Of a stretch of 61,433 bases of DNA, positions 1 to 61,433 are shown in pieces. The notes under the pieces are model-generated. The model was not told the origin of the DNA. It searched no databases and saw only the letters and a program-made list of their open reading frames with translations. A program made the translations under genes and the position numbers. The DNA comes from a virus. The number at the start of each line of letters is the position of its first letter. Position 1 is the stretch's first letter. The stretch spans positions 1 to 61,433 of the IMG/VR virus record IMGVR_UViG_3300032307_000254, one strand, 5' to 3'.

Positions 1-1
1 C

Positions 2-301
2 TACCCGCATGAGGGGGCCAAGGCCGAGTGGGAAGCCAAGATCGACGAGGGCGACGACTACCTGCTGGTCAACTATATCCGCGTGAGGTGGTGGCATGGG
101 GCGGACCATCCCAACGACGTGAACGCCGCACTGCGGCGCTTCACCGAGACCTTCGACACCGAGGATGCAGCGGAGCAGGGTGGCGCTCCCGCTGCCTATG
201 ACCTTGTGCGTATAGGCGAGGAGGAGACTGACACCGAGATCGACCGCAGCGGATGGACACACTACCGGCTGGACGTGAGCCGCGAGATTGTTTTCGCCTG
301 A
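2..301 (+). CDS. Hypothetical protein, 5' end outside the window
   Basis: The frame is open from base 2 to a TGA at 299-301, so this is the last 99 residues of a protein whose start lies before the window. The visible part has many acidic residues and Trp, including a WWHGADHP stretch and a DTEDAAEQ segment. I recognise no family. An in-frame GTG at 83 exists, but it has no ribosome binding site and the frame stays open upstream of it, so I treat it as internal. The next gene starts 17 bases downstream with a good ribosome binding site, suggesting one transcript. Function unknown. Confidence 0.6.
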   Translation, partial: YPHEGAKAEWEAKIDEGDDYLLVNYIRVRWWHGADHPNDVNAALRRFTETFDTEDAAEQGGAPAAYDLVRIGEEETDTEIDRSGWTHYRLDVSREIVFA

Positions 302-317
302 ACGAGGAGCAAACCAC

Positions 318-497
318 ATGGATACACCGATGACCACGAGGGGTAGGACTATGCCGCCACCGCTCGACCCGAATGTCCGCGCTACTGTTAGCGTTCTGGA
401 GGCCCGCGAGGGCGTGTTCACCTACATTGGCGGCAAGCTCCACTGCTACGACGCTAATGGTAAGGCCGTGCCGGTGCTAGAGAAGGGAGCAAACTGA
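318..497 (+). CDS. Small hypothetical protein (59 aa)
   Basis: The start at ATG 318 is chosen because GAGGAGCAAACC lies just before it, the leader that recurs in front of many genes of this arm. An upstream TTG at 288 would overlap the previous gene and has no such site. The product begins MDTPMTTRGRTMPPPLDP and contains a short beta-like segment (EGVFTYIGGKLHCYDANGK). No domain is recognised. Its stop overlaps the start of the next gene by one base (TGATG), which favours coupled translation. Confidence 0.6.
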   Translation: MDTPMTTRGRTMPPPLDPNVRATVSVLEAREGVFTYIGGKLHCYDANGKAVPVLEKGAN

Positions 498-769
498 TGG
501 AGCAGACTGTCGAATGGGGCACGACGCTGGTCGTGGCAACAGCGGGTCACGTCTGGGTGGCCAAGTCCATCACCTACGATGGGCAGTTCTATCACCTGCA
601 TAACGCACGCGCCGTGCGGCGCTGGGGCACGACGGAGGGTCTCAACGAGCTGGTGCGTGGCCCGACCAAAGATACGGTGCTTGACGCCCCTGCGCCCCTG
701 CTGACGGTGGTGCCGGTCGCTATGATCGCGCTCATCCCGTGCAGCGAGGGCTGCTGGCCCGACTGGTGA
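497..769 (+). CDS. Small hypothetical protein (90 aa)
   Basis: It starts at ATG 497 inside a TGATG junction with the previous gene, with GGGAGCAAAC upstream. The N-terminal half looks like a compact beta fold (EWGTTLVVATAGHVWVAKSITYDGQFYHLHNARAVRRWGTT in register, given here only as its outline: strands rich in V, T, W and Y). Residues 69-83 (LTVVPVAMIALIPCS) are hydrophobic. No family is recognised. Its stop at 767-769 overlaps the ATG of the first Gly-rich repeat gene by one base, so it is probably translated together with that family. Confidence 0.55.
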   Translation: MEQTVEWGTTLVVATAGHVWVAKSITYDGQFYHLHNARAVRRWGTTEGLNELVRGPTKDTVLDAPAPLLTVVPVAMIALIPCSEGCWPDW

Positions 770-1008
770 TGGGGGCGTGCGGGGTGGGCAACCACCCCAT
801 CCACCTCTGGGCTCTGCTGGCTGGAAAGGGTGAGTTTTTCACGGGTTACAGCATGGGTGTAGTAGTCAACCATGGCTACGGCGACGGCAACCATGGAAAC
901 GGAGAGGGTAACGGCTGGGGCTCTAGAGGCAAAGACAGCGGTGGCGGTCATAACTACGGTTGGGGTGGAGGACATGGGAATGAACGAGGCGGTGGCCCTG
1001 ACTCATAA
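769..1008 (+). CDS. Gly-rich mini-protein, paralog 1 of 4 (NHPIHLW type)
   Basis: This 79-residue product starts at ATG 769, sharing one base with the preceding stop (TGATG). Residues 8-17 read NHPIHLWALL, followed by a short variable segment and a tail of about 45 residues made almost only of G, D, N, H, W and Y (for example HGYGDGNHGNGEGNGWG). Three further genes immediately downstream have the same plan. I know no named family with this arrangement. The tail is likely disordered or a loose glycine-loop fold, possibly able to bind metal or self-assemble, but nothing in the sequence proves a role. Confidence 0.6.
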   Translation: MGACGVGNHPIHLWALLAGKGEFFTGYSMGVVVNHGYGDGNHGNGEGNGWGSRGKDSGGGHNYGWGGGHGNERGGGPDS

Positions 1009-1291
1009 TAAGCACCCCATCCACCTCTGGCCCCTGCTGATCGTAGGAAGCGTGCTCCACGACGACTCTCTGTGTGGTGAGAAGGACTACACCAGCAACT
1101 GCGGCGACGGCGACGGCGATGGTGCCGGACATGGTGGCATCAACGGTAACGGCTACGGCTACGGCGACGGCTTGGTGGCAGGAGGTGGCTGGGGTGACAC
1201 TCGCTACGGCGACGGCTGCGGCAACGGCGACGGTAGCGGAGAGGGTGGTTATGACACTGGTGACGGTAGCGGGGATGGCAGCTGTGACTAA
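980..1291 (+). CDS. Gly-rich mini-protein, paralog 2 of 4 (KHPIHLW type)
   Basis: The ATG at 980 is preferred because GGAGG lies eight bases before it; ATG 974 is the alternative but sits too close. The product is 103 residues. It carries KHPIHLWPLLIVGS near the N-terminus, a short segment with two Cys (DSLCGEKDYTSNC), then a long tail of GDG, GNG and GYG units. It is in a different frame from paralog 1 and overlaps it by 29 bases. It is the longest of the four copies. The shared N-terminal motif plus Gly/Asp tail is the evidence for a real gene family; function unknown. Confidence 0.6.
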   Translation: MNEAVALTHNKHPIHLWPLLIVGSVLHDDSLCGEKDYTSNCGDGDGDGAGHGGINGNGYGYGDGLVAGGGWGDTRYGDGCGNGDGSGEGGYDTGDGSGDGSCD

Positions 1292-1517
1292 GCACCCCAT
1301 CCACCTCTGGCCCCTGCTGGTCATTGGGTCGGACACTTGGTTTAGCCACAATGGCAGATGGACCGGTGACGGCGGGGGTAATGGCTGCGAATACGACGTA
1401 ATCGGCGGCTGCGGCTGGGGCAAAGGCGATGCAGCTGATGTCTATGGCGGTGGCTGGGGTGACACTACTCGCGGCGACGGCGCTGGAAACGGTTGGGGCG
1501 TTGAAGAATATGACTAA
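1284..1517 (+). CDS. Gly-rich mini-protein, paralog 3 of 4 (KHPIHLW type)
   Basis: The chosen start is GTG 1284 (GTGACTAAGCACCCC), matching exactly the layout of paralog 4 (ATGACTAAGCACCCC), where the upstream stop TAA is nested inside the new start and the overlap is 8 bases. ATG 1275 is an alternative that would add three residues. The 77-residue product has TKHPIHLWPLLVIGS at residues 2-16, a short aromatic stretch (DTWFSHNGRW), two Cys and a Gly/Asp/Trp-rich tail ending EEYD. Function unknown; the conserved junction is strong evidence of duplication. Confidence 0.6.
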   Translation: MTKHPIHLWPLLVIGSDTWFSHNGRWTGDGGGNGCEYDVIGGCGWGKGDAADVYGGGWGDTTRGDGAGNGWGVEEYD

Positions 1518-1740
1518 GCACCCCGTCCACATATGGCCCCTGCTGCTGCATGGGTCCGAGACTTTCGATGCGGGTTTCGCCCTTGGTTACAAGGACTACC
1601 ACAGTATGGTTAGGAAAGGTGATGGCTACGGCTACGGCGCAAGCTACGGCTACGGTGATGGTGACGACGCCAACGGCCACGGTGGAGGCCGGGGCGACGG
1701 CAGTGTCTATGGGATGCAAGATGGCGACGGGCAGGGTTGA
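1510..1740 (+). CDS. Gly-rich mini-protein, paralog 4 of 4 (KHPVHIW type)
   Basis: It starts at ATG 1510 and overlaps paralog 3 by 8 bases. The 76-residue product begins MTKHPVHIWPLLLHGSE, then GFALGYKDYHSM, then a tail in which G alternates with D, Y, N and R (GDGYGYGASYGYGDGDD). It is the most divergent copy at the DNA level: CACCCCGTCCACATATGG against CACCCCATCCACCTCTGG in the other three. Divergence at synonymous or conservative positions suggests the protein motif is under selection. No known family recognised. Confidence 0.6.
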   Translation: MTKHPVHIWPLLLHGSETFDAGFALGYKDYHSMVRKGDGYGYGASYGYGDGDDANGHGGGRGDGSVYGMQDGDGQG

Positions 1741-1766
1741 TAGCCCATTTGGTAAAGGAGACGAAA

Positions 1767-1919
1767 ATGCACGACCGCAACTACTACCGGATGCTGACCA
1801 ACGCTGAGCTGGTGGAGCAGGTTCGCTACGGACAGGACGTCAACTGGCATGAGCTGGCCATCGTGCTGGCCGAGCGGCTGGAGACGGTGCGCGAGGATAC
1901 CCTCGACGAGCTGAGGTGA
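1767..1919 (+). CDS. Small hypothetical protein (50 aa)
   Basis: ATG 1767 has a near-perfect ribosome binding site (AAAGGAGACGAAA) and is preferred over a TTG at 1737. The product, MHDRNYYRMLTNAELVEQVR onward, is a short amphipathic helical protein ending in EDTLDELR. It closes the small-gene cluster, and the promoter for the VWA/AAA module begins three bases after its stop. Nothing links it to a known family. Confidence 0.55.
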   Translation: MHDRNYYRMLTNAELVEQVRYGQDVNWHELAIVLAERLETVREDTLDELR

Positions 1920-1921
1920 GG

Positions 1922-1950
1922 TTGACAATAGCACTTATCTGTGCTACATA
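1922..1950 (+). promoter_or_regulatory. Sigma-70-type promoter with operator-like inverted repeat
   Basis: A consensus -35 box TTGACA (1922-1927) is followed after 17 bases by TACATA (1945-1950), or CATAAT two bases later, as the -10 box. Between and over these boxes lies a perfect inverted repeat TAGCAC-N6-GTGCTA (1929-1934 and 1941-1946), placed where a repressor would block polymerase. The 14 bases TGTGCTACATAATG (1940-1953) recur in opposite orientation at 60,297-60,310. It would drive the VWA/AAA module and probably the whole early arm. Confidence 0.7.
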
Positions 1951-1959
1951 ATGAGGGCA

Positions 1960-2000
1960 GGGCGGAAGTGAGACCGCCCCTTCCTTACTCGGGTAAGGAA
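1960..2000 (+). promoter_or_regulatory. Two 5'-leader hairpins with a TTAC-N4-GTAA site
   Basis: Just after the expected transcription start, GGGCGG (1960-1965) can pair with CCGCCC (1974-1979), and TTCCTTAC (1981-1988) with GTAAGGAA (1993-2000) around a TCGG loop. The second contains TTACTCGGGTAA (1985-1996), a motif seen again at 3263 and twice near 60,250. It could be a DNA operator, an RNA-stabilising 5' hairpin, or both. Pairing is seen; the role is inferred. Confidence 0.5.
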
Positions 2001-2031
2001 AGAGTGATGCAACCAATCAGGAGCAAACGAC

Positions 2032-3237
2032 ATGCTTTCCGCTGATCGGAAATTGAAGAAGGCCAAGCTCGACGTGATGCGCTCGACCCTGCCGGGTCTC
2101 CGGCTCTGGGCTGGTGTCATGTCGATAGGGAAAACTTCCCTCTCTGAGACTACGCCTACGGCCTATACCAACGGGCGCGATGAGGTCTACGGCACCGCTT
2201 TCATCGAGCGACTGCCGGTCAAGCAGGTCAGCTTTGTCTGTCTGCATGAGGCTATGCACAAGGGGCTGCGGCACCTGACCGTGTGGCGCAAGCTGTTCGA
2301 GAAGAACGCGAAGCTCGCCAACATGGCTTGTGACTACGTGGTTAACCGCACCATCAAGGCTGCCGACCCGCACGAGAGCGTGGTGCAGATGCCGCGCAAT
2401 CCAGACGGTAGCTTGCTCGGGCTATACGACCCGCGCTTCGACGGCATGTCGGCCAAGCAGGTGTTCGACATACTGGAGAAGGAGCAGGGCTCCGGCGATG
2501 CAGGCGACGGTGGCGGTGGCGAGGGCTTCGATGAGCATGGCTGGGACGACGCGCAGTCTCTCCCTGCCGAGGAGCAACAGGCGCTCCAGAAGGAGATCGA
2601 CATGGCGCTGCGGCGCGGTGAGATCGAGGCTAAGAAGTGCGGTGCTGGCAAGGGCGACATCCCCGCAGAGCTTGGCGAGCTGCTACGCCCGCAGATCAAC
2701 TGGAAGGACGCGCTGCAAGAGTTCATCACGCAGAATTGCACAACCAAGGACGACAGCAGTTACCGGCGCTTGAACCGGCGCTTCCACGCGCTCGACCTTA
2801 TCCTGCCCACGCCCTACGGCGAGAGCATGGGGCATATCGTGGTGGGTGCTGACCTGTCCGGCTCTATGTGGTGCGGCAACCCGTCGGACATGCAGAAGAT
2901 ACTCTCCGAGTTCGTGGGCATCGCCAACATGGTCAACCCCGAGCGGGTCGATCTGATCTACTGGGACAGCCACGTCACCGGTCACGAGGAATACAAGCAG
3001 GGTGACTACGACATGCTGCGGCAGGTGATGAAGCCACGTGGTGGCGGTGGCACCGACCCGTCGTGCGTCCCGCCCTACCTCAAGGAGAAGGACATCAAGC
3101 CCGACTGCATCGTGATGCTGACCGACGGCGAGGTGTTCAACCAGTGGGGCAGCAACTGGCCCGCCCCTGTGCTGTGGGTCATCTGCGGCAACCGCAACGT
3201 GACTGCCGGAACCGGCAAGACCGTCCACATGGACTGA
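2032..3237 (+). CDS. Metallopeptidase-like / VWA-like domain protein
   Basis: The 401-residue product has a zinc-peptidase-like HEAMH at 72-76 and a C-terminal von Willebrand A fold with the metal site DLSGSM at 273-278, a Gly-Thr-Asp at 339-341 and TDGE at 363-366. A low-complexity Gly/Asp linker (152-165) joins the halves. This layout matches the DUF2201 group of putative metallopeptidase plus VWA-like proteins. Such proteins commonly pair with a MoxR-type AAA ATPase, and one follows here 69 bases downstream. By analogy it may be the substrate-handling partner of a phage chaperone or remodelling machine; the target is unknown. The start has GGAGCAAAC upstream. Confidence 0.8.
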   Translation: MLSADRKLKKAKLDVMRSTLPGLRLWAGVMSIGKTSLSETTPTAYTNGRDEVYGTAFIERLPVKQVSFVCLHEAMHKGLRHLTVWRKLFEKNAKLANMACDYVVNRTIKAADPHESVVQMPRNPDGSLLGLYDPRFDGMSAKQVFDILEKEQGSGDAGDGGGGEGFDEHGWDDAQSLPAEEQQALQKEIDMALRRGEIEAKKCGAGKGDIPAELGELLRPQINWKDALQEFITQNCTTKDDSSYRRLNRRFHALDLILPTPYGESMGHIVVGADLSGSMWCGNPSDMQKILSEFVGIANMVNPERVDLIYWDSHVTGHEEYKQGDYDMLRQVMKPRGGGGTDPSCVPPYLKEKDIKPDCIVMLTDGEVFNQWGSNWPAPVLWVICGNRNVTAGTGKTVHMD

Positions 3238-3262
3238 GATTTAAGAGAGCGTGTCATTTACC

Positions 3263-3274
3263 TTACCCGAGTAA
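3263..3274 (+). promoter_or_regulatory. TTAC-N4-GTAA operator-like site
   Basis: TTACCCGAGTAA lies between the VWA gene and the AAA ATPase gene. It is the exact reverse complement of the site at 1985-1996 and shares both half sites with the pair at 60,222 and 60,270. Its intergenic position fits a binding site for a phage regulator. No obvious promoter boxes surround it. Confidence 0.4.
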
Positions 3275-3306
3275 CCAACCCACTACTACAATAGGAGCAA
3301 GCAACC

Positions 3307-4383
3307 ATGACTACCATCAACATGAACCCGCGTGTCTCGCTCGTCGAGGCTGCCGACCTCATCGCTGCTGTCGGCGTCAGCAACACTGTCCTGCTCAAGG
3401 GCGAGAAGGGCATCGGCAAGTCGAGCATCATGAAGGTGCTCAAGTCACGACTCGGTGCCGACTATGAGTATGCCTACTTCGATATGGGCAACAAGTCCGA
3501 GGGCGACACCGCCATCCCGTTCCCTGACCGCGAGCGCAAGGTCATGGAGTTCTTCATCAACACCGCGCTCAAGCTGCATACTGGCAAGCCCGTGGTCATC
3601 ATGCTGGACGAGTTCGGCAAGGCTCCGCGCTCCATCCAGAACATGATGCACACGCTGCTGGAGGTGGACAACAAGCGCATCCAAGACACCTTCCTGCCCG
3701 AGGGCAGCATCGTCTTCCTGACCACCAACCTGTCCGAGGAGGGGCTGGGTGACGCGCTGCTCGATCACAGTATCGACCGCCTGACCGTGGTCGAGGTGGC
3801 CAAGCCGACTGCCGATGAGTGGAAGCTCTGGGCTGCCGAGAATGACGTGCATCCTGCGCTCCTCGCGTGGGTCGATCAGACGCCGACCGTGCTGGCATCG
3901 TTCCGCGACTCGGACTTCGACGCTGATAACCCCTACGTCTATAACCCGAGGCGTGTGCAGGGTAAGTTCATCACCCCGCGCTCGCTGGAGCTCGCGTCCA
4001 ACATCGTCTGGAAGCGCAAGGACATCAGCGCCAACACGCTGTTCTGCGCGCTGGTGGGCACCATCGGCACGGTGGGGGCCAACGATCTTGCTGCCTATCT
4101 CTCTTATCAGGACGAGATTCCGACGCGTGACGTTATCCTCAACTCGCCCGGCACTGCGCCTATCCCGACGTCGGTAGGGGCAATCATCACGCTGCTGTTC
4201 AACCTTGAGCGTGCTGTGGACGGTGAGACCATCACGCCGATCATGGAGTATATCGGTCGCCTCGAAGCCGAGCATCAGGCGGTGTTCTGCACCACCCTCG
4301 CACGGTCGCCATCCAAGCAGACCTTCGCCTTCCGCAACAAGGCGTTCACCAACTGGGCTCGGGACAATCAGGATATTCTGTGA
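3307..4383 (+). CDS. MoxR-type AAA+ ATPase
   Basis: This 358-residue protein has a Walker A motif GEKGIGKSS (32-40), Walker B VVIMLDEF (96-103), a sensor-1-like TTN (139-141) and an arginine in DHSIDRL (near 158) where an arginine finger is expected. This is the pattern of MoxR/RavA-like AAA+ ATPases. Such enzymes use ATP to remodel proteins, usually together with a VWA-domain partner, here the gene just upstream. Start ATG 3307 follows TAGGAGCAAGC. The C-terminal third (from about residue 215) has no clear motif and may bind the partner or target. Family call is firm; target unknown. Confidence 0.85.
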   Translation: MTTINMNPRVSLVEAADLIAAVGVSNTVLLKGEKGIGKSSIMKVLKSRLGADYEYAYFDMGNKSEGDTAIPFPDRERKVMEFFINTALKLHTGKPVVIMLDEFGKAPRSIQNMMHTLLEVDNKRIQDTFLPEGSIVFLTTNLSEEGLGDALLDHSIDRLTVVEVAKPTADEWKLWAAENDVHPALLAWVDQTPTVLASFRDSDFDADNPYVYNPRRVQGKFITPRSLELASNIVWKRKDISANTLFCALVGTIGTVGANDLAAYLSYQDEIPTRDVILNSPGTAPIPTSVGAIITLLFNLERAVDGETITPIMEYIGRLEAEHQAVFCTTLARSPSKQTFAFRNKAFTNWARDNQDIL

Positions 4384-4392
4384 CCCCGGAGG

Positions 4393-4414
4393 TTATCTTA
4401 ATCGATTAAGGTAA
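4393..4414 (+). promoter_or_regulatory. Palindromic operator upstream of the RHH gene
   Basis: CTTAATCGATTAAG (4397-4410) is a perfect 14-base palindrome. It extends to 4393-4414 with one mismatched pair. It sits 12 bases before the start of a small ribbon-helix-helix-like protein, just ahead of its AGGAGCAAACC leader. Ribbon-helix-helix repressors bind such sites as dimers and often control their own genes, so autoregulation is a fair inference. No T-run follows, which argues against a terminator. Confidence 0.55.
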
Positions 4415-4425
4415 GGAGCAAACCA

Positions 4426-4596
4426 ATGCCGAGAGCATCCGTTAGGAAAAAAGATGGTGTGGTCAAATACCGCAACATCACCGTCGATTCAGACATCGCC
4501 GACTTGTTGAACGCCAAGGCCGACGACCTCACCGAGATGTTTGGGTTCCGCCCAACCCTGTCGCAGACCCTGCGACACCTCATGAAGAAGGGGTAA
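4426..4596 (+). CDS. Ribbon-helix-helix-like DNA-binding protein (56 aa)
   Basis: ATG 4426 follows an ideal AAGGAGCAAACCA leader. The 56-residue product has a basic N-terminus (MPRASVRKK), a short strand (KYRNITVD), and two helices (IADLLNAKADDLTEMFG and SQTLRHLMKK) separated by the turn FRPTL. That order matches Arc/CopG-type proteins. It is likely a small transcription regulator; the palindrome directly upstream is its candidate site. It lies between the AAA ATPase and the DUF3150 gene, so it may set the dose of that module. Fold assigned by pattern only. Confidence 0.6.
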   Translation: MPRASVRKKDGVVKYRNITVDSDIADLLNAKADDLTEMFGFRPTLSQTLRHLMKKG

Positions 4597-4600
4597 GAGG

Positions 4601-4813
4601 GTGACCCCCTACACCCCGACCGATATGCGCAAGTATAGCTGCATCGTTGTGGGGGACCTGCCTGCATGGGAGGTCTCCTACTACAACTACCGTAACGAAA
4701 GACGCTCTGTCTGTGTCGGCGGTGTGGACGAGCTGGGGGCTTATGTCAGCGCCCTGAAGAGCTTGGACCGACGCAAAGCAAGAGCAGATAAACGAATAGG
4801 AGCAAACCAATGA
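4601..4813 (+). CDS. Small hypothetical protein (70 aa)
   Basis: The frame opens with GTG 4601, four bases after the preceding stop; ATG 4625 is an alternative but has no ribosome binding site. The product has a Tyr-rich centre (EVSYYNYRNERRSVCVGGVDELGAY in outline) and a basic C-terminus. The gene end overlaps the start of the DUF3150 gene by four bases (ATGA-type junction), which supports it being translated. No family recognised. Confidence 0.45.
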   Translation: MTPYTPTDMRKYSCIVVGDLPAWEVSYYNYRNERRSVCVGGVDELGAYVSALKSLDRRKARADKRIGANQ

Positions 4814-5661
4814 CCATCGCATCCTCCGCCATGCTGGTGGAGCTCAACATCTCTGTCTGGACCGCCAACAAGGTGGACAAGGCAGCAAGCCGCAAGGTGG
4901 CTGACGACAACCAAGCTGCCTCTGACGCGGGGCAGTTCCGCAAGAACCTCATGGCTGGTAGCTCGCTGCGTAAGCAGATCGCTGACTATGCTGCGGCGTG
5001 TCGCCTGTGGCACAACACCCGCACGATGCCTTGGGCGGATCGCGGGCCGCGCCTTCTGCCTACGTCGCTATTCTTTGACTACAAGACCGAAGTGGATGGG
5101 CGTCAGGCATATTTCCGCGACCTCGTTAACCGGTTCGAGTCAGAGTATCCCACGTTGCAGCGCACCGCCCAGAATTACCTTGGCGCGCTGTATGACGCGA
5201 CTGACTACCCGAGCGTCGAGGAGATGCGGAGCAAGTTCGGCTTCCGGCTGGTGTTCTCGCCTGTGCCCGAGGCTGGTGACTTCCGCGTAGACCTACCGGC
5301 GCAGGAGCTGATGGAGATGCGCGACCGCTACGAGCAAGCCGCCAACGACCGTGTGAGCCATGCGGTCAAGGAGCAGTGGGGCAAGCTGCATGACATGCTG
5401 TCGCGTATGTCGGAGAAGCTGATCGAGCCGGATGGCGATGACACCCGTCGCTGGCACGACACCTTCCTGACCAACGCGCACGAGATGTGCAGCTTGCTGA
5501 CCCATCTCAACATCACCCGCGACCCCGAGCTGGAGGAGGCACGGCGCAAGCTGGAGCGGGCCATCGCTGGCATCGAGATCGAAGACATCAAGGAAAGCGC
5601 AGGGGTTCGCGTGGACGTGAAGTCCAAGCTGGACGACATCCTGCGGCAGTATAACTGGTAA
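4810..5661 (+). CDS. DUF3150 family protein
   Basis: The 283-residue product begins MTIASSAMLVELNISVWT and continues into long charged helices. It resembles the phage and plasmid DUF3150 family in its N-terminal strand, a middle segment with TMPWADRGPRLLPT, and helical C-terminal half (from about 165). In other mobile elements DUF3150 genes accompany MoxR-type ATPase and VWA genes, the same neighbourhood seen here. It is probably the third partner of that module, perhaps a structural or adaptor subunit. Start ATG 4810 follows AGGAGCAAACCA. Family by recognition; role inferred. Confidence 0.65.
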   Translation: MTIASSAMLVELNISVWTANKVDKAASRKVADDNQAASDAGQFRKNLMAGSSLRKQIADYAAACRLWHNTRTMPWADRGPRLLPTSLFFDYKTEVDGRQAYFRDLVNRFESEYPTLQRTAQNYLGALYDATDYPSVEEMRSKFGFRLVFSPVPEAGDFRVDLPAQELMEMRDRYEQAANDRVSHAVKEQWGKLHDMLSRMSEKLIEPDGDDTRRWHDTFLTNAHEMCSLLTHLNITRDPELEEARRKLERAIAGIEIEDIKESAGVRVDVKSKLDDILRQYNW

Positions 5662-5673
5662 GGAGCTACCCAC

Positions 5674-6564
5674 ATGTTCATGAACACAACTCGGTGCGAC
5701 TACATCAAGGTCGATGGATACCCGTCAGGTTCTATCATGGTAGAGCGCCCGCATACCATGGCGCAGACAGACCCCGGTCGGTCCGCAAGGCTGAGCGATG
5801 ACCTACGCCCGCTCGTGGACCGGCTCATGAAGGAGCGCCCACGCTGGCGCTTCTTGGCGCATCACGCCTACGGTGGTGGCAATCCCATCATCATCAAAGA
5901 GCTGCACGTCTACGAGGAGGACGAGAAACTGGGTGCCATAGGGGTCGAGCGCCACTGGCGCGACGCCTCATTGCGCTACAACTACACCAGCGCGCGCGGC
6001 GTGGCGGGTAGGGGACGGTATTCATCCAAGCTGCCCGTGGCTACCAAGGGCATCCTCAAGATGTTCTTCCTGCGCACGCCGCTGGAACGCCTCAGTGACG
6101 CAGCCAGCAAGATCAACGGCGTAACGGCCACCACGGTGGGTAAGGTGAACAACCGCGTATACACCACACGCCGGATGATCGAGGGTGCCGCATATGCCCG
6201 CGCCCTGTTGGACTGGCCCACTATGAAGGCCGTGCTTGGTGATGCTGTCGCAGATATAGACCTGCCGTCGCTGGCGCAGGAACAGGCCGACATAACTGTC
6301 CTCTCAAACGCAGTGAGCGACGGCAACGGGCGCATCGTGCGCGTAAACCGCGAGGACAACTACCTCGTGGGCCGTCGGGCGGAGGAGAACTATGCGATGG
6401 TCATCCATGATGACAACACGATGCCCGCCAACCTGAAGGGGAACTTGGGCATACTCAAGATGGTGGAGGACGGGAGCGCCATACCGGGTGTCGGGGTGCG
6501 CGTGGATGCCCAGACCTTCTTCGTGCTGATCGAAGAGGAGGCTGGAGATGGCAACGCTGAGTGA
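5674..6564 (+). CDS. Hypothetical protein (296 aa)
   Basis: ATG 5674 follows AAGGAGCTACCC; ATG 5680 is a second in-frame option. The protein is soluble, mixed alpha/beta, with a basic middle (residues 95-165, rich in R, K and T) and an acidic C-terminus (LIEEEAGDGNAE). I see no catalytic signature. It follows the DUF3150 gene by 12 bases and overlaps the next gene by 17, so it belongs to the same operon. It could be a further part of the module or a nucleic-acid-binding accessory protein; neither is shown. Confidence 0.6.
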   Translation: MFMNTTRCDYIKVDGYPSGSIMVERPHTMAQTDPGRSARLSDDLRPLVDRLMKERPRWRFLAHHAYGGGNPIIIKELHVYEEDEKLGAIGVERHWRDASLRYNYTSARGVAGRGRYSSKLPVATKGILKMFFLRTPLERLSDAASKINGVTATTVGKVNNRVYTTRRMIEGAAYARALLDWPTMKAVLGDAVADIDLPSLAQEQADITVLSNAVSDGNGRIVRVNREDNYLVGRRAEENYAMVIHDDNTMPANLKGNLGILKMVEDGSAIPGVGVRVDAQTFFVLIEEEAGDGNAE

Positions 6565-6772
6565 CATGGAGCGCGCCAAGGCGGTGGACGCTGCCCGCAA
6601 GGCGCTTCACGACAACGGAGTCCACACTGTGTCAGACGCGGCCCTCGCTGCGACCGCGCTGATGCTACACGTCCTCATCGCCTACGTGGAACGTGGTGCG
6701 GCTGAGGAGGACATCGACAACCTATTGGCATGGCTCAAGGCTGAAGCCCTGAGGGAGGGAGGCAACGAATGA
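6548..6772 (+). CDS. Small helical hypothetical protein (74 aa)
   Basis: It starts at ATG 6548 after GAGGAGGCTGG, inside the end of the previous gene. The product is almost wholly helical, with a hydrophobic stretch (ALAATALMLHVLIAYV) that is too broken by charges at its edges to be a sure membrane span. It overlaps the next gene at an ATGA junction. No family recognised. Confidence 0.55.
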   Translation: MATLSDMERAKAVDAARKALHDNGVHTVSDAALAATALMLHVLIAYVERGAAEEDIDNLLAWLKAEALREGGNE

Positions 6773-7086
6773 CGGACGAGCGGCGCATGATATGCAGCGG
6801 GTGCGGCCATAGGCATGGGGACGAACGTCCCCTGCTGGCCATCTACACTGGCGGCGGGACTTGCGGCTGGTGCGGTGCGGAAGACGTGCCGGTCACCAAC
6901 CCCCGCGACTTCGGCATCCACCCAGAGCCCACGCCTAAAAAGCGTGGGCGGGGACCCGGCAAGAAACCAGCCATGGCGCACGTCACGGTGCGTCTACCTA
7001 AGCATGTGCTGGACCACTACGGTGGCGACACCAAGGCAATGCGCGATGCGTGGGTAGCCTACGTTGAGAGCAAGCAGCAGACTTGA
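6769..7086 (+). CDS. Zinc-ribbon plus BrnA-like ribbon-helix-helix protein
   Basis: The N-terminal half has four cysteines as C9-x2-C12 and C32-x2-C35, the spacing of a zinc ribbon. A basic linker (PKKRGRGPGKKP) leads to AHVTVRLPKHVLDHYGG, which looks like the strand and first helix of a BrnA-type ribbon-helix-helix domain. Both parts suggest DNA or RNA binding. BrnA proteins are antitoxins, but no BrnT-like toxin gene lies beside it, so a plain regulator is more likely. GGGAGGCAACGA precedes ATG 6769; a promoter begins at its end. Confidence 0.55.
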   Translation: MTDERRMICSGCGHRHGDERPLLAIYTGGGTCGWCGAEDVPVTNPRDFGIHPEPTPKKRGRGPGKKPAMAHVTVRLPKHVLDHYGGDTKAMRDAWVAYVESKQQT

Positions 7087-7110
7087 CATAGTATGGCTGC
7101 GCAGTATCAC
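7083..7110 (+). promoter_or_regulatory. Candidate sigma-70 promoter before the nuclease and polymerase genes
   Basis: TTGACA (7083-7088) overlaps the stop of the preceding gene. After 16 bases comes TATCAC (7105-7110), which matches four of six -10 positions. It would produce a short leader ahead of the VRR-NUC gene at 7133. The -35 is perfect, the -10 is weak. Confidence 0.4.
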
Positions 7111-7132
7111 TGACACCTGAAGGAGCAACTTC

Positions 7133-7438
7133 ATGGCAAAGACCCCAGAAGGGAAAGTCAAAGATCGAGTAGTCGCCGCTCTCAAAGATGCTGGCGCTTA
7201 CTACTTCTTCCCAGCCACGCACGGCTTTGGCCGGAGCGGGGTTCCCGACGTCGTGGCCTGTATCAACGGGCGCTTCCTCGGCATCGAGTGCAAAGCTGGC
7301 ACCAACAAACCAACGGCGCTGCAAGTGCGGGAGCTTGAACGCATCCGCCTTGCTGGCGGCGTGGCCGTCGTCGTCAACGAAACGAACGTGGATATGCTGC
7401 CCGCCATGCTGGTGCGGCTCAAGTGGGGGGAGGAGTAA
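7133..7438 (+). CDS. VRR-NUC domain nuclease
   Basis: This 101-residue protein has the compact PD-(D/E)XK core of VRR-NUC nucleases: GVPDVVACI with the acidic pair at 38-39, then GIECKAG with E52 and K54, and Q64 in the following helix. It is a single-domain form typical of phages. Such enzymes are thought to cut branched or flapped DNA; here it precedes the DNA polymerase, so a replication or recombination role is likely. ATG 7133 follows AAGGAGCAACTTC. Family is clear; the substrate is not. Confidence 0.85.
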   Translation: MAKTPEGKVKDRVVAALKDAGAYYFFPATHGFGRSGVPDVVACINGRFLGIECKAGTNKPTALQVRELERIRLAGGVAVVVNETNVDMLPAMLVRLKWGEE

Positions 7439-7524
7439 TGCCCTGCCCCTCCCTCGTCACCTTCCTGAAGGTCAACTTCGATTGGGAGTTGGGCGACTGG
7501 AAGGACTGGGAGATACCGTTTTGA
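7438..7524 (+). CDS. Possible very short protein (28 aa)
   Basis: A short frame begins at an ATG that shares one base with the stop of the nuclease gene (TAATG) and encodes MPCPSLVTFLKVNFDWELGD and eight more residues, Trp- and Asp-rich. GGGGAGGAG upstream could serve as its binding site. Length alone gives little support, so the coupled start is the only argument. Confidence 0.3.
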   Translation: MPCPSLVTFLKVNFDWELGDWKDWEIPF

Positions 7525-7602
7525 CAAGGTGCTCTGCAACCTGCGGGTGAGCGCAATTACCAGAGCGATACGCGCTCCGTACAAGATCGGATGAAGTAAG
7601 CA

Positions 7603-9420
7603 ATGCAAACCCTGACCATCGACTTCGAGACCTACTACGACCGGGCCTTCTCGCTCTCCAAGATGACGACCGAGGAGTATATCCGCAACGAGCTGTTTGA
7701 GGTTATCGGAGTAGCGGTAAAGGTAGGCGACGGTGAGACCCGGTGGTTCTCCGGCACCAAGCGGGACACCGAGAAGTGGCTGGACCAGTTCGACTGGGAG
7801 AACAGCATCGCTGTGGCTCACAATGCCATGTTCGACATGGCCATCCTCAGCTGGCACTTCGGCCTCCGCCCCAAGCGGATTGCTGACACGCTGTCCATGC
7901 TGCGCGCACTGGACGGGCCGGACGCTGGCAATAGCCTCGCCAAGGCTGCCGAGCGGTATGGGCTGGGCGTGAAGGGCGACGAGGTAATCAACGCGCTGGG
8001 CAAAGGGCGGCTGGACTTCACGCCGGAAGAGCTAGGCCGATACGCGCAATACTGCATCAACGACGTCGAGCTTACCCATGAGCTGTTCTGTCGGCTGGCG
8101 GCGGGGTTCCCGACCACCGAGCTGCGGCTGATCGACCTGACCATCCGGATGTTTAGTGAACCCGTCCTCGCTCTCGACACCGCTATCCTAACGGACCACC
8201 TGTCCGAGGTGCAGTATAAGAAGGGGCAGCTGCTGGGTAAGGCGCTCATCTCCAAGGACAACCTGATGAGCAATCCGCAACTGGCCGAGACGCTGCGCTC
8301 GCTGGGTGTCGAGCCGCCCATGAAGGTCAGTCCGACCACGGGCAAGGATACCTACGCCTTCGCCAAGAACGACGAGGACTTCAAGGCGCTGCTGGACCAC
8401 GAGAACCCCATCGTGCAAGCCATCGTCGCTGCGCGGCTGGGCGTTAAGTCTACGCTGGAAGAGACAAGGACCGAGCGGTTCATCCAGATCGCTGAGCGGG
8501 GCACCCTGCCCATCCCCCTACGCTATTATGCGGCACACACGGGGCGCTGGGGTGGTGACGATAAGGTCAACATGCAGAACCTGCCGCGCAAGTCGCCACT
8601 GAAGAAGGCGATACGCGCCCCAGAGGGATACTGCTTCATCGACTGCGATAGCAGTCAGATCGAAGCGCGCACCTTGGCGTGGCTGGCTGGGCAGGACGAC
8701 CTCGTGGCTGCGTTCGATGCTGGCGAGGACGTCTATAAGATCATGGCGAGCGCCATCTACGGGGTGTCAGTCGAGGAAGTGACGGACGACCAGCGTTTCG
8801 TGGGCAAGACCACCATCCTCGGCTGTGGCTACGGTATGGGCGCGGAGAAGTTTCAGGCGCAGCTGAAGACGTTCAACGTCGATATGAAGCTGGTCGAGTG
8901 TAAGCGCATCATTCGGGTCTACCGTGAGACCTACTCCAAGATACCCGAGCTGTGGGATGCAGCGGGGGACGCGCTAGACGCTATGATCGTCAACAAGACG
9001 GCCAAGCTGGGTCGGGAGGGGGTGCTGCTAGTGTGCGGTGTAGAGGGCATCAAGCTGCCCAACGGGCTGCGGCTGCAATACCCGAACCTGCGCTGGGTCA
9101 CAGACAAGGGCAAGTCCGAGATGGTCTACGACCAGAAGAAGGGCCGCGCTGTGCTGACCAGCCGCATCTACGGGGGCAAGTGCGTTGAGAACATCTGCCA
9201 AGCCCTAGCCCGCATCGTGATCGGGGAGCAGATGCTGATGGTCGCACGGCAGCTGCGCGTGGTGATGACGGTGCATGACGCCGTGGGTGCCATCGCACCG
9301 GTCGAGAAAGCTGACGAGGCACGGAGCTTCGTCGAGGCGTGTATGCGCATCCGCCCCAAGTGGGCCGCTGGGCTGCCGCTGAACTGTGAGAGCAAGATGG
9401 GAGCAAGCTATGGAGGATAG
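7603..9420 (+). CDS. Family A DNA polymerase with 3'-5' exonuclease domain
   Basis: The 605-residue enzyme has an N-terminal proofreading domain: Exo I TIDFET (D7, E9), Exo II HNAMFD (73-78) and Exo III YCIND (150-154). The polymerase domain has motif A as DCDSSQIEAR (347-356), motif B with R398, K402 and YG at 410-411, and motif C as VHDAVG, with the catalytic Asp at 559. Family A enzymes usually have HDE at motif C; here it is HDA. No 5'-3' exonuclease domain is present. It copies the phage genome together with the primase-helicase and SNF2 helicase downstream. No classic ribosome binding site precedes ATG 7603, only GATGAAGTAAGC. Confidence 0.93.
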   Translation: MQTLTIDFETYYDRAFSLSKMTTEEYIRNELFEVIGVAVKVGDGETRWFSGTKRDTEKWLDQFDWENSIAVAHNAMFDMAILSWHFGLRPKRIADTLSMLRALDGPDAGNSLAKAAERYGLGVKGDEVINALGKGRLDFTPEELGRYAQYCINDVELTHELFCRLAAGFPTTELRLIDLTIRMFSEPVLALDTAILTDHLSEVQYKKGQLLGKALISKDNLMSNPQLAETLRSLGVEPPMKVSPTTGKDTYAFAKNDEDFKALLDHENPIVQAIVAARLGVKSTLEETRTERFIQIAERGTLPIPLRYYAAHTGRWGGDDKVNMQNLPRKSPLKKAIRAPEGYCFIDCDSSQIEARTLAWLAGQDDLVAAFDAGEDVYKIMASAIYGVSVEEVTDDQRFVGKTTILGCGYGMGAEKFQAQLKTFNVDMKLVECKRIIRVYRETYSKIPELWDAAGDALDAMIVNKTAKLGREGVLLVCGVEGIKLPNGLRLQYPNLRWVTDKGKSEMVYDQKKGRAVLTSRIYGGKCVENICQALARIVIGEQMLMVARQLRVVMTVHDAVGAIAPVEKADEARSFVEACMRIRPKWAAGLPLNCESKMGASYGG

Positions 9421-9775
9421 ACCGGACTGGGCGTTCGGGATTTTCACAGCAGAGGCGATTGAAGCCAAGCGGAAATACTACATGAGCCTACGCACCGAGG
9501 AAGAACGCATCGCTGAGCAGAAGTGCCTAGCGCGGGAGGAGGTCATGTTAAACCGACCGAGACCCGTTAGCCCCCATGCGGAGCCCGAACGCAACCAAGC
9601 CATCTGGAAGGAGCGCAAGGAGCAGGGGACAACTTTTCGGGAATTGGGGGAAAAGCACGGGCTATCTCCAGAACGTATACGGCAGATCGTCGTCGGGATG
9701 GATAGGCGCATAGAGCGGCGGGCCTACTTTGCCGAGTTACGCAAGCAGAAGGAAGGGGCAACCCATGACGGATGA
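9410..9775 (+). CDS. Sigma-70 region 4-like DNA-binding protein
   Basis: The preferred start is ATG 9410 after GGGAGCAAGCT, overlapping the polymerase gene by 11 bases; GTG 9386 is an alternative. Residues near 80-105 (TFRELGEKHGLSPERIRQIV) match the helix-turn-helix of sigma region 4, the part that reads the -35 box. The rest is charged helix. At 121 residues it lacks sigma region 2, so it is not a full sigma factor. It may redirect host polymerase, like small phage transcription factors, or simply bind DNA. Motif seen, role inferred. Confidence 0.6.
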   Translation: MEDRPDWAFGIFTAEAIEAKRKYYMSLRTEEERIAEQKCLAREEVMLNRPRPVSPHAEPERNQAIWKERKEQGTTFRELGEKHGLSPERIRQIVVGMDRRIERRAYFAELRKQKEGATHDG

Positions 9776-9980
9776 GAATAAACCAGCGTGTCGGACGTGT
9801 GCCTATTCAGCCGAACACTACCGAATCGAGTGCAGGATAAAACCCCCGGCACCCAACTACAAAACCTACGGGCGGATGTTCCCCGTAGTGGAAGCCCACG
9901 ATTGGTGCGCTAGGTATAAGGCCAAAGAGGCGCAGGCAACAGTGAGCAACCCCAACGAAGAGGATTGGACTGATGACTGA
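9765..9980 (+). CDS. Small four-cysteine protein (71 aa)
   Basis: ATG 9765 follows AAGGGGCAACCC and overlaps the previous gene by 11 bases. Four cysteines (C9, C12, C23, C48) suggest zinc binding or an iron-sulphur site. The rest is short and polar, ending NPNEEDWTDD. No named family recognised. It overlaps the next gene by 8 bases within the same operon. Confidence 0.55.
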   Translation: MTDENKPACRTCAYSAEHYRIECRIKPPAPNYKTYGRMFPVVEAHDWCARYKAKEAQATVSNPNEEDWTDD

Positions 9981-10440
9981 AATCCACCCAGCGGTCGAGC
10001 TGTTGCTCGCCCGTATGAAGAGCCACCCCGAGGAGTTCCCCAGAGGTGGGGGCCGGTGGGCTGGCCTCATCCAAAACATGCAGGAGCTACTGTCGGAGGA
10101 GGAAGTAAGCCTCCTCAAGTCCCACATGCGCACCATCCGCTTGGACGAGTTCCACGCGGACATCATGGACGAGCTGCTCAACGGCCCTGAACGCCGTGCA
10201 GAGGCGGAACGTCAGAGAGCCGAAGGATTGGCGCAGCAGCAAGCGCGCAATGCTGCCGCTGCGGCATTGTCGCAGAAGCAACAAGGCGCGCTTAGGCAAG
10301 CACCATGGGAGCAATACCAAAGCGCTCTCAGCAGCAGCCTTTACGCCGACAGCATTTCCACCCCACCCACCATCAGGATCGGCAGTGAAACGCTGGATGA
10401 GGGGATCATCAAAAACATCAAGAAGGCATTGAAACTATGA
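9973..10440 (+). CDS. Hypothetical protein (155 aa)
   Basis: The product is helical, with a Glu-rich N-terminal half (EEVSLLKSHMRTIRLDEFH) and an Ala/Gln/Arg-rich middle typical of a coiled coil (residues 68-105). The C-terminal part (STPPTIRIGSETLDEG) is less ordered. No catalytic motif is visible. Start ATG 9973 is in an overlap with the previous gene, and the stop forms an ATGA junction with the methyltransferase gene. Confidence 0.6.
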   Translation: MTEIHPAVELLLARMKSHPEEFPRGGGRWAGLIQNMQELLSEEEVSLLKSHMRTIRLDEFHADIMDELLNGPERRAEAERQRAEGLAQQQARNAAAAALSQKQQGALRQAPWEQYQSALSSSLYADSISTPPTIRIGSETLDEGIIKNIKKALKL

Positions 10441-11108
10441 GCGATTACCAATTCACCCAAGACTGGTTCCACTGGGCACCGGAGGTGTGGCAGCACCTCA
10501 CCCCCATGCTGCCGGAGCGGAAGTCGTTCCTTGAGATCGGCTCGTTCGAGGGTCGCAGCGCCGTCTGGATTATCGAGAACATGATGAACCCCGGCGACTG
10601 GATTGACTGCGTTGATACGTGGGAAGGCGGCGAGGAGCATGGCGGCGAGGATATGTACGCCGTGGAAGCCCGGTTTGACCACAACATCATCAAGGCGCTC
10701 GACTGCCAGTCCGCGCAGCACCGTAGCCGTGAGGGTAGCTGGGGCCATACTCGGTTCGCTGGCCCCGGCTCGGACTGGGAAAACAACCGCGTCTACAAGT
10801 ACAAGAGTACGTCTACCGAGTTTCTGGGGCGCAAGCTGGCGGACTGGGTTGACGGTAAGAACCTCTACGACTTCATCTACATCGACGGCAGTCATATCGC
10901 CAAGGACGTGCTGACGGATGCTTGCATGGCATGGCCGCTGCTCAAACCGAACGGCATCATGGCGTTCGACGACTACCTGTGGGGGGACGCACGGGACATT
11001 CTGCACCGTCCCAAGCTGGCGGTGGACGCCTTCTCCAGCATCTTTGCCGAGGAGCTAGAGGTAATCCACACCGGCTACCAGTTCATCGTACGAAAGAGGG
11101 GAGAGTAA
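10437..11108 (+). CDS. Class I SAM-dependent methyltransferase
   Basis: This 223-residue protein has the SAM-binding loop FLEIGSFEGRS (31-41), an acidic end of strand 2 in VDTW (59-62), and IDGSH (149-153), a signature of the Methyltransf_24 type. Targets in this group include small molecules, sugars and proteins, and the sequence does not decide between them. It sits five genes before a glycosyltransferase, so modification of a glycan or of phage DNA or protein is plausible. ATG 10437 overlaps the upstream stop (ATGA). Confidence 0.75.
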   Translation: MSDYQFTQDWFHWAPEVWQHLTPMLPERKSFLEIGSFEGRSAVWIIENMMNPGDWIDCVDTWEGGEEHGGEDMYAVEARFDHNIIKALDCQSAQHRSREGSWGHTRFAGPGSDWENNRVYKYKSTSTEFLGRKLADWVDGKNLYDFIYIDGSHIAKDVLTDACMAWPLLKPNGIMAFDDYLWGDARDILHRPKLAVDAFSSIFAEELEVIHTGYQFIVRKRGE

Positions 11109-11109
11109 C

Positions 11110-11298
11110 ATGTACGCAGAAGGTATCGTGTCCGTGCTGGCCATCATCGCTCCGCTAGGGGTGCTTTGGTTCATGCTCTGGGCACTCGGTAAGATTGGCG
11201 ACCTGAAGAAGACCAACCAGAAGCTCAACGACAAGCTGACGGAGCTGACTGACCGCGACGAGCGCGGTCGTTTTAGGGGTGGGAAGGATAGGAAATGA
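11110..11298 (+). CDS. Small single-pass membrane protein (62 aa)
   Basis: Residues 5-27 (GIVSVLAIIAPLGVLWFMLW) form one strong membrane segment, followed by a charged helix likely to form a coiled coil (KKTNQKLNDKLTELTD) and a basic tail. The probable topology is N-out, C-in. GGGGAGAGTAAC precedes ATG 11110. Its place in the replication arm, away from the lysis genes, argues against a holin; it could anchor a complex at the membrane or alter the host envelope. Confidence 0.6.
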   Translation: MYAEGIVSVLAIIAPLGVLWFMLWALGKIGDLKKTNQKLNDKLTELTDRDERGRFRGGKDRK

Positions 11299-11327
11299 CC
11301 CACGTGATCGAAGGAAGGAGCAACCCA

Positions 11328-11984
11328 ATGGAAACCAAGAAGCGTAGAAAGCGAAGCCAGACCGCGCAGCGTATCTTCACGCTGCTGAAGAACAACCCGG
11401 ACCTCACTACCCACGAAATCATGAAGGCCCTCCCCGAGCTGCCAGCGACATCGGTCCAGACGGCAGTATCGAGGATGTATCTCAACGGGGAATTGGGGAG
11501 CCGGGGTAAGAAGCCGGTCCCCACAATCGGGGGGTATACGATTTCGTATAGGGCCTACCACGTTAAGTACAACATGCGCCCCAGCGGGAACGTCAAGAAG
11601 AAGGCCAAGCCGCAGCCCACTGCCCCCAACAGTGTGCAGAAGCTGCTTTATAACTGGGTGGAAAAGCCAACTACGCCGCCGCCCCCGCCCCCGCCCCCGC
11701 CTGTGGAAGCACCCAAGGTAGTGGCACCTCATCCCATGGCGAACGTAGCGCCAATCAAACCGGAGCTGGAAGGCCCGGTGACCCCCACTGCCGAACGTGA
11801 GGTTCTGGTGCTGCGCCACCTGTCCGACATCTACAAGGCGCTGAACCTGCTGGCCGAGCAGCAAGAGTCGCTGATCGAAGTGCTCAAGGGTACGCTGGCC
11901 GACCTGTCCGAGACGAAGGAAGCGCTTGATCGGGAGCGGCAGCGCCGCAACTGGTGGGACAAGATTAAGGGGCTGTTCTCATGA
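11328..11984 (+). CDS. Winged-helix-like protein with Pro-rich linker and coiled coil
   Basis: ATG 11328 follows AAGGAGCAACCCA and is preferred to ATG 11295. After a basic start (KKRRKRSQTAQRI), residues 12-65 look like a winged helix (TLLKNNPDLTTHEIMKALPE, then a strand-rich wing). A run of about nine prolines near residue 118 forms a stiff linker, and the C-terminal 60 residues are a charged coiled coil ending WWDKIKGLFS, an amphipathic tip. It is likely a DNA-binding protein that multimerises. It overlaps the glycosyltransferase gene at an ATGA junction. Confidence 0.55.
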   Translation: METKKRRKRSQTAQRIFTLLKNNPDLTTHEIMKALPELPATSVQTAVSRMYLNGELGSRGKKPVPTIGGYTISYRAYHVKYNMRPSGNVKKKAKPQPTAPNSVQKLLYNWVEKPTTPPPPPPPPPVEAPKVVAPHPMANVAPIKPELEGPVTPTAEREVLVLRHLSDIYKALNLLAEQQESLIEVLKGTLADLSETKEALDRERQRRNWWDKIKGLFS

Positions 11985-12763
11985 CCGATGAGATCAAGGT
12001 GAAGCCCGTGGAGAAGCGCCCGTCGCTGATGATCGCTACTCCCATGTACGGTGGTATGTGCACCGGGCACTATGTGCAGGGGCTGCTGATGACCATGCAG
12101 AAGATGCGTGAGATCGGCGTCAACGTGGCGTGGTGCCAGATCATGAACGAGAGCCTCATCACCCGTGCTCGCAACGAGCTGGTGCGGGTGTTCCTTGAGA
12201 GCGACCACGACTACCTGATGTTCATCGACGCCGACATCGGCTTCGACGGGGAGGCCATCGCGCAACTGATGCTGGCCGACAAGGACATCGCCTGTGGCAT
12301 CTACCCCAAGAAGGAGGTGAACTGGGATAGCGTGGAGCGCGCTGCACAAGGTGGCAAGCTGACCCAGCTGAAGGACCATGCCGGAGCCTTTGTGTTCAAC
12401 ATGGTTGGCAACGGCAACGCCGAGACCGACGAGACCGGCTGCATCGAGGTGCGGCATGGCGGCACGGGTTTCATGCTCATCAAGCGGGGGGTGTTCGAGC
12501 ACCTCAAGCCCCATGTGCCGACCTATCGGGTGTCGTCGTTCCGGGACCCCTCGACGGGTGAGTACCAGAAGCCGCTGACCCACGAGTTCTTCGCTACCAG
12601 TATAGACGCAACCGGCGCGCTGCTGTCGGAGGACTATCATTTCTGTGAGCTGTGGCGCGACCACGGGGGCAAAATCCATGTGCACCCGTTCATCAAGCTG
12701 GAGCACGTCGGCACCTACGTGTTCGGGGGAGACATCCTCAAGAGCGGTGGCAATCTGAAGTAA
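11981..12763 (+). CDS. Family 2-like glycosyltransferase, early-arm copy
   Basis: The 260-residue protein starts with LMIATPMYGG, then TRARNELVRVFLES (61-74) and the metal-binding FIDADIGF (81-88), the GT-A fold plan. No membrane span is seen, so it is soluble. A paralog with the same order (SRARN, FIDSDINF) lies among the structural genes at 49,485-50,219. The enzyme could decorate phage DNA, a virion protein, or a host surface sugar. Fold assignment is good; donor and acceptor are unknown. Confidence 0.75.
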   Translation: MTDEIKVKPVEKRPSLMIATPMYGGMCTGHYVQGLLMTMQKMREIGVNVAWCQIMNESLITRARNELVRVFLESDHDYLMFIDADIGFDGEAIAQLMLADKDIACGIYPKKEVNWDSVERAAQGGKLTQLKDHAGAFVFNMVGNGNAETDETGCIEVRHGGTGFMLIKRGVFEHLKPHVPTYRVSSFRDPSTGEYQKPLTHEFFATSIDATGALLSEDYHFCELWRDHGGKIHVHPFIKLEHVGTYVFGGDILKSGGNLK

Positions 12764-12774
12764 GGAGCAAACCA

Positions 12775-13242
12775 ATGAAGAAGACCAAAATTATCCCGAG
12801 CGACTACAAGACCAAGGCCGAGGCCGTTCTGGCCATGCTCAACAAGGGCATGACCTCTGCGGAAATCCGGCAGGTTATGGACGTCAGCGATAGCCACATC
12901 CGCCACCTGCGGGCGCAGATGGCACACAAAACCGAGGAAGCGGAGCAGCCGAAGGTGAAGCCGGAGACGGACGACATCACCGAGGTCCTCGAAGAGCGCG
13001 GAAGTCGGTACGGCCCGTTCGTTAGCCATGCGGCGATCACCCAGCGGTTGAAGACTGTGGCTCACCAGTTTGCAAACGAACGGGGTACGAAGCTCGTCGT
13101 CGATCAGGCCGAGGCACTGGACATGATCTTCCACAAGATCGGGCGCATCCTGAACGGTGACCCCAACTACGCCGATAGCTGGGTGGACATCGCCGGGTAT
13201 GCCAAGCTCGTCGCTGATCGTCTCGAAGGGAAGGTGCGGTGA
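12775..13242 (+). CDS. HTH plus DUF6378 domain protein
   Basis: ATG 12775 follows AAGGAGCAAACCA. Residues 12-50 form a helix-turn-helix of the short resolvase/RNA-polymerase-sigma type (GMTSAEIRQVMDVSDSHIRH). From about residue 62 comes VLEERGSRYGPFVSHAAITQ and then ALDMIFHKIGRILNGDPNYAD with DSWVDIAGYAKLVA, the hallmark of DUF6378, a family common in phages and rich in His and Asp that may bind metal. Its biochemical role is not established. The fusion of a DNA-binding part to DUF6378 is the unusual point. Confidence 0.7.
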   Translation: MKKTKIIPSDYKTKAEAVLAMLNKGMTSAEIRQVMDVSDSHIRHLRAQMAHKTEEAEQPKVKPETDDITEVLEERGSRYGPFVSHAAITQRLKTVAHQFANERGTKLVVDQAEALDMIFHKIGRILNGDPNYADSWVDIAGYAKLVADRLEGKVR

Positions 13243-13448
13243 AACTACCCGAGCGGCTACGGGAGGCCCTAGATGCGACGGGCCTCCCATGGGTTATTGA
13301 GTTAGGGGGAAAGCACTATAAGGTGCGGCTGGCGGGGAAGCTCGTCAGCGTATACCCCAAGGGGAAAGGGCACGAGGCCGACAAGCGCGTCCTCCTCAAC
13401 ACAATAACCCAAGTGCGCCGAGCGGCGCGGGAGCTACAATCCACATGA
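13239..13448 (+). CDS. Small basic protein, HicA-like by pattern (69 aa)
   Basis: It starts at GTG 13239 in a GTGA overlap. The helix (LPERLREALDATG), the strand pair WVIELGGKHYKVRLAG with a His in the GKHYKV position, and the basic C-terminal helix resemble the small double-stranded-RNA-binding-like fold of HicA toxins. No HicB-like antitoxin is next to it, and the match is by pattern only. It could equally be a small nucleic-acid-binding protein serving the nuclease gene that follows. Confidence 0.4.
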   Translation: MKLPERLREALDATGLPWVIELGGKHYKVRLAGKLVSVYPKGKGHEADKRVLLNTITQVRRAARELQST

Positions 13449-14116
13449 CCGCGTGGTCCTACAGCAGCATCAAGACCTTCGACCAGTGTCCGAAGAAGTA
13501 CTTCCACCTCAAGGTTGTGAAGGACGTCAAGGACGATCCGGGCGAGGCCGCTGTCTATGGGACCGAGGTCCACGAGGCCGCTGAGCTATTCGTCAAGGAC
13601 GGCACCCCCATCCCTGAGAAGTTCGCCTTCATGCGCCCCATCGTGGAGCCACTGGCAGCCAAGCAGGGTGAGAAGCTGACCGAGATGAAGCTGGGTCTAC
13701 GCAAGACCGAGGATGGCTACGAGGCTTGCGGCTTCTTCGACAAGGACGTCTGGTACCGGGGCATCGTGGACCTTCTGATTCTCGACGGCGACCGGGCTTG
13801 GATGATCGACTACAAGACCGGCAAGAACGCCAAGTATGCGGACATGAAGCAGCTCGACCTTATGGCTGGTGCGATATTCGTAAAGTACCCGGAGCTGAAG
13901 GTCATCAAGTCGGGGCTGGCCTACGTGGTCAGCCACGAGTTCCCGAAGAAAACCCACGAGCGGAAGAAGCTGAAGCAGTACCTGTCGGTGTTCGACGATC
14001 AGCTAGACCGTTTGGACGCAGCCATGGAAAATGGTATATGGAACGCCCAGACCAGCCCGCTGTGCGGGTGGTGCCCGGTCACCTCGTGCGAACACTGGAA
14101 ACCCCGGAGGAAGTGA
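13445..14116 (+). CDS. Cas4/RecB-like PD-(D/E)XK nuclease with four Cys
   Basis: This 223-residue protein has SYSSIKTFDQCPKKY (5-19), GTEVHEA (39-45, His 43), GIVDLLI (106-112, D109) and IDYKTGK (121-127, D122 and K124), then Q136: the RecB-family nuclease core. One Cys near the N-terminus (C15) and three near the C-terminus (C207, C210, C215) match the 4Fe-4S arrangement of Cas4. No CRISPR or cas1/cas2 gene is present, so this is a stand-alone phage enzyme, probably end-processing or recombination. It lies two genes before the SNF2 helicase, a sensible partner. Confidence 0.8.
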   Translation: MTAWSYSSIKTFDQCPKKYFHLKVVKDVKDDPGEAAVYGTEVHEAAELFVKDGTPIPEKFAFMRPIVEPLAAKQGEKLTEMKLGLRKTEDGYEACGFFDKDVWYRGIVDLLILDGDRAWMIDYKTGKNAKYADMKQLDLMAGAIFVKYPELKVIKSGLAYVVSHEFPKKTHERKKLKQYLSVFDDQLDRLDAAMENGIWNAQTSPLCGWCPVTSCEHWKPRRK

Positions 14117-14397
14117 TGGCCCGCAATTACCGCGCCGAGTACGACAAGTACCATGCCAGCCCAGAGCAGAAGAGGAACCGGGCGCAGCGCAACGCTGCCC
14201 GGGCCAAGCTGATGAAGGCGGGCAAGGTCAAGAAGGGCGACGGCAAGGACGTGGCCCACGTGCGGGCCTTTGACAAAGGCGGCAGCAACGGGGATGGACT
14301 GCGGGTCGAAAGCCGCTCCGCCAACCGGTCGTTCAAGCGGGACAACAAGGGCAACCTCGTGAGTGAGACGAGCAAGCGTGAGCGGAAAAAGAAGTAA
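14116..14397 (+). CDS. Small basic HNH-like protein (93 aa)
   Basis: ATG 14116 shares one base with the preceding TGA. The N-terminus (MARNYRAEYDKYHASPEQ) and the middle (DVAHVRAFDKGGSNGDGLRV followed by ESRSANRS) resemble small phage proteins related to HNH nucleases. The first His of HNH is expected at AHV; the Asn of ANRS fits, but the usual Asp-His pair is reduced to Ala-His. It may be a degenerate or single-strand-binding relative. Very rich in Lys, Arg and Ser. Confidence 0.55.
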   Translation: MARNYRAEYDKYHASPEQKRNRAQRNAARAKLMKAGKVKKGDGKDVAHVRAFDKGGSNGDGLRVESRSANRSFKRDNKGNLVSETSKRERKKK

Positions 14398-14418
14398 CTA
14401 CGCGGGTAGGAGCAAACG

Positions 14419-15963
14419 GTGAAGGTTATCAACAACAGAGCCCTCCTTCTGGAGGTGCCCGACCCGTCCGTGGTGACGGACAACATCCACAACAGCGCCG
14501 AGGTGAAGGAAGGCGTACTGGTTAAGTGGGGGCAGACCGAGACGGAAATCCTTGCCAAGCTGGGGTTCGAGGCTCCCTCCCCCATGCTCAAGTCCTACGA
14601 GTGGACGGGTAAGCTGACGCCGTTCGAGCACCAGAAGACCACAGCCTCTTTCCTCTCCATCCGCAGACGCGCCTTCTGCTTCAACGAGCAGGGCACCGGC
14701 AAGACCGCCAGCGTCATCTGGGCAGCCGACTACCTCATGAAGCGCGGGCTGGTGAAGCGTGTGCTGGTGCTGTGCCCCCTGTCGATCATGAAGTCCGCGT
14801 GGCAGCAGGACCTGTTCAAGTTCGCCATGCACCGGTCGTGCAGCGTGGCGCATGGGTCAGCCAAGCAGCGGGAGAAGATCATCAACGCCGGGGCCGAGTT
14901 CGTCGTCATCAACTTCGACGGGCTGGCCATCGTGAAGGACCAGATCATCGCGGGTGGGTTCGACCTGATCGTGGTGGACGAGGCCAACGCGTACAAAAAC
15001 GCGCAGACCAATCGGTGGCGGGTGCTCAACCAGATCACGAAGGCAACCGACCCACGCCTGTGGATGCTCACTGGTACGCCCGCTGCGCAGTCGCCGCTGG
15101 ATGCCTACGGTCTCGCCAAGCTGGCCGACGCGCCGAGCTGCCCTAAGTACTACGGCCAGTACCGCGATCAGGTGATGATGAAGGTCACCCAGTTCAAATG
15201 GGTTCCCCGTCCCGGCTCGCAGGACATCGTGCACCGCATCCTGCAACCGGCCATCCGGTTCGAGAAGAAGGACTGCCTCGACCTGCCAGAGGTTACCCAT
15301 ATCGAGCGAGAGGCACCGCTCACCTCCCAGCAGGCGAAGTATTACGCCCAGCTGAAGAACCAGATGCTCATCGAAGCTGATGGGGAAGAGGTCAGCGCGG
15401 TCAACGCAGCAGCCAAGATCAACAAGCTGCTCCAGATCAGCGGGGGCGCGGTCTACACGGATGAAGGCTCGGTGCTGGAGTTCGACATCTCCAACCGCCT
15501 CAACGTCGTGCTGGAGGTCATCGAGGAAGCCAGCAACAAGGTGCTGGTGTTCATCCCCTTCACCCACACCATCGAGCTGCTCCGTGCCAAGCTGGAGAAG
15601 GAAGGCATCTCGTGCGACGTCATCAACGGGAAGGTGCCGGTCAACCGGCGCTCGGAGATCGTCACGCGGTTCCAGACGGAGCGTGACCCGCACGTGCTGC
15701 TCATCCAGCCACAGGCTGCATCGCATGGGCTTACTCTTACGGCGGCAGACACAATCATCTGGTACGCCCCGGTCACCAGCGTGGAGACCTACCTACAGGC
15801 CAACGCCCGCATCAACCGCCCGGGCCAGAAGAACGCTATGACCATCGTGCACATCAAGGGTAGCGAAGTGGAAAGCCGCCTCTACTCCATGCTGCAAAGC
15901 AACATCGACAACCACGAGAGAATCATTGACCTCTACCGCAGGATGGTGGTGGAAGCAGCGTAA
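14419..15963 (+). CDS. SNF2-type DNA helicase/translocase
   Basis: GTG 14419 follows TAGGAGCAAAC. The 514-residue protein has motif Q region LTPFEHQK, motif I NEQGTGKTA (89-97), motif Ia VLCPLSIMKSAWQQD, motif II VVDEAN (185-190, DEAN instead of DEAH), motif III MLTGTPAAQSP, and in the second RecA domain LIQPQAASHGLTL and motif VI QANARINRPGQK. This is a compact phage SNF2 enzyme. It likely moves along DNA to remodel or unwind it during replication or repair, with the Cas4-like nuclease nearby. Confidence in family high. Confidence 0.92.
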   Translation: MKVINNRALLLEVPDPSVVTDNIHNSAEVKEGVLVKWGQTETEILAKLGFEAPSPMLKSYEWTGKLTPFEHQKTTASFLSIRRRAFCFNEQGTGKTASVIWAADYLMKRGLVKRVLVLCPLSIMKSAWQQDLFKFAMHRSCSVAHGSAKQREKIINAGAEFVVINFDGLAIVKDQIIAGGFDLIVVDEANAYKNAQTNRWRVLNQITKATDPRLWMLTGTPAAQSPLDAYGLAKLADAPSCPKYYGQYRDQVMMKVTQFKWVPRPGSQDIVHRILQPAIRFEKKDCLDLPEVTHIEREAPLTSQQAKYYAQLKNQMLIEADGEEVSAVNAAAKINKLLQISGGAVYTDEGSVLEFDISNRLNVVLEVIEEASNKVLVFIPFTHTIELLRAKLEKEGISCDVINGKVPVNRRSEIVTRFQTERDPHVLLIQPQAASHGLTLTAADTIIWYAPVTSVETYLQANARINRPGQKNAMTIVHIKGSEVESRLYSMLQSNIDNHERIIDLYRRMVVEAA

Positions 15964-15986
15964 GGCGAAGAGCGCCCTACCCCCGC

Positions 15987-16037
15987 TTGACAATGTATAA
16001 TGTAATAAATATAGGGGTATCTGCGGCGCGAGCCGCA
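15987..16037 (+). promoter_or_regulatory. Promoter and leader hairpin before the ssDNA-binding genes
   Basis: TTGACA (15987-15992) is followed after 17 bases by TATAGG (16010-16015). The stretch between is unusually AT-rich for this genome and also contains TATAAT at 15996-16001, too close to the -35 to use. Downstream, TGCGGC (16022-16027) pairs with GCCGCA (16032-16037) around a GCGA loop, just ahead of the AAGGAGCAAACC leader at 16040. It would drive the genes from 16,052 on. Confidence 0.55.
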
Positions 16038-16051
16038 TGAAGGAGCAAACC

Positions 16052-16456
16052 ATGTCAGATCAACAGTCGATTGCCGACCTCGTGGCTGTGTATCGCAAGC
16101 TGCGGGGTGCCCTCACGGAGGCAGAGGAAGCCTACGAGGCCAAGGTCAAAACCCTCAAGGACCAGCTGGAGCTGGTGTCCGCTGAACTCCTCAACTTCTG
16201 CAACGAGCAGAACCTCGACAGCGTGAAAACGCCAGCAGGAACCATCTCTCGGCGCGTTCAGACCCGGTACTGGACGACCGACTGGGACCAGATGAACAAC
16301 TTCATCATCGAGCACAACGCTCTGCACCTGCTGGAGAAGCGCATCCACAACACCAACATGAAGCAGTTTTTGGAGGATAACCCGGACGCCCTCCCCATCG
16401 GCCTTCAGGTCGATAACAAGTACGTCATCCAAGTCCGCAAACCGAGCGAGAAGTAA
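16052..16456 (+). CDS. Coiled-coil protein, Gp157/Gam-like by pattern
   Basis: ATG 16052 follows AAGGAGCAAACC; the ATG at 16037 overlaps that site. The 134-residue product begins with a long charged coiled coil (residues 5-50), then a compact alpha/beta part (TPAGTISRRVQTRYWTTDWD, and a helix with LLEKRIHN). This plan is like phage Gp157 or Gam-type accessory proteins, which bind DNA ends or modulate nucleases, though I cannot show homology. It lies six bases before the candidate ssDNA-binding protein gene. Confidence 0.5.
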   Translation: MSDQQSIADLVAVYRKLRGALTEAEEAYEAKVKTLKDQLELVSAELLNFCNEQNLDSVKTPAGTISRRVQTRYWTTDWDQMNNFIIEHNALHLLEKRIHNTNMKQFLEDNPDALPIGLQVDNKYVIQVRKPSEK

Positions 16457-16461
16457 GAACC

Positions 16462-17385
16462 ATGAGCAACATCACCATCTTTGAAGAACCCTCCAACCTG
16501 CCCACCGTGCGCCGCGAGTCGCGCCGCATGGACCGTATGTCCACCGGCAGCGGTAGCTCTATGCGCCGCATCCAGCTTAGCAACGGACGTACATTCAAGC
16601 GCATCGTGGGCGGCGAGCAGATCGGTAAGGCTGCCCCCAACCAGCTGGACGTCATCATTGTTGACTGGCTGGCAGAGCCGAGCCGCAAGTTCTACGCTGG
16701 TGCCTACGACCCCAGTGCCAAGGCTACGCTGCCCGACTGCTGGTCGAATGACGGCGTCGCACCGGAAGCGGGTGCCAAGAACAAGCAGCACAGCTCCTGC
16801 GCTGCGTGCCCCAAGAACGTCAAGGGTTCGGCTCCGGGCAACAAGAAGGCTTGCCGCTATGAGCGCCGCATCGCAGTCCTCGTCGTTGGCGACCCCAGCG
16901 GTGACGTCTACCAGATCGCCATCCCGGCTGCGTCGTTGTTCAGCGACAATGATGGGAACGTCTATGGCTTCGAGGGCTACAAGAAGTTCCTCCTCGCCAG
17001 CAACGAAGCGCTGGACACGGTCGTGACCCGCATCATCTACGACGAAGACGCCGACACCATCAAGGTGGGGTTCAAGCCTATCCGCCACCTGACCGAGGTA
17101 GAAGCCGGACTTGTGGACGCCGCGCAGGATGACCCCGAGACCGAGCGGTATACCAAGCTGACCGTGGGGGCCGTGGATGGTGCCAAGGCTCCTGCCGCCC
17201 AGAAGCCGCTGGCCATCGAGGCTGCTCCTGCTGCCGCACCGGCCAACCCGTTCGGTGATGACGATGAGGAAGAGGTGGAAGCCACCCCGGTCAAGCGGGC
17301 CGCTAAGCCCAAGGCGACTGCCGAGGTGAAGCCGGAACTGGCTTCGGTCCTCAGCGAATGGCTTGATAACGAGGATGAGGACTGA
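16462..17385 (+). CDS. Candidate zinc-containing ssDNA-binding protein
   Basis: The 307-residue product has a beta-rich core with four cysteines (C93, C113, C116, C131) that can hold a zinc ion, an Ala/Pro-rich linker from about 240, and an acidic C-terminal tip (SEWLDNEDED). A zinc site plus linker plus acidic tip is the plan of phage ssDNA-binding proteins such as T4 gp32. Its place between a coiled-coil accessory protein and the primase-helicase fits replication. Sequence identity with a known family is not claimed. A second acidic tail of this sort ends the gene at 61,322. Confidence 0.5.
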   Translation: MSNITIFEEPSNLPTVRRESRRMDRMSTGSGSSMRRIQLSNGRTFKRIVGGEQIGKAAPNQLDVIIVDWLAEPSRKFYAGAYDPSAKATLPDCWSNDGVAPEAGAKNKQHSSCAACPKNVKGSAPGNKKACRYERRIAVLVVGDPSGDVYQIAIPAASLFSDNDGNVYGFEGYKKFLLASNEALDTVVTRIIYDEDADTIKVGFKPIRHLTEVEAGLVDAAQDDPETERYTKLTVGAVDGAKAPAAQKPLAIEAAPAAAPANPFGDDDEEEVEATPVKRAAKPKATAEVKPELASVLSEWLDNEDED

Positions 17386-17387
17386 GT

Positions 17388-17615
17388 ATGCGCGGCTACA
17401 GTATCCGGGTAGCCGAGGCTGTTAAGGGGGCCGACGGTAACCTTCTTGGGGTGCAACTCGGGCGAGCGTGTCTCGCCCGGGACATCCCGGTCTCCAAAAT
17501 CTCGGAGACCTTTGGGGTCACACGTCAAACGGTGTATAGCTGGTTCCTTGGGGTGAGGGAGCCAAGGGGTAAAACCTGCGATGCAATCCGGGCCTACCTG
17601 ACTACCCTCGACTGA
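17388..17615 (+). CDS. Cro/repressor-type helix-turn-helix protein (75 aa)
   Basis: ATG 17388 lies two bases after the preceding stop. Residues 34-58 (VSKISETFGVTRQTVYSWFLG) form a clear helix-turn-helix; the product is little more than that domain. It resembles small lambda Cro-like or XRE regulators. It is a candidate binder of the TTAC-N4-GTAA sites or of the inverted repeat at 1929-1946, but nothing in the sequence ties it to either. Confidence 0.7.
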   Translation: MRGYSIRVAEAVKGADGNLLGVQLGRACLARDIPVSKISETFGVTRQTVYSWFLGVREPRGKTCDAIRAYLTTLD

Positions 17616-17640
17616 GGCTTTCGCAAAAAATAGATAATGA

Positions 17641-17654
17641 GCGGGGTTTCCCGC
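17641..17654 (+). other. Small hairpin between regulator and primase genes
   Basis: GCGGG (17641-17645) pairs with CCCGC (17650-17654) around GTTT. It lies in the 55-base gap before the primase-helicase start at 17671 and right after the AT-rich CAAAAAATAGATAATGA. No U-run follows on the + strand, so it is not a typical terminator. It may sit in the leader and hide or expose the weak start of the primase gene; speculative. Confidence 0.3.
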
Positions 17655-17670
17655 ATTGGTGAGTGATGTG

Positions 17671-20514
17671 ATGCAACAACCTGACCTCTTGACCCTAGTG
17701 CAGCCAGCGGAAGGCTGGTTCGCCATCACGGGTATCAAGGGTACGGGAAAGAGCGCCGACGTTCGTCAGGAGCTTGTGGCTACGCGAGAAGAGGCAGATG
17801 CCCTCATCGAGCAGTACGTCCGAGCGGGGCGCAACGTGTTCTTCGGGGTGGCGAAGTACAGGACGGGGGATAACCGCAAGAAGGAGAACGTCCTTGGTCT
17901 CAAGGCGTTCTGGCTCGATGTGGACTGCGGCCCGAGCAAGGCCGAACCCAATCCGAAGACTGGCCGACCCGATGGCTACGTGGACCAGAAGGCGGGGCTG
18001 CGCGCCCTGATGACCTTCTGCAAAACCGTCGGTCTCCCTCCCCCTACCCTAGTAAGCTCTGGCGGTGGCATCCATGCCTACTGGCCGTTGGAGCAGGAAG
18101 TCTCCCGGCGCGACTGGGAGGCCGTGGCTGAGCGTTTCAAAGACGTGTGCCGCGCCCAGAACTTCTACGTCGATAACGCTGTGTTCGAAGTGGCGCGCAT
18201 CCTGCGCGTCCCCGGCACGTTCAACTTCAAGGAAGAAGAGCCACGCCCGGTCGAGTTTCTCCATGTTGGGGACGTGACGACCATTGAGGAGATGCGCTCA
18301 GTCCTTGGGGTCAAGAAGCAGTCGTCGATCTTTGACGACAACTTCGAGATGACCCCGCGCCAGAAGGCGATGATGAGCGGGGTGGGCTACAACTTCAAGC
18401 GCATCATGACCCGCACCGCCAAGGGGGACGGCTGTAACCAGCTCCTACACGCGTACACCAACCGGGCCAGCATCAGCTACTACGAGTGGTTCTATGCGCT
18501 CTCGGTGGCTGCCATGTGCGAGGACGCCGACACAGCGGTGCACATGATGTCTAATGGCCATCCGGACTACGACCCGGAGACCGTGGACAAGAAGGTAGCC
18601 ACCATCCGGAAGGCGACTAGCTGCGCCAAGTTCCGCAGCGTGGACCCCAGCCTGTGCGATGGCTGCCCCCACTTCGACAAGATCGTGGGACCCAAGGAGC
18701 TGGGTAAGGTGGTCAAGGAGTCCAGCGAGGACTTCCTCAAGGTCGAGGTCGAGCCGGGTGTGGTCGAGCACATCGACATCCCCAAGTTCCCCTTCCCCTT
18801 CTACCGGGGCGAGGATGGCGGCGTGTGGCGCAAGGGCGCGAAGATGGAGAACGGCGAAGAGGCGGAGCCCATCATGGTCTACGCCAACGACTTCTACATC
18901 GTGAAGCGGATGTACGACCCGAATGACGGGGACTCAGCGTTTATGCGGGTGCATCTACCACAGGATGGCATCCGTGAATTCTCGGTTCCCATGTCGAAGG
19001 TCACCCAGAAGGATGAGCTTCGGAAGCTGCTCTCCGCCAACGGGGTCTACAGCTACGGCAAGAAGTTCGAGATTTTGATGGATTACGTCTTCAAGTCAGC
19101 AGAGCAACTACAGGACAAGCAGAAGGCAGAGATCATGAGACAGCAGTTTGGCTGGGTGGACGGCAACAGCCGGTTCGTCCTTGGCGATCAGGAAATCACC
19201 GTCGAAGGTAACATCTACTCCCCTCCCTCTAAGGCCACCAGCAAGCTGGCCAAATTCATCGGCCCCAAGGGGTCCCTCGACAACTGGAAGGAAGTGTGGA
19301 GCCTGTTCGGGCAAGAGGGCATGGAAGCACAGGCGTTCGCTGCGCTCAGCGCGTTCGGCTCGCCGCTGCTCAAGTTCTTCAACCAGACCGGGGCCATCAT
19401 CAACCTGTTCAACCCGCGCTCCGGCACGGGCAAGACCACCATCCTCAATATGGTCAACAGCGTCTACGGGCACCCGAAGGAGCTGCGCCTCAAAGAGATG
19501 GACACCATGAACGGGCGGCTCCAGTGGGTCGGCGTCTTGAACAATCTGCCCCCCACCATGGACGAGCTCACCAACGCTTCCCCGCAGGAATATTCAGACC
19601 TCCTCTACATCTTGGCCAACGGCAAGGGGAAGGAGCGCATGATGGCGGGCTCCAACGAGCTGCGCGAGAACAACACCACGTGGCAGAGCATCACGGTCTC
19701 GACCTCGAACGCGTCGTTCGCTGAGAAGCTGTCGGTGCTGAAGAACAATCCTGAGGGCGAGCTGATGCGCCTGATCGAGTACCCCATCGGGCTCGTGGAC
19801 GCGATCAATACGGCCCATGCCAAACACCTGTTCGATCAGGTCCTGTTCTCCAACTATGGGCACGCGGGGCCGATCTACATCCGCCACCTGCTCAACCATC
19901 TGGAGTACGCTGAGGCGCAGTGCCTTGCCATGCAAGCCAAGATCGACCGGGAGCTGGACCTTCTACCCAAGGAGCGGTTCTGGTCGGCCACGGTTGCTTC
20001 CAACCTTCAGGGTGGCCTCTTCGCCAAGCAGTGCGAGCTGATTGATTGGGATATGGCGCGCATCTACAACTGGTCGTGCGGGCTGATCGAACGGCTGCGG
20101 GTCGAGACGGAAGCGCCCCTTGATGGTCCGGAGCAGGTCATCGGTGACTACCTCTATCGGCATATGCAGAACATCCTCGTCGTCAATGACGAGGTGGACC
20201 GGCGCACCAACCTGCCTTCGGCTCCTGTGCGCGAACCAAAGGGTGAGTTGCTCATCCGCATCGAGCCGGACACGAAGCTGATGTTCGTGATCGCCAAGCA
20301 GTTCAAGGAGTACTGCGTCAAGTTCCAGATCAACTACGGCCAGACCCTCGACCGGCTGGAGAAGCAGGGGCGTCTGGTGAGGCGCGGGGGCAAGCGTCTC
20401 TCCAAGGGTATGTCGGTCTCGGGGGACAACATCCACTGCCTCTGGTTCAAGCTGGACGAGGATTTCGTGGACGTCGAGAACTACACCAAGGAAGCGCCCG
20501 CCGATGATGCTTGA
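17671..20514 (+). CDS. Primase-helicase (AEP-type primase fused to P-loop helicase)
   Basis: From ATG 17671 the protein is 947 residues (TTG 17656 would add five). The N-terminal part has AEP primase signatures: FWLDVDCG (D83 and D85), SSGGGIHAYW (about 129-138) and ARILRVPGTFNF (about 175-186). A linker with several Cys (CAKFRSVDPSLCDGC) may bind zinc. The C-terminal helicase has a P-loop NPRSGTGKTT with K588. It would unwind the fork and lay primers for the family A polymerase. No strong ribosome binding site precedes the start. Confidence 0.88.
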   Translation: MQQPDLLTLVQPAEGWFAITGIKGTGKSADVRQELVATREEADALIEQYVRAGRNVFFGVAKYRTGDNRKKENVLGLKAFWLDVDCGPSKAEPNPKTGRPDGYVDQKAGLRALMTFCKTVGLPPPTLVSSGGGIHAYWPLEQEVSRRDWEAVAERFKDVCRAQNFYVDNAVFEVARILRVPGTFNFKEEEPRPVEFLHVGDVTTIEEMRSVLGVKKQSSIFDDNFEMTPRQKAMMSGVGYNFKRIMTRTAKGDGCNQLLHAYTNRASISYYEWFYALSVAAMCEDADTAVHMMSNGHPDYDPETVDKKVATIRKATSCAKFRSVDPSLCDGCPHFDKIVGPKELGKVVKESSEDFLKVEVEPGVVEHIDIPKFPFPFYRGEDGGVWRKGAKMENGEEAEPIMVYANDFYIVKRMYDPNDGDSAFMRVHLPQDGIREFSVPMSKVTQKDELRKLLSANGVYSYGKKFEILMDYVFKSAEQLQDKQKAEIMRQQFGWVDGNSRFVLGDQEITVEGNIYSPPSKATSKLAKFIGPKGSLDNWKEVWSLFGQEGMEAQAFAALSAFGSPLLKFFNQTGAIINLFNPRSGTGKTTILNMVNSVYGHPKELRLKEMDTMNGRLQWVGVLNNLPPTMDELTNASPQEYSDLLYILANGKGKERMMAGSNELRENNTTWQSITVSTSNASFAEKLSVLKNNPEGELMRLIEYPIGLVDAINTAHAKHLFDQVLFSNYGHAGPIYIRHLLNHLEYAEAQCLAMQAKIDRELDLLPKERFWSATVASNLQGGLFAKQCELIDWDMARIYNWSCGLIERLRVETEAPLDGPEQVIGDYLYRHMQNILVVNDEVDRRTNLPSAPVREPKGELLIRIEPDTKLMFVIAKQFKEYCVKFQINYGQTLDRLEKQGRLVRRGGKRLSKGMSVSGDNIHCLWFKLDEDFVDVENYTKEAPADDA

Positions 20515-20698
20515 GGGCGTTATCTATGACGTCAACTGGCGGGCCTTCAAAAAGGGCACATCGCTCTTCTTCCCCTGCCTCGATCAGGACCGGGCCAAAA
20601 CACAACTTATGGTGGTTGTGGGGCGGCTGCGCCTCAAGGTCTTGGTCAAATATGTCATAGAAGATGGCATAAGGGGTTTACGGGTCTGGCGAATCTGA
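20504..20698 (+). CDS. Small hypothetical protein (64 aa), last gene of the rightward arm
   Basis: Two ATGs (20504, 20507) lie inside the end of the primase gene; GGAAG is 12 bases upstream. The product is basic and beta-rich (VGRLRLKVLVKYVIEDGIRG), with no family recognised. It resembles small phage proteins named only for their place after the replicase. The next 50 bases lead to the main terminator. Confidence 0.45.
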   Translation: MMLEGVIYDVNWRAFKKGTSLFFPCLDQDRAKTQLMVVVGRLRLKVLVKYVIEDGIRGLRVWRI

Positions 20699-20712
20699 CT
20701 ATACCCGCCCCC

Positions 20713-20729
20713 GGAAGTTTGCTCCTTCC
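20713..20729. other. Orphan leader-like hairpin before the terminator
   Basis: On the - strand GGAAGGAGCAAACTTCC reads as the recurrent AAGGAGCAAAC leader, and GGAAG and CTTCC can pair. No start codon follows on that strand within 30 bases, so it does not begin a gene. It may be a remnant of a rearranged gene start or a coincidence. Confidence 0.25.
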
Positions 20730-20752
20730 ACGATGTGCATCACATCCCTCCC

Positions 20753-20786
20753 AACCCCCGGCTGCCTCACTCAGCCGGGGGTTTTT
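20753..20786 (+). terminator. Rho-independent terminator ending the rightward arm
   Basis: A 12-base stem AACCCCCGGCTG (20753-20764) pairs perfectly with CAGCCGGGGGTT (20772-20783) around a seven-base loop, followed by a T-run (20782-20786). It stands between converging genes. On the - strand the hairpin is followed by only two T, so it mainly stops rightward transcription. Confidence 0.9.
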
Positions 20787-20792
20787 CTATTC

Positions 20793-26936
<6,144 letters not shown>

Positions 26937-26952
26937 GGAGAAGCTCTACCAG

Positions 26953-28347
26953 TTATTCGCGGGGACGTACAGCACCAGCTGGGGGTGTAGGTATACCCAG
27001 ACGTGGGGTGGAGGAAACCCCGAACATGCGACTATAGACAGCACTACGGTTGGCTATGAAGTCATCTACAGTTCCGTTCCGGACCGCAGCCATGTACGGT
27101 AGTTCCTGCGCACCCCCCGGCGCAATTTCTTCGTTTATCAGGCCGATAATGGTGTTTGTTAGCGCCGTACGCTCACGCTCCAACCCGGCGGTCGCGGTGA
27201 TTCTTGCCGATCCCAAAGTGCCCGCAAGGCCCATACGGCCTAGTTCGCGGTCCGTAGCCATTTTCGCCAGCTCAAGCTCGCGCTGCTGCCTGAGAGTAAG
27301 CGACTGGAAGAGTGCGTTGAACGAACGGTCCTTCCGGGCTTCATCAAGGCTGTTGAAACTGTTCAGCATGTCGCGTGCTACAGCAAAGCGCTCTGCCCGC
27401 TCACGGTTGCCCGTGCGCTCTTCACCAAGGATCGACTCCCTCAGTTGGCGCTCTTCCGCACGACGCTCACGCGCAGCTGCGGCGGTGGTTGGTACGGCTT
27501 CACCCAGACCTGCACTAACGGCTTGGAGCAGCGAACCCGGGGTGGACGCCATGCGCGCACCGATCTGGCCCAGCATAGACCACATGTCTTCCTGCTGGCG
27601 TGCGCGCCGCGCCTCGGGGCTGAGCTGCTCTCGGAGAGAAGCGACATACTCTTCCGCCGCTGCCGTGTTGTACGGACTCAACTCATTCATCTGGCGCAGG
27701 TTAGAGCCTGCATCCGAGTAGTAGCCGCCAAGTTCGGTCATGTTCGGGAAATCTATACCCGGCGCAGCGATCACCTTAGGCTCGGGCGGCTCGGATTCGG
27801 CTGCTTTCCGGCCAGCAGCAATGGTGTCCCTGCTGGGGAACCCGGGTGCGGGGGCGGTTATCCCCTCCTCATCATCAACTCCGCCACCTGCCTGAAACGC
27901 AACAATACCACCAGCAGCGTAGCCACCGACATCGGGCTCGTTGAACATATCGTCAGGAAGCGGGAGCGTGGTGAGGCCACCAGCAGCCATACCCGGAACG
28001 CCCATCGGAGGCGCGGGCGGAGGCGGAGGTGCAGGCGGAGCCATCATCGGAGCGCCGCCCGGCATCGGGGGCATAGCTGCGGCTTGCGGAGTAGCACCAA
28101 GACCAGCGGGAGGCATCGCGCCCATCGGAGGCGCGGGCGGAGTAAAGACCTGCTGCGCAACCGTCTGCTGGGGAGCCGCCTCCTGCTGCTGCGCCATGCG
28201 CATCCGGTCGATGAACATACCCGCCATCGTACCCGCAGTCGGGTCGATGATCCCAAGCTGCATCGCCTCGGCAATGCGCTGCTTGTTACCGCCATAGTCC
28301 TTGGCGATCTGCTCCGGGGACTGGAGGCTATAGGGCTTGGTTTCCAT
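26953..28347 (-). CDS. Virion-associated protein with AAGGI-type motif (464 aa)
   Basis: The N-terminal 55 residues are helical and end in MRMAQQQEA. They are followed by a Pro/Met/Ala-rich disordered segment (about 60-120), then GYAAGGIVAFQAGG, a motif of phage internal and neck proteins, and a long charged helical region (210-400). It lies 16 bases upstream of the giant protein gene, so the two are likely made and packed together. GTAAGCTACA precedes ATG 28347 but no strong binding site is seen. Function inferred from position. Confidence 0.55.
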   Translation of the reverse strand: METKPYSLQSPEQIAKDYGGNKQRIAEAMQLGIIDPTAGTMAGMFIDRMRMAQQQEAAPQQTVAQQVFTPPAPPMGAMPPAGLGATPQAAAMPPMPGGAPMMAPPAPPPPPAPPMGVPGMAAGGLTTLPLPDDMFNEPDVGGYAAGGIVAFQAGGGVDDEEGITAPAPGFPSRDTIAAGRKAAESEPPEPKVIAAPGIDFPNMTELGGYYSDAGSNLRQMNELSPYNTAAAEEYVASLREQLSPEARRARQQEDMWSMLGQIGARMASTPGSLLQAVSAGLGEAVPTTAAAARERRAEERQLRESILGEERTGNRERAERFAVARDMLNSFNSLDEARKDRSFNALFQSLTLRQQRELELAKMATDRELGRMGLAGTLGSARITATAGLERERTALTNTIIGLINEEIAPGGAQELPYMAAVRNGTVDDFIANRSAVYSRMFGVSSTPRLGIPTPPAGAVRPRE

Positions 28348-28353
28348 TGTAGC

Positions 28354-30147
28354 TTACCTTCCCCCCATCATATTGTAGATACTGGCGGCACTGAGGCCGC
28401 TACCAAGAAGCTGCTGCGCAATCCCCGGGGTCGGGGCATAGGTCGTCCTCGTCGTGTTCAGTTCGACCGGAACGCCACGAAGTAGGCTGCTGTACTGCTG
28501 GAGCATCTCCAGCGGGTAGTCGCGCTCGCGCAGGAAGTCCTGATACGCCATGTCGAGGAACTGCTGGTTAAGCGCTTGGTTCTGCGCTGCCGTCTGCTGC
28601 TGGAAGCCAAGGCGCGCAAGGTCCTGCTGCTGCCGCACTGCACCAAGATTGGCGAGGGTCTGTGCCGTCTGCCCTGCCTGCCCAAAGCCAGACAACGCCT
28701 GCTGCGCACCAAACTGGCGCGACTGCTCTCGCATACGCTGACGCTCAAGGTCCGCCTGCTGGTTGGCCCGGAGGGCTTCAAGGCCCGTCTGTGCCCCAAG
28801 GCGCTGCGTTTCAAGCGCAGCCTGAAGATTCTGCTGACCCGTGGTGAGCTGCGCCTGCTGGTTGGCCAGAGCTGCGCGCATCGCCTGCTCGGCACTGAGC
28901 CCCTGCGTCTGGAGCCGCGCTGCTAGGTTCTGCACATTGGCCTGCGAGGCGGCGTCGAGGTTTGCCAGAGCCAGCTGAGCGCCGGTCTGTGCCCCAAGCT
29001 GCTGCGCCTGCATACGCGCCTGAAGGTTGGCCTGCCCCCGCGTGACGTCCACACCCTGATTGGCCAAGGCAGCACGCATCGCCTGCTCGGCGTTCATGCC
29101 CTGAGCTTGGAACTGCATCGCTTGGTTGTTGACCCGAGCCTGCTGCTCGTTCGACAGGTTCGCCAGTGCCGACTGGAGACCCGTCTGGGTGCCAAGCTGC
29201 TGCTGCCGAAGCGCAGCTTCGAGGTTCTGCTGACCAGCGGTCATACCCGCTGCGCGGTCGCGTTCGAACTGGGCCTGTGCACTCTCGAAGGCGCTCTGCA
29301 TACCACGCGCCTGAATATCCCCGAGCTGCTGCCCAAGGTTACGCTCACGCTCCATGGAGGCTAGAAGCTGGCGGCTGCCGCCATAAGTCCCCTGCCGTGC
29401 GGCACCAAGGTCTTGGGCTACCTGACCGCGCCGTGCACTGGTGATCGCCTCGCGCATCTGCGGCTCAAGCGCCGCGCTGATAAACGGCGACATGTACTGC
29501 TGGGCTTCACGGACACCGAACTGCTGCGGTGCTGCCATGCGGAACTGCTCAAGCGGCTGCTCGCCATAAGAGGTGCGGGCTGCTTCCATCGTGGGGGCGA
29601 ATACGCCCTGTGCGCCAACGTCTCGGGCACCCTCCATCTGGAAGGCTTGAATGTCGGGGCGGAAGCCGGTCTGGGCAGCACCCATCTGGGGTGCGTCAAA
29701 CTGGCCGACCTGCACAAGCTCTGGACCGCCCATGCCAAGGTCACGAAGCTGCGGCATGCCGATCTGCTGTGCGCGGAACTGACCCGGGTTATATTGGCCA
29801 GCGGAGAGCGCCCCAAGTCCTGCCGTAGTAGCCAGATTCTGAGCAGTGTTAAACTCGCCCGGACCCCGAAGACCAAGAGCCTCACGCTGGACAGTCTGCT
29901 GCTCGGGAGTAAAATCAGCAATACGCTGCGCGCTAACAGGCTGGCCGGTAGTGGGGTCAACCGCCTTCTCAACTACGCCCGTTGTAGGGTTCTGGGTGTA
30001 CCCATAGGGGATATAGGGCTTCGTAAGAGCGCCCTGCGCCCGCTGCATCATCCCTTCGAAATACGGACGTGCGTATTCCGGGATGTTAGACTGGCTAACC
30101 TCAGACCGTTCGACTCTGTTGCCGCCGCCGCCGCCGCCTTTAGCCAT
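28354..30147 (-). CDS. Gln/Ala-rich helical repeat virion protein (597 aa)
   Basis: The product begins MAKGGGGGGNRVERSEV and is then rich in Q and A. From about residue 270 to 510 it contains repeats built on the pattern GLSAEQAMRAALANQ, TTGQQNLQAALETQ and LGAQTGLEAL. This predicts a long alpha-helical rod or solenoid. It sits between a GNAT-like gene and the AAGGI protein gene in the ejection-protein block. Position and helical repeats suggest an internal virion protein or a DNA-ejection conduit component; no homology is claimed. Confidence 0.55.
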   Translation of the reverse strand: MAKGGGGGGNRVERSEVSQSNIPEYARPYFEGMMQRAQGALTKPYIPYGYTQNPTTGVVEKAVDPTTGQPVSAQRIADFTPEQQTVQREALGLRGPGEFNTAQNLATTAGLGALSAGQYNPGQFRAQQIGMPQLRDLGMGGPELVQVGQFDAPQMGAAQTGFRPDIQAFQMEGARDVGAQGVFAPTMEAARTSYGEQPLEQFRMAAPQQFGVREAQQYMSPFISAALEPQMREAITSARRGQVAQDLGAARQGTYGGSRQLLASMERERNLGQQLGDIQARGMQSAFESAQAQFERDRAAGMTAGQQNLEAALRQQQLGTQTGLQSALANLSNEQQARVNNQAMQFQAQGMNAEQAMRAALANQGVDVTRGQANLQARMQAQQLGAQTGAQLALANLDAASQANVQNLAARLQTQGLSAEQAMRAALANQQAQLTTGQQNLQAALETQRLGAQTGLEALRANQQADLERQRMREQSRQFGAQQALSGFGQAGQTAQTLANLGAVRQQQDLARLGFQQQTAAQNQALNQQFLDMAYQDFLRERDYPLEMLQQYSSLLRGVPVELNTTRTTYAPTPGIAQQLLGSGLSAASIYNMMGGR

Positions 30148-30583
30148 TTTGATCTCCGTCGCCCGCTTCGCCTACGGGAATTTCAAACACCTGCCACAAT
30201 AGCTGGTAGCCGTCATCACGAAAAGCACGCGCAAGGCCCGGACGACCGGAACCTTCAAGCGCATCACAACCCGAGTCACGCGCCCACCTGCGCAGCGTGG
30301 TGAGCATAAGCTCCCTCCACGCAAACCCGTCATCCCCAGCGAGGAACACCATGTCGAGGCACCGCTTGCGTGGGTACTCCCAGAAGCGCGTGACCGTAAT
30401 ACCGCTAATCGCTCCGCTTTCTTCCAGAACCACCCACAGGTGGGCATCGCCGTTAAGGGCTGCCTCTAAGATGTCCTCGGGTTCGTAGCGCCCGAAGGTG
30501 TACTCGGCTGCCTTGGACAGATACGGGAACAGCTGCGGCCACAGACCGTCAATCATATTTGGAGGGACGAGGCTGACTTCCAT
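30140..30583 (-). CDS. GNAT-like acetyltransferase-fold protein (147 aa)
   Basis: The order of elements fits the GNAT fold: two helices (WPQLFPYLSKAAEYT), strands LWVVLEE and ISGITVTRFW, and a long helix (WRELMLTTLRRWARDSGC) followed by LEGSGRPGLARAFRDDGY. The classic acetyl-CoA loop (Q/R-x-x-G-x-G/A) is weak, so the enzyme may be inactive or bind something else. Similar genes sit among internal virion proteins in several podoviruses. ATG 30583 is shared with the stop of the neighbouring gene (TAATG). Confidence 0.55.
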   Translation of the reverse strand: MEVSLVPPNMIDGLWPQLFPYLSKAAEYTFGRYEPEDILEAALNGDAHLWVVLEESGAISGITVTRFWEYPRKRCLDMVFLAGDDGFAWRELMLTTLRRWARDSGCDALEGSGRPGLARAFRDDGYQLLWQVFEIPVGEAGDGDQNG

Positions 30584-32181
30584 TAGGCCAGACCCCGGCG
30601 CACGTTGGTGTTCTTACCACGGGCCGACTTCCGGCGCGCTTTGTGCGCCCGCTCCATGAGGGAGTAGAGCCTTTCGGCCCCGCGCTTCTCGTTGCCGCGC
30701 CCTACGCGCCGGACAGCTTCGGGAGAGAAGACCACTTCATCGCGGGCCACACGAGCGGGCTGGTCACGCCCAATCCGAGCGGGGACAGAGTCGCTCACCC
30801 CATCACCCGGACCCCGGACTGGACGCCCCCCGAGACGACTTAGAATTTCATGCCCAGCGTTGCTGCTGCCGTTGCCCAGCTCGGAGACGGTGCGCGCATC
30901 GACGACAAAGGCCCCATCCGCGAGGTGGACCTCACCGCCCTCAGCGTAGCCCGGCTGCATAGTGGGGTCGAGACCCATATACGGCATCCCCGTGGCCTGC
31001 TCTTCTTCCTCCTGCGGGAGGCCCATGTAGGGGACAACACGCTGGATATACATTGGCTGCCCGCGACGAGCGCGAGGGTTGAGCACGTTCTGGACGATGG
31101 GCGTACCGCGTGGGGTGCTGGAGCCCGGCTGCACAAGTTCGCCGCGCACGTTAAGAACCCCCGGCTGCGAATTCGGGAAATACAGGTGCGCCGAGGAGTC
31201 CCGCGACACGATGGGCGACACGCTCCGGTAAGACGCCGGGCGAGCCTCATAAGTGTACGGACCGGCGTAGGAGTTGTCGATTGCCCCTTGATCACCGGTG
31301 CCCATACCTGACGGAGTAGTAGCTTCGCTTAGTGCGTTCAGGACGCCAAGGCCCGCCACCGTGGGCGCGTGCCTAGAGAGCATCCCCTTGGGGAGACCGG
31401 CCCGCGCAGCCTGACCGAACCTACTAAAGAAACCACCTTGAGTAGCGGTAGTAGCCGCAGGGGCAGCGGCAGTAGCCGAAGCACCCGGAAGGGGCGCGAG
31501 ATTAGCTGGCAGTGCGGGTGGAGGAGCAGCAATAAGCGGAGGCGGCGCAAAGGCAGAAGTCGGGGCACCCGGAAGGGGAGCGAGATTGGCGGGCAGCGCA
31601 GCAGTGGGGGCGGCAGCCGCAGCCCCGGCACCCATGTTGGCACCGAGAATACCCGGCTTGCTGCTCAGCGCCCCAAACGCGTTCTTGGAGAGCGCGCCAC
31701 CCAGACCCGCAGCGCCCGCAAGCGAAGCGCCGCCAAAGGCACCGAGACCGGCCATGAGACCTTTTCGTAGGTTACCGGTGACGGCAGTGGAACCCGCAGC
31801 GACGAGGCCAGCAGCCAGAGGAGCACCGATGCCAGTCGCCGTCAGGGCTGCACCTAGCAGTGTCGGGAGTAGCTTCTTCAGGAAGCCTGCTTCGGGGAGA
31901 CCCGTGTCCGGGTTGATGGTGAGCGAGCCGCCCGCTGCCATAGCCAGCCCCTGAAGGCTGTTGACCTCGTTTGGGGTCATGTGGACGAGCATGGTGTCTT
32001 CGCCGCGCCCCATGCTGCGGAGCTGCTCCGCCATCGGGTTGGCAAGAACGGAAAGGCCCCCCTGTGCCGGGAGGCCACCAGTCGTACCGGGCACCGGAGT
32101 ACCAAGCACAGGAGCGTTGCCACCGGGGGCTTGGGTCGCACCCATAGCCTCAAAGGGGGACGGAGTTGCCTCTACGTTCAT
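30583..32181 (-). CDS. Virion structural protein with hydrophobic helix block (532 aa)
   Basis: Residues 60-80 (DTMLVHMTPNEVNSLQGLAM) and 430-490 (GGRPVRGPGDGVSDSVPARI, then VARDEVVFSPEAVRRVG) are segments I recognise as recurrent in podovirus virion proteins. Between them is an Ala/Gly-rich stretch (107-200) with several long hydrophobic helices that could insert into a membrane, and Pro/Ala-rich linkers. A tail or injected protein that helps cross the envelope would fit, but that is inference. The start at ATG 32181 follows GTAGGAATCCCCG. Confidence 0.6.
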   Translation of the reverse strand: MNVEATPSPFEAMGATQAPGGNAPVLGTPVPGTTGGLPAQGGLSVLANPMAEQLRSMGRGEDTMLVHMTPNEVNSLQGLAMAAGGSLTINPDTGLPEAGFLKKLLPTLLGAALTATGIGAPLAAGLVAAGSTAVTGNLRKGLMAGLGAFGGASLAGAAGLGGALSKNAFGALSSKPGILGANMGAGAAAAAPTAALPANLAPLPGAPTSAFAPPPLIAAPPPALPANLAPLPGASATAAAPAATTATQGGFFSRFGQAARAGLPKGMLSRHAPTVAGLGVLNALSEATTPSGMGTGDQGAIDNSYAGPYTYEARPASYRSVSPIVSRDSSAHLYFPNSQPGVLNVRGELVQPGSSTPRGTPIVQNVLNPRARRGQPMYIQRVVPYMGLPQEEEEQATGMPYMGLDPTMQPGYAEGGEVHLADGAFVVDARTVSELGNGSSNAGHEILSRLGGRPVRGPGDGVSDSVPARIGRDQPARVARDEVVFSPEAVRRVGRGNEKRGAERLYSLMERAHKARRKSARGKNTNVRRGLA

Positions 32182-32190
32182 CGGGGATTC

Positions 32191-33135
32191 CTACCTTGTG
32201 ACTACGCTTATAGTACCAATTTCACCAAAACCAAAGACCGGAAGTGGTGCGACTCGGGTTACTGGTGGGAATTGTGCGGAAACGTGGGTGATCCCGATAA
32301 TTGCCGACGGCGTAGCCGGGATCGCAGGGGTTACACCGGGGCTGGCAGCAACGGCTGGGAAGTGCTCAATGGACACGCCTGTGTTCTCGACGCGCCACAT
32401 AATTTCAATGTAACCATTGTCCGCAGGGATATCGACCACGATGGGTGTCACAGCAATAAGGTGCGACGGGTCACCCGCAGATTTACGCGCAGGGATGGTA
32501 AACCGGCTGTTGGAGTTGGCGATGTCGGTCCCATTGTACCGCAGCCAGATGTCGATGTCCTGCTGGTCGTTGGTCGTATTCTTGAACTGGATGCTGTAGG
32601 ACACGTTGTAGATGCCCTGCTGCGCAAAGGTGATGCGCGAGTTGCTGACGATGGAGATGCCGTTAGGAAACTCATCAGTGTTGAGAGTGAGTGCGTAGGC
32701 AACCGCAACGCTAGCAGCAGTCTGGTCTTGGTCGCTCGTCAGCTGATTATAGGGCACGGATACGAACCGCCCGTCCCCGTGAAGGAAGTCGGCGTAGACC
32801 ATATTGGCCATGATCTGGTTGGAAATCTGCGCCCCGTTCCGGTGCGCATAGGTGTTGAGGTAGTCGGCAAAGATGCGGTCGGAGACCTGCGTATCAATGT
32901 CCGCTGCCACCGCGTCGAGTGTGGTTGTGGTGACGCTGGTTGCGTTTACCGACGTGCCGCTGAAGCTGCCCCCAATGAAGCGGTCCGCAGTGTACTGCTC
33001 CGCGTTGTTGGGCGTGCGAGAGTCAAGCTGCGAGAAGTAGTTCTCCAGCACCCGGATGAGCTGCCGGACATATTGCGGGTCGTACTGGGTCGGTGGGTTG
33101 GGTAGCGGGGCAGCGCGGAACTTGTCGAGAGCCAT
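32191..33135 (-). CDS. Virion protein with C-terminal jelly-roll-like domain (314 aa)
   Basis: The N-terminus (PQYVRQLIRVLENYFSQLDS) is helical and likely an attachment part. Residues 130-290 are strand-rich: ITFAQQGIYNVSYSIQFKNT, then DIDIWLRYNGTDI and GYIEIMWRVENTGV, a pattern seen in C1q/TNF-like jelly-roll knobs of phage surface proteins. It follows the nozzle gene in a TGATG junction. A likely role is a tail or head surface protein; the jelly-roll assignment is by strand pattern. Confidence 0.5.
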   Translation of the reverse strand: MALDKFRAAPLPNPPTQYDPQYVRQLIRVLENYFSQLDSRTPNNAEQYTADRFIGGSFSGTSVNATSVTTTTLDAVAADIDTQVSDRIFADYLNTYAHRNGAQISNQIMANMVYADFLHGDGRFVSVPYNQLTSDQDQTAASVAVAYALTLNTDEFPNGISIVSNSRITFAQQGIYNVSYSIQFKNTTNDQQDIDIWLRYNGTDIANSNSRFTIPARKSAGDPSHLIAVTPIVVDIPADNGYIEIMWRVENTGVSIEHFPAVAASPGVTPAIPATPSAIIGITHVSAQFPPVTRVAPLPVFGFGEIGTISVVTR

Positions 33136-35075
33136 CAGCGCCTCCCGTCGGGGCGCACATCAAGACGCGGGGCACCAAGCTGCCATTGGACGTTGAGGTT
33201 TTCCGACCGGATTTTGAGCGCCATCTGGCGTGCCCGGGCGCGCAGGAAGACCTGATCGGTGTAGGCCCCCACTGGAGTCTCGATAACCCGCTGCGTGTCA
33301 GCCGGGTCAGCACTGAACGCACTGCCGGGGAAGTTGCGCGGGCGCACCTGTAGAGTGACCTCCGGGGCCGTAGCGGTCGATCCAGCGAAGTTGATGTCGG
33401 GCAGTATACGCCGGGTAAGCATGAAGTTGTCGCCGTCGTCGAGGTCGAAGTCCGACGACTGGATATAGCTGTCCATCGGGAGATCGTCGTCGTTGAGGCC
33501 GTTCTCGTGGTTGTAGAGGAACCCGCTCCCGGTCGTGACGGTGTCACCGACTAGCGTAATAGGAGTATTAGCCGCCTGCGGATTCTGCCGCAGCGGGGTG
33601 TCAAGCCACGCCGTCCGGTCGATGGTGCCATAGTACCAGATGCGCTCAAGGTGGTTATACACCACGTAGGCGTTGTTGTAGTCGCTGTCGGCAGTTGGGT
33701 AAAACCACCAGATTTCGTTCCACTGCTCGTTGGTGCCGCAGACGATCTGGTCCGACTGGTTCAGGTTGATGTTGTTGAAGACGTGGTTGCGCAGGGTGCA
33801 CGGCAGCGTCTCCACGCGACCGGTGTAGGCATAGAACTTGTCCTGCCCCATCCAGTAGGTGATGTTGGCCGCTGTGGCCATGGCACGCGGCGAAGCGACC
33901 GAGATATTCTCCGCATACTCCTGAAGCCCGAACACGTCGGTCGTACCGAGGAACTGGAGCGTGTAGAGGTTGGTGTCGGTCCACACGAGGATTTCCTGCC
34001 GGGTCGGCAGGGCGCGCACGATCTTGGAGCCGCGAGACACCCGGAGGTCGCCAGCAGTGTTGGTCTGGGTTGGGGTCCAGTCGCCCGGAGTATCTTGGTC
34101 GGCCCAGCGGATGAGCAGCGGGTCGAAGTCCGCTGTGCTGGTTGACCCGAAGGGTACCGCGCCGAAGGCGATGAGGTGCTTGTCCTGCTGCGATACCAGC
34201 AGCTGCATAATCTCGATGGGTACCGCGTTGGGGTCGTAACCTTCATCGTCGGCATAATCCACAAGACGGATAGCCTTGGTGTTCAAAGCCGTAGCCGGGT
34301 CAGCCGCAGTGCCGCGCACCCACCAGTAGCCCTCGCCGTTGCGGATGTTCATCACGAGGTCGTTGTCGAAGTTGTCGAACCACCAGTCGCGCTGCGGGAG
34401 GAAGATGGGCGAGCCGGTTGCACCGAGACCCCAGCTGCTGCGACCCCACGTACCAGCACCCCAACCAAGACCCGCTACGGTGATGGCGTTGCCGGGTTCG
34501 ATCTCATAGCCAATGATGATGGCTGTGCCGCCCGCGTTGCTGACGGTTGAGGTCGCTGGGGTGTCCACCACGAACGAGAAAGAGTCGGTGTCGATGACCG
34601 TGATCTGGTGGTTGCCGTTGATCTGGCTGACCGGGATGCCCCCGATGGTAGGCCCGGCCACACCGCTGATCTGAACGTAGGAGCCAGTCACCGCACCGTG
34701 CGCGCTGGCAAGGTTGATGGTGATCGTGGTGCTGCCGTTGGTCGTGTTGACGCAGTTGTCCGTCGCTGGCGTGCTCATAGTCGGGTTCGACGAGCGCAGC
34801 GGGGTAATGTCGTAGTAGAAGCCCCCGACCTCGATATAGGCTTTCTCGTTGGTCCCGATGGCGAGGAGATTGTCCGAGAAAGTGGTGATCCAGTTCCACA
34901 TCTGACGGCACACGCCGACGAACGTGTTGGGGGTTGCCTTGACCCAGCCGCCCAGCTTCTCCGGGTAGCCGGAGCGGAACCTGATCTTGTCGCACTCGTA
35001 CCAGCCGCCCTCGTTGGAGTAGTCGGTCTGGTCGCGGTTGACGCCCGGTTTGAACTGGAGCTTGATGAAGGCCAT
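33135..35075 (-). CDS. Tail nozzle/hub-like protein (P22 gp10 / T7 gp12 class by layout)
   Basis: Start ATG 35075 shares a base with the stop of the preceding gene (TAATG); upstream extension adds an unlikely Arg/His-rich tail. The 646-residue product begins MAFIKLQFKPGVNRDQTDY and contains repeated strands with W and G (NWITTFSDNLLAIGTNEKAY, GDLRVSRGSKIVRALPT), ending APRLDVRPDGRR. This matches podovirus tail hub or DNA-stabilising proteins that plug the tail channel. Position between connector-side and ejection genes agrees. Confidence moderate to good. Confidence 0.7.
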   Translation of the reverse strand: MAFIKLQFKPGVNRDQTDYSNEGGWYECDKIRFRSGYPEKLGGWVKATPNTFVGVCRQMWNWITTFSDNLLAIGTNEKAYIEVGGFYYDITPLRSSNPTMSTPATDNCVNTTNGSTTITINLASAHGAVTGSYVQISGVAGPTIGGIPVSQINGNHQITVIDTDSFSFVVDTPATSTVSNAGGTAIIIGYEIEPGNAITVAGLGWGAGTWGRSSWGLGATGSPIFLPQRDWWFDNFDNDLVMNIRNGEGYWWVRGTAADPATALNTKAIRLVDYADDEGYDPNAVPIEIMQLLVSQQDKHLIAFGAVPFGSTSTADFDPLLIRWADQDTPGDWTPTQTNTAGDLRVSRGSKIVRALPTRQEILVWTDTNLYTLQFLGTTDVFGLQEYAENISVASPRAMATAANITYWMGQDKFYAYTGRVETLPCTLRNHVFNNINLNQSDQIVCGTNEQWNEIWWFYPTADSDYNNAYVVYNHLERIWYYGTIDRTAWLDTPLRQNPQAANTPITLVGDTVTTGSGFLYNHENGLNDDDLPMDSYIQSSDFDLDDGDNFMLTRRILPDINFAGSTATAPEVTLQVRPRNFPGSAFSADPADTQRVIETPVGAYTDQVFLRARARQMALKIRSENLNVQWQLGAPRLDVRPDGRR

Positions 35076-35638
35076 TATAGCTGTGCATCCGCTAGGAGTT
35101 CGATGGTTGCGCTGTCGAGCACAGTGGTGGTGCCGGTGCGCCGGATTTCGACGAGAAACTCGCAAAGCTGACTATCATTAATAGCCGCAGTACGCGTCCA
35201 TGTCTGAGTGGTCGATAGGGCCACCCACGTGCCGGTGGTGCCCGAGCTCAGCGAACCAACATTCACAGTCACCCGCGCTTCGTAGTTGCCCGCTTCAGAG
35301 GTCGGCGTGCACCACTGCTCAAGGTTGGTGAAGGTGGTGTTGACCAGCGACTGGACTTGGCCACCAGAAGTCAGGCGGTAGCCTGCGGTTGCACTGCGCG
35401 CACCGCCCGTCGCATCAACGATGTTCTGGTTGGAGATCGAGATGACGACATTGCTGGTGCCGTAGAAGCTGGCAATGCTGATCTGCCCCGAAGAAGGGAC
35501 AGGACCATTCGTACCGCTCGTGCCCGGAGGAACCAGCCCGCCACCCGCATAATACTCGTTGATCGAGATGGGGTTCGTACCGCCAAACTCGGTCTGGATG
35601 TCTGCGAGTGAAAGAGGGCCGGAGGTCGGCAGCGGCAT
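35075..35638 (-). CDS. Small tail/fibre-associated protein (187 aa)
   Basis: The N-terminus (GPLSLADIQTEFGGTNPISI, followed by NEYYAGGG and GQISIASFYG) is a motif I recognise from many phage tail and neck proteins, where it comes before a variable domain. The rest is strand-rich and contains Thr/Ser/Gly. The gene is joined to the S74 fibre gene by a TAATG junction, suggesting it is a fibre partner or a baseplate-tip component. Function by position and motif only. Confidence 0.55.
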   Translation of the reverse strand: MPLPTSGPLSLADIQTEFGGTNPISINEYYAGGGLVPPGTSGTNGPVPSSGQISIASFYGTSNVVISISNQNIVDATGGARSATAGYRLTSGGQVQSLVNTTFTNLEQWCTPTSEAGNYEARVTVNVGSLSSGTTGTWVALSTTQTWTRTAAINDSQLCEFLVEIRRTGTTTVLDSATIELLADAQL

Positions 35639-37512
35639 TACTTCACCCCTACAACTTGGGCACGCAGATCAGCAACCTCGGCACGCAGCTCCTTGATAGC
35701 CTCGAAAGCCACAGCGCAGAGCTTCTCGTAGTCCACCGCCAATGTGCCGTCCTCGCGCTCGCGCACGGCCAGCGGGAATGCACCCTGCACATCCTGAGCG
35801 ATGACGCCAAAGTCCTGCTTGCGGATGAAGTAGCCATCCGCACCGCCATGGGCTGCGATGTAGGCATCGGTCCAGTCGAAGGTCTTGCCACCGATGGTGC
35901 AGACCATATCCAGTGCGCCCTTGATGGGGGCGACGTTTTCCTTCAGGCGCGCATCCGACGAGAAATAGGCCGTGACGTTGTTGGTCGCCCGGATTTCACC
36001 AGCAGTGCCGGAGGCAGCAGTGCCAACGCCAAGGCTGTTCACTTGGTAGTTGTTGCTGGTGTTCAGCGCGTTCGCAGTGGTCGCCGTAGTAGCCGTCGTC
36101 GCAGAAGTAGCAGACGTTGCTGACGTAGCCGTAGTTGCCGACGTGGCCGTAGCGGCGTTGCCGCTGATGTTGATACCCCACGTGCCCGTTGCGCCAGAGC
36201 CGTTGGTAGAGGGCACATCCAGAGCCGTGCGCGCATTCGCAGCCGTCGTAGCCCCAGTGCCACCGTTGAGGATGGGAAGCGTGCCCGTAACCTGCGTGGT
36301 CAGGCTGACGCCCGAGAGAGTGCCACCGAGGGTAAGCGAACCCGAAGAGGTCACAGTGCCCGTGAGGGTAATGCCGTTGACCGAGCCAGTGCCCGACACC
36401 GAGATAACCGTGCCGGTACCAGTACCCACCCCGATGGCGGTGCGGAAGTCCGCTGCGCTCAGTGCGCTGACCGTGTTGTCCGCGTTGAAGCGCGGGAAGG
36501 TGATCGCACTGGGGTTGGTGATCGTGAAGATGTTGCCGCCCAAGGTGGTAGCACCAAGAGCCGTGCGGGCACCGCCCGCAGTTGTTGCACCCGTGCCCCC
36601 GTTACCAATCGGGAGTGTGTCGATGACTTGCGTAGCGAGGCTGACGCCCGAGAGCGTACCGCCAAGGGTCAGAGAGCCGGAGGACGTCACGGTACCTGTG
36701 AGCGTAATACCGTTAACCGTCCCGGTACCACCTACTGACGTAACCGAACCATTCCCGGTGCCTGCTCCGAGATTTGCCCGCGCAGTCGCAGCGTCCGTAG
36801 CCCCCGTTCCGCCGTTGGCGACCGCCAGAGCGGTACCCGACCAGTTCGAGTTGTTGATGCTGGAGAGGACAGCGAGCGAGCCAAGGCCAAGGTTGGTGCG
36901 TGCATCCGCAGCCGTCGAAGCCCCCGTGCCGCCATCGGCAATGGCAAGGTCGGTGATGCCGGTGATCGAGCCGCCAGTGATGGCGACAGTGTTTGCGTTC
37001 TGGGTGGACATCGTGCCCAGCCCGAGGTTGGTCCGCGCACCCGAGGCAGTGTTGGAGCCTGTGCCGCCAGAAAGGATCGGGAGCGCCGTGGCGAGCGTCA
37101 GCGACGTCAGATGGGTGGTGACGTCCACCACATCGGTGCCGTTGGAGTAAACCCACATGGTCTTGCCCGCAGGAACGGTGACGCCGTTACCAGCAGCGGT
37201 CTTGACGAGGATCGAGTCCGCGCATTCGTTGATGACGATGTACGGCTTCTCGATGCTGGGGACCACGAGGTTGCGGGTCGAGCCACCGGTCGTACCGATG
37301 CAGCGCAAGCGCATGTTGCGCGCAGTCTGCGTGGTGTTGGTGTCGGTCAGGGTCAGCGTGACGTTGCCGCTGGAAAAGCTGACATCCGCCGAGCCGACAA
37401 TTGCCTCTTCGAGAGCCGTGCCGAGGTTGGTGTTGGTGACGTTGCCCCATGTCGTGGCGTTCTCACCGGTCGCCATGAGCTGGATTTTCAGGTTGCTATA
37501 GGTGCTCGCCAT
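35638..37512 (-). CDS. Tail fibre with C-terminal S74 autoproteolytic chaperone
   Basis: The 624-residue fibre has an N-terminal attachment region, then glycine/threonine repeats such as NGGTGATTAANARTAL and SGGTGSNTASGARTNL, and at the end SSDARLKENV (from about 518), followed by helices IKELRAEVADL. That end is the intramolecular chaperone of the S74 family, which folds the trimer and then cuts itself off at the Ser before Asp. The near-identical repeats are prone to recombination, so the shaft length may vary. It binds the host surface. Confidence 0.85.
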   Translation of the reverse strand: MASTYSNLKIQLMATGENATTWGNVTNTNLGTALEEAIVGSADVSFSSGNVTLTLTDTNTTQTARNMRLRCIGTTGGSTRNLVVPSIEKPYIVINECADSILVKTAAGNGVTVPAGKTMWVYSNGTDVVDVTTHLTSLTLATALPILSGGTGSNTASGARTNLGLGTMSTQNANTVAITGGSITGITDLAIADGGTGASTAADARTNLGLGSLAVLSSINNSNWSGTALAVANGGTGATDAATARANLGAGTGNGSVTSVGGTGTVNGITLTGTVTSSGSLTLGGTLSGVSLATQVIDTLPIGNGGTGATTAGGARTALGATTLGGNIFTITNPSAITFPRFNADNTVSALSAADFRTAIGVGTGTGTVISVSGTGSVNGITLTGTVTSSGSLTLGGTLSGVSLTTQVTGTLPILNGGTGATTAANARTALDVPSTNGSGATGTWGINISGNAATATSATTATSATSATSATTATTATTANALNTSNNYQVNSLGVGTAASGTAGEIRATNNVTAYFSSDARLKENVAPIKGALDMVCTIGGKTFDWTDAYIAAHGGADGYFIRKQDFGVIAQDVQGAFPLAVREREDGTLAVDYEKLCAVAFEAIKELRAEVADLRAQVVGVK

Positions 37513-37521
37513 CTCAAGTCC

Positions 37522-38226
37522 TTACGTCGGTATCTGTACCCAGATGACGGTGTTGCCGTCGTTTACCTGCGTCCAGTTGCCTGTCTGCGCGTCGTCCACC
37601 GGTTGCCAGTTCGGAGTCTGGTTGTCGTTGATGACCCCCCAGACGAGTGGCGTGGTAATTCTTCCGACGGCTTGTACACCAACCAAAGTCACATTGGAAC
37701 TGATTACGACGGTAGGCGTAGTGACCGCACCGGTAGCTTCTACCCCGGTAACCGGCACCTCTTCGGAAATGATGATGACGACATCACCAAGGGCAGAGAC
37801 CCCTGAAACGCCAGTGACGACGACGCCCGCGCCGGATGAGGTATCCACCGTACCGAGCGCACCTTGGGCCTCCACGCCATCTACGGTGGTGGTAGCGCCA
37901 GCACTGGCCTCAGCGGTGCCTAGCGAAGCAGTGGCTTCAAGCCCAGTAACGGTGATATTATTGTCGGACCGGACTTCGACCGTGCCAACTGCGCCAGTGG
38001 CCTCGACCCCGGTAAGGGTAAAGTTGTTCGTAGCAGTGATGGTGACGGTGCCGATGGCACCCGTGCCTATGTCCTCGAAAACAGGGATCGAGATGCTGCC
38101 GCCAGCAGAGACGCCTACGCCATCGTTGATGGCTTCGCCGGAGACGCCCGTTACGGTGGTCGCAACGTCGTTGGTCTCAAGGATGTCGGTAAACGCAGTC
38201 GAAGCGAAGGGAGAGAAGCCAAACAT
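37522..38226 (-). CDS. Repeat-rich beta protein (234 aa), fibre-like
   Basis: The product is made of Val/Thr/Gly units of about 20 to 25 residues, each with TGVEATGAVGT or a close relative (TGLEATASLGT, DGVEAQGALGT, TGVSGVSALGD). Six or more copies are visible. At the C-terminus is a Trp-rich module (QTPNWQPVDDAQTGNWTQVN) that looks like a short sugar- or surface-binding repeat. Position beside the S74 fibre and before the lysis genes suggests a fibre or tail tip protein. Not a known family to me. Confidence 0.5.
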   Translation of the reverse strand: MFGFSPFASTAFTDILETNDVATTVTGVSGEAINDGVGVSAGGSISIPVFEDIGTGAIGTVTITATNNFTLTGVEATGAVGTVEVRSDNNITVTGLEATASLGTAEASAGATTTVDGVEAQGALGTVDTSSGAGVVVTGVSGVSALGDVVIIISEEVPVTGVEATGAVTTPTVVISSNVTLVGVQAVGRITTPLVWGVINDNQTPNWQPVDDAQTGNWTQVNDGNTVIWVQIPT

Positions 38227-38278
38227 GTCGAACCCCCTCCTTTCGCTTCGGGTTGCGTGTGGTTAACCTACCAGATCA

Positions 38279-38458
38279 TTAGCCGCCGAGGAACTGCGAC
38301 ATTGCACCTGCGGCAACGGCGATGGCAGCAAAGATACCAGCGACCTTGGCCTTCCAGCCGAGCTTCGGCTTATCGCCGTCCATAGGGGCAATCTTGTCGG
38401 CAGCCTGCTTGAGCAGGGCGTATTTGCCGATGCGGCCAATCATTTTCTTCGGGTCCAT
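38279..38458 (-). CDS. Small membrane protein, holin candidate (59 aa)
   Basis: ATG 38458 follows a perfect AAGGAGG binding site and is preferred to the upstream start at 38521. The product has a basic N-terminus (MDPKKMIGRIGKYALLKQAADK) and one membrane helix at the C-terminus (AKVAGIFAAIAVAAGAMSQF). It directly follows the endolysin gene in transcription order. One-span, positively charged and next to the endolysin, it is a fair holin or antiholin candidate, or it may work with the two other membrane proteins upstream. Confidence 0.5.
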   Translation of the reverse strand: MDPKKMIGRIGKYALLKQAADKIAPMDGDKPKLGWKAKVAGIFAAIAVAAGAMSQFLGG

Positions 38459-38468
38459 AAGGTCCTCC

Positions 38469-39080
38469 TTAGAGCCAAGAAGCGTACTTCTTGGTCTTCT
38501 GTTTGCGGTCTTCGAGGCCATGAGTGCCCCCGTTGATCCGCTTAGTCAGCGCGAGGATCGCACTGTCTGTGATGCCCTGATCGCAGATTGACCAGAGCTT
38601 GTTGCGGTCGAAGAACCATAGGGCGCTTTCGATAGCCAGATCGTCAGCCACAAGGTCCGGGTTGTCCATGAGGTCGGGGCGGTTGATGTACTCCGACAGC
38701 GCCTTGTAGTTGTCGTGGCCCGTGAGCTGGAGGAAACCACGCCCACGGAACTTCCACCCGTCGCCGCTGCTCTCAGGACCGTTGCCCATGCGGTTGGCAT
38801 AGACACGGTTGGCGATAGCCTGCGGCTTGCGGGCATACTGCGCAGCCAGCGCATCGGTCGGGAAGTACTTGCGGAAGATGTTTCGCAGCCCTTTGGCGCT
38901 GTAGTTGAGGTTCTCGCTGGTGGCCCGCCACCCCCCACTCTCGTGGGCACACTGGGCGAAGAAGTGGGCACCCCGGTTGCGGTTCAGCTTGAAGTGCGCG
39001 CAGGCGGCTTTGAGCGTGTTGGGGCCGAAAGCCCCATCAGCCGGTACGCCGATCTTCTGCTGTAGTCTTACGAGGCTCAT
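38469..39080 (-). CDS. Endolysin, GH19 glycoside hydrolase with PG-binding N-terminus
   Basis: The 203-residue enzyme begins with a short peptidoglycan-binding-like segment (RLQQKIGVPADGAFGPNTLK), then a GH19 lysozyme/chitinase fold: FFAQCAHESGGW (40-51, acid E47) and GDGWKFRGRGFLQLTG (106-121). It should cut the glycan strands of the host wall at the end of infection. No signal peptide is present, so it needs a holin. The upstream gene overlaps its start by four bases. Confidence 0.9.
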   Translation of the reverse strand: MSLVRLQQKIGVPADGAFGPNTLKAACAHFKLNRNRGAHFFAQCAHESGGWRATSENLNYSAKGLRNIFRKYFPTDALAAQYARKPQAIANRVYANRMGNGPESSGDGWKFRGRGFLQLTGHDNYKALSEYINRPDLMDNPDLVADDLAIESALWFFDRNKLWSICDQGITDSAILALTKRINGGTHGLEDRKQKTKKYASWL

Positions 39081-39574
39081 TGGTTCGGGTTCCTCCAGTC
39101 AGGAAAATCGTTTTCATCGACCACGCCGTCGTTGTTCGCGTCGTACCGCAGATCGTTGCGGTACTTCTCCCACGGCTCCATGTCGTCATCGTCGTCGTCG
39201 TCCTCGGGGGTATCAACAAAGACGGTGCCGTTCGGGTCGTTATAGGTCTTTGGCGCTTCAGGCTCGACTTCAGGCTCGGCCTCAGGCTCAGGCTCGGGCT
39301 CGACCGGAGCTTCCTTGTCCCGCGCATTGGCGTTGAGGCTCAGACCCCCCAGCAGGCCGACAAAGGCACCGATGATGGTCTGGAAGGCCGGGTCAACCAT
39401 GTTGAGGATAGCCGCGCTGTCCACAACGCTGTTGGGCACAAAGAGGCCGATGACGAGCGCCGCCACCACAACGAGGACCACAGCGGACAGCGTGACGATA
39501 GCCACGCGGATCACGAACTCGATGGTGTCATTGACACCCTCTCGCTTGCTTTCGAACCGATCCCAGAAACTCAC
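39077..39574 (-). CDS. Two-span membrane protein with EF-hand-like acidic tail
   Basis: GTG 39574 lies in a GTGA overlap and follows AAGGGAAAGAACA. Two membrane helices are visible (VAIVTLSAVVLVVVAALVIG and FQTIIGAFVGLLGGLSLN). A Glu/Pro-rich linker and a run of seven Asp follow, then DANNDGVVDENDF, which fits the calcium loop of an EF hand. It is likely a lysis-cassette membrane protein, perhaps a holin, but the long acidic tail is unusual. Calcium binding is inferred from the loop pattern. Confidence 0.6.
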   Translation of the reverse strand: MSFWDRFESKREGVNDTIEFVIRVAIVTLSAVVLVVVAALVIGLFVPNSVVDSAAILNMVDPAFQTIIGAFVGLLGGLSLNANARDKEAPVEPEPEPEAEPEVEPEAPKTYNDPNGTVFVDTPEDDDDDDDMEPWEKYRNDLRYDANNDGVVDENDFPDWRNPNQ

Positions 39575-39855
39575 TGTTCTTTCCCTTCTTCCTCGTGCGG
39601 CGGCTTTTTCGGCCTCACGCCGCTACTACCCTGTCCCGCCATTAGTCCGGCCAGCGCGCCGACGATGAACGTTGCAATCGGATTAATCAACTTGAAGAAC
39701 TCCGCGTCGTTGGGCGCTTGCCCATCCATCGGCTGCGACACGAAGATCAACGAGTACAGAACCGTTGCCACGATAAACATAAGCGTCACCGAGAGAACGA
39801 CGCCTACGATAAACCTTAGCAACTCCTCGGGTGTCCATTCATTTGCTGGCTTCAT
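39571..39855 (-). CDS. Two-span membrane protein, holin-like (94 aa)
   Basis: ATG 39855 is favoured; GTG 39867 would add four residues (MSLP). Helices VGVVLSVTLMFIVATVLYSL and INPIATFIVGALAGLMAG flank a short polar loop, and the C-terminus is charged (PHEEEGKEQ). Size, two spans and charged tail fit a class II-type holin. It overlaps the lipoprotein gene upstream by 17 bases, placing it in the lysis cassette. Confidence 0.55.
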   Translation of the reverse strand: MKPANEWTPEELLRFIVGVVLSVTLMFIVATVLYSLIFVSQPMDGQAPNDAEFFKLINPIATFIVGALAGLMAGQGSSGVRPKKPPHEEEGKEQ

Positions 39856-40033
39856 CGGCAGGCTCACTGGTCGTGATGAGGTACTCTGTGCAGTACCCGG
39901 ATGCTATGCACTTGGGCTTCTGGCATTCCGGCACTTCCCAGTTATCGGGGTCTTGGCACTCGTAGCGGTAACGGTCTTTGCATCCCGCCAGCAGCACAGC
40001 AGCGACAACAAGCGCAAGAACCCCTCTAGGCAT
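39839..40033 (-). CDS. Small lipoprotein, spanin-like candidate (64 aa)
   Basis: The N-terminus is a signal peptide (MPRGVLALVVAAVLLAGC) with lipobox LAGC at 15-18 and a lipidated Cys at 18. The mature part is short and Cys-rich with CQDPDNWEVPECQKPKC, a pattern I have seen in small lipoproteins of podoviruses. It could act in the outer membrane as an outer spanin-type protein, or block superinfection. No inner-membrane spanin partner with the expected plan is clear. Confidence 0.6.
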   Translation of the reverse strand: MPRGVLALVVAAVLLAGCKDRYRYECQDPDNWEVPECQKPKCIASGYCTEYLITTSEPADEASK

Positions 40034-40364
40034 CGGCAGCAGCCCATGGCAGCGGGGGCGTCACAACCGGTGGGTCGATCTGATCTTGGATTTGCTGGGC
40101 GACGCTGGCTTCGTAGGCCGCAACCTGCTCAGGACCCATCGAGGCGAAGACCCAGCCGAGCACCTGCTCCTGCGTGAGATCAGCATAGGGAGTGAAGGGT
40201 GCGCTGGCGTCGAGAGTGAGCGTCTGCGCGCCATAGACGTAGCCGCTGTACGTCCCGTCTGTCCCGGTCAGGGTCCAGTGAACATTGAAGACCACGTCGG
40301 TCTCGTTGTCGTACTCCGGGTAGCAATCCATCTGGATGACGGCCCAAGTGTTGGTAACGGTCAT
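40026..40364 (-). CDS. Small beta-rich virion-associated protein (112 aa)
   Basis: ATG 40364 follows GAAGGAACCAACCC and is preferred to the Arg-rich extension from 40496. The product, MTVTNTWAVIQMDCYPEY and onward, has a compact strand-rich half and a helix (LTQEQVLGWVFASMGPEQVA), a layout I associate with a small conserved tail-side family in marine podoviruses. Function unknown. It overlaps the next gene in transcription order, the lipoprotein, by eight bases. Confidence 0.5.
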   Translation of the reverse strand: MTVTNTWAVIQMDCYPEYDNETDVVFNVHWTLTGTDGTYSGYVYGAQTLTLDASAPFTPYADLTQEQVLGWVFASMGPEQVAAYEASVAQQIQDQIDPPVVTPPLPWAAADA

Positions 40365-40729
40365 GGGTTGGTTCCTTCTTGCGGCGCGGGGGCTTCGACC
40401 CACGTTACGGTTTCTTCGTCCCAATAATAGGGCTTCCCATCCTGCGGGTATGCCACAGGTGCGCCCCAAAGGCACGTATCTTCGTCGAGCACCCAAGACG
40501 GGTAGGGCTGCGGCGGGATGAAAGCATCGCGCACCGGGTCATAGGTATAGCCAATCCCGGCGAAGTTCTTACGCAGCGGGCGTCCTTCGGGATGCTGGCC
40601 ACCGTGCGTGTTGTACGAGGTCTGCACCCACAGCGTGGAGTCGCCAAAGAGACCGGTGTCGATAACGTCCTGCTCAATGACCAGCACCTCGGTGACGATG
40701 CCGTCGATGACTTTGGCGAAGTGGCTCAT
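40361..40729 (-). CDS. Small conserved phage protein (122 aa), tail-region
   Basis: It begins MSHFAKVIDGIVTEVLVIEQ and contains WVQTSYNTHGG, RKNFAGIGYTYD and PPQPYPSWVLDEDTCLW. This set of motifs recurs in cyanophage and marine podovirus proteins, often near fibre genes. The pattern indicates a structural or fibre-assembly protein rather than an enzyme. Stop and start overlap the glycine-rich fibre gene by four bases (ATGA). Confidence 0.6.
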   Translation of the reverse strand: MSHFAKVIDGIVTEVLVIEQDVIDTGLFGDSTLWVQTSYNTHGGQHPEGRPLRKNFAGIGYTYDPVRDAFIPPQPYPSWVLDEDTCLWGAPVAYPQDGKPYYWDEETVTWVEAPAPQEGTNP

Positions 40730-41595
40730 GCGGTGTAACTCCCGGATGAGTTGAACTGCATGATGGTGTTGGACCCGCTGGTCGTTACCGTTGGGGAGCC
40801 AGTGGTAGTGCCGGAGTAGCTGGCGGTTGGAACAGAAAGGATCACGACGCCAGAGCCGCCATTACCACCAGTCCTAAGCGTGCCATTGCCTCCAGCGCCG
40901 CCTCCGCCGCCCCCGGTATTAGCAGAACCAGCCGAGCCGTTAGCACTGGCCCCGCCATTACCACCACCGCCAGCGCCGCCCGTACCAGCGGTGCCCGAAG
41001 TGCGCTTACCACCCCCACCGCCGCCAGCGTACGTCACTGACGTACCCGTTATAGAGCTTGCGGAGCCCGCCCCGCCATTGCCAGTTGCACCAGAGGCTCC
41101 GACTGCCCCTGCACCGCCACCGCCACCGCCCCGTTGAGCGTTTGCATCGGTAGTCGAGTTTTGTCCTGCGCCACCCGCGTTACCTTGACCAGATGTGCCA
41201 GATGCGCCGGGAGTAGAACCGGGCGAAATAAACGTACCCGAACCGGCCCCGCCGGAACCGCCGCTTGTCGGGGATATGATCTCAACCCCGTTTCCAACAG
41301 CAGAGCCGCCACCGCCCCCACCTGCGGCTGTCAACCCAAGTGCTACAGAGTCACTACCAATACCACCGGTATCTACTGATCCCGGGGCCGCGCCGCCTCC
41401 GCCAACGGTTATGGAGTATGTAGTGCCGGGGGTAAGGGTCGAGGAGCCGCTGAGAAGACCCCCCGCGCCGCCGCCACCCGTGCCAGTGTTAGTGCTGGCA
41501 GAACCACCCGCGCCGCCACCAGCGACGATAAGGTAACTGGCCGAGTATGGGGCTTTACCGCCCATCCCAGCGAGCGCCGCGAGGACACCGGTCAT
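40726..41595 (-). CDS. Glycine-rich tail fibre adhesin-like protein (289 aa)
   Basis: ATG 41595 overlaps the stop of the long fibre gene (ATGA). After SASYLIVAGGGAGGSAS the product is dominated by Gly-rich stretches (GGGGGAGAVGASGATGNGGA, GGGGAGGNG) separated by short strands. Poly-glycine II adhesins of T4-like phages bind receptors with such loops, so this is probably a receptor-binding tip. The C-terminal end (YSGTTTGSPTVTTSGSNTIM) is strand-like. Rich in near-repeats, hence likely variable between strains. Confidence 0.6.
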   Translation of the reverse strand: MTGVLAALAGMGGKAPYSASYLIVAGGGAGGSASTNTGTGGGGAGGLLSGSSTLTPGTTYSITVGGGGAAPGSVDTGGIGSDSVALGLTAAGGGGGGSAVGNGVEIISPTSGGSGGAGSGTFISPGSTPGASGTSGQGNAGGAGQNSTTDANAQRGGGGGGAGAVGASGATGNGGAGSASSITGTSVTYAGGGGGGKRTSGTAGTGGAGGGGNGGASANGSAGSANTGGGGGGAGGNGTLRTGGNGGSGVVILSVPTASYSGTTTGSPTVTTSGSNTIMQFNSSGSYTA

Positions 41596-44540
41596 GTGAC
41601 GTTCCCGGTCGCCACCCATTCAGTAGCGGCCACCTTGATGCAGGTAGCAAACCCGCGCTGGGCGAGCGTGCGAGCGCCCGTTGTAGCGGTGCCAGCCAGT
41701 CGGAGCGTGTCGGTGGTGATGCTGATCGTCTGGTTCGAACCGCTGTTGTTGTAGATGACCACCGTCGTGCCGATGGGGAAAGCAACAGAGCCGTTAGCCG
41801 GGATCGTCACGCCACCCGTAATTGTGACCATCTTGCCTTGGTCGGCCAGCACCAGCGTGTAGCCGGAGCCTTGAACGTTGGCGGGTAGACCTTTGTAGCC
41901 GACCGCGTCTGCGAGGTCAGAAGAGGTGATGCTGCCCGTGTTCGATATGGAGAAGCGGGTGTTCGCGCCGCCAGTGCGGAAGTTAATCGACCCGCCAGCC
42001 CCAAAGTTGTCGAAGAACAGACTGCCCTGTAGAGTGCGCGCAACCAAGTTTCCAGCTTGGTCCATATCGACCGTGCCGGTGCCCCCGACTGTGGCAAACG
42101 CAAGGCTAGATTGTGTCGCCGCTCCCGTCGTCGTCAGCCGCAGCACAGTGGTGTTTGCGGAGGAAATCTGAAGGTTGGCGTTTGGCGCGCTTGTCCCGAT
42201 CCCGACGTTGCCGCTGGCGTTAACAACCATCCGGTAGGTTGCTGCCGTGTCATCGAATAGGACAAACCCCAGACTTTCCGACCCTATCGTATAGCGACGG
42301 AAGGAACTGGCGCTGAAGTCCATGTATCCGTTTGCCGTACCGGCCACCGAGAGCAGGCGGGTAGGCGAAGCCGTCCCAATCCCAACGTTGCCTGCGCTGG
42401 TGATGCGCATGCGTTCGGCGGTATTGGTGACAAAAACCATGGGTGAAGCGGTAACGGTCTGGAGATAAAAACCTGCCGTTTCCGCAAGGATATTTGCAGT
42501 GCGAGTCCCATTAAACCCAAGGTCAACCCCGCCGTAGGTCGTACCGTTAATCTGCAACATGGTTGTGCCGGAAGAGTTAATCCCAACCGACCGGGTGTAG
42601 AAGCGGCCAAATATATCCGGCGTGGTCGTACCGATCCCGACATCGCCCGCACTGGTGATGCGCATCCGCTCGGTGTTGTTGGTGCCGAAAGACATAAACT
42701 GGTTAGCGCGGTTGTAGAGGTACGTCGCGCTTCCAGAATCTTGGGACAAAACAAATTCTGCGGCTTGGGCGTTTCCGTTCGCACGGATGCTGATTTCAGC
42801 ACCAGCCCCAGCTCCCCGCGCAATCGTAAGCGCAGAATCCGGCGAGGTCGTCCCGATCCCGACGTTGCCGTTGTCTTGGATGGTAACCTGCGACGTGAAC
42901 GTCCCCGACTGGCGCTTACCGATGTTGAACTTCCAGCCAGTGCCGTCCGTGTCGTACCAGAGATTGCCGCGCTCCGGCGAGGAGCTCGTGCCGGTGTTGA
43001 AGCCCACGTTGCCGGTAGCCGAAGCAACAGCCAAGCGCCCCAACGGGTTATTCGTCCCGATCCCGACGTTGCCGCCGCTAGGCTGCAAAAGCAGATTGTA
43101 AACGGCGGTGCTCCCGTCGAACCTCTGCTGTTGGATGTAGCCATTGCCGTCCGAGATTGTGCCGACGAGCATCCCGTAAGCAGTTGCAGGGCCGATGCTG
43201 ACGCCGCCAACACCGCTACCCAATGCGGGTATAGAGACGGGCGGGTTAAAGGACACACTCAACTGGCTGGGTGGCGAAGCCGTACCGACCCCGACGTTGC
43301 CGCCCGCAGGATTTAGGCTGATCGGCCACGGTGTAGACGTGTACCCGGCGTTGTCCTGTTTACCCTGCAACCACAGCGCAAAGCTACCAGACGAATACCC
43401 ACCGATGGCAAGCATCGTGGTGACGTCGAGGCGGAACTCAGCAATCCCTGAAGCAGCGTTAAGCGTTGGGTCCCCAGCAGCGCCGCCGACTGTAAATTTT
43501 ACATTTGTGGCGGTCGTCCCAACCCCGAGGTTGCCGCTACCGCTAAGGCGCATGCGTTCGGTGTTGTTAGTGCCGAACAGGAGTGGTGTGTTCAGCTGGT
43601 TGATGAGGTATGCCGCGCTCGCTGCGGACTGCAAGTAGAGGCCATTCGTACCACTATTTTGCAGCTGGAGGTAGGTATCACTCGTGGAGTTAAGCACGGC
43701 AGTGGCGGCAGATGCGCCCGAGTTGACATCCAGCCTTGCCTGCGGCGCACTGGTCCCAATCCCAACATTGCCGCTGCTGTTAATGCGCATGCGCTCGGGA
43801 GCCGCTGCCGACAGAGCTCCTCGAAAGATGTGGAAATCTGCATCGTAGTAGTTGTCGGAACCGCTGAGGCCGACAATCACCCTTGAGTTCGATGCTTCTA
43901 CTTGCAGCTTCCCTAAGGGCGAAGCCGTCCCGACTCCGACGTCGCCCGCAGCGGTGATGCGCATGCGTTCGGTGTAGTTGGTGTACCAGACGTGGGGGCC
44001 GCTGTTTGCGGAGTAGTTCAAGGAACCCGCGCCGCCGAAGCTGGCGTAGGACGCACCGCCCGCCCAAATCTGCGCTCGCGCCCCCGTGTTGTCAAAGAAC
44101 GACAGGCTCCCAAACCCGGTGGCATCCGTGTTGGTGATGCGCGTCGTAATAGCGCCGCCAGCGGCAGCCCCCCTTACTTCGAGTTTATCACTGGGGCTTG
44201 TGGTGCCGATCCCGACGTTGTTGCTCTCGTCGTAGTTGACCGACTTGTCCGCAGGGTAGGTGACGAAGACGTCCTTGGTGCCAGCGGCAAAGTCCACCAG
44301 CGCGTTAGCGTTACTCGACTCCAGCACCGTGGTGCGGGCGAGCGTCGGACCAGTGGACGAATAGGTACCAATGCCGACTTCCCACTGGGAGCCAGCATTG
44401 ATCGTGTAGTAGGTCGTGTTGCCGTTCCCGATTACCGAGAAGTTCTGGTACCCGGTCGGTGCGGTCCCGCTGAGCGTAACCGTGCCAGTACCAGTCGTAG
44501 TGGTGGTGTCGCGGACACGATCAGCGAGAACAAGGGGCAT
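41592..44540 (-). CDS. Long tail fibre with ten GxVGIGT repeats (982 aa)
   Basis: The fibre has about ten copies of a unit based on NVGIGTTSP, mostly preceded by ERMRITSAG and followed by a short strand (KLEVRG, RLDVNS, QLSVSF, LLSVAG). Such units are common in large phage fibres and often end in an S74 chaperone, but here the C-terminus (TLRLAGTATTGARTLAQRG) has none. It may be folded by the S74 fibre's chaperone in trans or by another protein, an inference. Overlap with the glycine-rich gene downstream is ATGA. Confidence 0.75.
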   Translation of the reverse strand: MPLVLADRVRDTTTTTGTGTVTLSGTAPTGYQNFSVIGNGNTTYYTINAGSQWEVGIGTYSSTGPTLARTTVLESSNANALVDFAAGTKDVFVTYPADKSVNYDESNNVGIGTTSPSDKLEVRGAAAGGAITTRITNTDATGFGSLSFFDNTGARAQIWAGGASYASFGGAGSLNYSANSGPHVWYTNYTERMRITAAGDVGVGTASPLGKLQVEASNSRVIVGLSGSDNYYDADFHIFRGALSAAAPERMRINSSGNVGIGTSAPQARLDVNSGASAATAVLNSTSDTYLQLQNSGTNGLYLQSAASAAYLINQLNTPLLFGTNNTERMRLSGSGNLGVGTTATNVKFTVGGAAGDPTLNAASGIAEFRLDVTTMLAIGGYSSGSFALWLQGKQDNAGYTSTPWPISLNPAGGNVGVGTASPPSQLSVSFNPPVSIPALGSGVGGVSIGPATAYGMLVGTISDGNGYIQQQRFDGSTAVYNLLLQPSGGNVGIGTNNPLGRLAVASATGNVGFNTGTSSSPERGNLWYDTDGTGWKFNIGKRQSGTFTSQVTIQDNGNVGIGTTSPDSALTIARGAGAGAEISIRANGNAQAAEFVLSQDSGSATYLYNRANQFMSFGTNNTERMRITSAGDVGIGTTTPDIFGRFYTRSVGINSSGTTMLQINGTTYGGVDLGFNGTRTANILAETAGFYLQTVTASPMVFVTNTAERMRITSAGNVGIGTASPTRLLSVAGTANGYMDFSASSFRRYTIGSESLGFVLFDDTAATYRMVVNASGNVGIGTSAPNANLQISSANTTVLRLTTTGAATQSSLAFATVGGTGTVDMDQAGNLVARTLQGSLFFDNFGAGGSINFRTGGANTRFSISNTGSITSSDLADAVGYKGLPANVQGSGYTLVLADQGKMVTITGGVTIPANGSVAFPIGTTVVIYNNSGSNQTISITTDTLRLAGTATTGARTLAQRGFATCIKVAATEWVATGNVT

Positions 44541-45019
44541 TACGCAATCCTGATGATGGCGGTGGTGTTGGTTGCCGTCGGGAAGATGATGGTGAAGTCA
44601 CCGTTGGTCGAGGTCTTGTCCGACCCGAAGTCCAGCACCGCCACAGCCGCATTGGTCAGCGTGGTGTTGGCGTTCGAGTTAGCCGACGGCGTGTTGTTGT
44701 AGATCAGCGCGCCACGAGCCGTGATCGTCGCGTTGGCGAAGGTCAGGTCCGAGAAGTCGGTGAAGCCGGTGCCGGTCGAAGCGTTGTTGTTCGACGTGAC
44801 GACCCCAAGGCGCGTCAGCGTGCCGCCACCAGCGGTGTAGTTGGTGCCCGAGGACGAGACTTCGTTCGACGTGGTATACGCCGTGGTGTTGGCATCAAGG
44901 TCAGCCGACGAGGTGTACAGCGCGAGCTTGAACGTGTCGCCACCAGTGGCGCGGAAGTCGTGCACGGCGAGCATAAGCTCGGCCTTGAAGCTGGTGCACA
45001 TGGCTTGTGTAATCGGCAT
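44540..45019 (-). CDS. Fibre-region structural protein (159 aa)
   Basis: It begins MPITQAMCTSFKAELMLAVH, then DTFKLALYTSSADLDANTTA and ends with a strand-rich NGDFTIIFPTATNTTAIIRIA. Proteins of this plan sit next to fibre genes in several podoviruses and may form the neck-to-fibre junction. ATG 45019 follows TAAGGAGGCCAAA, a near-perfect binding site. Its stop overlaps the start of the long fibre gene by one base (TAATG). Confidence 0.6.
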   Translation of the reverse strand: MPITQAMCTSFKAELMLAVHDFRATGGDTFKLALYTSSADLDANTTAYTTSNEVSSSGTNYTAGGGTLTRLGVVTSNNNASTGTGFTDFSDLTFANATITARGALIYNNTPSANSNANTTLTNAAVAVLDFGSDKTSTNGDFTIIFPTATNTTAIIRIA

Positions 45020-45029
45020 TTTGGCCTCC

Positions 45030-45311
45030 TTATGCGTCGAGGATCGGGATCAACTCTGGGTGCCCCGCCTGCTTGAATTTGTTCACCAGAGTCACGTTGT
45101 GCGACCGCACAGCCTCGTGCATGTAGTGGACGAGCACCTGACGGATGTTGTCCTTGAAGGCTTCGGCTTGATCGCGGATAGCCGGATGGGTGCTGCTACC
45201 GACGTAGATGATTTTGTCGAGGGCGCGCTCAGCGATCTCCTCAGGCGTGAACCCACGCCCATCGGTCGCCATGACCATCACGCTGCCGACGTCGCTAAGT
45301 CCGTTGAACAT
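45030..45311 (-). CDS. Conserved small phage protein (93 aa)
   Basis: The sequence MFNGLSDVGSVMVMATDGRG followed by TPEEIAERALDKIIYVG and HYMHEAVRSHNVTLVNKF reads as helical, with His-rich surfaces. I recognise it as a type found in podovirus head-tail regions, without assigned function. It lies three bases after the connector-like gene and before the fibre junction gene. Confidence 0.6.
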   Translation of the reverse strand: MFNGLSDVGSVMVMATDGRGFTPEEIAERALDKIIYVGSSTHPAIRDQAEAFKDNIRQVLVHYMHEAVRSHNVTLVNKFKQAGHPELIPILDA

Positions 45312-45314
45312 TGG

Positions 45315-45995
45315 TTACCTCACTGGGTAGCGGACTTGGCCGCTACGATACATATCCTGACGGTTCTTGCCTTCGCCCAGCTGCTTCAGCATGGCCATCG
45401 CCTCGTCGTACCGCTTCTGGTACCCGGTGATGACGTCCTGCTCGCCCTTCATGAAGGTATAGGCTTCGAGGAGAGAGCCGTAGAGCAGCACGCTGTCGAA
45501 GTTGTCACCCAGCCACGACGTCCCCGCCTCCACGATGGAGGGCGGGTAGTAGAAGTAGTGCAGCTCGACCACGTAGTCGTCGTCCGGCGTCGGCCCAAGG
45601 ATGTAGGAATTTTCATCGAAGTAGGCGTAGCAGTACGGAAGCCCCTGATCGTTGGGGTTGGGGTACGCCTGCCGGATGAAGTTCACATCCTTGTTGAGCA
45701 GATACTCGTAGTTGCCGTCCCCATCGACCACAGCCAGCGAGAAGTTGGCGAGCCAGTCCGAGGGCACCGAGAGGTACTTGTTCCCAGCGGTGACGTTGCC
45801 GGTCACGTTCTTGCGCAGGTCCAGAAGCTGGACCATGTTGAAGACGCGCTGCTCGGCCTGTTGGATGAACGTGTTGATCTGTTCGGTGGACGTCAACGTC
45901 ACCGAGCTGGAGCCGTCAGAACCGGTCCATGAGGTGTTGGGGAAGTCGTTTTCGACGTACCCCTTGATCGTCTCGAACAGCTCAGCGTAGTTCAT
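45315..45995 (-). CDS. Head-tail connector/adaptor-like protein (226 aa)
   Basis: MNYAELFETIKGYVENDFPN, then INTFIQQAEQRVFNMVQLLDL and YFYYPPSIVEAGTSWLGDNF, mark the podovirus adaptor plan: helices at the N-terminus, a beta sheet in the middle and a helical C-terminus. Adaptor proteins link the portal to the tail nozzle. ATG 45995 overlaps the stop of the small gene upstream by one base. The class is assigned by layout and position. Confidence 0.65.
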   Translation of the reverse strand: MNYAELFETIKGYVENDFPNTSWTGSDGSSSVTLTSTEQINTFIQQAEQRVFNMVQLLDLRKNVTGNVTAGNKYLSVPSDWLANFSLAVVDGDGNYEYLLNKDVNFIRQAYPNPNDQGLPYCYAYFDENSYILGPTPDDDYVVELHYFYYPPSIVEAGTSWLGDNFDSVLLYGSLLEAYTFMKGEQDVITGYQKRYDEAMAMLKQLGEGKNRQDMYRSGQVRYPVR

Positions 45996-46141
45996 CAGCC
46001 CATCTTCTTGCTGTGCCCGGTCCCACGGGTGGCTGCGCCGGTCCCACGGGTCTTCTGCGTCTGAGTGTTGGCCACCTTGTTCGGATAGCCGTTGTTACCA
46101 AGGTCAGCCTGCGTGTAGACCTGCGGCATCTTGCTGTGCAT
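45995..46141 (-). CDS. Small basic protein (48 aa)
   Basis: Reading from ATG 46141 the product is MHSKMPQVYTQADLGNNGYP followed by NKVANTQTQKTRGTGAATRG and TGHSKKMG. It has two RGTG units and a basic C-terminus. It is joined to the adaptor gene by an ATGA overlap. Its size, basic nature and place match the row of mini-genes that follows. Not recognised as a family. Confidence 0.5.
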   Translation of the reverse strand: MHSKMPQVYTQADLGNNGYPNKVANTQTQKTRGTGAATRGTGHSKKMG

Positions 46142-46142
46142 C

Positions 46143-46319
46143 TTAAATGCCCTTCTTCGATACGCTACGCACCGACTTCTTCTGGTTGGCGATTTTCGCC
46201 AGATTGCGGCCCATCGCCTTCATCTGAGCGTTGGTCTTGCCGCCCTTGGCCAGCTTGGTCAGCGGCTTGCCGGGGTGCATCTTCTTCTCGTGCTTGTGCA
46301 CAGCAGTCTTAGCGTCCAT
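46143..46319 (-). CDS. Small Lys-rich protein (58 aa)
   Basis: ATG 46319 leads into MDAKTAVHKHEKKMHPGKPL, then AKGGKTNAQMKAMGRNLAKI and a Lys/Arg/Ser tail. The LAKGGK element is like that seen in neighbours (MAKGGS, MAKGGK). It is strongly basic, so DNA or capsid-interior binding is likely. Spacing of one base to the next gene shows tight operon packing. Function unknown. Confidence 0.5.
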   Translation of the reverse strand: MDAKTAVHKHEKKMHPGKPLTKLAKGGKTNAQMKAMGRNLAKIANQKKSVRSVSKKGI

Positions 46320-46320
46320 C

Positions 46321-46758
46321 TCAGTTCTCCGTCTGCACAGTCACTGTGCCTACTTGCCCAGCCCCTAGTAGCGTATTTGGAAGCCCAGATAAACCCAAAG
46401 GATCGTTGAGGCCGACTGGGTTCCAGCCCCACTGGATTACGCGGCTACCGCCCGATGGCGTGCCGAAAGCATCGACGTCTTGGGTCGGAACACCGACCGT
46501 GTCGATCTGGAGGCCGGTGAGGCCACCCTGAATGTAGGTCGTGTCCGGGCGCGGGTTGCGCAGCGCCTGCGGGTCATCAACCGGGTACATGCCGAGCTGG
46601 AGCTGCGGCTGGTCAGGTTCCCAGCAAGACGGGCACACGAGGATGTTGACGTTCTTCGTCTTGATGACGAGACGCCGAAGCTGCTTCAGCTTATAGCGAA
46701 ACCCACAGCGGTCGCATTGGCTGATTGCATATTTACCAGAGGCGAACCGGTTCGGCAC
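46321..46758 (-). CDS. Zinc-ribbon-containing head-tail region protein (145 aa)
   Basis: GTG 46758 follows AGGGGGCGGT. Two CxxC pairs (C15-x2-C18 and C42-x2-C45) form a zinc ribbon, within a basic N-terminus (RYKLKQLRRLVIKTK). The C-terminal part is Gly/Pro/Asn-rich (LNDPLGLSGLPNTLLGAG). I see this pattern in podovirus connector-side genes; its role is not established. It lies eight bases after the second connector-like gene. Confidence 0.6.
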   Translation of the reverse strand: MPNRFASGKYAISQCDRCGFRYKLKQLRRLVIKTKNVNILVCPSCWEPDQPQLQLGMYPVDDPQALRNPRPDTTYIQGGLTGLQIDTVGVPTQDVDAFGTPSGGSRVIQWGWNPVGLNDPLGLSGLPNTLLGAGQVGTVTVQTEN

Positions 46759-46766
46759 ACCGCCCC

Positions 46767-47477
46767 CTAGTAGAACATCTGACGCGGCGCGATGCGCAGC
46801 GCGGCCTTCTCACGATCTTCGTCTGCTGCCTGCTGCCAGAGCTCCTCATACTCCATCTTGAGCATCTGGGTGCGCTCCAGCGCGCCGGGAATCTTCTTCG
46901 ACAGATGGTAGGCCAGCCCCGCCACCATGCACGGCAGGAAGCGGAAGGGGATGTCCTGCGTCGTGATACCGTTGCCCGCATCTTGGATGCGCCGGAGCCG
47001 CCAGTAGACGAAAGTGTAGTAGTCGCTCTGCTCCGGGGCAGGCCAGACGTTGATCTGGGGATAGGCTATCCCGCTCACCGGCTCGGTCGCACCCGACTGG
47101 CGGTTGATCCACACCTGAATGGGACGACCCTGAGCGTTCTTGTTCGGGATCGTCGAGTAGGTATCGACGCTGATGCGCGAGATGTTGATGTCCGTCTGAC
47201 CCTGACCGGTCTGCGTGCGGATGACGTGGTCGAGGAGATCAATCGTGTCGATGGGCAGGTCGTAGACAATCTGCCCCTGCACCATGGGGATCGAGCCCTG
47301 CTCGATGGTCCACAGGTTGATGCCCCGGTTGGCCCACTCGATGGTCAACAGGTTGAGGCTCCGACGCGCAGTGCGCAGGTCGTAGCCCGTGCGGAGCTCA
47401 GCGCCGCAACGCTCAAATGCCTCCTCAACGAGCTCGTTGAGATTGAGGTTGAAGGATGTAGCGCCGCTGGTGGTCAT
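46767..47477 (-). CDS. Head completion/connector-like protein (236 aa)
   Basis: The N-terminus is helical (LNELVEEAFERCGAELRTGY) and continues with LRTARRSLNLLTIEWANRGI, then strands (GQIVYDLPIDTIDLLDHVIR) and a C-terminal helical part (LSKKIPGALERTQMLKMEYE). This is the plan of T7-like gp11 or P22 gp4-like adaptor proteins. With the second adaptor-like gene nearby, it is likely a ring between portal and nozzle. Family by layout. Confidence 0.7.
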   Translation of the reverse strand: MTTSGATSFNLNLNELVEEAFERCGAELRTGYDLRTARRSLNLLTIEWANRGINLWTIEQGSIPMVQGQIVYDLPIDTIDLLDHVIRTQTGQGQTDINISRISVDTYSTIPNKNAQGRPIQVWINRQSGATEPVSGIAYPQINVWPAPEQSDYYTFVYWRLRRIQDAGNGITTQDIPFRFLPCMVAGLAYHLSKKIPGALERTQMLKMEYEELWQQAADEDREKAALRIAPRQMFY

Positions 47478-47749
47478 TTCTTTCTCCGAGCCGCCTCTAC
47501 GCGCTTGGGTGCCCCCGCAGGTTGCCCGAGCCGCTTCTTCTGCGCGATGCGCGTCTTCTTCTCCGTCGGAGTCATTTCCGAAGCGGTCTTCGGGGTCTTA
47601 TCAGAAACACGCTTGGTCGGTCTACAGTAAGGAGTGCCGCGCTTCTCCCCGGGCTGTCTGCCACAGGCTTTGCCCGTGCGGACATCCTTCCAGTCCTCCT
47701 TGAACCAACGCTTCAGCGCAGCGCCTTTTTCGGTCTTACGAACGGCCAC
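47474..47749 (-). CDS. DUF5872-type basic protein (91 aa)
   Basis: GTG 47749 gives VAVRKTEKGAALKRWFKEDW and then KDVRTGKACGRQPGEKRGTP, a run that I recognise from DUF5872-type phage proteins (C63-type Cys are paired with the next segment YCRPTKRVS). Upstream start choices are poor; GGGGTAGCAAAG precedes it. The rest is Lys/Ala-rich and basic. Similar proteins are found in algal and marine viruses; no function known. It overlaps the next gene in transcription order by four bases. Confidence 0.6.
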   Translation of the reverse strand: MAVRKTEKGAALKRWFKEDWKDVRTGKACGRQPGEKRGTPYCRPTKRVSDKTPKTASEMTPTEKKTRIAQKKRLGQPAGAPKRVEAARRKK

Positions 47750-47945
47750 CTTTGCTACCCCAGTTCTTGGCACCGACCTTCCGGCACTTGGCGATAGCAC
47801 CGGAGGCATAGGCGGAAGGGAAGACTTTGTAGCGCGCTTTGACCTTGTTGTAGCACTCGTCCTTGACGGAGCCACCCTTAGCCATACGCTGCAACGTCTT
47901 GCGCTTCCCTGCGGGCAACGCCCGCCCCATGCCTCGGCACTTCAT
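47736..47945 (-). CDS. Small basic DUF5872-related protein (69 aa)
   Basis: The sequence has MKCRGMGRALPAGKRKTLQR, then MAKGGSVKDECYNKVKARYK and VFPSAYASGAIAKCRKVG. The VFPSAYASG core with flanking Cys and Lys matches a widespread viral mini-protein type. It overlaps the previous gene by 14 bases. Possible DNA-condensing or capsid-lining role is inferred from charge only. Confidence 0.55.
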   Translation of the reverse strand: MKCRGMGRALPAGKRKTLQRMAKGGSVKDECYNKVKARYKVFPSAYASGAIAKCRKVGAKNWGSKGGRS

Positions 47946-48233
47946 CTACTTCTTCCTCAGTCTACCCAGCAGCTGGGCGAACCGCGCCCGCTGCCCGAGT
48001 TTCCCGGGCTTCTTGGCCGCAGCAGCTAGTTTTTTAGCTGGGATTTTCTTTCCCTCAGGAGTGCCAAGCTGCGCACGGAGTGCGCCGGGCTTTTTGATCG
48101 CCTTTTGGATGAAGTTGGCCTTGCCGCCCTTCGCATATACCGCGACATCGTCAGGGTTGTCCTTCCGCTTGATGATCTTCTTGCCCGGCATCTTCGATGC
48201 CCGCATGGCTCCCATGCCACGGCTGGGCCGCAT
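47946..48233 (-). CDS. Small very basic protein (95 aa)
   Basis: ATG 48233 shares one base with the upstream stop (TAATG). The product is Lys/Ala/Gly-rich (KKIIKRKDNPDDVAVYAKGG, later KKLAAAAKKPGKLGQRARFA). It carries the AKGGK element seen in its neighbours. Likely a DNA-binding mini-protein of the virion. No family recognised. Confidence 0.55.
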   Translation of the reverse strand: MRPSRGMGAMRASKMPGKKIIKRKDNPDDVAVYAKGGKANFIQKAIKKPGALRAQLGTPEGKKIPAKKLAAAAKKPGKLGQRARFAQLLGRLRKK

Positions 48234-48598
48234 TACTTGCAGCCCTTCATCTTGCCGCCACGGGCCATCTTCGGCATAGCTTTGCCGCCCTTAGCCATGG
48301 CAATCATCTTGCCCTTGGTCTTGCCCTTGTGGGCAATGCCGTCGGCGCGCTTCGAAGCCGAGCCACCCTTGGCGTAGCCGGTCGGGGCCTTAGCGGTGTC
48401 TGCCGAGTGACCAGCGGAGCCGCGCATCTTCATACGATTCATCATAACCTGTCCTCCTTCTGCACGCGAAACGGACCGCCTATCAGCCGCCTCGAATTCC
48501 TTGCCCACCTTCTGCGACACGCCGACCTTCTTGGCGAACTCGGGGCTGTTAGCCACCGCCCGCATGAATCTGGCCTGCTTGGCGCTCTTACTGGGCAT
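48233..48598 (-). CDS. Basic protein with ASKRADGIA(H)KGKTKGK motif (121 aa)
   Basis: ATG 48598 lies in a TGATG overlap. The N-terminus (MPSKSAKQARFMRAVANSPE) is helical. Near residues 79-96 it has ASKRADGIAHKGKTKGK, which recurs almost exactly at the C-terminus of the gene at 49,096-49,485 (ASKRADGIARKGKTKGR). A tail of MAKGGK and MARGGK follows. The shared motif is likely a DNA- or portal-binding or a sorting tag; no function is proven. Confidence 0.65.
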   Translation of the reverse strand: MPSKSAKQARFMRAVANSPEFAKKVGVSQKVGKEFEAADRRSVSRAEGGQVMMNRMKMRGSAGHSADTAKAPTGYAKGGSASKRADGIAHKGKTKGKMIAMAKGGKAMPKMARGGKMKGCK

Positions 48599-48840
48599 CA
48601 ACCCTTCCTCAGACCGTCGAGCTTGTCTTCGAGACGCTTGAAGGCGCTGTCGAACCGCTCACCCAGCTTATCGACCGTAAGGTTCATTTCCGCACGGGTC
48701 ACATGGTCCCGGGCGATCTCCTCGCGGGTCTTGTTGAGCAGGATCGTGATCCTGTCCAACTCGTCGAACTTGCCCTTAAACATAAAGCCAAGGACCGCTA
48801 CGACGCCGCTGAGGATGACGTTCCATACCATCATCTCCAT
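48598..48840 (-). CDS. Membrane-anchored coiled-coil protein (80 aa)
   Basis: ATG 48840 overlaps the region after the upstream stop. One membrane segment (MVWNVILSGVVAVLGFMF) is followed by a charged helix (KFDELDRITILLNKTREEIA and on to KRLEDKLDGLRKG). The layout resembles small phage membrane proteins with a cytoplasmic coiled coil. Found here among head-tail genes, it is not part of the lysis cassette. It may help ejection or assembly; speculative. Confidence 0.55.
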   Translation of the reverse strand: MEMMVWNVILSGVVAVLGFMFKGKFDELDRITILLNKTREEIARDHVTRAEMNLTVDKLGERFDSAFKRLEDKLDGLRKG

Positions 48841-48841
48841 G

Positions 48842-49096
48842 TCAGCAATTCCACGCCCGAAGAGACTTGTTGATGCGGCTATTGGGGTCATTGGCAGTCT
48901 TCTTCGACGTGAGCTTCTTCTTCATGCCCTTCATCCGAGCGCAGAAGCTATCCCGGCGTGAGCCGCCTTCTGGCTGCGGGCGCTTGAGCCCCGGCTTGCC
49001 GGGGTTAGCCTTATTGTACGAAGCGCGCCCTTTGGCGTTGAGACCCCCCTTAGGGTTCTTACCCTCTTTGCGCTGCCATGCGGGGGTCTTTGCCAT
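48842..49096 (-). CDS. Conserved small basic protein (84 aa)
   Basis: The product begins MAKTPAWQRKEGKNPKGGLN, then AKGRASYNKANPGKPGLKRP and ends NDPNSRINKSLRAWNC. This sequence type, with its RRDSFCARMKGMKKKL core, I recognise from many viral genomes as an uncharacterised family. Cys at 52 and 84 may pair. Strongly basic, so again likely to touch DNA or the capsid inside. Confidence 0.65.
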   Translation of the reverse strand: MAKTPAWQRKEGKNPKGGLNAKGRASYNKANPGKPGLKRPQPEGGSRRDSFCARMKGMKKKLTSKKTANDPNSRINKSLRAWNC

Positions 49097-49485
49097 CAGA
49101 CGAACCTTCCCTTCGTCTTGCCCTTGCGGGCGATGCCGTCGGCGCGCTTTGAAGCTGAAGAGACAGAGCCGCCCTTGGCCATCTTCTTGGCCTTGGCCTT
49201 GACCTTACCACCCTTGCGCATCATCGCCCCTGCGGGGGCTTCTGCAATCAGCATGGCGTCTTCGACCGTCGGGCGACCACGCATACCTGAGCGCCGCTCC
49301 ATTTCGGCTTCCATTACTGCGCGCCGGGCGTTCCTAATCTGCGCCGCCTCAGCCATACGCGGCGCAATACCAGCCATAGGGCCAAGCACTCTATTTGCCG
49401 CGCCCAGACCCTTACCGAACACACCCTTACCGGTAAGCGCACCGGCTAGAGGAGATATAGAACCGAGAATTTTACGGATACCCAT
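49096..49485 (-). CDS. Basic protein with ASKRADGIARKGKTKGR C-terminus (129 aa)
   Basis: ATG 49485 shares a base with the glycosyltransferase stop; the Arg-rich extension upstream is out of place. The N-terminus has hydrophobic, glycine-rich segments (LGSISPLAGALTGKGVFGKG) and the middle is helical (EAAQIRNARRAVMEAEMERR). The end is MAKGGSVSSASKRADGIARK and GKTKGRFV, matching the motif in the gene at 48,233-48,598. Function unknown. Confidence 0.6.
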   Translation of the reverse strand: MGIRKILGSISPLAGALTGKGVFGKGLGAANRVLGPMAGIAPRMAEAAQIRNARRAVMEAEMERRSGMRGRPTVEDAMLIAEAPAGAMMRKGGKVKAKAKKMAKGGSVSSASKRADGIARKGKTKGRFV

Positions 49486-50219
49486 CACGCTGCCTCCGAC
49501 TTCGGCACGATCATCGGGTAGAGGACGTCGTTGCCATAGTTGCCCATATATTCCTGCACGCCCATGTGGCCGAGCGAGATCGAGGGATCGACCCAAACCT
49601 CGAAGCCCAGTTCACGAGCGCGGTCGCAGAACAGGTAGTCCTCACCGATGTAGCCTTCCTCGGTGAGCATGAAGTCGAACAGGCACGGGATCATGCGGTC
49701 CGTCTTCTTGTCGTAGTACTTCCACTCCGGGTGCGCCTCGACCATCTGCTCGAAGACTTCCCGGCGGACCAGCATGAAGGCGGTAGCCACGCGCTCAGCA
49801 CGGACCAGACCCATCCCGTTCATGGTCAGCTCGCCGTTGTCGTCGTAGTCGAGGTTGGCGATATAGGTCTTGGTCTCGCTGCGCGTGCGCGGCACGCCAG
49901 CAACGATGCCCTTCTTCGGGTCGGAACCCCACGCCATCAGGCGCAGGATGTCATCGGGCTCGAAGTTGATGTCGCTGTCGATGAACATGAGGTAGTCGCA
50001 CTCGGACTCCAGCATGTCCTGCGCCAGCAGGTTGCGCGCCCGGGAAACCACCGAGCAGCCGCAGATCGACCCGATATTGATGCTGATGCCGTGCTGCGGG
50101 GCAGCCTGCGCGAAGCGGGCGAGCGACACGGCCAACTTCAAGGACACCTTGAAGTCGTAGGCCGGGAGAGCAATGAAGATGCTCTTCCCGGCTAGATCAT
50201 AGCTTTTTTGCGCCTGCAT
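49485..50219 (-). CDS. Family 2-like glycosyltransferase, structural-arm copy
   Basis: The 244-residue protein has SIFIALPAYDFKVSLK, SRARNLLAQDMLES (59-72) and FIDSDINF (79-86), the same plan as the gene at 11,981-12,763. A GT-A nucleotide-sugar transferase fold is the best call. Its place among virion genes suggests that it may modify a capsid or tail protein during assembly. No membrane span. Overlap: its stop shares bases with the next gene start. Confidence 0.75.
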   Translation of the reverse strand: MQAQKSYDLAGKSIFIALPAYDFKVSLKLAVSLARFAQAAPQHGISINIGSICGCSVVSRARNLLAQDMLESECDYLMFIDSDINFEPDDILRLMAWGSDPKKGIVAGVPRTRSETKTYIANLDYDDNGELTMNGMGLVRAERVATAFMLVRREVFEQMVEAHPEWKYYDKKTDRMIPCLFDFMLTEEGYIGEDYLFCDRARELGFEVWVDPSISLGHMGVQEYMGNYGNDVLYPMIVPKSEAA

Positions 50220-50222
50220 AGG

Positions 50223-50717
50223 TCACCCGTAGAAAACGGTCAGGCTGGTCTGGTTGGTCATCTGGGCGTAAATCCCATTCTGAGCCAAGATGCCCTGTCC
50301 CGGGATAAGAAGCGTAACAACGTCATCGCTGGCGTTGGTATCGACCGACATCATCCAGCGAGTGTTGTAGTTGCAAGCTGTACCCGGAGCCACCGTGCCC
50401 GCGTTAATGTCGGTCACAGTGAAGGTGTTGGTAGCCGCTGTCTGGATGACGTAGTTACCGTTGGTCGCACCGCCAGCCCCAAAGGTAAGGCCCACGGCCT
50501 GACCGGGCAGCAACCCGTGCCCGTTCTTAGTGACCGTGATGGTGTTCCCCGAACGCCCATAGGTAGCCGAAGTTTGCGCAACGGTGGAGTCCCATAGGTT
50601 AATAGTCCCAGCGACGTTCGTACCCGTGCCGATAACCCCTTTAAGGCGTGCGCGGGTAGGGACCAGTAGCCCAGACTGGTTAGTGTGGGCTGATAGGACG
50701 TCTGTTTGCATGGCCAT
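50223..50717 (-). CDS. Capsid-region structural protein (164 aa)
   Basis: ATG 50717 follows AGGAGGGCTAT. The N-terminal 55 residues (VLSAHTNQSGLLVPTRARLK) and a middle of TITVTKNGHGLLPGQAVGLT with strands YVIQTAATNTFTVTDI look like an Ig- or jelly-roll-type decoration domain. It is placed after the decoration-like gene, so it may be a second surface protein of the head. Exact family unknown. Confidence 0.55.
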   Translation of the reverse strand: MAMQTDVLSAHTNQSGLLVPTRARLKGVIGTGTNVAGTINLWDSTVAQTSATYGRSGNTITVTKNGHGLLPGQAVGLTFGAGGATNGNYVIQTAATNTFTVTDINAGTVAPGTACNYNTRWMMSVDTNASDDVVTLLIPGQGILAQNGIYAQMTNQTSLTVFYG

Positions 50718-50737
50718 ATAGCCCTCCTATCGAGCTA

Positions 50738-51103
50738 TTACGACGCGGTGGTAACGGCAATCCAAGTGGTGCCGCCGTCCGACACGTACATGCGAGTCGA
50801 GGCCGAGCTGCCGTCGCTGCGCAGGTAGAGCGAGCCCTTGGCGGCGGTCACGGTCGGAGCACCCGAACCGAAGTAGACGCCCATGCCAGCGGCAGTGTTG
50901 GTGCCGATGAAAGCAGCTGCGCCACCAGCGACGAGCGCCGAAGCACTGCGTGCGGTAACCGTGCCAGTTGCGGCGACAGAGGTCACCGAGGTGGCAGCGC
51001 CGAAGGTGCCCGTGACGGTCACAGCACCGGTGCTGGGGTTGATCGAGATGGTCTGGAAGCCGTTCTCAGAACGAACGGGGCCATTGAACGTGGTATTCGC
51101 CAT
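50738..51103 (-). CDS. Capsid decoration-like protein (121 aa)
   Basis: MANTTFNGPVRSENGFQTIS is an N-terminal signature found in podovirus virion proteins next to the major capsid gene. The rest is strand-rich (GAVTVTGTFGAATSVTSVAA, KGSLYLRSDGSSASTRMYVS) and ends with WIAVTTAS. It is probably a head surface or decoration protein. The binding site GGAGAAAGATC precedes ATG 51103. It lies just past the terminator of the capsid unit. Confidence 0.6.
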   Translation of the reverse strand: MANTTFNGPVRSENGFQTISINPSTGAVTVTGTFGAATSVTSVAATGTVTARSASALVAGGAAAFIGTNTAAGMGVYFGSGAPTVTAAKGSLYLRSDGSSASTRMYVSDGGTTWIAVTTAS

Positions 51104-51116
51104 GATCTTTCTCCGT

Positions 51117-51158
51117 GTAGCAGCACAACCTCACACCGTCTCTGCTACGTCTGCTAGG
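51117..51158. other. Inverted repeat in the gap downstream of the capsid terminator
   Basis: Within the 147-base gap between the capsid gene and the decoration-like gene, GTAGCAG and CTGCTAC (near 51,117 and 51,147) are inverted repeats spaced by about 24 bases. Loop size makes a hairpin weak, but it may be an RNA-processing or binding site. No promoter boxes were found here for the next gene. Confidence 0.25.
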
Positions 51159-51201
51159 CCAGTCGGTGCGAGTAAAACCCTAGTTGCGTATGGATAACAC
51201 C

Positions 51202-51239
51202 AAAAAGAAAAGAGGGGAAGCAGTTTCCCGCTTCCCCTC
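51202..51239 (-). terminator. Rho-independent terminator after the major capsid gene
   Basis: On the - strand GAGGGGAAGC (51239-51230) pairs perfectly with GCTTCCCCTC (51221-51212) around an eight-base loop, followed by TTTTCTTTTT (51211-51202). It lies 11 bases after the capsid gene stop. It likely lets most transcripts end here and so raises capsid dose over downstream genes. Confidence 0.9.
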
Positions 51240-51250
51240 CCCCTGTTTCC

Positions 51251-52162
51251 TTAGGCAGCGCCTTCGGAACCGTACATGCCCAATGGGTCGGACCAGCCGA
51301 AGCTGTAACGCTCACGGGCCTTGTAGCGAACGTTGCCGGTGTCGAAGTCACCGTCCATGCTGTTCTGCATGGGCGTACGCACGAAGTGCTTGAGGCCGTT
51401 CGGCACGTCGGTGGTCAGGAACCACGCGTCGGTGTCGGTCAGGAAGTGGTTAACGGTGTAACCTTCCGGGATCGAGCCGTTCGACTTCAGAGCGTTGATG
51501 TCGTTGTCGGCGGTCGCCGTGCGGAGTTCAGTCTCCAGCAGGCGGGTCGCAACGAACATCAGGCTCGGCGGCACGACGAGCTTACGCGGCTTCGCCGCGA
51601 TGAGCAGGCCACGTTCATCCGTCCACGCCGCGATCTGAATGACAGCCGCTTCAAGCGACGTTTCGTTCAGGTCAGCCGGGGTGCTGGGGATGTTCGAGTT
51701 GGTGCCACCAGAGACCAGCGGGTGAGCGCTCGAAAACAGCGGCTGACCGTCGCCACCGGGATAATCGGTGTCGAAGCCGTTGTTGAGGACCGCAGCAGCC
51801 TTGGTCTGCTTCGTGTAGGCCATGGCACGAGCCAGAGCCTTGGTGTACCGCGACGACAGCGAGTCGTAGAGGTTGTCTTCGATGGCTTCTTCCGTGAGCG
51901 AGAACCCGAGGGCAATCGTCTCATGGTTGTAGCGAGCCGTGAAGACTTCCTGCGCGTTGTCGTAGGCGATGGCCGAACCTTCGTTCTTCACCGGCGCAGC
52001 CGAGAAGCCCGAGAGCTTGGTTTCTTCTTCGAACGAACGCTCGGAGGTCTCCGTCTCGAAGATTTCCTTGTGCTCTTCGCCGTAGCGGGCATACTCCAGA
52101 CCGAACAAGGCGTTCAGGCCGGGCAGAAGCTCCTTGAGGAGTTGTGCGCGTGAAATTGCCAT
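51251..52162 (-). CDS. Major capsid protein (303 aa)
   Basis: The protein begins MAISRAQLLKELLPGLNALF and has a charged helix at the N-terminal arm (HKEIFETETSERSFEEETKL), a core with AIAYDNAQEVFTARYNHETI and ALARAMAYTKQTKAAAVLNN, and GGDGQPLFSSAHPLV. This plan matches the Mu-gpT-like group of HK97-fold capsid proteins. It lies after the scaffold and decoration genes and before a strong terminator, the usual place of the most abundant virion protein. ATG 52162 follows ATAAGGAGACTGAGCA. Confidence 0.85.
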   Translation of the reverse strand: MAISRAQLLKELLPGLNALFGLEYARYGEEHKEIFETETSERSFEEETKLSGFSAAPVKNEGSAIAYDNAQEVFTARYNHETIALGFSLTEEAIEDNLYDSLSSRYTKALARAMAYTKQTKAAAVLNNGFDTDYPGGDGQPLFSSAHPLVSGGTNSNIPSTPADLNETSLEAAVIQIAAWTDERGLLIAAKPRKLVVPPSLMFVATRLLETELRTATADNDINALKSNGSIPEGYTVNHFLTDTDAWFLTTDVPNGLKHFVRTPMQNSMDGDFDTGNVRYKARERYSFGWSDPLGMYGSEGAA

Positions 52163-52174
52163 TGCTCAGTCTCC

Positions 52175-52792
52175 TTATGCGAGGCCAGTGGGGTTGAGGT
52201 ACTGGTGCATGCCCTGATTCCACTTGACGATGACCTCGGTGTAAGAACCGGGGTTACCCGCCAGAGCGGTAGCAGGAACAACGTCCACCACGCGGATCGG
52301 CCACGTCGAGGTAGTACCTTCGGTCGAGTCAACACCGACCTTCGAGTTACCCGTGATGGTCGAACCGACGTTGTTCGCGCCGTTAGCCAGCTTGACGTTC
52401 GAGCCGACAGCAGCCTGAGTCAGGAAGCTGACGGTGTTCGAGTTGGTGCCAGCGCAGACGGCAACCTTGAACAGGGCATCCGGGTCGTCGAGGACATAAG
52501 CCTGAACGTCGGTGATGTTCGTGGTGCCGGGGTAGTACTGGCGGAAGGTCTTACCAAACACCGGATCGGTGTAGGTGCAACCAAGGAAGACGCCAACCGG
52601 AGTAGCAGCGTCAGTGCCGGTGTCCTTGCCAACCGTACCACCAGCCAGCAGCTTCACGACGTCACCATAGAAGATGGCCGTCGAGGAGTTGGTGGCGATG
52701 GGCAGAAGGCGAGTCGAACCAGCAAACACCTGCCCACCGATCAGGTTGATCGGGATCAGCCCGTAGGGGCTGTCAACAGAAGGATATGCCAT
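52175..52792 (-). CDS. Capsid-associated/decoration protein (205 aa)
   Basis: It begins MAYPSVDSPYGLIPINLIGG and continues with strands (ATNSSTAIFYGDVVKLLAGG, ATPVGVFLGCTYTDP), then a helix-strand end (TYSYTE-like VIVKWNQGMHQYLNPTGLA). Proteins of this kind sit beside the capsid gene in podoviruses and stabilise the head surface. It lies directly upstream of the major capsid gene with no separate terminator, so both come from one transcript. Class by context and pattern. Confidence 0.6.
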   Translation of the reverse strand: MAYPSVDSPYGLIPINLIGGQVFAGSTRLLPIATNSSTAIFYGDVVKLLAGGTVGKDTGTDAATPVGVFLGCTYTDPVFGKTFRQYYPGTTNITDVQAYVLDDPDALFKVAVCAGTNSNTVSFLTQAAVGSNVKLANGANNVGSTITGNSKVGVDSTEGTTSTWPIRVVDVVPATALAGNPGSYTEVIVKWNQGMHQYLNPTGLA

Positions 52793-52806
52793 AGTCTAGC
52801 TCCTAG

Positions 52807-53256
52807 CTATTTGCCTTTGCCAAACGACGTAGTCGAACGCTTCTCCCGGAAGAGCGGCATGCGGCTGTCGTTTTCTCTCATGAAGTTGTTGTCCACCGAT
52901 TCGATCTGGGCACGGTTCTTGTTGGCAAAAAACTGCCGACGCTGATCCATGAACTCAGTCGGAATCTTGCAGAGCAGCAACCCGCCGATTTCGATGTTGT
53001 CCTTAAAGCGACTGTTGGGGTCGGCTAGGAAGCTGAGCTTCGGCTGCTCTTCCACCCGTACCGGTTCCCATCCTTCACGGAACTTGGCTGAGACGTTCTT
53101 GGCGTCTGTCTGCTCCATCGCAGAGGTGCGAATCCACCTGTAGGCGTATCCGGGCTGGCGATCAGGCTCAGGGAGCCCTCCTGCCGGTGCCCACGATTCC
53201 GGGCGGTTCGTACTCGTGCGGCTTTCGTGCTCGCGTGCAACTCTAGTTTCTGCCAT
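52807..53256 (-). CDS. Head-region structural protein (149 aa)
   Basis: ATG 53256 is chosen (the TTG at 53262 has no support); GGAG lies nine bases upstream on the mRNA. The product is charged (REHESRTSTNRPESWAPAGG) with a Trp/Arg core (YAYRWIRTSAMEQTDAKNVS) and helical end (FMDQRRQFFANKNRAQIESV). It stands between scaffold and capsid genes, fitting a head assembly or decoration role. No family assigned. Confidence 0.55.
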   Translation of the reverse strand: MAETRVAREHESRTSTNRPESWAPAGGLPEPDRQPGYAYRWIRTSAMEQTDAKNVSAKFREGWEPVRVEEQPKLSFLADPNSRFKDNIEIGGLLLCKIPTEFMDQRRQFFANKNRAQIESVDNNFMRENDSRMPLFREKRSTTSFGKGK

Positions 53257-53258
53257 TT

Positions 53259-54203
53259 TCAACGCTCCATCTTCAACATTTCACGAGCATACTGCTCGGG
53301 GGTCAGGCCCAGTTTCTTCGCAATGGCGATCTGGGACTGCTTCAGCACGATCTTCTTGGGGGATGTGCTACGAGAAGCTGGTGCGACTACATTAGCAGGC
53401 TTAGAGGCGCGTTGAGCCTTCGCAGTGCCTTCGGTCGCTTTGTCTTCCCCGAAATACTCAGGGAAGCGACGGCGCATCGTTGTGTCGATGGCGCTCCAGT
53501 ATTCGTCGGAGCCCACGAACTGCGGGCCACGTTCTCGTTCGAGCTTCTGGTGTAGCCCGAGAGCAGATGCCGTCATCTCAGGATCAGTACCCCACCACGT
53601 ATTGCGCTCTTGCCACGCCATGGTCTTGGAGTCAGGCTGAGGAATCTGGACCTGCTGTTGCGGAAGTTGTACCTCGTCCTCTACACCTTGTAAAGTAGGA
53701 CGATAGCTTGCGAGCTGCTGGAGCTTGTACTGCGCCTGCGCCAGTTTCTCCTGCGCCTCAATAACCTTGTCGGTGTCCGCAGCCTCATAGGCGTCACGGT
53801 AGGCCCGACGGGCTTCGGCAAGCTCATACTCAGCGGTCTGCTTGAAGCTACCAACCAGCGTCTGCTCACCCTCGGACAGGGTGGACTTGAGGCGGCGGTT
53901 CTCGTCGAGCAGCCGCTGCGCAGCAGCAAGGGCTTCGGCCTGTTCACGCTGAACGCGCTCTTTCTCGCGCCGCTCGTCGTGCCAGACCTTCTTCATCTGC
54001 TTCAGGCGCAGCTTGACCTTCTCGGAGTATTCTTCGAGCTCGTCAGCTTCGAGTTCGTCAACGATCTCCTTCGGCATGGGCTCACGCCCACGGTCTTCCT
54101 CCGGGGTATCGTCTTCGACGTCGATCTCAGGCTCATTGGAAACAGGGGTGGTCTCGTCCTCGATCTCGAACGAGAAGTCGTCGTCATTCGGCTGGGTAGC
54201 CAT
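53259..54203 (-). CDS. Scaffolding-like protein (314 aa)
   Basis: The N-terminus is acidic (DDDFSFEIEDETTPVS) and the middle (residues 65-165) is a long charged helix (EREQAEAL-type, e.g. KERVQREQAEALAAAQRLLD, EAQEKLAQAQYKLQQLASYR). The C-terminus has a small basic helix (KKIVLKQSQIAIAKKLGLTP), the kind that binds the capsid. This is the plan of phage scaffolding proteins, and the gene lies just before the capsid genes. ATG 54203 follows AAAGGAGAAGACC. Confidence 0.75.
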   Translation of the reverse strand: MATQPNDDDFSFEIEDETTPVSNEPEIDVEDDTPEEDRGREPMPKEIVDELEADELEEYSEKVKLRLKQMKKVWHDERREKERVQREQAEALAAAQRLLDENRRLKSTLSEGEQTLVGSFKQTAEYELAEARRAYRDAYEAADTDKVIEAQEKLAQAQYKLQQLASYRPTLQGVEDEVQLPQQQVQIPQPDSKTMAWQERNTWWGTDPEMTASALGLHQKLERERGPQFVGSDEYWSAIDTTMRRRFPEYFGEDKATEGTAKAQRASKPANVVAPASRSTSPKKIVLKQSQIAIAKKLGLTPEQYAREMLKMER

Positions 54204-54232
54204 GGTCTTCTCCTTTGTACGGGTTACGCCCG

Positions 54233-54643
54233 TTAAGCGCGGGAAATGCCCCGGGGGTCTTCGACAACAGCCTCAACCGCGTCATCGTTGATGATGCGGA
54301 ACTGGCGTCCATGGATCACGACACGGGTACCGGCGTGCGGGCGGACGAGGATAAAGTCCCCTTCCTTGCACCACGGGCCAGTCGGGAACCGCTTCTCGTC
54401 CTTGTAACAGTCGGGGCCGAGCTTTGCGGCGTACAGCACCGTTGCCAGCAGCTCTTCATGCCGGATGGTTTCATCTGCCTTGATAATGCCGCCGTCAGTC
54501 ACCTTCTCGATGTCCGGGATAGCGCACAGAATGCGATAGCCCGACGGTTCGGGAAGCATCTTGGCCCGTTCTTCTACGGGGAGCTCGGAGGCAGCGCCGA
54601 CCTTTGGGATCGGGCGACCGGCGAGGTCTACGAGATTAGTCAT
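54233..54643 (-). CDS. GroES-like co-chaperonin
   Basis: From ATG 54643 the product is 136 residues. YRILCAIPDIEKVTDGGIIK and KEGDFILVRPHAGTRVVIHG and the mobile-loop-like segment between them follow the GroES fold. Bacteriophage T4 gp31 and other phage GroES relatives replace the host co-chaperonin so that GroEL can hold phage capsid proteins. Its place between portal and scaffold genes supports that. Overlaps the next gene by eight bases. Functional assignment is inferred. Confidence 0.7.
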   Translation of the reverse strand: MTNLVDLAGRPIPKVGAASELPVEERAKMLPEPSGYRILCAIPDIEKVTDGGIIKADETIRHEELLATVLYAAKLGPDCYKDEKRFPTGPWCKEGDFILVRPHAGTRVVIHGRQFRIINDDAVEAVVEDPRGISRA

Positions 54644-54830
54644 CGTCTTCCTCCATCCGCTTTGCGGTGTCTGCGAAGAACGCATTTGAGATCATGAGCC
54701 CACGGATGATGCCGCAGGTGTACTTGTACTCGCCATGATCCTTGGCTTTGCCGAGGGCGAGATCGTCGCTAAGCACGGCAATCTCGTCCTGTACCTTCTT
54801 TGTTAGGTACTGGAGTAGGTCGTTGGTCAT
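54636..54830 (-). CDS. Small conserved phage protein (64 aa)
   Basis: MTNDLLQYLTKKVQDEIAVL and later KYTCGIIRGLMISNAFFADT make a compact helical protein. I recognise this small type beside portal genes but know no function. It overlaps the portal stop at an ATGA-type junction and the GroES-like start by eight bases, showing translational coupling between the three. Confidence 0.6.
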   Translation of the reverse strand: MTNDLLQYLTKKVQDEIAVLSDDLALGKAKDHGEYKYTCGIIRGLMISNAFFADTAKRMEEDDD

Positions 54831-57313
54831 TCAGGCTCCTCTGGCTGCTGGGTTGGGGAAACAGGGGGTTGCTCTTGCATCTGGAGCTGGTCGCGGGCGA
54901 TCTCGACGCCCATACGAAGTCCCTCCATTTGCTCCTTGGCGGACAGGTTGGCCTGATCCGTTGCCATCTTGGCCCCCACTTGGAGGCCAGCGATTTCTTG
55001 CTGAGAGGCGATGCGCTTCTCTTCGAGTTCGATACGGTCTGCCTTGTCGGCAGCCTCGATCTGGAGCTTCTGTTTCTTGAGTTCGAGCTCGCCTTGTTTG
55101 ATCTGGAGCTCAGCCTGCTGCATCTGCACGATGGGGTCTTGGGCCATCTGCTGCGCCTGCTGCGCCTGCGCCTCGGCTTGGTTCTTCTGGAGCAGCTGCG
55201 CTGCGGCAGCGGCAGCCAGACGCGAAACCGCCAGCTCGGTGCTCTCATCCATCTCGGCATCAGGCGGAGGCAGCGGCACACCGGCCTGCTGCTCGATCTG
55301 ACGGCGATACTCGAACGCCAAGTGCTCAGCGATGTGGGCGTTCATGGCAGCCATCATGGCTTGCGCGTTGGGGTTCTGCCCCATCAGCTCAGCGACCTTC
55401 GGGTCCTGCATGGCCGACATGTGGACCATGATGTGGGCTTCGTGGTCTTGGTAGATGAACGCCTTCACGGGCTTGCCGTTGATGACGTCCATGTTCTCGC
55501 TGACCGGGTCACGCGGCTTCATCTCGTCACCGTCCTTGAGCGGCACGAGCTTCTCGGCGTTCTTGATGCCCAGCACCTCCAGCATCTGCCGGTGCAGGTA
55601 GGGCAGGTCGTACAGCTGCGGCGCACCCTGCGCCAGCTGGATAACCGCCTGATATTGCACGATTTTCTGCGCCATGGTGGCGGCGTTGGGGTCCGACACC
55701 GGGATGACGTTGACCCGGTCGTAGTCGGACTTCTTGGCCTTACGGTCGCCTTCTTCCGGTTCGTAGCTGTACGTATCGGGCGTATAGTCGCGGATGATGG
55801 CCTTGAGGAGGCGGAACTCCTGCTTCATCGAATAGTGGACGCGGGCCTGCACAGCCGACATGATCTTGAGCGTGCGCTCAAGGATGGCCAGCGTCGTACC
55901 CACTGGGGCCTGCGCCGACATGTCGCTGATCTTCATATCCGCAGCCGAGGCGAACCGACGGCCTTCCTCAACGATGGTGTTGAGGAGCGAATAGAGGACT
56001 TGGCTCGGCTCCTTGTAGGGGAGCGGCATGATGTTGTCGCGCATTGTACCCGATGCAACGTCAACATCACGCCACTCGGCGGGCGCGATTGGGGTGTCGT
56101 CGCCCTTCACCCGGAGCCCCTTGGTCTTGAAGCCGCCCGGGAGATTGCTCAGAGTGCCCGCATCGACCAACTGGCGGATGAGGCTGGTGCCCGACTTGGC
56201 GAAGGCACCGATCAGGTGGATGAGGCCGAAGGCATAGAAGCCGAAGCCCGGGATGTAGGCGTAGTGGACGAAGTGGTTGCGCTTCGCCTTCTTCTCGTCA
56301 TCCGGGTTCCAGTTGCGCCGGATGGCCAGCACGGTCTGCGTGGCCTTGTCGATGGTCACCACATAGGGCACCGCGATCTCGGCAGCAGCCTCTTCCTTGG
56401 CCATCTTGTCGTCTGGCAGCACCAGATCGACGTGCATCTCCAGCAGCTTGTACCGGTCGTCACTGGTCGCCCGGAAGCCCATCTTCTCAGCGATGGCCTT
56501 CTCAACCTCATCGAGCGTATCGACTGGCTCAGGAAGATCGACATCGCGGTAGAAGCCCGACGCCTGTAGCTTGTTCAGCTCGTTGACGGTCTTGCGCATG
56601 ACGTGGGTCACGCGACCGGCAGTCTCCAGACTGGATGCGCCATAGGGCACCACGACGTCTTCAGCCGGGATGTACATCGCGGTCTGGCGTTCCAGCGACG
56701 GGTCGTAATACACCTTCTTGAAGGCATTACCCGCGAGGCCCAGACCCCACAGCATCCGCTCGTGCTCGGGCCGATACTCGACCATCACGTCGGTGAGCTG
56801 GTAGTTCATATCGTCTTGGACGCGGGCAGCAGCCTCGCGGGTCTCCGGCGTCTCCCTGCCGATGATCTCTGTCCTGACCGGCCCCTGCGCGGGGAAGGTC
56901 TCCATCATGGTCTCAGCTTGGAACTTAACCAGCGCTTCGGAGAGGAGCGGGTGGTAGACACCGCACGCACCGGGCCACGGCTCGGTCCGGTCCTCGACCT
57001 TCATGCCGAGCAGCTCAAGGCCATCGACGTATGTCTGTATCCAGTCCTTGCGGCTGGAGATGTCGTCCTCAAAGTCCCCGAGCAAGTCCCCGGCCAGCTC
57101 AGTGAGCTGCCCCTCGTCCATGTCTTCGGCCAAGTTCTTGTTGAACTCGTCCTCGTCCACCTCGTCGGGGTCGATCTCGATCTCCATGTCGCCTGCGCGG
57201 ATGGTGACCTCTTCAGGGTCCTCGATCTCGATCTCCAGCGCGGGCTCGTCGTCCATGAAGTCTTCGGGCGAGAAGCCACGCGGGGCTTGGTTCAGGGCCT
57301 TGTCGATGTCCAT
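54827..57313 (-). CDS. Portal protein (828 aa)
   Basis: The gene follows the terminase genes, separated only by a small gene, and is of portal size for podoviruses (P22-like). The N-terminus is acidic, then SRKDWIQTYVDGLELLGMKV leads to the crown and wing regions with HPLLSEALVKFQAETMMETF and YIPAEDVVVPYGASSLE. Residues near 540-640 (LPYLHRQMLEVLGI-like) and a C-terminal coiled coil rich in Gln and Glu (LQIKQGELELKKQKLQIEAA region) form the barrel. Portals make the ring through which DNA enters. Confidence 0.88.
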   Translation of the reverse strand: MDIDKALNQAPRGFSPEDFMDDEPALEIEIEDPEEVTIRAGDMEIEIDPDEVDEDEFNKNLAEDMDEGQLTELAGDLLGDFEDDISSRKDWIQTYVDGLELLGMKVEDRTEPWPGACGVYHPLLSEALVKFQAETMMETFPAQGPVRTEIIGRETPETREAAARVQDDMNYQLTDVMVEYRPEHERMLWGLGLAGNAFKKVYYDPSLERQTAMYIPAEDVVVPYGASSLETAGRVTHVMRKTVNELNKLQASGFYRDVDLPEPVDTLDEVEKAIAEKMGFRATSDDRYKLLEMHVDLVLPDDKMAKEEAAAEIAVPYVVTIDKATQTVLAIRRNWNPDDEKKAKRNHFVHYAYIPGFGFYAFGLIHLIGAFAKSGTSLIRQLVDAGTLSNLPGGFKTKGLRVKGDDTPIAPAEWRDVDVASGTMRDNIMPLPYKEPSQVLYSLLNTIVEEGRRFASAADMKISDMSAQAPVGTTLAILERTLKIMSAVQARVHYSMKQEFRLLKAIIRDYTPDTYSYEPEEGDRKAKKSDYDRVNVIPVSDPNAATMAQKIVQYQAVIQLAQGAPQLYDLPYLHRQMLEVLGIKNAEKLVPLKDGDEMKPRDPVSENMDVINGKPVKAFIYQDHEAHIMVHMSAMQDPKVAELMGQNPNAQAMMAAMNAHIAEHLAFEYRRQIEQQAGVPLPPPDAEMDESTELAVSRLAAAAAAQLLQKNQAEAQAQQAQQMAQDPIVQMQQAELQIKQGELELKKQKLQIEAADKADRIELEEKRIASQQEIAGLQVGAKMATDQANLSAKEQMEGLRMGVEIARDQLQMQEQPPVSPTQQPEEPE

Positions 57314-57595
57314 TTACTTGCCCTTCTTCGGCTTCACGGCGCGGGCCACGGTCTTGGCGACGGCGACGACGGGAGCGACGCTTGTGGCTACGCTGGCCAC
57401 GGTAGTGGCGACATCTGCGACGTCCTCGATCACATCGAGCACGTTTTTCTTCTTGGCAGCCTGCGTCTGGTTCGCGCCTTGGATAGCGTCGGCGTACGGG
57501 ACACCTGCTGCACGGGCCTCATTGAAGGCGGTGCGCTGGGTATCGTTCCACTTGCGCCACTGGGTTTTGCCGATGGGGAAAAGCGCCTTGACCAT
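57314..57595 (-). CDS. Small basic protein between terminase and portal (93 aa)
   Basis: The product MVKALFPIGKTQWRKWNDTQ continues with a Gln/Ala helix and a hydrophobic, Val/Ala-rich segment (VATTVASVATSVAPVVAVAK). The start shares a base with the TerL stop (TAATG). Location and size suggest a head-tail or packaging accessory; basic C-terminus (VKPKKGK). No known family. Confidence 0.5.
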   Translation of the reverse strand: MVKALFPIGKTQWRKWNDTQRTAFNEARAAGVPYADAIQGANQTQAAKKKNVLDVIEDVADVATTVASVATSVAPVVAVAKTVARAVKPKKGK

Positions 57596-59145
57596 TAGTA
57601 GTACCCCTGATGTCTGTTGGACTTGAAATACACGGGATCATCTTCTGCGTCTAGCGCAGTAGTCACATATCCGCCCTTGCGGAACCTGTGCATCGCCATG
57701 GACACGGTATCGACATAGTCGTCGTGCTCGCCGCCCGGGAAGCTGGCCACCTCGTCGATGACCTCTTCAGCCCAGTGGGTGCCCGGTGCCCAGACGCGCC
57801 CGGAGGCGAAAAGGTCGGAGACCGCGTTGAGACGGCTGATCTTGTCGTTACCCCTCGTCGGGGTGAACTCCTGCACCGGTATGCCCATGGCCCGCATCTC
57901 GTAGATGAGCGGCGCACCCGATGCCTTCTTTTCGATGATAACGCTGTCCGGGTCCCAGTCCCGGTACTCCTCAATGGCCGTGCGCTTCAGCGTCGGGAAC
58001 TCCATGCGGTCCCGGAACGCGTTGAGGAGGATGATATTGGCCTGCTCGATGCCGTTGTCGTCTGGGTGGTAGAACACGCCCCATGTGGTGCACGCCGAAT
58101 AGTCGGCTCGCTGCGTCTTCTCGAAGGCCGTATCCCAGCTCTGGAGGATGAATTCGCACTGTGGCGGGTCGTCACGCTCCCACGTCTTCCACCACTCGCG
58201 CTTCACGATGGCGCTCTGATCCCCGGTCGGGTTCTGCTGGTACTGCGCCATCCACTTCGAGTTGGGCAGTTCTTCCTTGAGGGCCGCAAGCTCCTTGAGG
58301 CTCCAGAACTCGGGCCACAGGGGCTGCCCGGAGGGCAAAAGCGCAGGAAATTCAATGACTTCCCACTCGTCACCACCGCGCTGAGCGGCACTTTTGAGCA
58401 CCTGAGCGGTCAGATCGCGCTTCGACCAGCGCGTCATCACGATGACGATGGCCCCACCCGGCTGGAGACGCTGACGCGGACCCGATGTGTACCACTCGTA
58501 GGTCTTGTCGTAGATGTCCGGGTTGATTTCCGCGAGCGCAGCCTCCTGCTCGCTGTGCGGGTCGTCGATGATGAGCACGTCAGCACCCTTACCGGTCACC
58601 GCACCGCCCACACCGATGGCGAAATAGTCACCACCTTTGGACGTGTTCCAGCGGCCAGCCGCCTTCGAGTCTGCGCTCAGGCTCAGATCGGGGAAAATCT
58701 GGTGGTAGACGTCGGTATCGACGAGGTTACGCACCTTACGCCCAAAGCCCACGGCCAATTCCGCCGTGTGCGACGTCTGGATCACCTTCTTCTGGGGAAA
58801 TTTACCCAGAAACCACGCCGGGAGCAGGTAGGAGGCGAATTCGGACTTGGTATGGCGCGGCGGCATGTTGATGATGAGCCGTTTGAGCTCCCCACGTGCC
58901 ACGCGCTCGAACGCATCAGCCATCTTGGCGTGGTGCCGACCCCCGATGAAGGTCGGCCAGACCTCCTGCACGAACGCCATGAACTTATCGCGGCACGCCT
59001 GCCGCCTCTTGAGGTTCTCCAGCTTCTCCAGCTCGGCCAGCAGCTGCTCCTGCTCCGCTAGAGACAACAGAGGCAGAATCTTCGGAATGTCATCAAGGTC
59101 GATCTCGTCGATCACCTGCATGTTGGGGCGACCCACCTTGGCCAT
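57595..59145 (-). CDS. Terminase large subunit
   Basis: The 516-residue protein has Walker A MPPRHTKSE (94-102), Walker B VLIIDDPHSE (190-199), a coupling MTRW (237-240), and the nuclease acids D338 (SWDTAF), E405 (IEKKASG) and D475/D476/D479 (HDDYVDT). It is the ATP-driven motor that pumps DNA into the head and cuts it. ATG 59145 overlaps the small-terminase stop by one base (TGATG); GTG 59148 is also possible. Confidence very high. Confidence 0.95.
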   Translation of the reverse strand: MAKVGRPNMQVIDEIDLDDIPKILPLLSLAEQEQLLAELEKLENLKRRQACRDKFMAFVQEVWPTFIGGRHHAKMADAFERVARGELKRLIINMPPRHTKSEFASYLLPAWFLGKFPQKKVIQTSHTAELAVGFGRKVRNLVDTDVYHQIFPDLSLSADSKAAGRWNTSKGGDYFAIGVGGAVTGKGADVLIIDDPHSEQEAALAEINPDIYDKTYEWYTSGPRQRLQPGGAIVIVMTRWSKRDLTAQVLKSAAQRGGDEWEVIEFPALLPSGQPLWPEFWSLKELAALKEELPNSKWMAQYQQNPTGDQSAIVKREWWKTWERDDPPQCEFILQSWDTAFEKTQRADYSACTTWGVFYHPDDNGIEQANIILLNAFRDRMEFPTLKRTAIEEYRDWDPDSVIIEKKASGAPLIYEMRAMGIPVQEFTPTRGNDKISRLNAVSDLFASGRVWAPGTHWAEEVIDEVASFPGGEHDDYVDTVSMAMHRFRKGGYVTTALDAEDDPVYFKSNRHQGYY

Positions 59146-59741
59146 CACTCGTCGCCTTCGGCCTCTTCGGCGTCGATTGGCCGCTCGTACACGCCAAGCT
59201 CGTCATCGAGGTCCATACCCGGTGGGGTTACGTCGATCACCTGCGCATTGAGCAGCCGCTTTACCCGCTCCTTGATCGCCGCTTCGAGGGCATCCGGGCT
59301 GTTGTAGTTGATCGTGATCTCGCTGCGCTCATTGAACAGGGCAATATCGCTGTGCTTGCCCAGCAGCTCCAGCGCCTTCAGCTCATACTTGGTCTGGCCG
59401 CAGTTGGCGATTTCCAGCAGCTTATTGGTCAGCGCGGCGCGCACCTGCCCCACGTCGAAGGCGATGTTCTGCCCATAGGTCTTGAGGAAGCCGCTGGCTG
59501 CCAGCGCGGTCGAGTAGTTCTTCAGGGGAGCCGCCTGCTGGCGCTTCGCCACGGCGTCGATCAGGGCTTTTTCACGGTCGTAGGTGACCGGGTCCACTTC
59601 CAGCGGGGCACCAAGCTCCTCCAGCGCCTCAGCGGTGTTCGCCGCCACGGAGATTTCCTCCATGAAATTCTGGGTTTTGTCTGGCTCGATGCTGAACGGT
59701 ACCGGATATTCCGAACTCGGTTCGACTTTTACTCTGGCCAT
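59145..59741 (-). CDS. Terminase small subunit
   Basis: ATG 59741 is chosen; longer frames run into the tRNA gene upstream. The 198-residue product is helical with YGQNIAFDVGQVRAALTNKL and a basic, DNA-binding-like middle (REKALIDAVAKRQQAAPLKN), then a segment rich in beta and acidic tail (DDELGVYERPIDAEEAEGDE). Its place just before the large subunit with an overlap of one base fits a TerS that recognises the packaging site. The sequence match is weak, the context strong. Confidence 0.7.
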   Translation of the reverse strand: MARVKVEPSSEYPVPFSIEPDKTQNFMEEISVAANTAEALEELGAPLEVDPVTYDREKALIDAVAKRQQAAPLKNYSTALAASGFLKTYGQNIAFDVGQVRAALTNKLLEIANCGQTKYELKALELLGKHSDIALFNERSEITINYNSPDALEAAIKERVKRLLNAQVIDVTPPGMDLDDELGVYERPIDAEEAEGDE

Positions 59742-59814
59742 GTGGTGCAGCGTCCGGTTTGAGGGAGCAGTAGCGGCTGTGTAACAGCCTACCGGCGTAG
59801 CTGTAAAGGGGAGA

Positions 59815-59890
59815 TGGTCTGGGTGACTGGACTCGAACCAACAACCTCCTGCTCCCAAGGCAGGCGCTCTACCACTTGAGCTACACCCAG
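59815..59890 (-). tRNA. tRNA-Pro (anticodon UGG), CCA encoded
   Basis: Read on the - strand, the acceptor CTGGGTG pairs with CACCCAG, followed by discriminator A and an encoded CCA (59,817-59,815). The D arm is GCTC/GAGC, the anticodon stem CCTGC/GCAGG with loop CTTGGGA, giving anticodon UGG with G at 37. The T arm is GTTGG/CCAGT with two G-U pairs and loop TTCGAGT. The first pair C1-G72 is the usual mark of bacterial tRNA-Pro. It is the first gene of the leftward transcript, just upstream of the terminase. Confidence 0.95.
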
Positions 59891-59953
59891 ATGCGGGCGC
59901 AGCAAGCTGCACCCTTAGGTCGTCGGTCGAGGCTTCGGCGTGTTCATGGGACT

Positions 59954-59983
59954 TTTATACTACCCGGGGGCTAAACACGTCAA
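59954..59983 (-). promoter_or_regulatory. Sigma-70-type promoter of the leftward arm
   Basis: On the - strand, TTGACG (59,983-59,978) and TATAAA (59,959-59,954) are separated by 18 bases. Transcription should start near 59,947 and first read the tRNA, whose 5' end is at 59,890, and then the terminase genes. The boxes are close to consensus, so host polymerase alone could use it. Confidence 0.65.
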
Positions 59984-60210
59984 GGTACCATCGACGGGGG
60001 GTGTTTCCTAAGAGCGCGCCAACCAGATGGTGCCACAAAATAAGAGGGGGAGGGGGGTCGGTTTTCAAAGTGCATCGTCGGATGTGCAAAATAGTATGTA
60101 TGTATAGGCGGCCCCACTTCGCGTGGTTTTGGGGGGTGGCGGGTAGGTAGGGTCAAGGTAGGAACAAAAAGCGAACCCTACCCCCGCCCCCTGTTTTTAC
60201 CGCGCCCCCC

Positions 60211-60290
60211 GCCCCGTTTCATTACCTGAGTAACGAACGCCCGCCCCGATTGCGCCGCGCCCCGTTTCATTACCTGAGTAACGAACGCCC
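60211..60290. repeat. 32-bp direct repeat with TTACCTGAGTAA sites
   Basis: The sequence GCCCCGTTTCATTACCTGAG and the next 12 bases (TAACGAACGCCC) occur at 60,211-60,242 and 60,259-60,290, exactly, with a start-to-start distance of 48 bases. Each copy holds TTACCTGAGTAA (60,222-60,233 and 60,270-60,281). The two sites are like those at 1985 and 3263. Two adjacent operators suggest co-operative binding by a repressor or activator, or a recognition site for packaging. Confidence 0.8.
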
Positions 60291-60296
60291 CTCTTG

Positions 60297-60310
60297 CATT
60301 ATGTAGCACA
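60297..60310 (-). promoter_or_regulatory. Shared 14-base promoter-like box, leftward
   Basis: On the - strand this reads TGTGCTACATAATG, identical to 1940-1953, which is the -10 region of the early promoter. The -35 here is poor (TTGTCT or TTGTTG at short spacing). It points toward the terminase arm and lies 15 bases before the first TTACCTGAGTAA site in that direction. It may be an alternative late promoter that needs an activator. Confidence 0.5.
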
Positions 60311-60376
60311 ATATGAGACAACAATCGGGCGGGGCGGACTGTCCGCTCGCGCCTAGTAATAGAGGGATTTGATACC

Positions 60377-61180
60377 ATGGCTAACCGTAATGCTGCTGCT
60401 AACCGCGTGACCGCTTCAAACCTTGTCAGCGCGTCGCTGTCATCTGTTGAGGCGGGGCTGTTGTTGCCGCTCGCCGCGCAAACCGCTGTGCAAGGCAAGG
60501 CCAAAATAGACGAGGGCAAGGCCAAGGGAGCCGCCGCGCTTGCTGTGATGATTGCGGGATTTGCCAGCGATGAAATCGCCGCCCGCCCTTGGACGTTTGA
60601 CATCACAGTGAAGGGCGATGTCCATCATCACGTTGAGACTGTCGGCTATGCCGATAAGGGCAATGATGACGCGGCATGGGCGCGCAACGGCGAGGGCGCG
60701 GTCAGCAAGGCGGCGCTTGGGGCGTATAAGACAGCCTTCCAATCCGAATTTTTCAACCTGCCTGAAAATGTCCCTGCCATTTGGACTATGACAGGCAAGG
60801 CGATTGACGCCGCCCGCGCTATCCGCGCTGAGGGGATGACAGCCGCCATTGAGGGCGGCAAGCTGGTGCTGACCGGCGGCACGGGTGAACGCGCTGACGC
60901 AATGCGCGGCGCGACTAGCCTCAACGCGCTGGCAAAGGCTGTCGGCGGCGAGACTGGCACAAACCGCGAGACGCACGGCAATGCCAAGGGCGCGGGCGAG
61001 GGCGAGGGCGCGGGCGATGAACGCCGCGTTGCCACGCCGGAAGAAATCCTGTCGGCGGCGCTTCGGATTGTTGAAGGGGTGAAGCGGGGCGAAGTTGCCC
61101 TAACATCTGCCGCCCTGTCCTATGCCCGCCGCATCGCCGTGCTTGTCGCTGCCGATAATGGCGCAGACTTTGACGATTGA
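60377..61180 (+). CDS. Hypothetical protein, lone right-end gene (267 aa)
   Basis: ATG 60377 follows AGAGGGATTTGATACC. The product starts MANRNAAANRVTASNLVSAS, is rich in Ala and Gly, and has a histidine-containing strand (FDITVKGDVHHHVETVGYAD) and a Gly/Glu linker (GAGEGEGAGDERRVATPEE) before a helical end. No family recognised. Two hairpins follow it, so it is a single-gene unit that faces away from the late arm. Codon use (many GCC, GCG and GGC with CCGCCC-type pairs) differs somewhat from its neighbours. Confidence 0.6.
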   Translation: MANRNAAANRVTASNLVSASLSSVEAGLLLPLAAQTAVQGKAKIDEGKAKGAAALAVMIAGFASDEIAARPWTFDITVKGDVHHHVETVGYADKGNDDAAWARNGEGAVSKAALGAYKTAFQSEFFNLPENVPAIWTMTGKAIDAARAIRAEGMTAAIEGGKLVLTGGTGERADAMRGATSLNALAKAVGGETGTNRETHGNAKGAGEGEGAGDERRVATPEEILSAALRIVEGVKRGEVALTSAALSYARRIAVLVAADNGADFDD

Positions 61181-61187
61181 CCCTAGC

Positions 61188-61206
61188 GGGGGGCGCAACG
61201 CCCCCC
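61188..61206 (+). other. GC-rich hairpin after the right-end gene
   Basis: GGGGGGCG (61,188-61,195) pairs with CGCCCCCC (61,199-61,206) around CAA. It follows the stop codon by seven bases and precedes the main terminator. It has no T-run of its own and may protect the 3' end of the transcript. Confidence 0.5.
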
Positions 61207-61219
61207 GCCCCGCCCTGAA

Positions 61220-61252
61220 CCCCGCTAGGCCATGGCCTAGCGGGGTTTTTTT
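61220..61252 (+). terminator. Rho-independent terminator of the right-end gene
   Basis: The sequence from 61,220 to 61,245 is a perfect 26-base palindrome; its two arms are CCCCGCTAGGCC and GGCCTAGCGGGG, followed by seven T (61,246-61,252). It ends rightward transcription 40 bases after the gene. On the - strand no T-run follows, so it is one-directional. Confidence 0.9.
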
Positions 61253-61321
61253 ATGTCCGCAACCCGCGCCGCGTGGCGCGGCCCCGTGATAGTTGATGAT
61301 AGTTAGGGTGGGCGGTCGGCC
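61253..61321. other. Short gap with GC hairpin and direct repeat
   Basis: Between the terminator and the stop of the right-end leftward gene, CCGCGCC and GGCGCGG (around 61,268 to 61,285) can pair, and GATAGTT occurs twice, three bases apart (61,288-61,304). No gene or promoter is supported. It may end leftward transcription weakly, since no T-run follows. Confidence 0.35.
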
Positions 61322-61433
61322 TTAGGTGTCGTCGTCCTCGTCGTCATCAAGCCACGCGGACATATCGAAGCTGGGCGTAGGCTTAGGGGCTACGTTGTTA
61401 TCCGTAACGGGAGGGGGCGCGTCCAATTCGCCA
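61322..61433 (-). CDS. C-terminal end of a leftward gene (acidic-tail protein)
   Basis: Only the last 36 codons and the stop are in the window; the start lies beyond 61,433. The visible part is a Pro-rich linker (ELDAPPPVTDNNVAPKPTPS) and an acidic tip FDMSAWLDDDEDDDT. This resembles the end of the candidate ssDNA-binding protein at 16,462-17,385 (SEWLDNEDED). Acidic tips of this kind in phage ssDNA-binding proteins bind partners. The rest of the protein cannot be seen, so the family is open. Confidence 0.55.
   Translation of the reverse strand, partial: GELDAPPPVTDNNVAPKPTPSFDMSAWLDDDEDDDT

Follow-up and report, generated by a model that had tools for sequence, protein, structure and literature searches.

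Two of the elements considered here are already known, the Sm fold and the presence of a glycine-rich tail on an Sm core. In a close described case, the Hfq protein of Acinetobacter baumannii, the Sm core continues into a disordered stretch of 12 GGFGGQ repeats with an acidic tip, and these alter RNA affinity and autoregulation (PMC11617691). The locus described below resembles this Hfq in joining an Sm-type fold (predicted here) to a disordered chain of Gly-rich repeats with acidic residues. However, the Hfq tail is fused in cis, whereas the tail found here is a separate, multi-copy and hypervariable protein of alternating Gly and another residue, (GX)n. No sequence homology is detectable between the Hfq core and the product of the phage gene. 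Two further points of comparison are the Pfam family DUF6948 (PF22253), to which no function is given and from which the type found here stands apart as a subfamily (WGTxxGLxE), and the proteins with a DUF7666 domain (PF24703), where the same (GX)n run can occur within a larger multi-domain protein. A split, amplified and hypervariable partner of an Sm-like protein has not been described in the literature searched.

Organization of the locus

The window, that is, the whole stretch of DNA that was analysed, comprises the 61,433 bases of an IMG/VR virus record. The terminase it encodes is most similar to those of podovirus-type phages from the sea and fresh water (the HTVC023P/027P, DSL-LC04 and Pag-Yong1 kind). 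Four genes overlapping by their stop and start codons follow each other in this window (Table 1), with products of 75-103 aa that carry an HPIHLWPLL-type head and a tail of Gly, Asp, Tyr and Asn (hereafter GX genes). The ORFs were confirmed as originally predicted, in three reading frames, copies 1 and 4 being in a common one. At the DNA level the head is a 39-nt repeat in four copies with 74-92% identity to the reference copy.

Table 1. Positions of the genes and other features in the window
Feature	Position	Strand	Remarks
DUF6948-related gene, 90 aa	497-769	+	subfamily motif RRWGTxxGLxEL..GP
GX copy 1	769-1008	+	head HPIHLWALL
GX copy 2	980-1291	+	head HPIHLWPLL; most likely start
GX copy 3	1284-1517	+	GTG start, head HPIHLWPLL
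GX copy 4	1510-1740	+	ATG start, head HPVHIWPLL
Promoter-like sequence	1921-1953		seen by eye only
DUF2201-type metallopeptidase/VWA gene, then MoxR-like AAA ATPase gene	2032-4383		
Called ORF	59145-59912		
tRNA-Pro (tgg)	59815-59890	-	inside the start of the called ORF

The ATG of copy 1 overlaps the TGA (767-769) of the upstream gene as TGATG, and copy 2 overlaps copy 1 by 29 nt, its start being most likely ATG 980, with ATG 974 and GTG 992 as alternatives. The original prediction described a conserved junction, GTGACTAAGCACC / ATGACTAAGCACC, in which the upstream TAA is nested in the new start. This is true of copies 3 and 4 only, where the copy 2/copy 3 junction reads GTGACTAA and the copy 3/copy 4 junction ATGACTAA; copy 2 carries CTGACTCATAATAAGCACC, and no junction of this kind precedes copy 1. 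AlphaFold predicts the tail of copy 3 to be disordered (mean pLDDT 45.9), with a weak short helix over the head. The four GX proteins gave no significant Pfam or PHROGs profile match, and four (GX)n relatives were likewise without a PHROGs match. The earlier statement that no family of this form is described stands only for the small genes themselves, but most loci have the DUF6948-type neighbour, and phages commonly carry members of the wider (GX)n family.

The gene directly upstream, which the earlier reading omitted, is part of the same unit. Its product matches the Pfam DUF6948 profile with 26.3 bits (E=8.3e-6), just below the curated cut-off of 27 bits, and three relatives (L040, L015 and L063) score 21.8-23.4 bits. 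We regard it as related to DUF6948 and place it in a neighbouring subfamily, which has the WGTxxGLxE motif. A canonical DUF6948 member (L037) was recognized with E=2.7e-23, and GX genes are found beside canonical members too. With 56 aligned relatives, AlphaFold models the product as a confident barrel (pLDDT 94.7), and nearly all Foldseek matches of this predicted fold are Sm/LSm chains, with probability about 1.0 and TM-score about 0.55, although the E-values are modest (range 0.015-0.1, the best about 0.015-0.02). The PDB entry 3by7, a Sm/LSm-like protein from a marine metagenome, is among the best structural matches; both proteins are small and LSm-like, but share only about 8% sequence identity. 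Since sequence profile searches with the family found no meaningful match to solved LSm or Hfq proteins, we assign the predicted Sm/LSm fold with high confidence, but as a fold and not as family membership.

Relatives of the array

The exact head is absent elsewhere in the scanned viral collection, and a protein query with it gave no phage match. None of the 15 matches of a head-pattern scan was confirmed as a relative, none of the 18 matches of a second head pattern is a GX array, and the single match of a longer DNA head pattern is a chance one, lying antisense inside a RuvC-like gene. Relatives were found with the neighbouring metallopeptidase gene as query, which retrieved 37 related loci, three of them with GX genes, in two cases as tandem arrays. 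In this clade the heads vary by genome (HPIHLWPLL, PPTLLWAKLV, PEYLWAKLVPDG, LLLWPLLFDG, VLHWPKLFEG). When the copies of the window and of five relatives were aligned (17 sequences), L-W-x-x-L alone was invariant and all tails were Gly-X. The check proposed for the head motif thus placed the exact head nowhere else, but a looser one in up to five tandem copies per locus.

The window has four GX copies, and its relatives have five (L078), three (L071, L073 and L079), two (L072), at least two (L074), one (L075) and at least one (L077). Like arrays with other heads thus recur in related phages, which makes the array of the window more than a chance arrangement, and the idea of a real protein family producing variants by duplication is borne out by tandem arrays of up to five copies per locus. 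In copies 2-4 of L078, the 46-nt junction-plus-head DNA is identical and the tails differ, so the unit is duplicated, or homogenized, at its head while its tail diverges. Some other loci also have more than one array. Several GX arrays are interspersed with DUF6948-type genes, two of these in L248, in what look like repeated cassettes (L224, L233 and L248), and the 95.7-kb contig 2814123113_000001 (L081 and L082) carries the DUF6948-type plus GX module twice, with a separate array in each.

Association of the two genes

At loci chosen without regard to the GX gene, the two genes are found together almost constantly. In the subfamily of the window, a (GX)n gene is present at 76 of the 80 best IMG/VR loci, a few of the 76 being scored on a wrong-frame Gly-Thr reading of the array. 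For canonical DUF6948 the count is 77 of 80, and in the three exceptions the contig edge is 21-37 nt past the point from which the distance was counted. Near-identical prophages are present in some of these sets of 80 (about 20 Neisseria-type loci in the canonical one). In bacterial genomes the pair is found in 15 of 16 loci. Across the three sets the GX gene lies nearly always just downstream. The reverse search used loci found by the DNA repeat alone and with room upstream: 57 of 68 arrays have a DUF6948-type gene at most 700 nt upstream on the same strand, and in two further cases one lies elsewhere in the locus. Among 59 phage loci chosen by neither gene, 4 contain both and 54 neither, and the remaining one has a GX-like run that is a linker inside an unrelated protein. 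The profiles behind the reverse and background counts had members from beside GX genes among their training sequences, and many of the loci counted for pairing are partial contigs.

The GX gene follows the DUF6948-type gene in every named phage checked, namely Rheinheimera Barba1A, Rhodobacter RcapNL, Myoviridae ctOK67, Chlorobiaceae CV-1-33, Iodobacter PhiPLPE, Vibrio IKEMa6-1 and Pectobacterium Koroua. In HTVC027P and DSL-LC04, two phages related to the window by terminase, both genes were absent from the 50 kb and 34 kb covered. The tail is not exclusive to the neighbour of a DUF6948-type gene, since (GX)n runs also occur within larger phage proteins, after the DUF7666 domain in L231 (3353-3834) and before a shared C-terminal domain in the gut phages L069 and L070 (near 2270). 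In L203 (1600-1988), two GX genes (MKYPKGYGYG...) lie behind another kind of gene, and no DUF6948-type partner could be detected. Should the pairing reflect a joint function, the predicted LSm-type protein and its separately encoded, very fast-evolving low-complexity tail would make up a module widespread among phages and prophages across many bacterial phyla.

Evolution of the tails

The tails are hypervariable between near-identical phages and change in hexanucleotide units, their length varying in steps of 6 nt. The length variation that the earlier reading proposed to look for in relatives was therefore found. Barba15S has exactly one hexamer more than Barba1A, Barba9A differs from the Barba array compared by one base at the position that chooses between Tyr, Asp and Asn, and Barba19A keeps the same head with a reshuffled array. 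Koroua and Abuela, two Pectobacterium phages with identical sequence over the 600 nt downstream, differ in the number of hexamers (39 and 31, respectively) and in their order. Neisseria-type prophages also have variable tails, with a full-length frame in 20 of 21 loci; the exception (L347) is truncated and still GX. The frame is intact in all sampled Barba and Pectobacterium phages, so the frameshifts and stops that would have spoken against a protein were not encountered. Tails change fast, and frame and head are kept.

Purifying selection on the protein is indicated for at least one copy by the last-copy pair of L072 and L073 (dN 0.047, dS 0.163, dN/dS about 0.29). The first-copy pair of the same phages gave a weaker result (dN 0.26, dS 0.41, ratio 0.64) and the L077/L078 comparisons gave ratios of about 0.75 and 1.0, as would be expected if tails are fast.

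The hexamer also has a signal at its silent bases. In 84 loci outside the clade of the window it reads GGC-[TGA]-[AC]-C, with within-locus entropies of 0, 0, 0.14, 1.13, 0.59 and 0.19 bits along its six positions; (Gly-Thr)n runs of several loci, which come from reading GGG-NAC arrays out of frame, were left out of this analysis. Both synonymous third positions are thus nearly fixed, while the base choosing Tyr, Asp or Asn is variable, C being almost absent there (0.7%). Protein constraint would ordinarily give the opposite pattern. Gly codons elsewhere in those loci use all four third bases (1.88 bits), and GGC is used in 64 of the 84 arrays, several of them in genomes whose usual Gly codon is GGT or GGA. 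In the clade of the window, including the window array, the third bases are relaxed (0.61 and 0.73 bits) and the head and GX pattern persist, from which we conclude that the protein matters here. Repeat turnover with codon preference could have produced the near-fixed bases, or else the repeat may be recognized at the level of RNA or DNA; being an unusual signal of most arrays, they make a role at the RNA level testable by recoding.

Possible functions

We suggest that the four genes arose in this podovirus clade when one member of a two-gene phage module, the second, was amplified in tandem. The module itself is well supported. The analysis established the pairing and its breadth, the predicted fold and disorder, the copy number, the purifying selection on one copy pair and the hypervariability of the tails. 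The first gene of the module encodes a small DUF6948-type protein with a predicted Sm/LSm fold and the second a short head with a (Gly-X)n tail predicted to be disordered, in which X is mostly Tyr, Asp, Ser or Asn. We read the module as an LSm protein with a detached low-complexity tail, probably acting on RNA and with a presumed role in infection. Through the overlapping stops and starts, a single transcript would yield one LSm-like protein and several tail proteins. The former may assemble into a ring binding RNA or single-stranded nucleic acid. Its detached tails would be the GX proteins, docking on it by their hydrophobic head (LWxxL in this clade). By analogy with the acidic disordered C-terminal tail that acts in cis in Hfq, the acidic, Tyr-rich chain could then tune nucleic-acid binding or cluster the rings. 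This mechanism as a whole is put forward tentatively, as the reading we prefer without counting on it, given that it is built on a fold prediction and the Hfq analogy. It is weakened by the lack of any fusion of the two proteins among the loci examined and of a sequence match to solved LSm proteins, by the modest Foldseek E-values and TM-score, by the GX runs in other proteins and by the weaker signal of selection in the other copy pairs. If the two genes do have a joint function, the module would offer a natural setting in which to study how disordered Gly/Tyr/Asp chains cooperate with RNA-binding rings, evolution having already varied the tails in copy number, length and composition.

The repeat might instead work mainly as RNA or DNA, the LSm-like ring binding the (GGC-N-AC)n of the GX message itself with one hexamer per subunit and one base unread, comparable to the wrapping of spaced triplets by TRAP; the protein would then be a by-product or a co-regulator. 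This would explain the near-fixed silent bases beside a variable Tyr/Asp/Asn base outside the clade of the window, the free third bases of other Gly codons in the same loci and the GGC codons kept against genomic usage. It agrees less well with the kept start codons, heads and frames, with the relaxed third bases but kept head and GX pattern of the window clade and with dN below dS in one copy pair, and a strong codon preference (GGC, TAC, GAC, AAC) with repeat turnover could produce the same pattern; we consider it rather unlikely. A combined form, in which an RNA-binding ring recognizes (GGC-N-AC)n in its own partner gene, the repeat serves both as ring-wrapping RNA and as hypervariable disordered protein, and the podovirus clade of the window has lost the constraint on the RNA while multiplying the protein instead, seems unlikely to us as well.

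The GX proteins alone could act against the host as acidic low-complexity decoys, either nucleic-acid mimics or slippery substrates clogging host proteases, diversified to escape counter-measures. Such a use would suit short, acidic products of early-region genes, located by recombination or single-strand-binding genes in several phages, with hypervariable tails and tandem variants. The near-constant DUF6948-type pairing points rather to a joint role, and net acidity is not conserved, some tails being mostly Ser, Tyr or Asn, which makes decoys distinctly unlikely. A self-assembling (silk-like) or metal-binding structural protein, as originally proposed, is improbable. On general grounds, tails in which Gly strictly alternates with residues such as Tyr and Asp could allow beta-sheet stacking, a hydrogel or Ca2+ binding, but AlphaFold predicts disorder and annotated phages place the gene among early or small hypothetical genes, outside the structural module. 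Asp is dispensable in many copies (27% of X residues overall, some copies having mostly Ser, Asn or Tyr), and metal binding is unlikely as a general function. Finally, GGCNAC repeats are stop-free in every frame of that strand, and this, with the 6-nt length steps and the concerted third bases, is what a selfish hexanucleotide satellite with open frames as a by-product would show. A satellite would hardly keep a fixed place behind one gene family in unrelated phages, nor conserved heads and start codons with a frame switch at each copy of the window, nor dN below dS in one copy pair, and we hold this explanation very improbable. The detached-tail reading remains the one we favour.

Other features of the window

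A promoter-like sequence (TTGACA, 17 nt, TACATAAT) lies between the array and the VWA gene. The DUF2201-type gene is called 'HNH endonuclease' in PHROGs and many phage records, and Pfam gives a metallopeptidase and a VWA domain. Near the other end of the window, a tRNA-Pro gene overlaps the beginning of a called ORF (Table 1), which therefore probably starts later.
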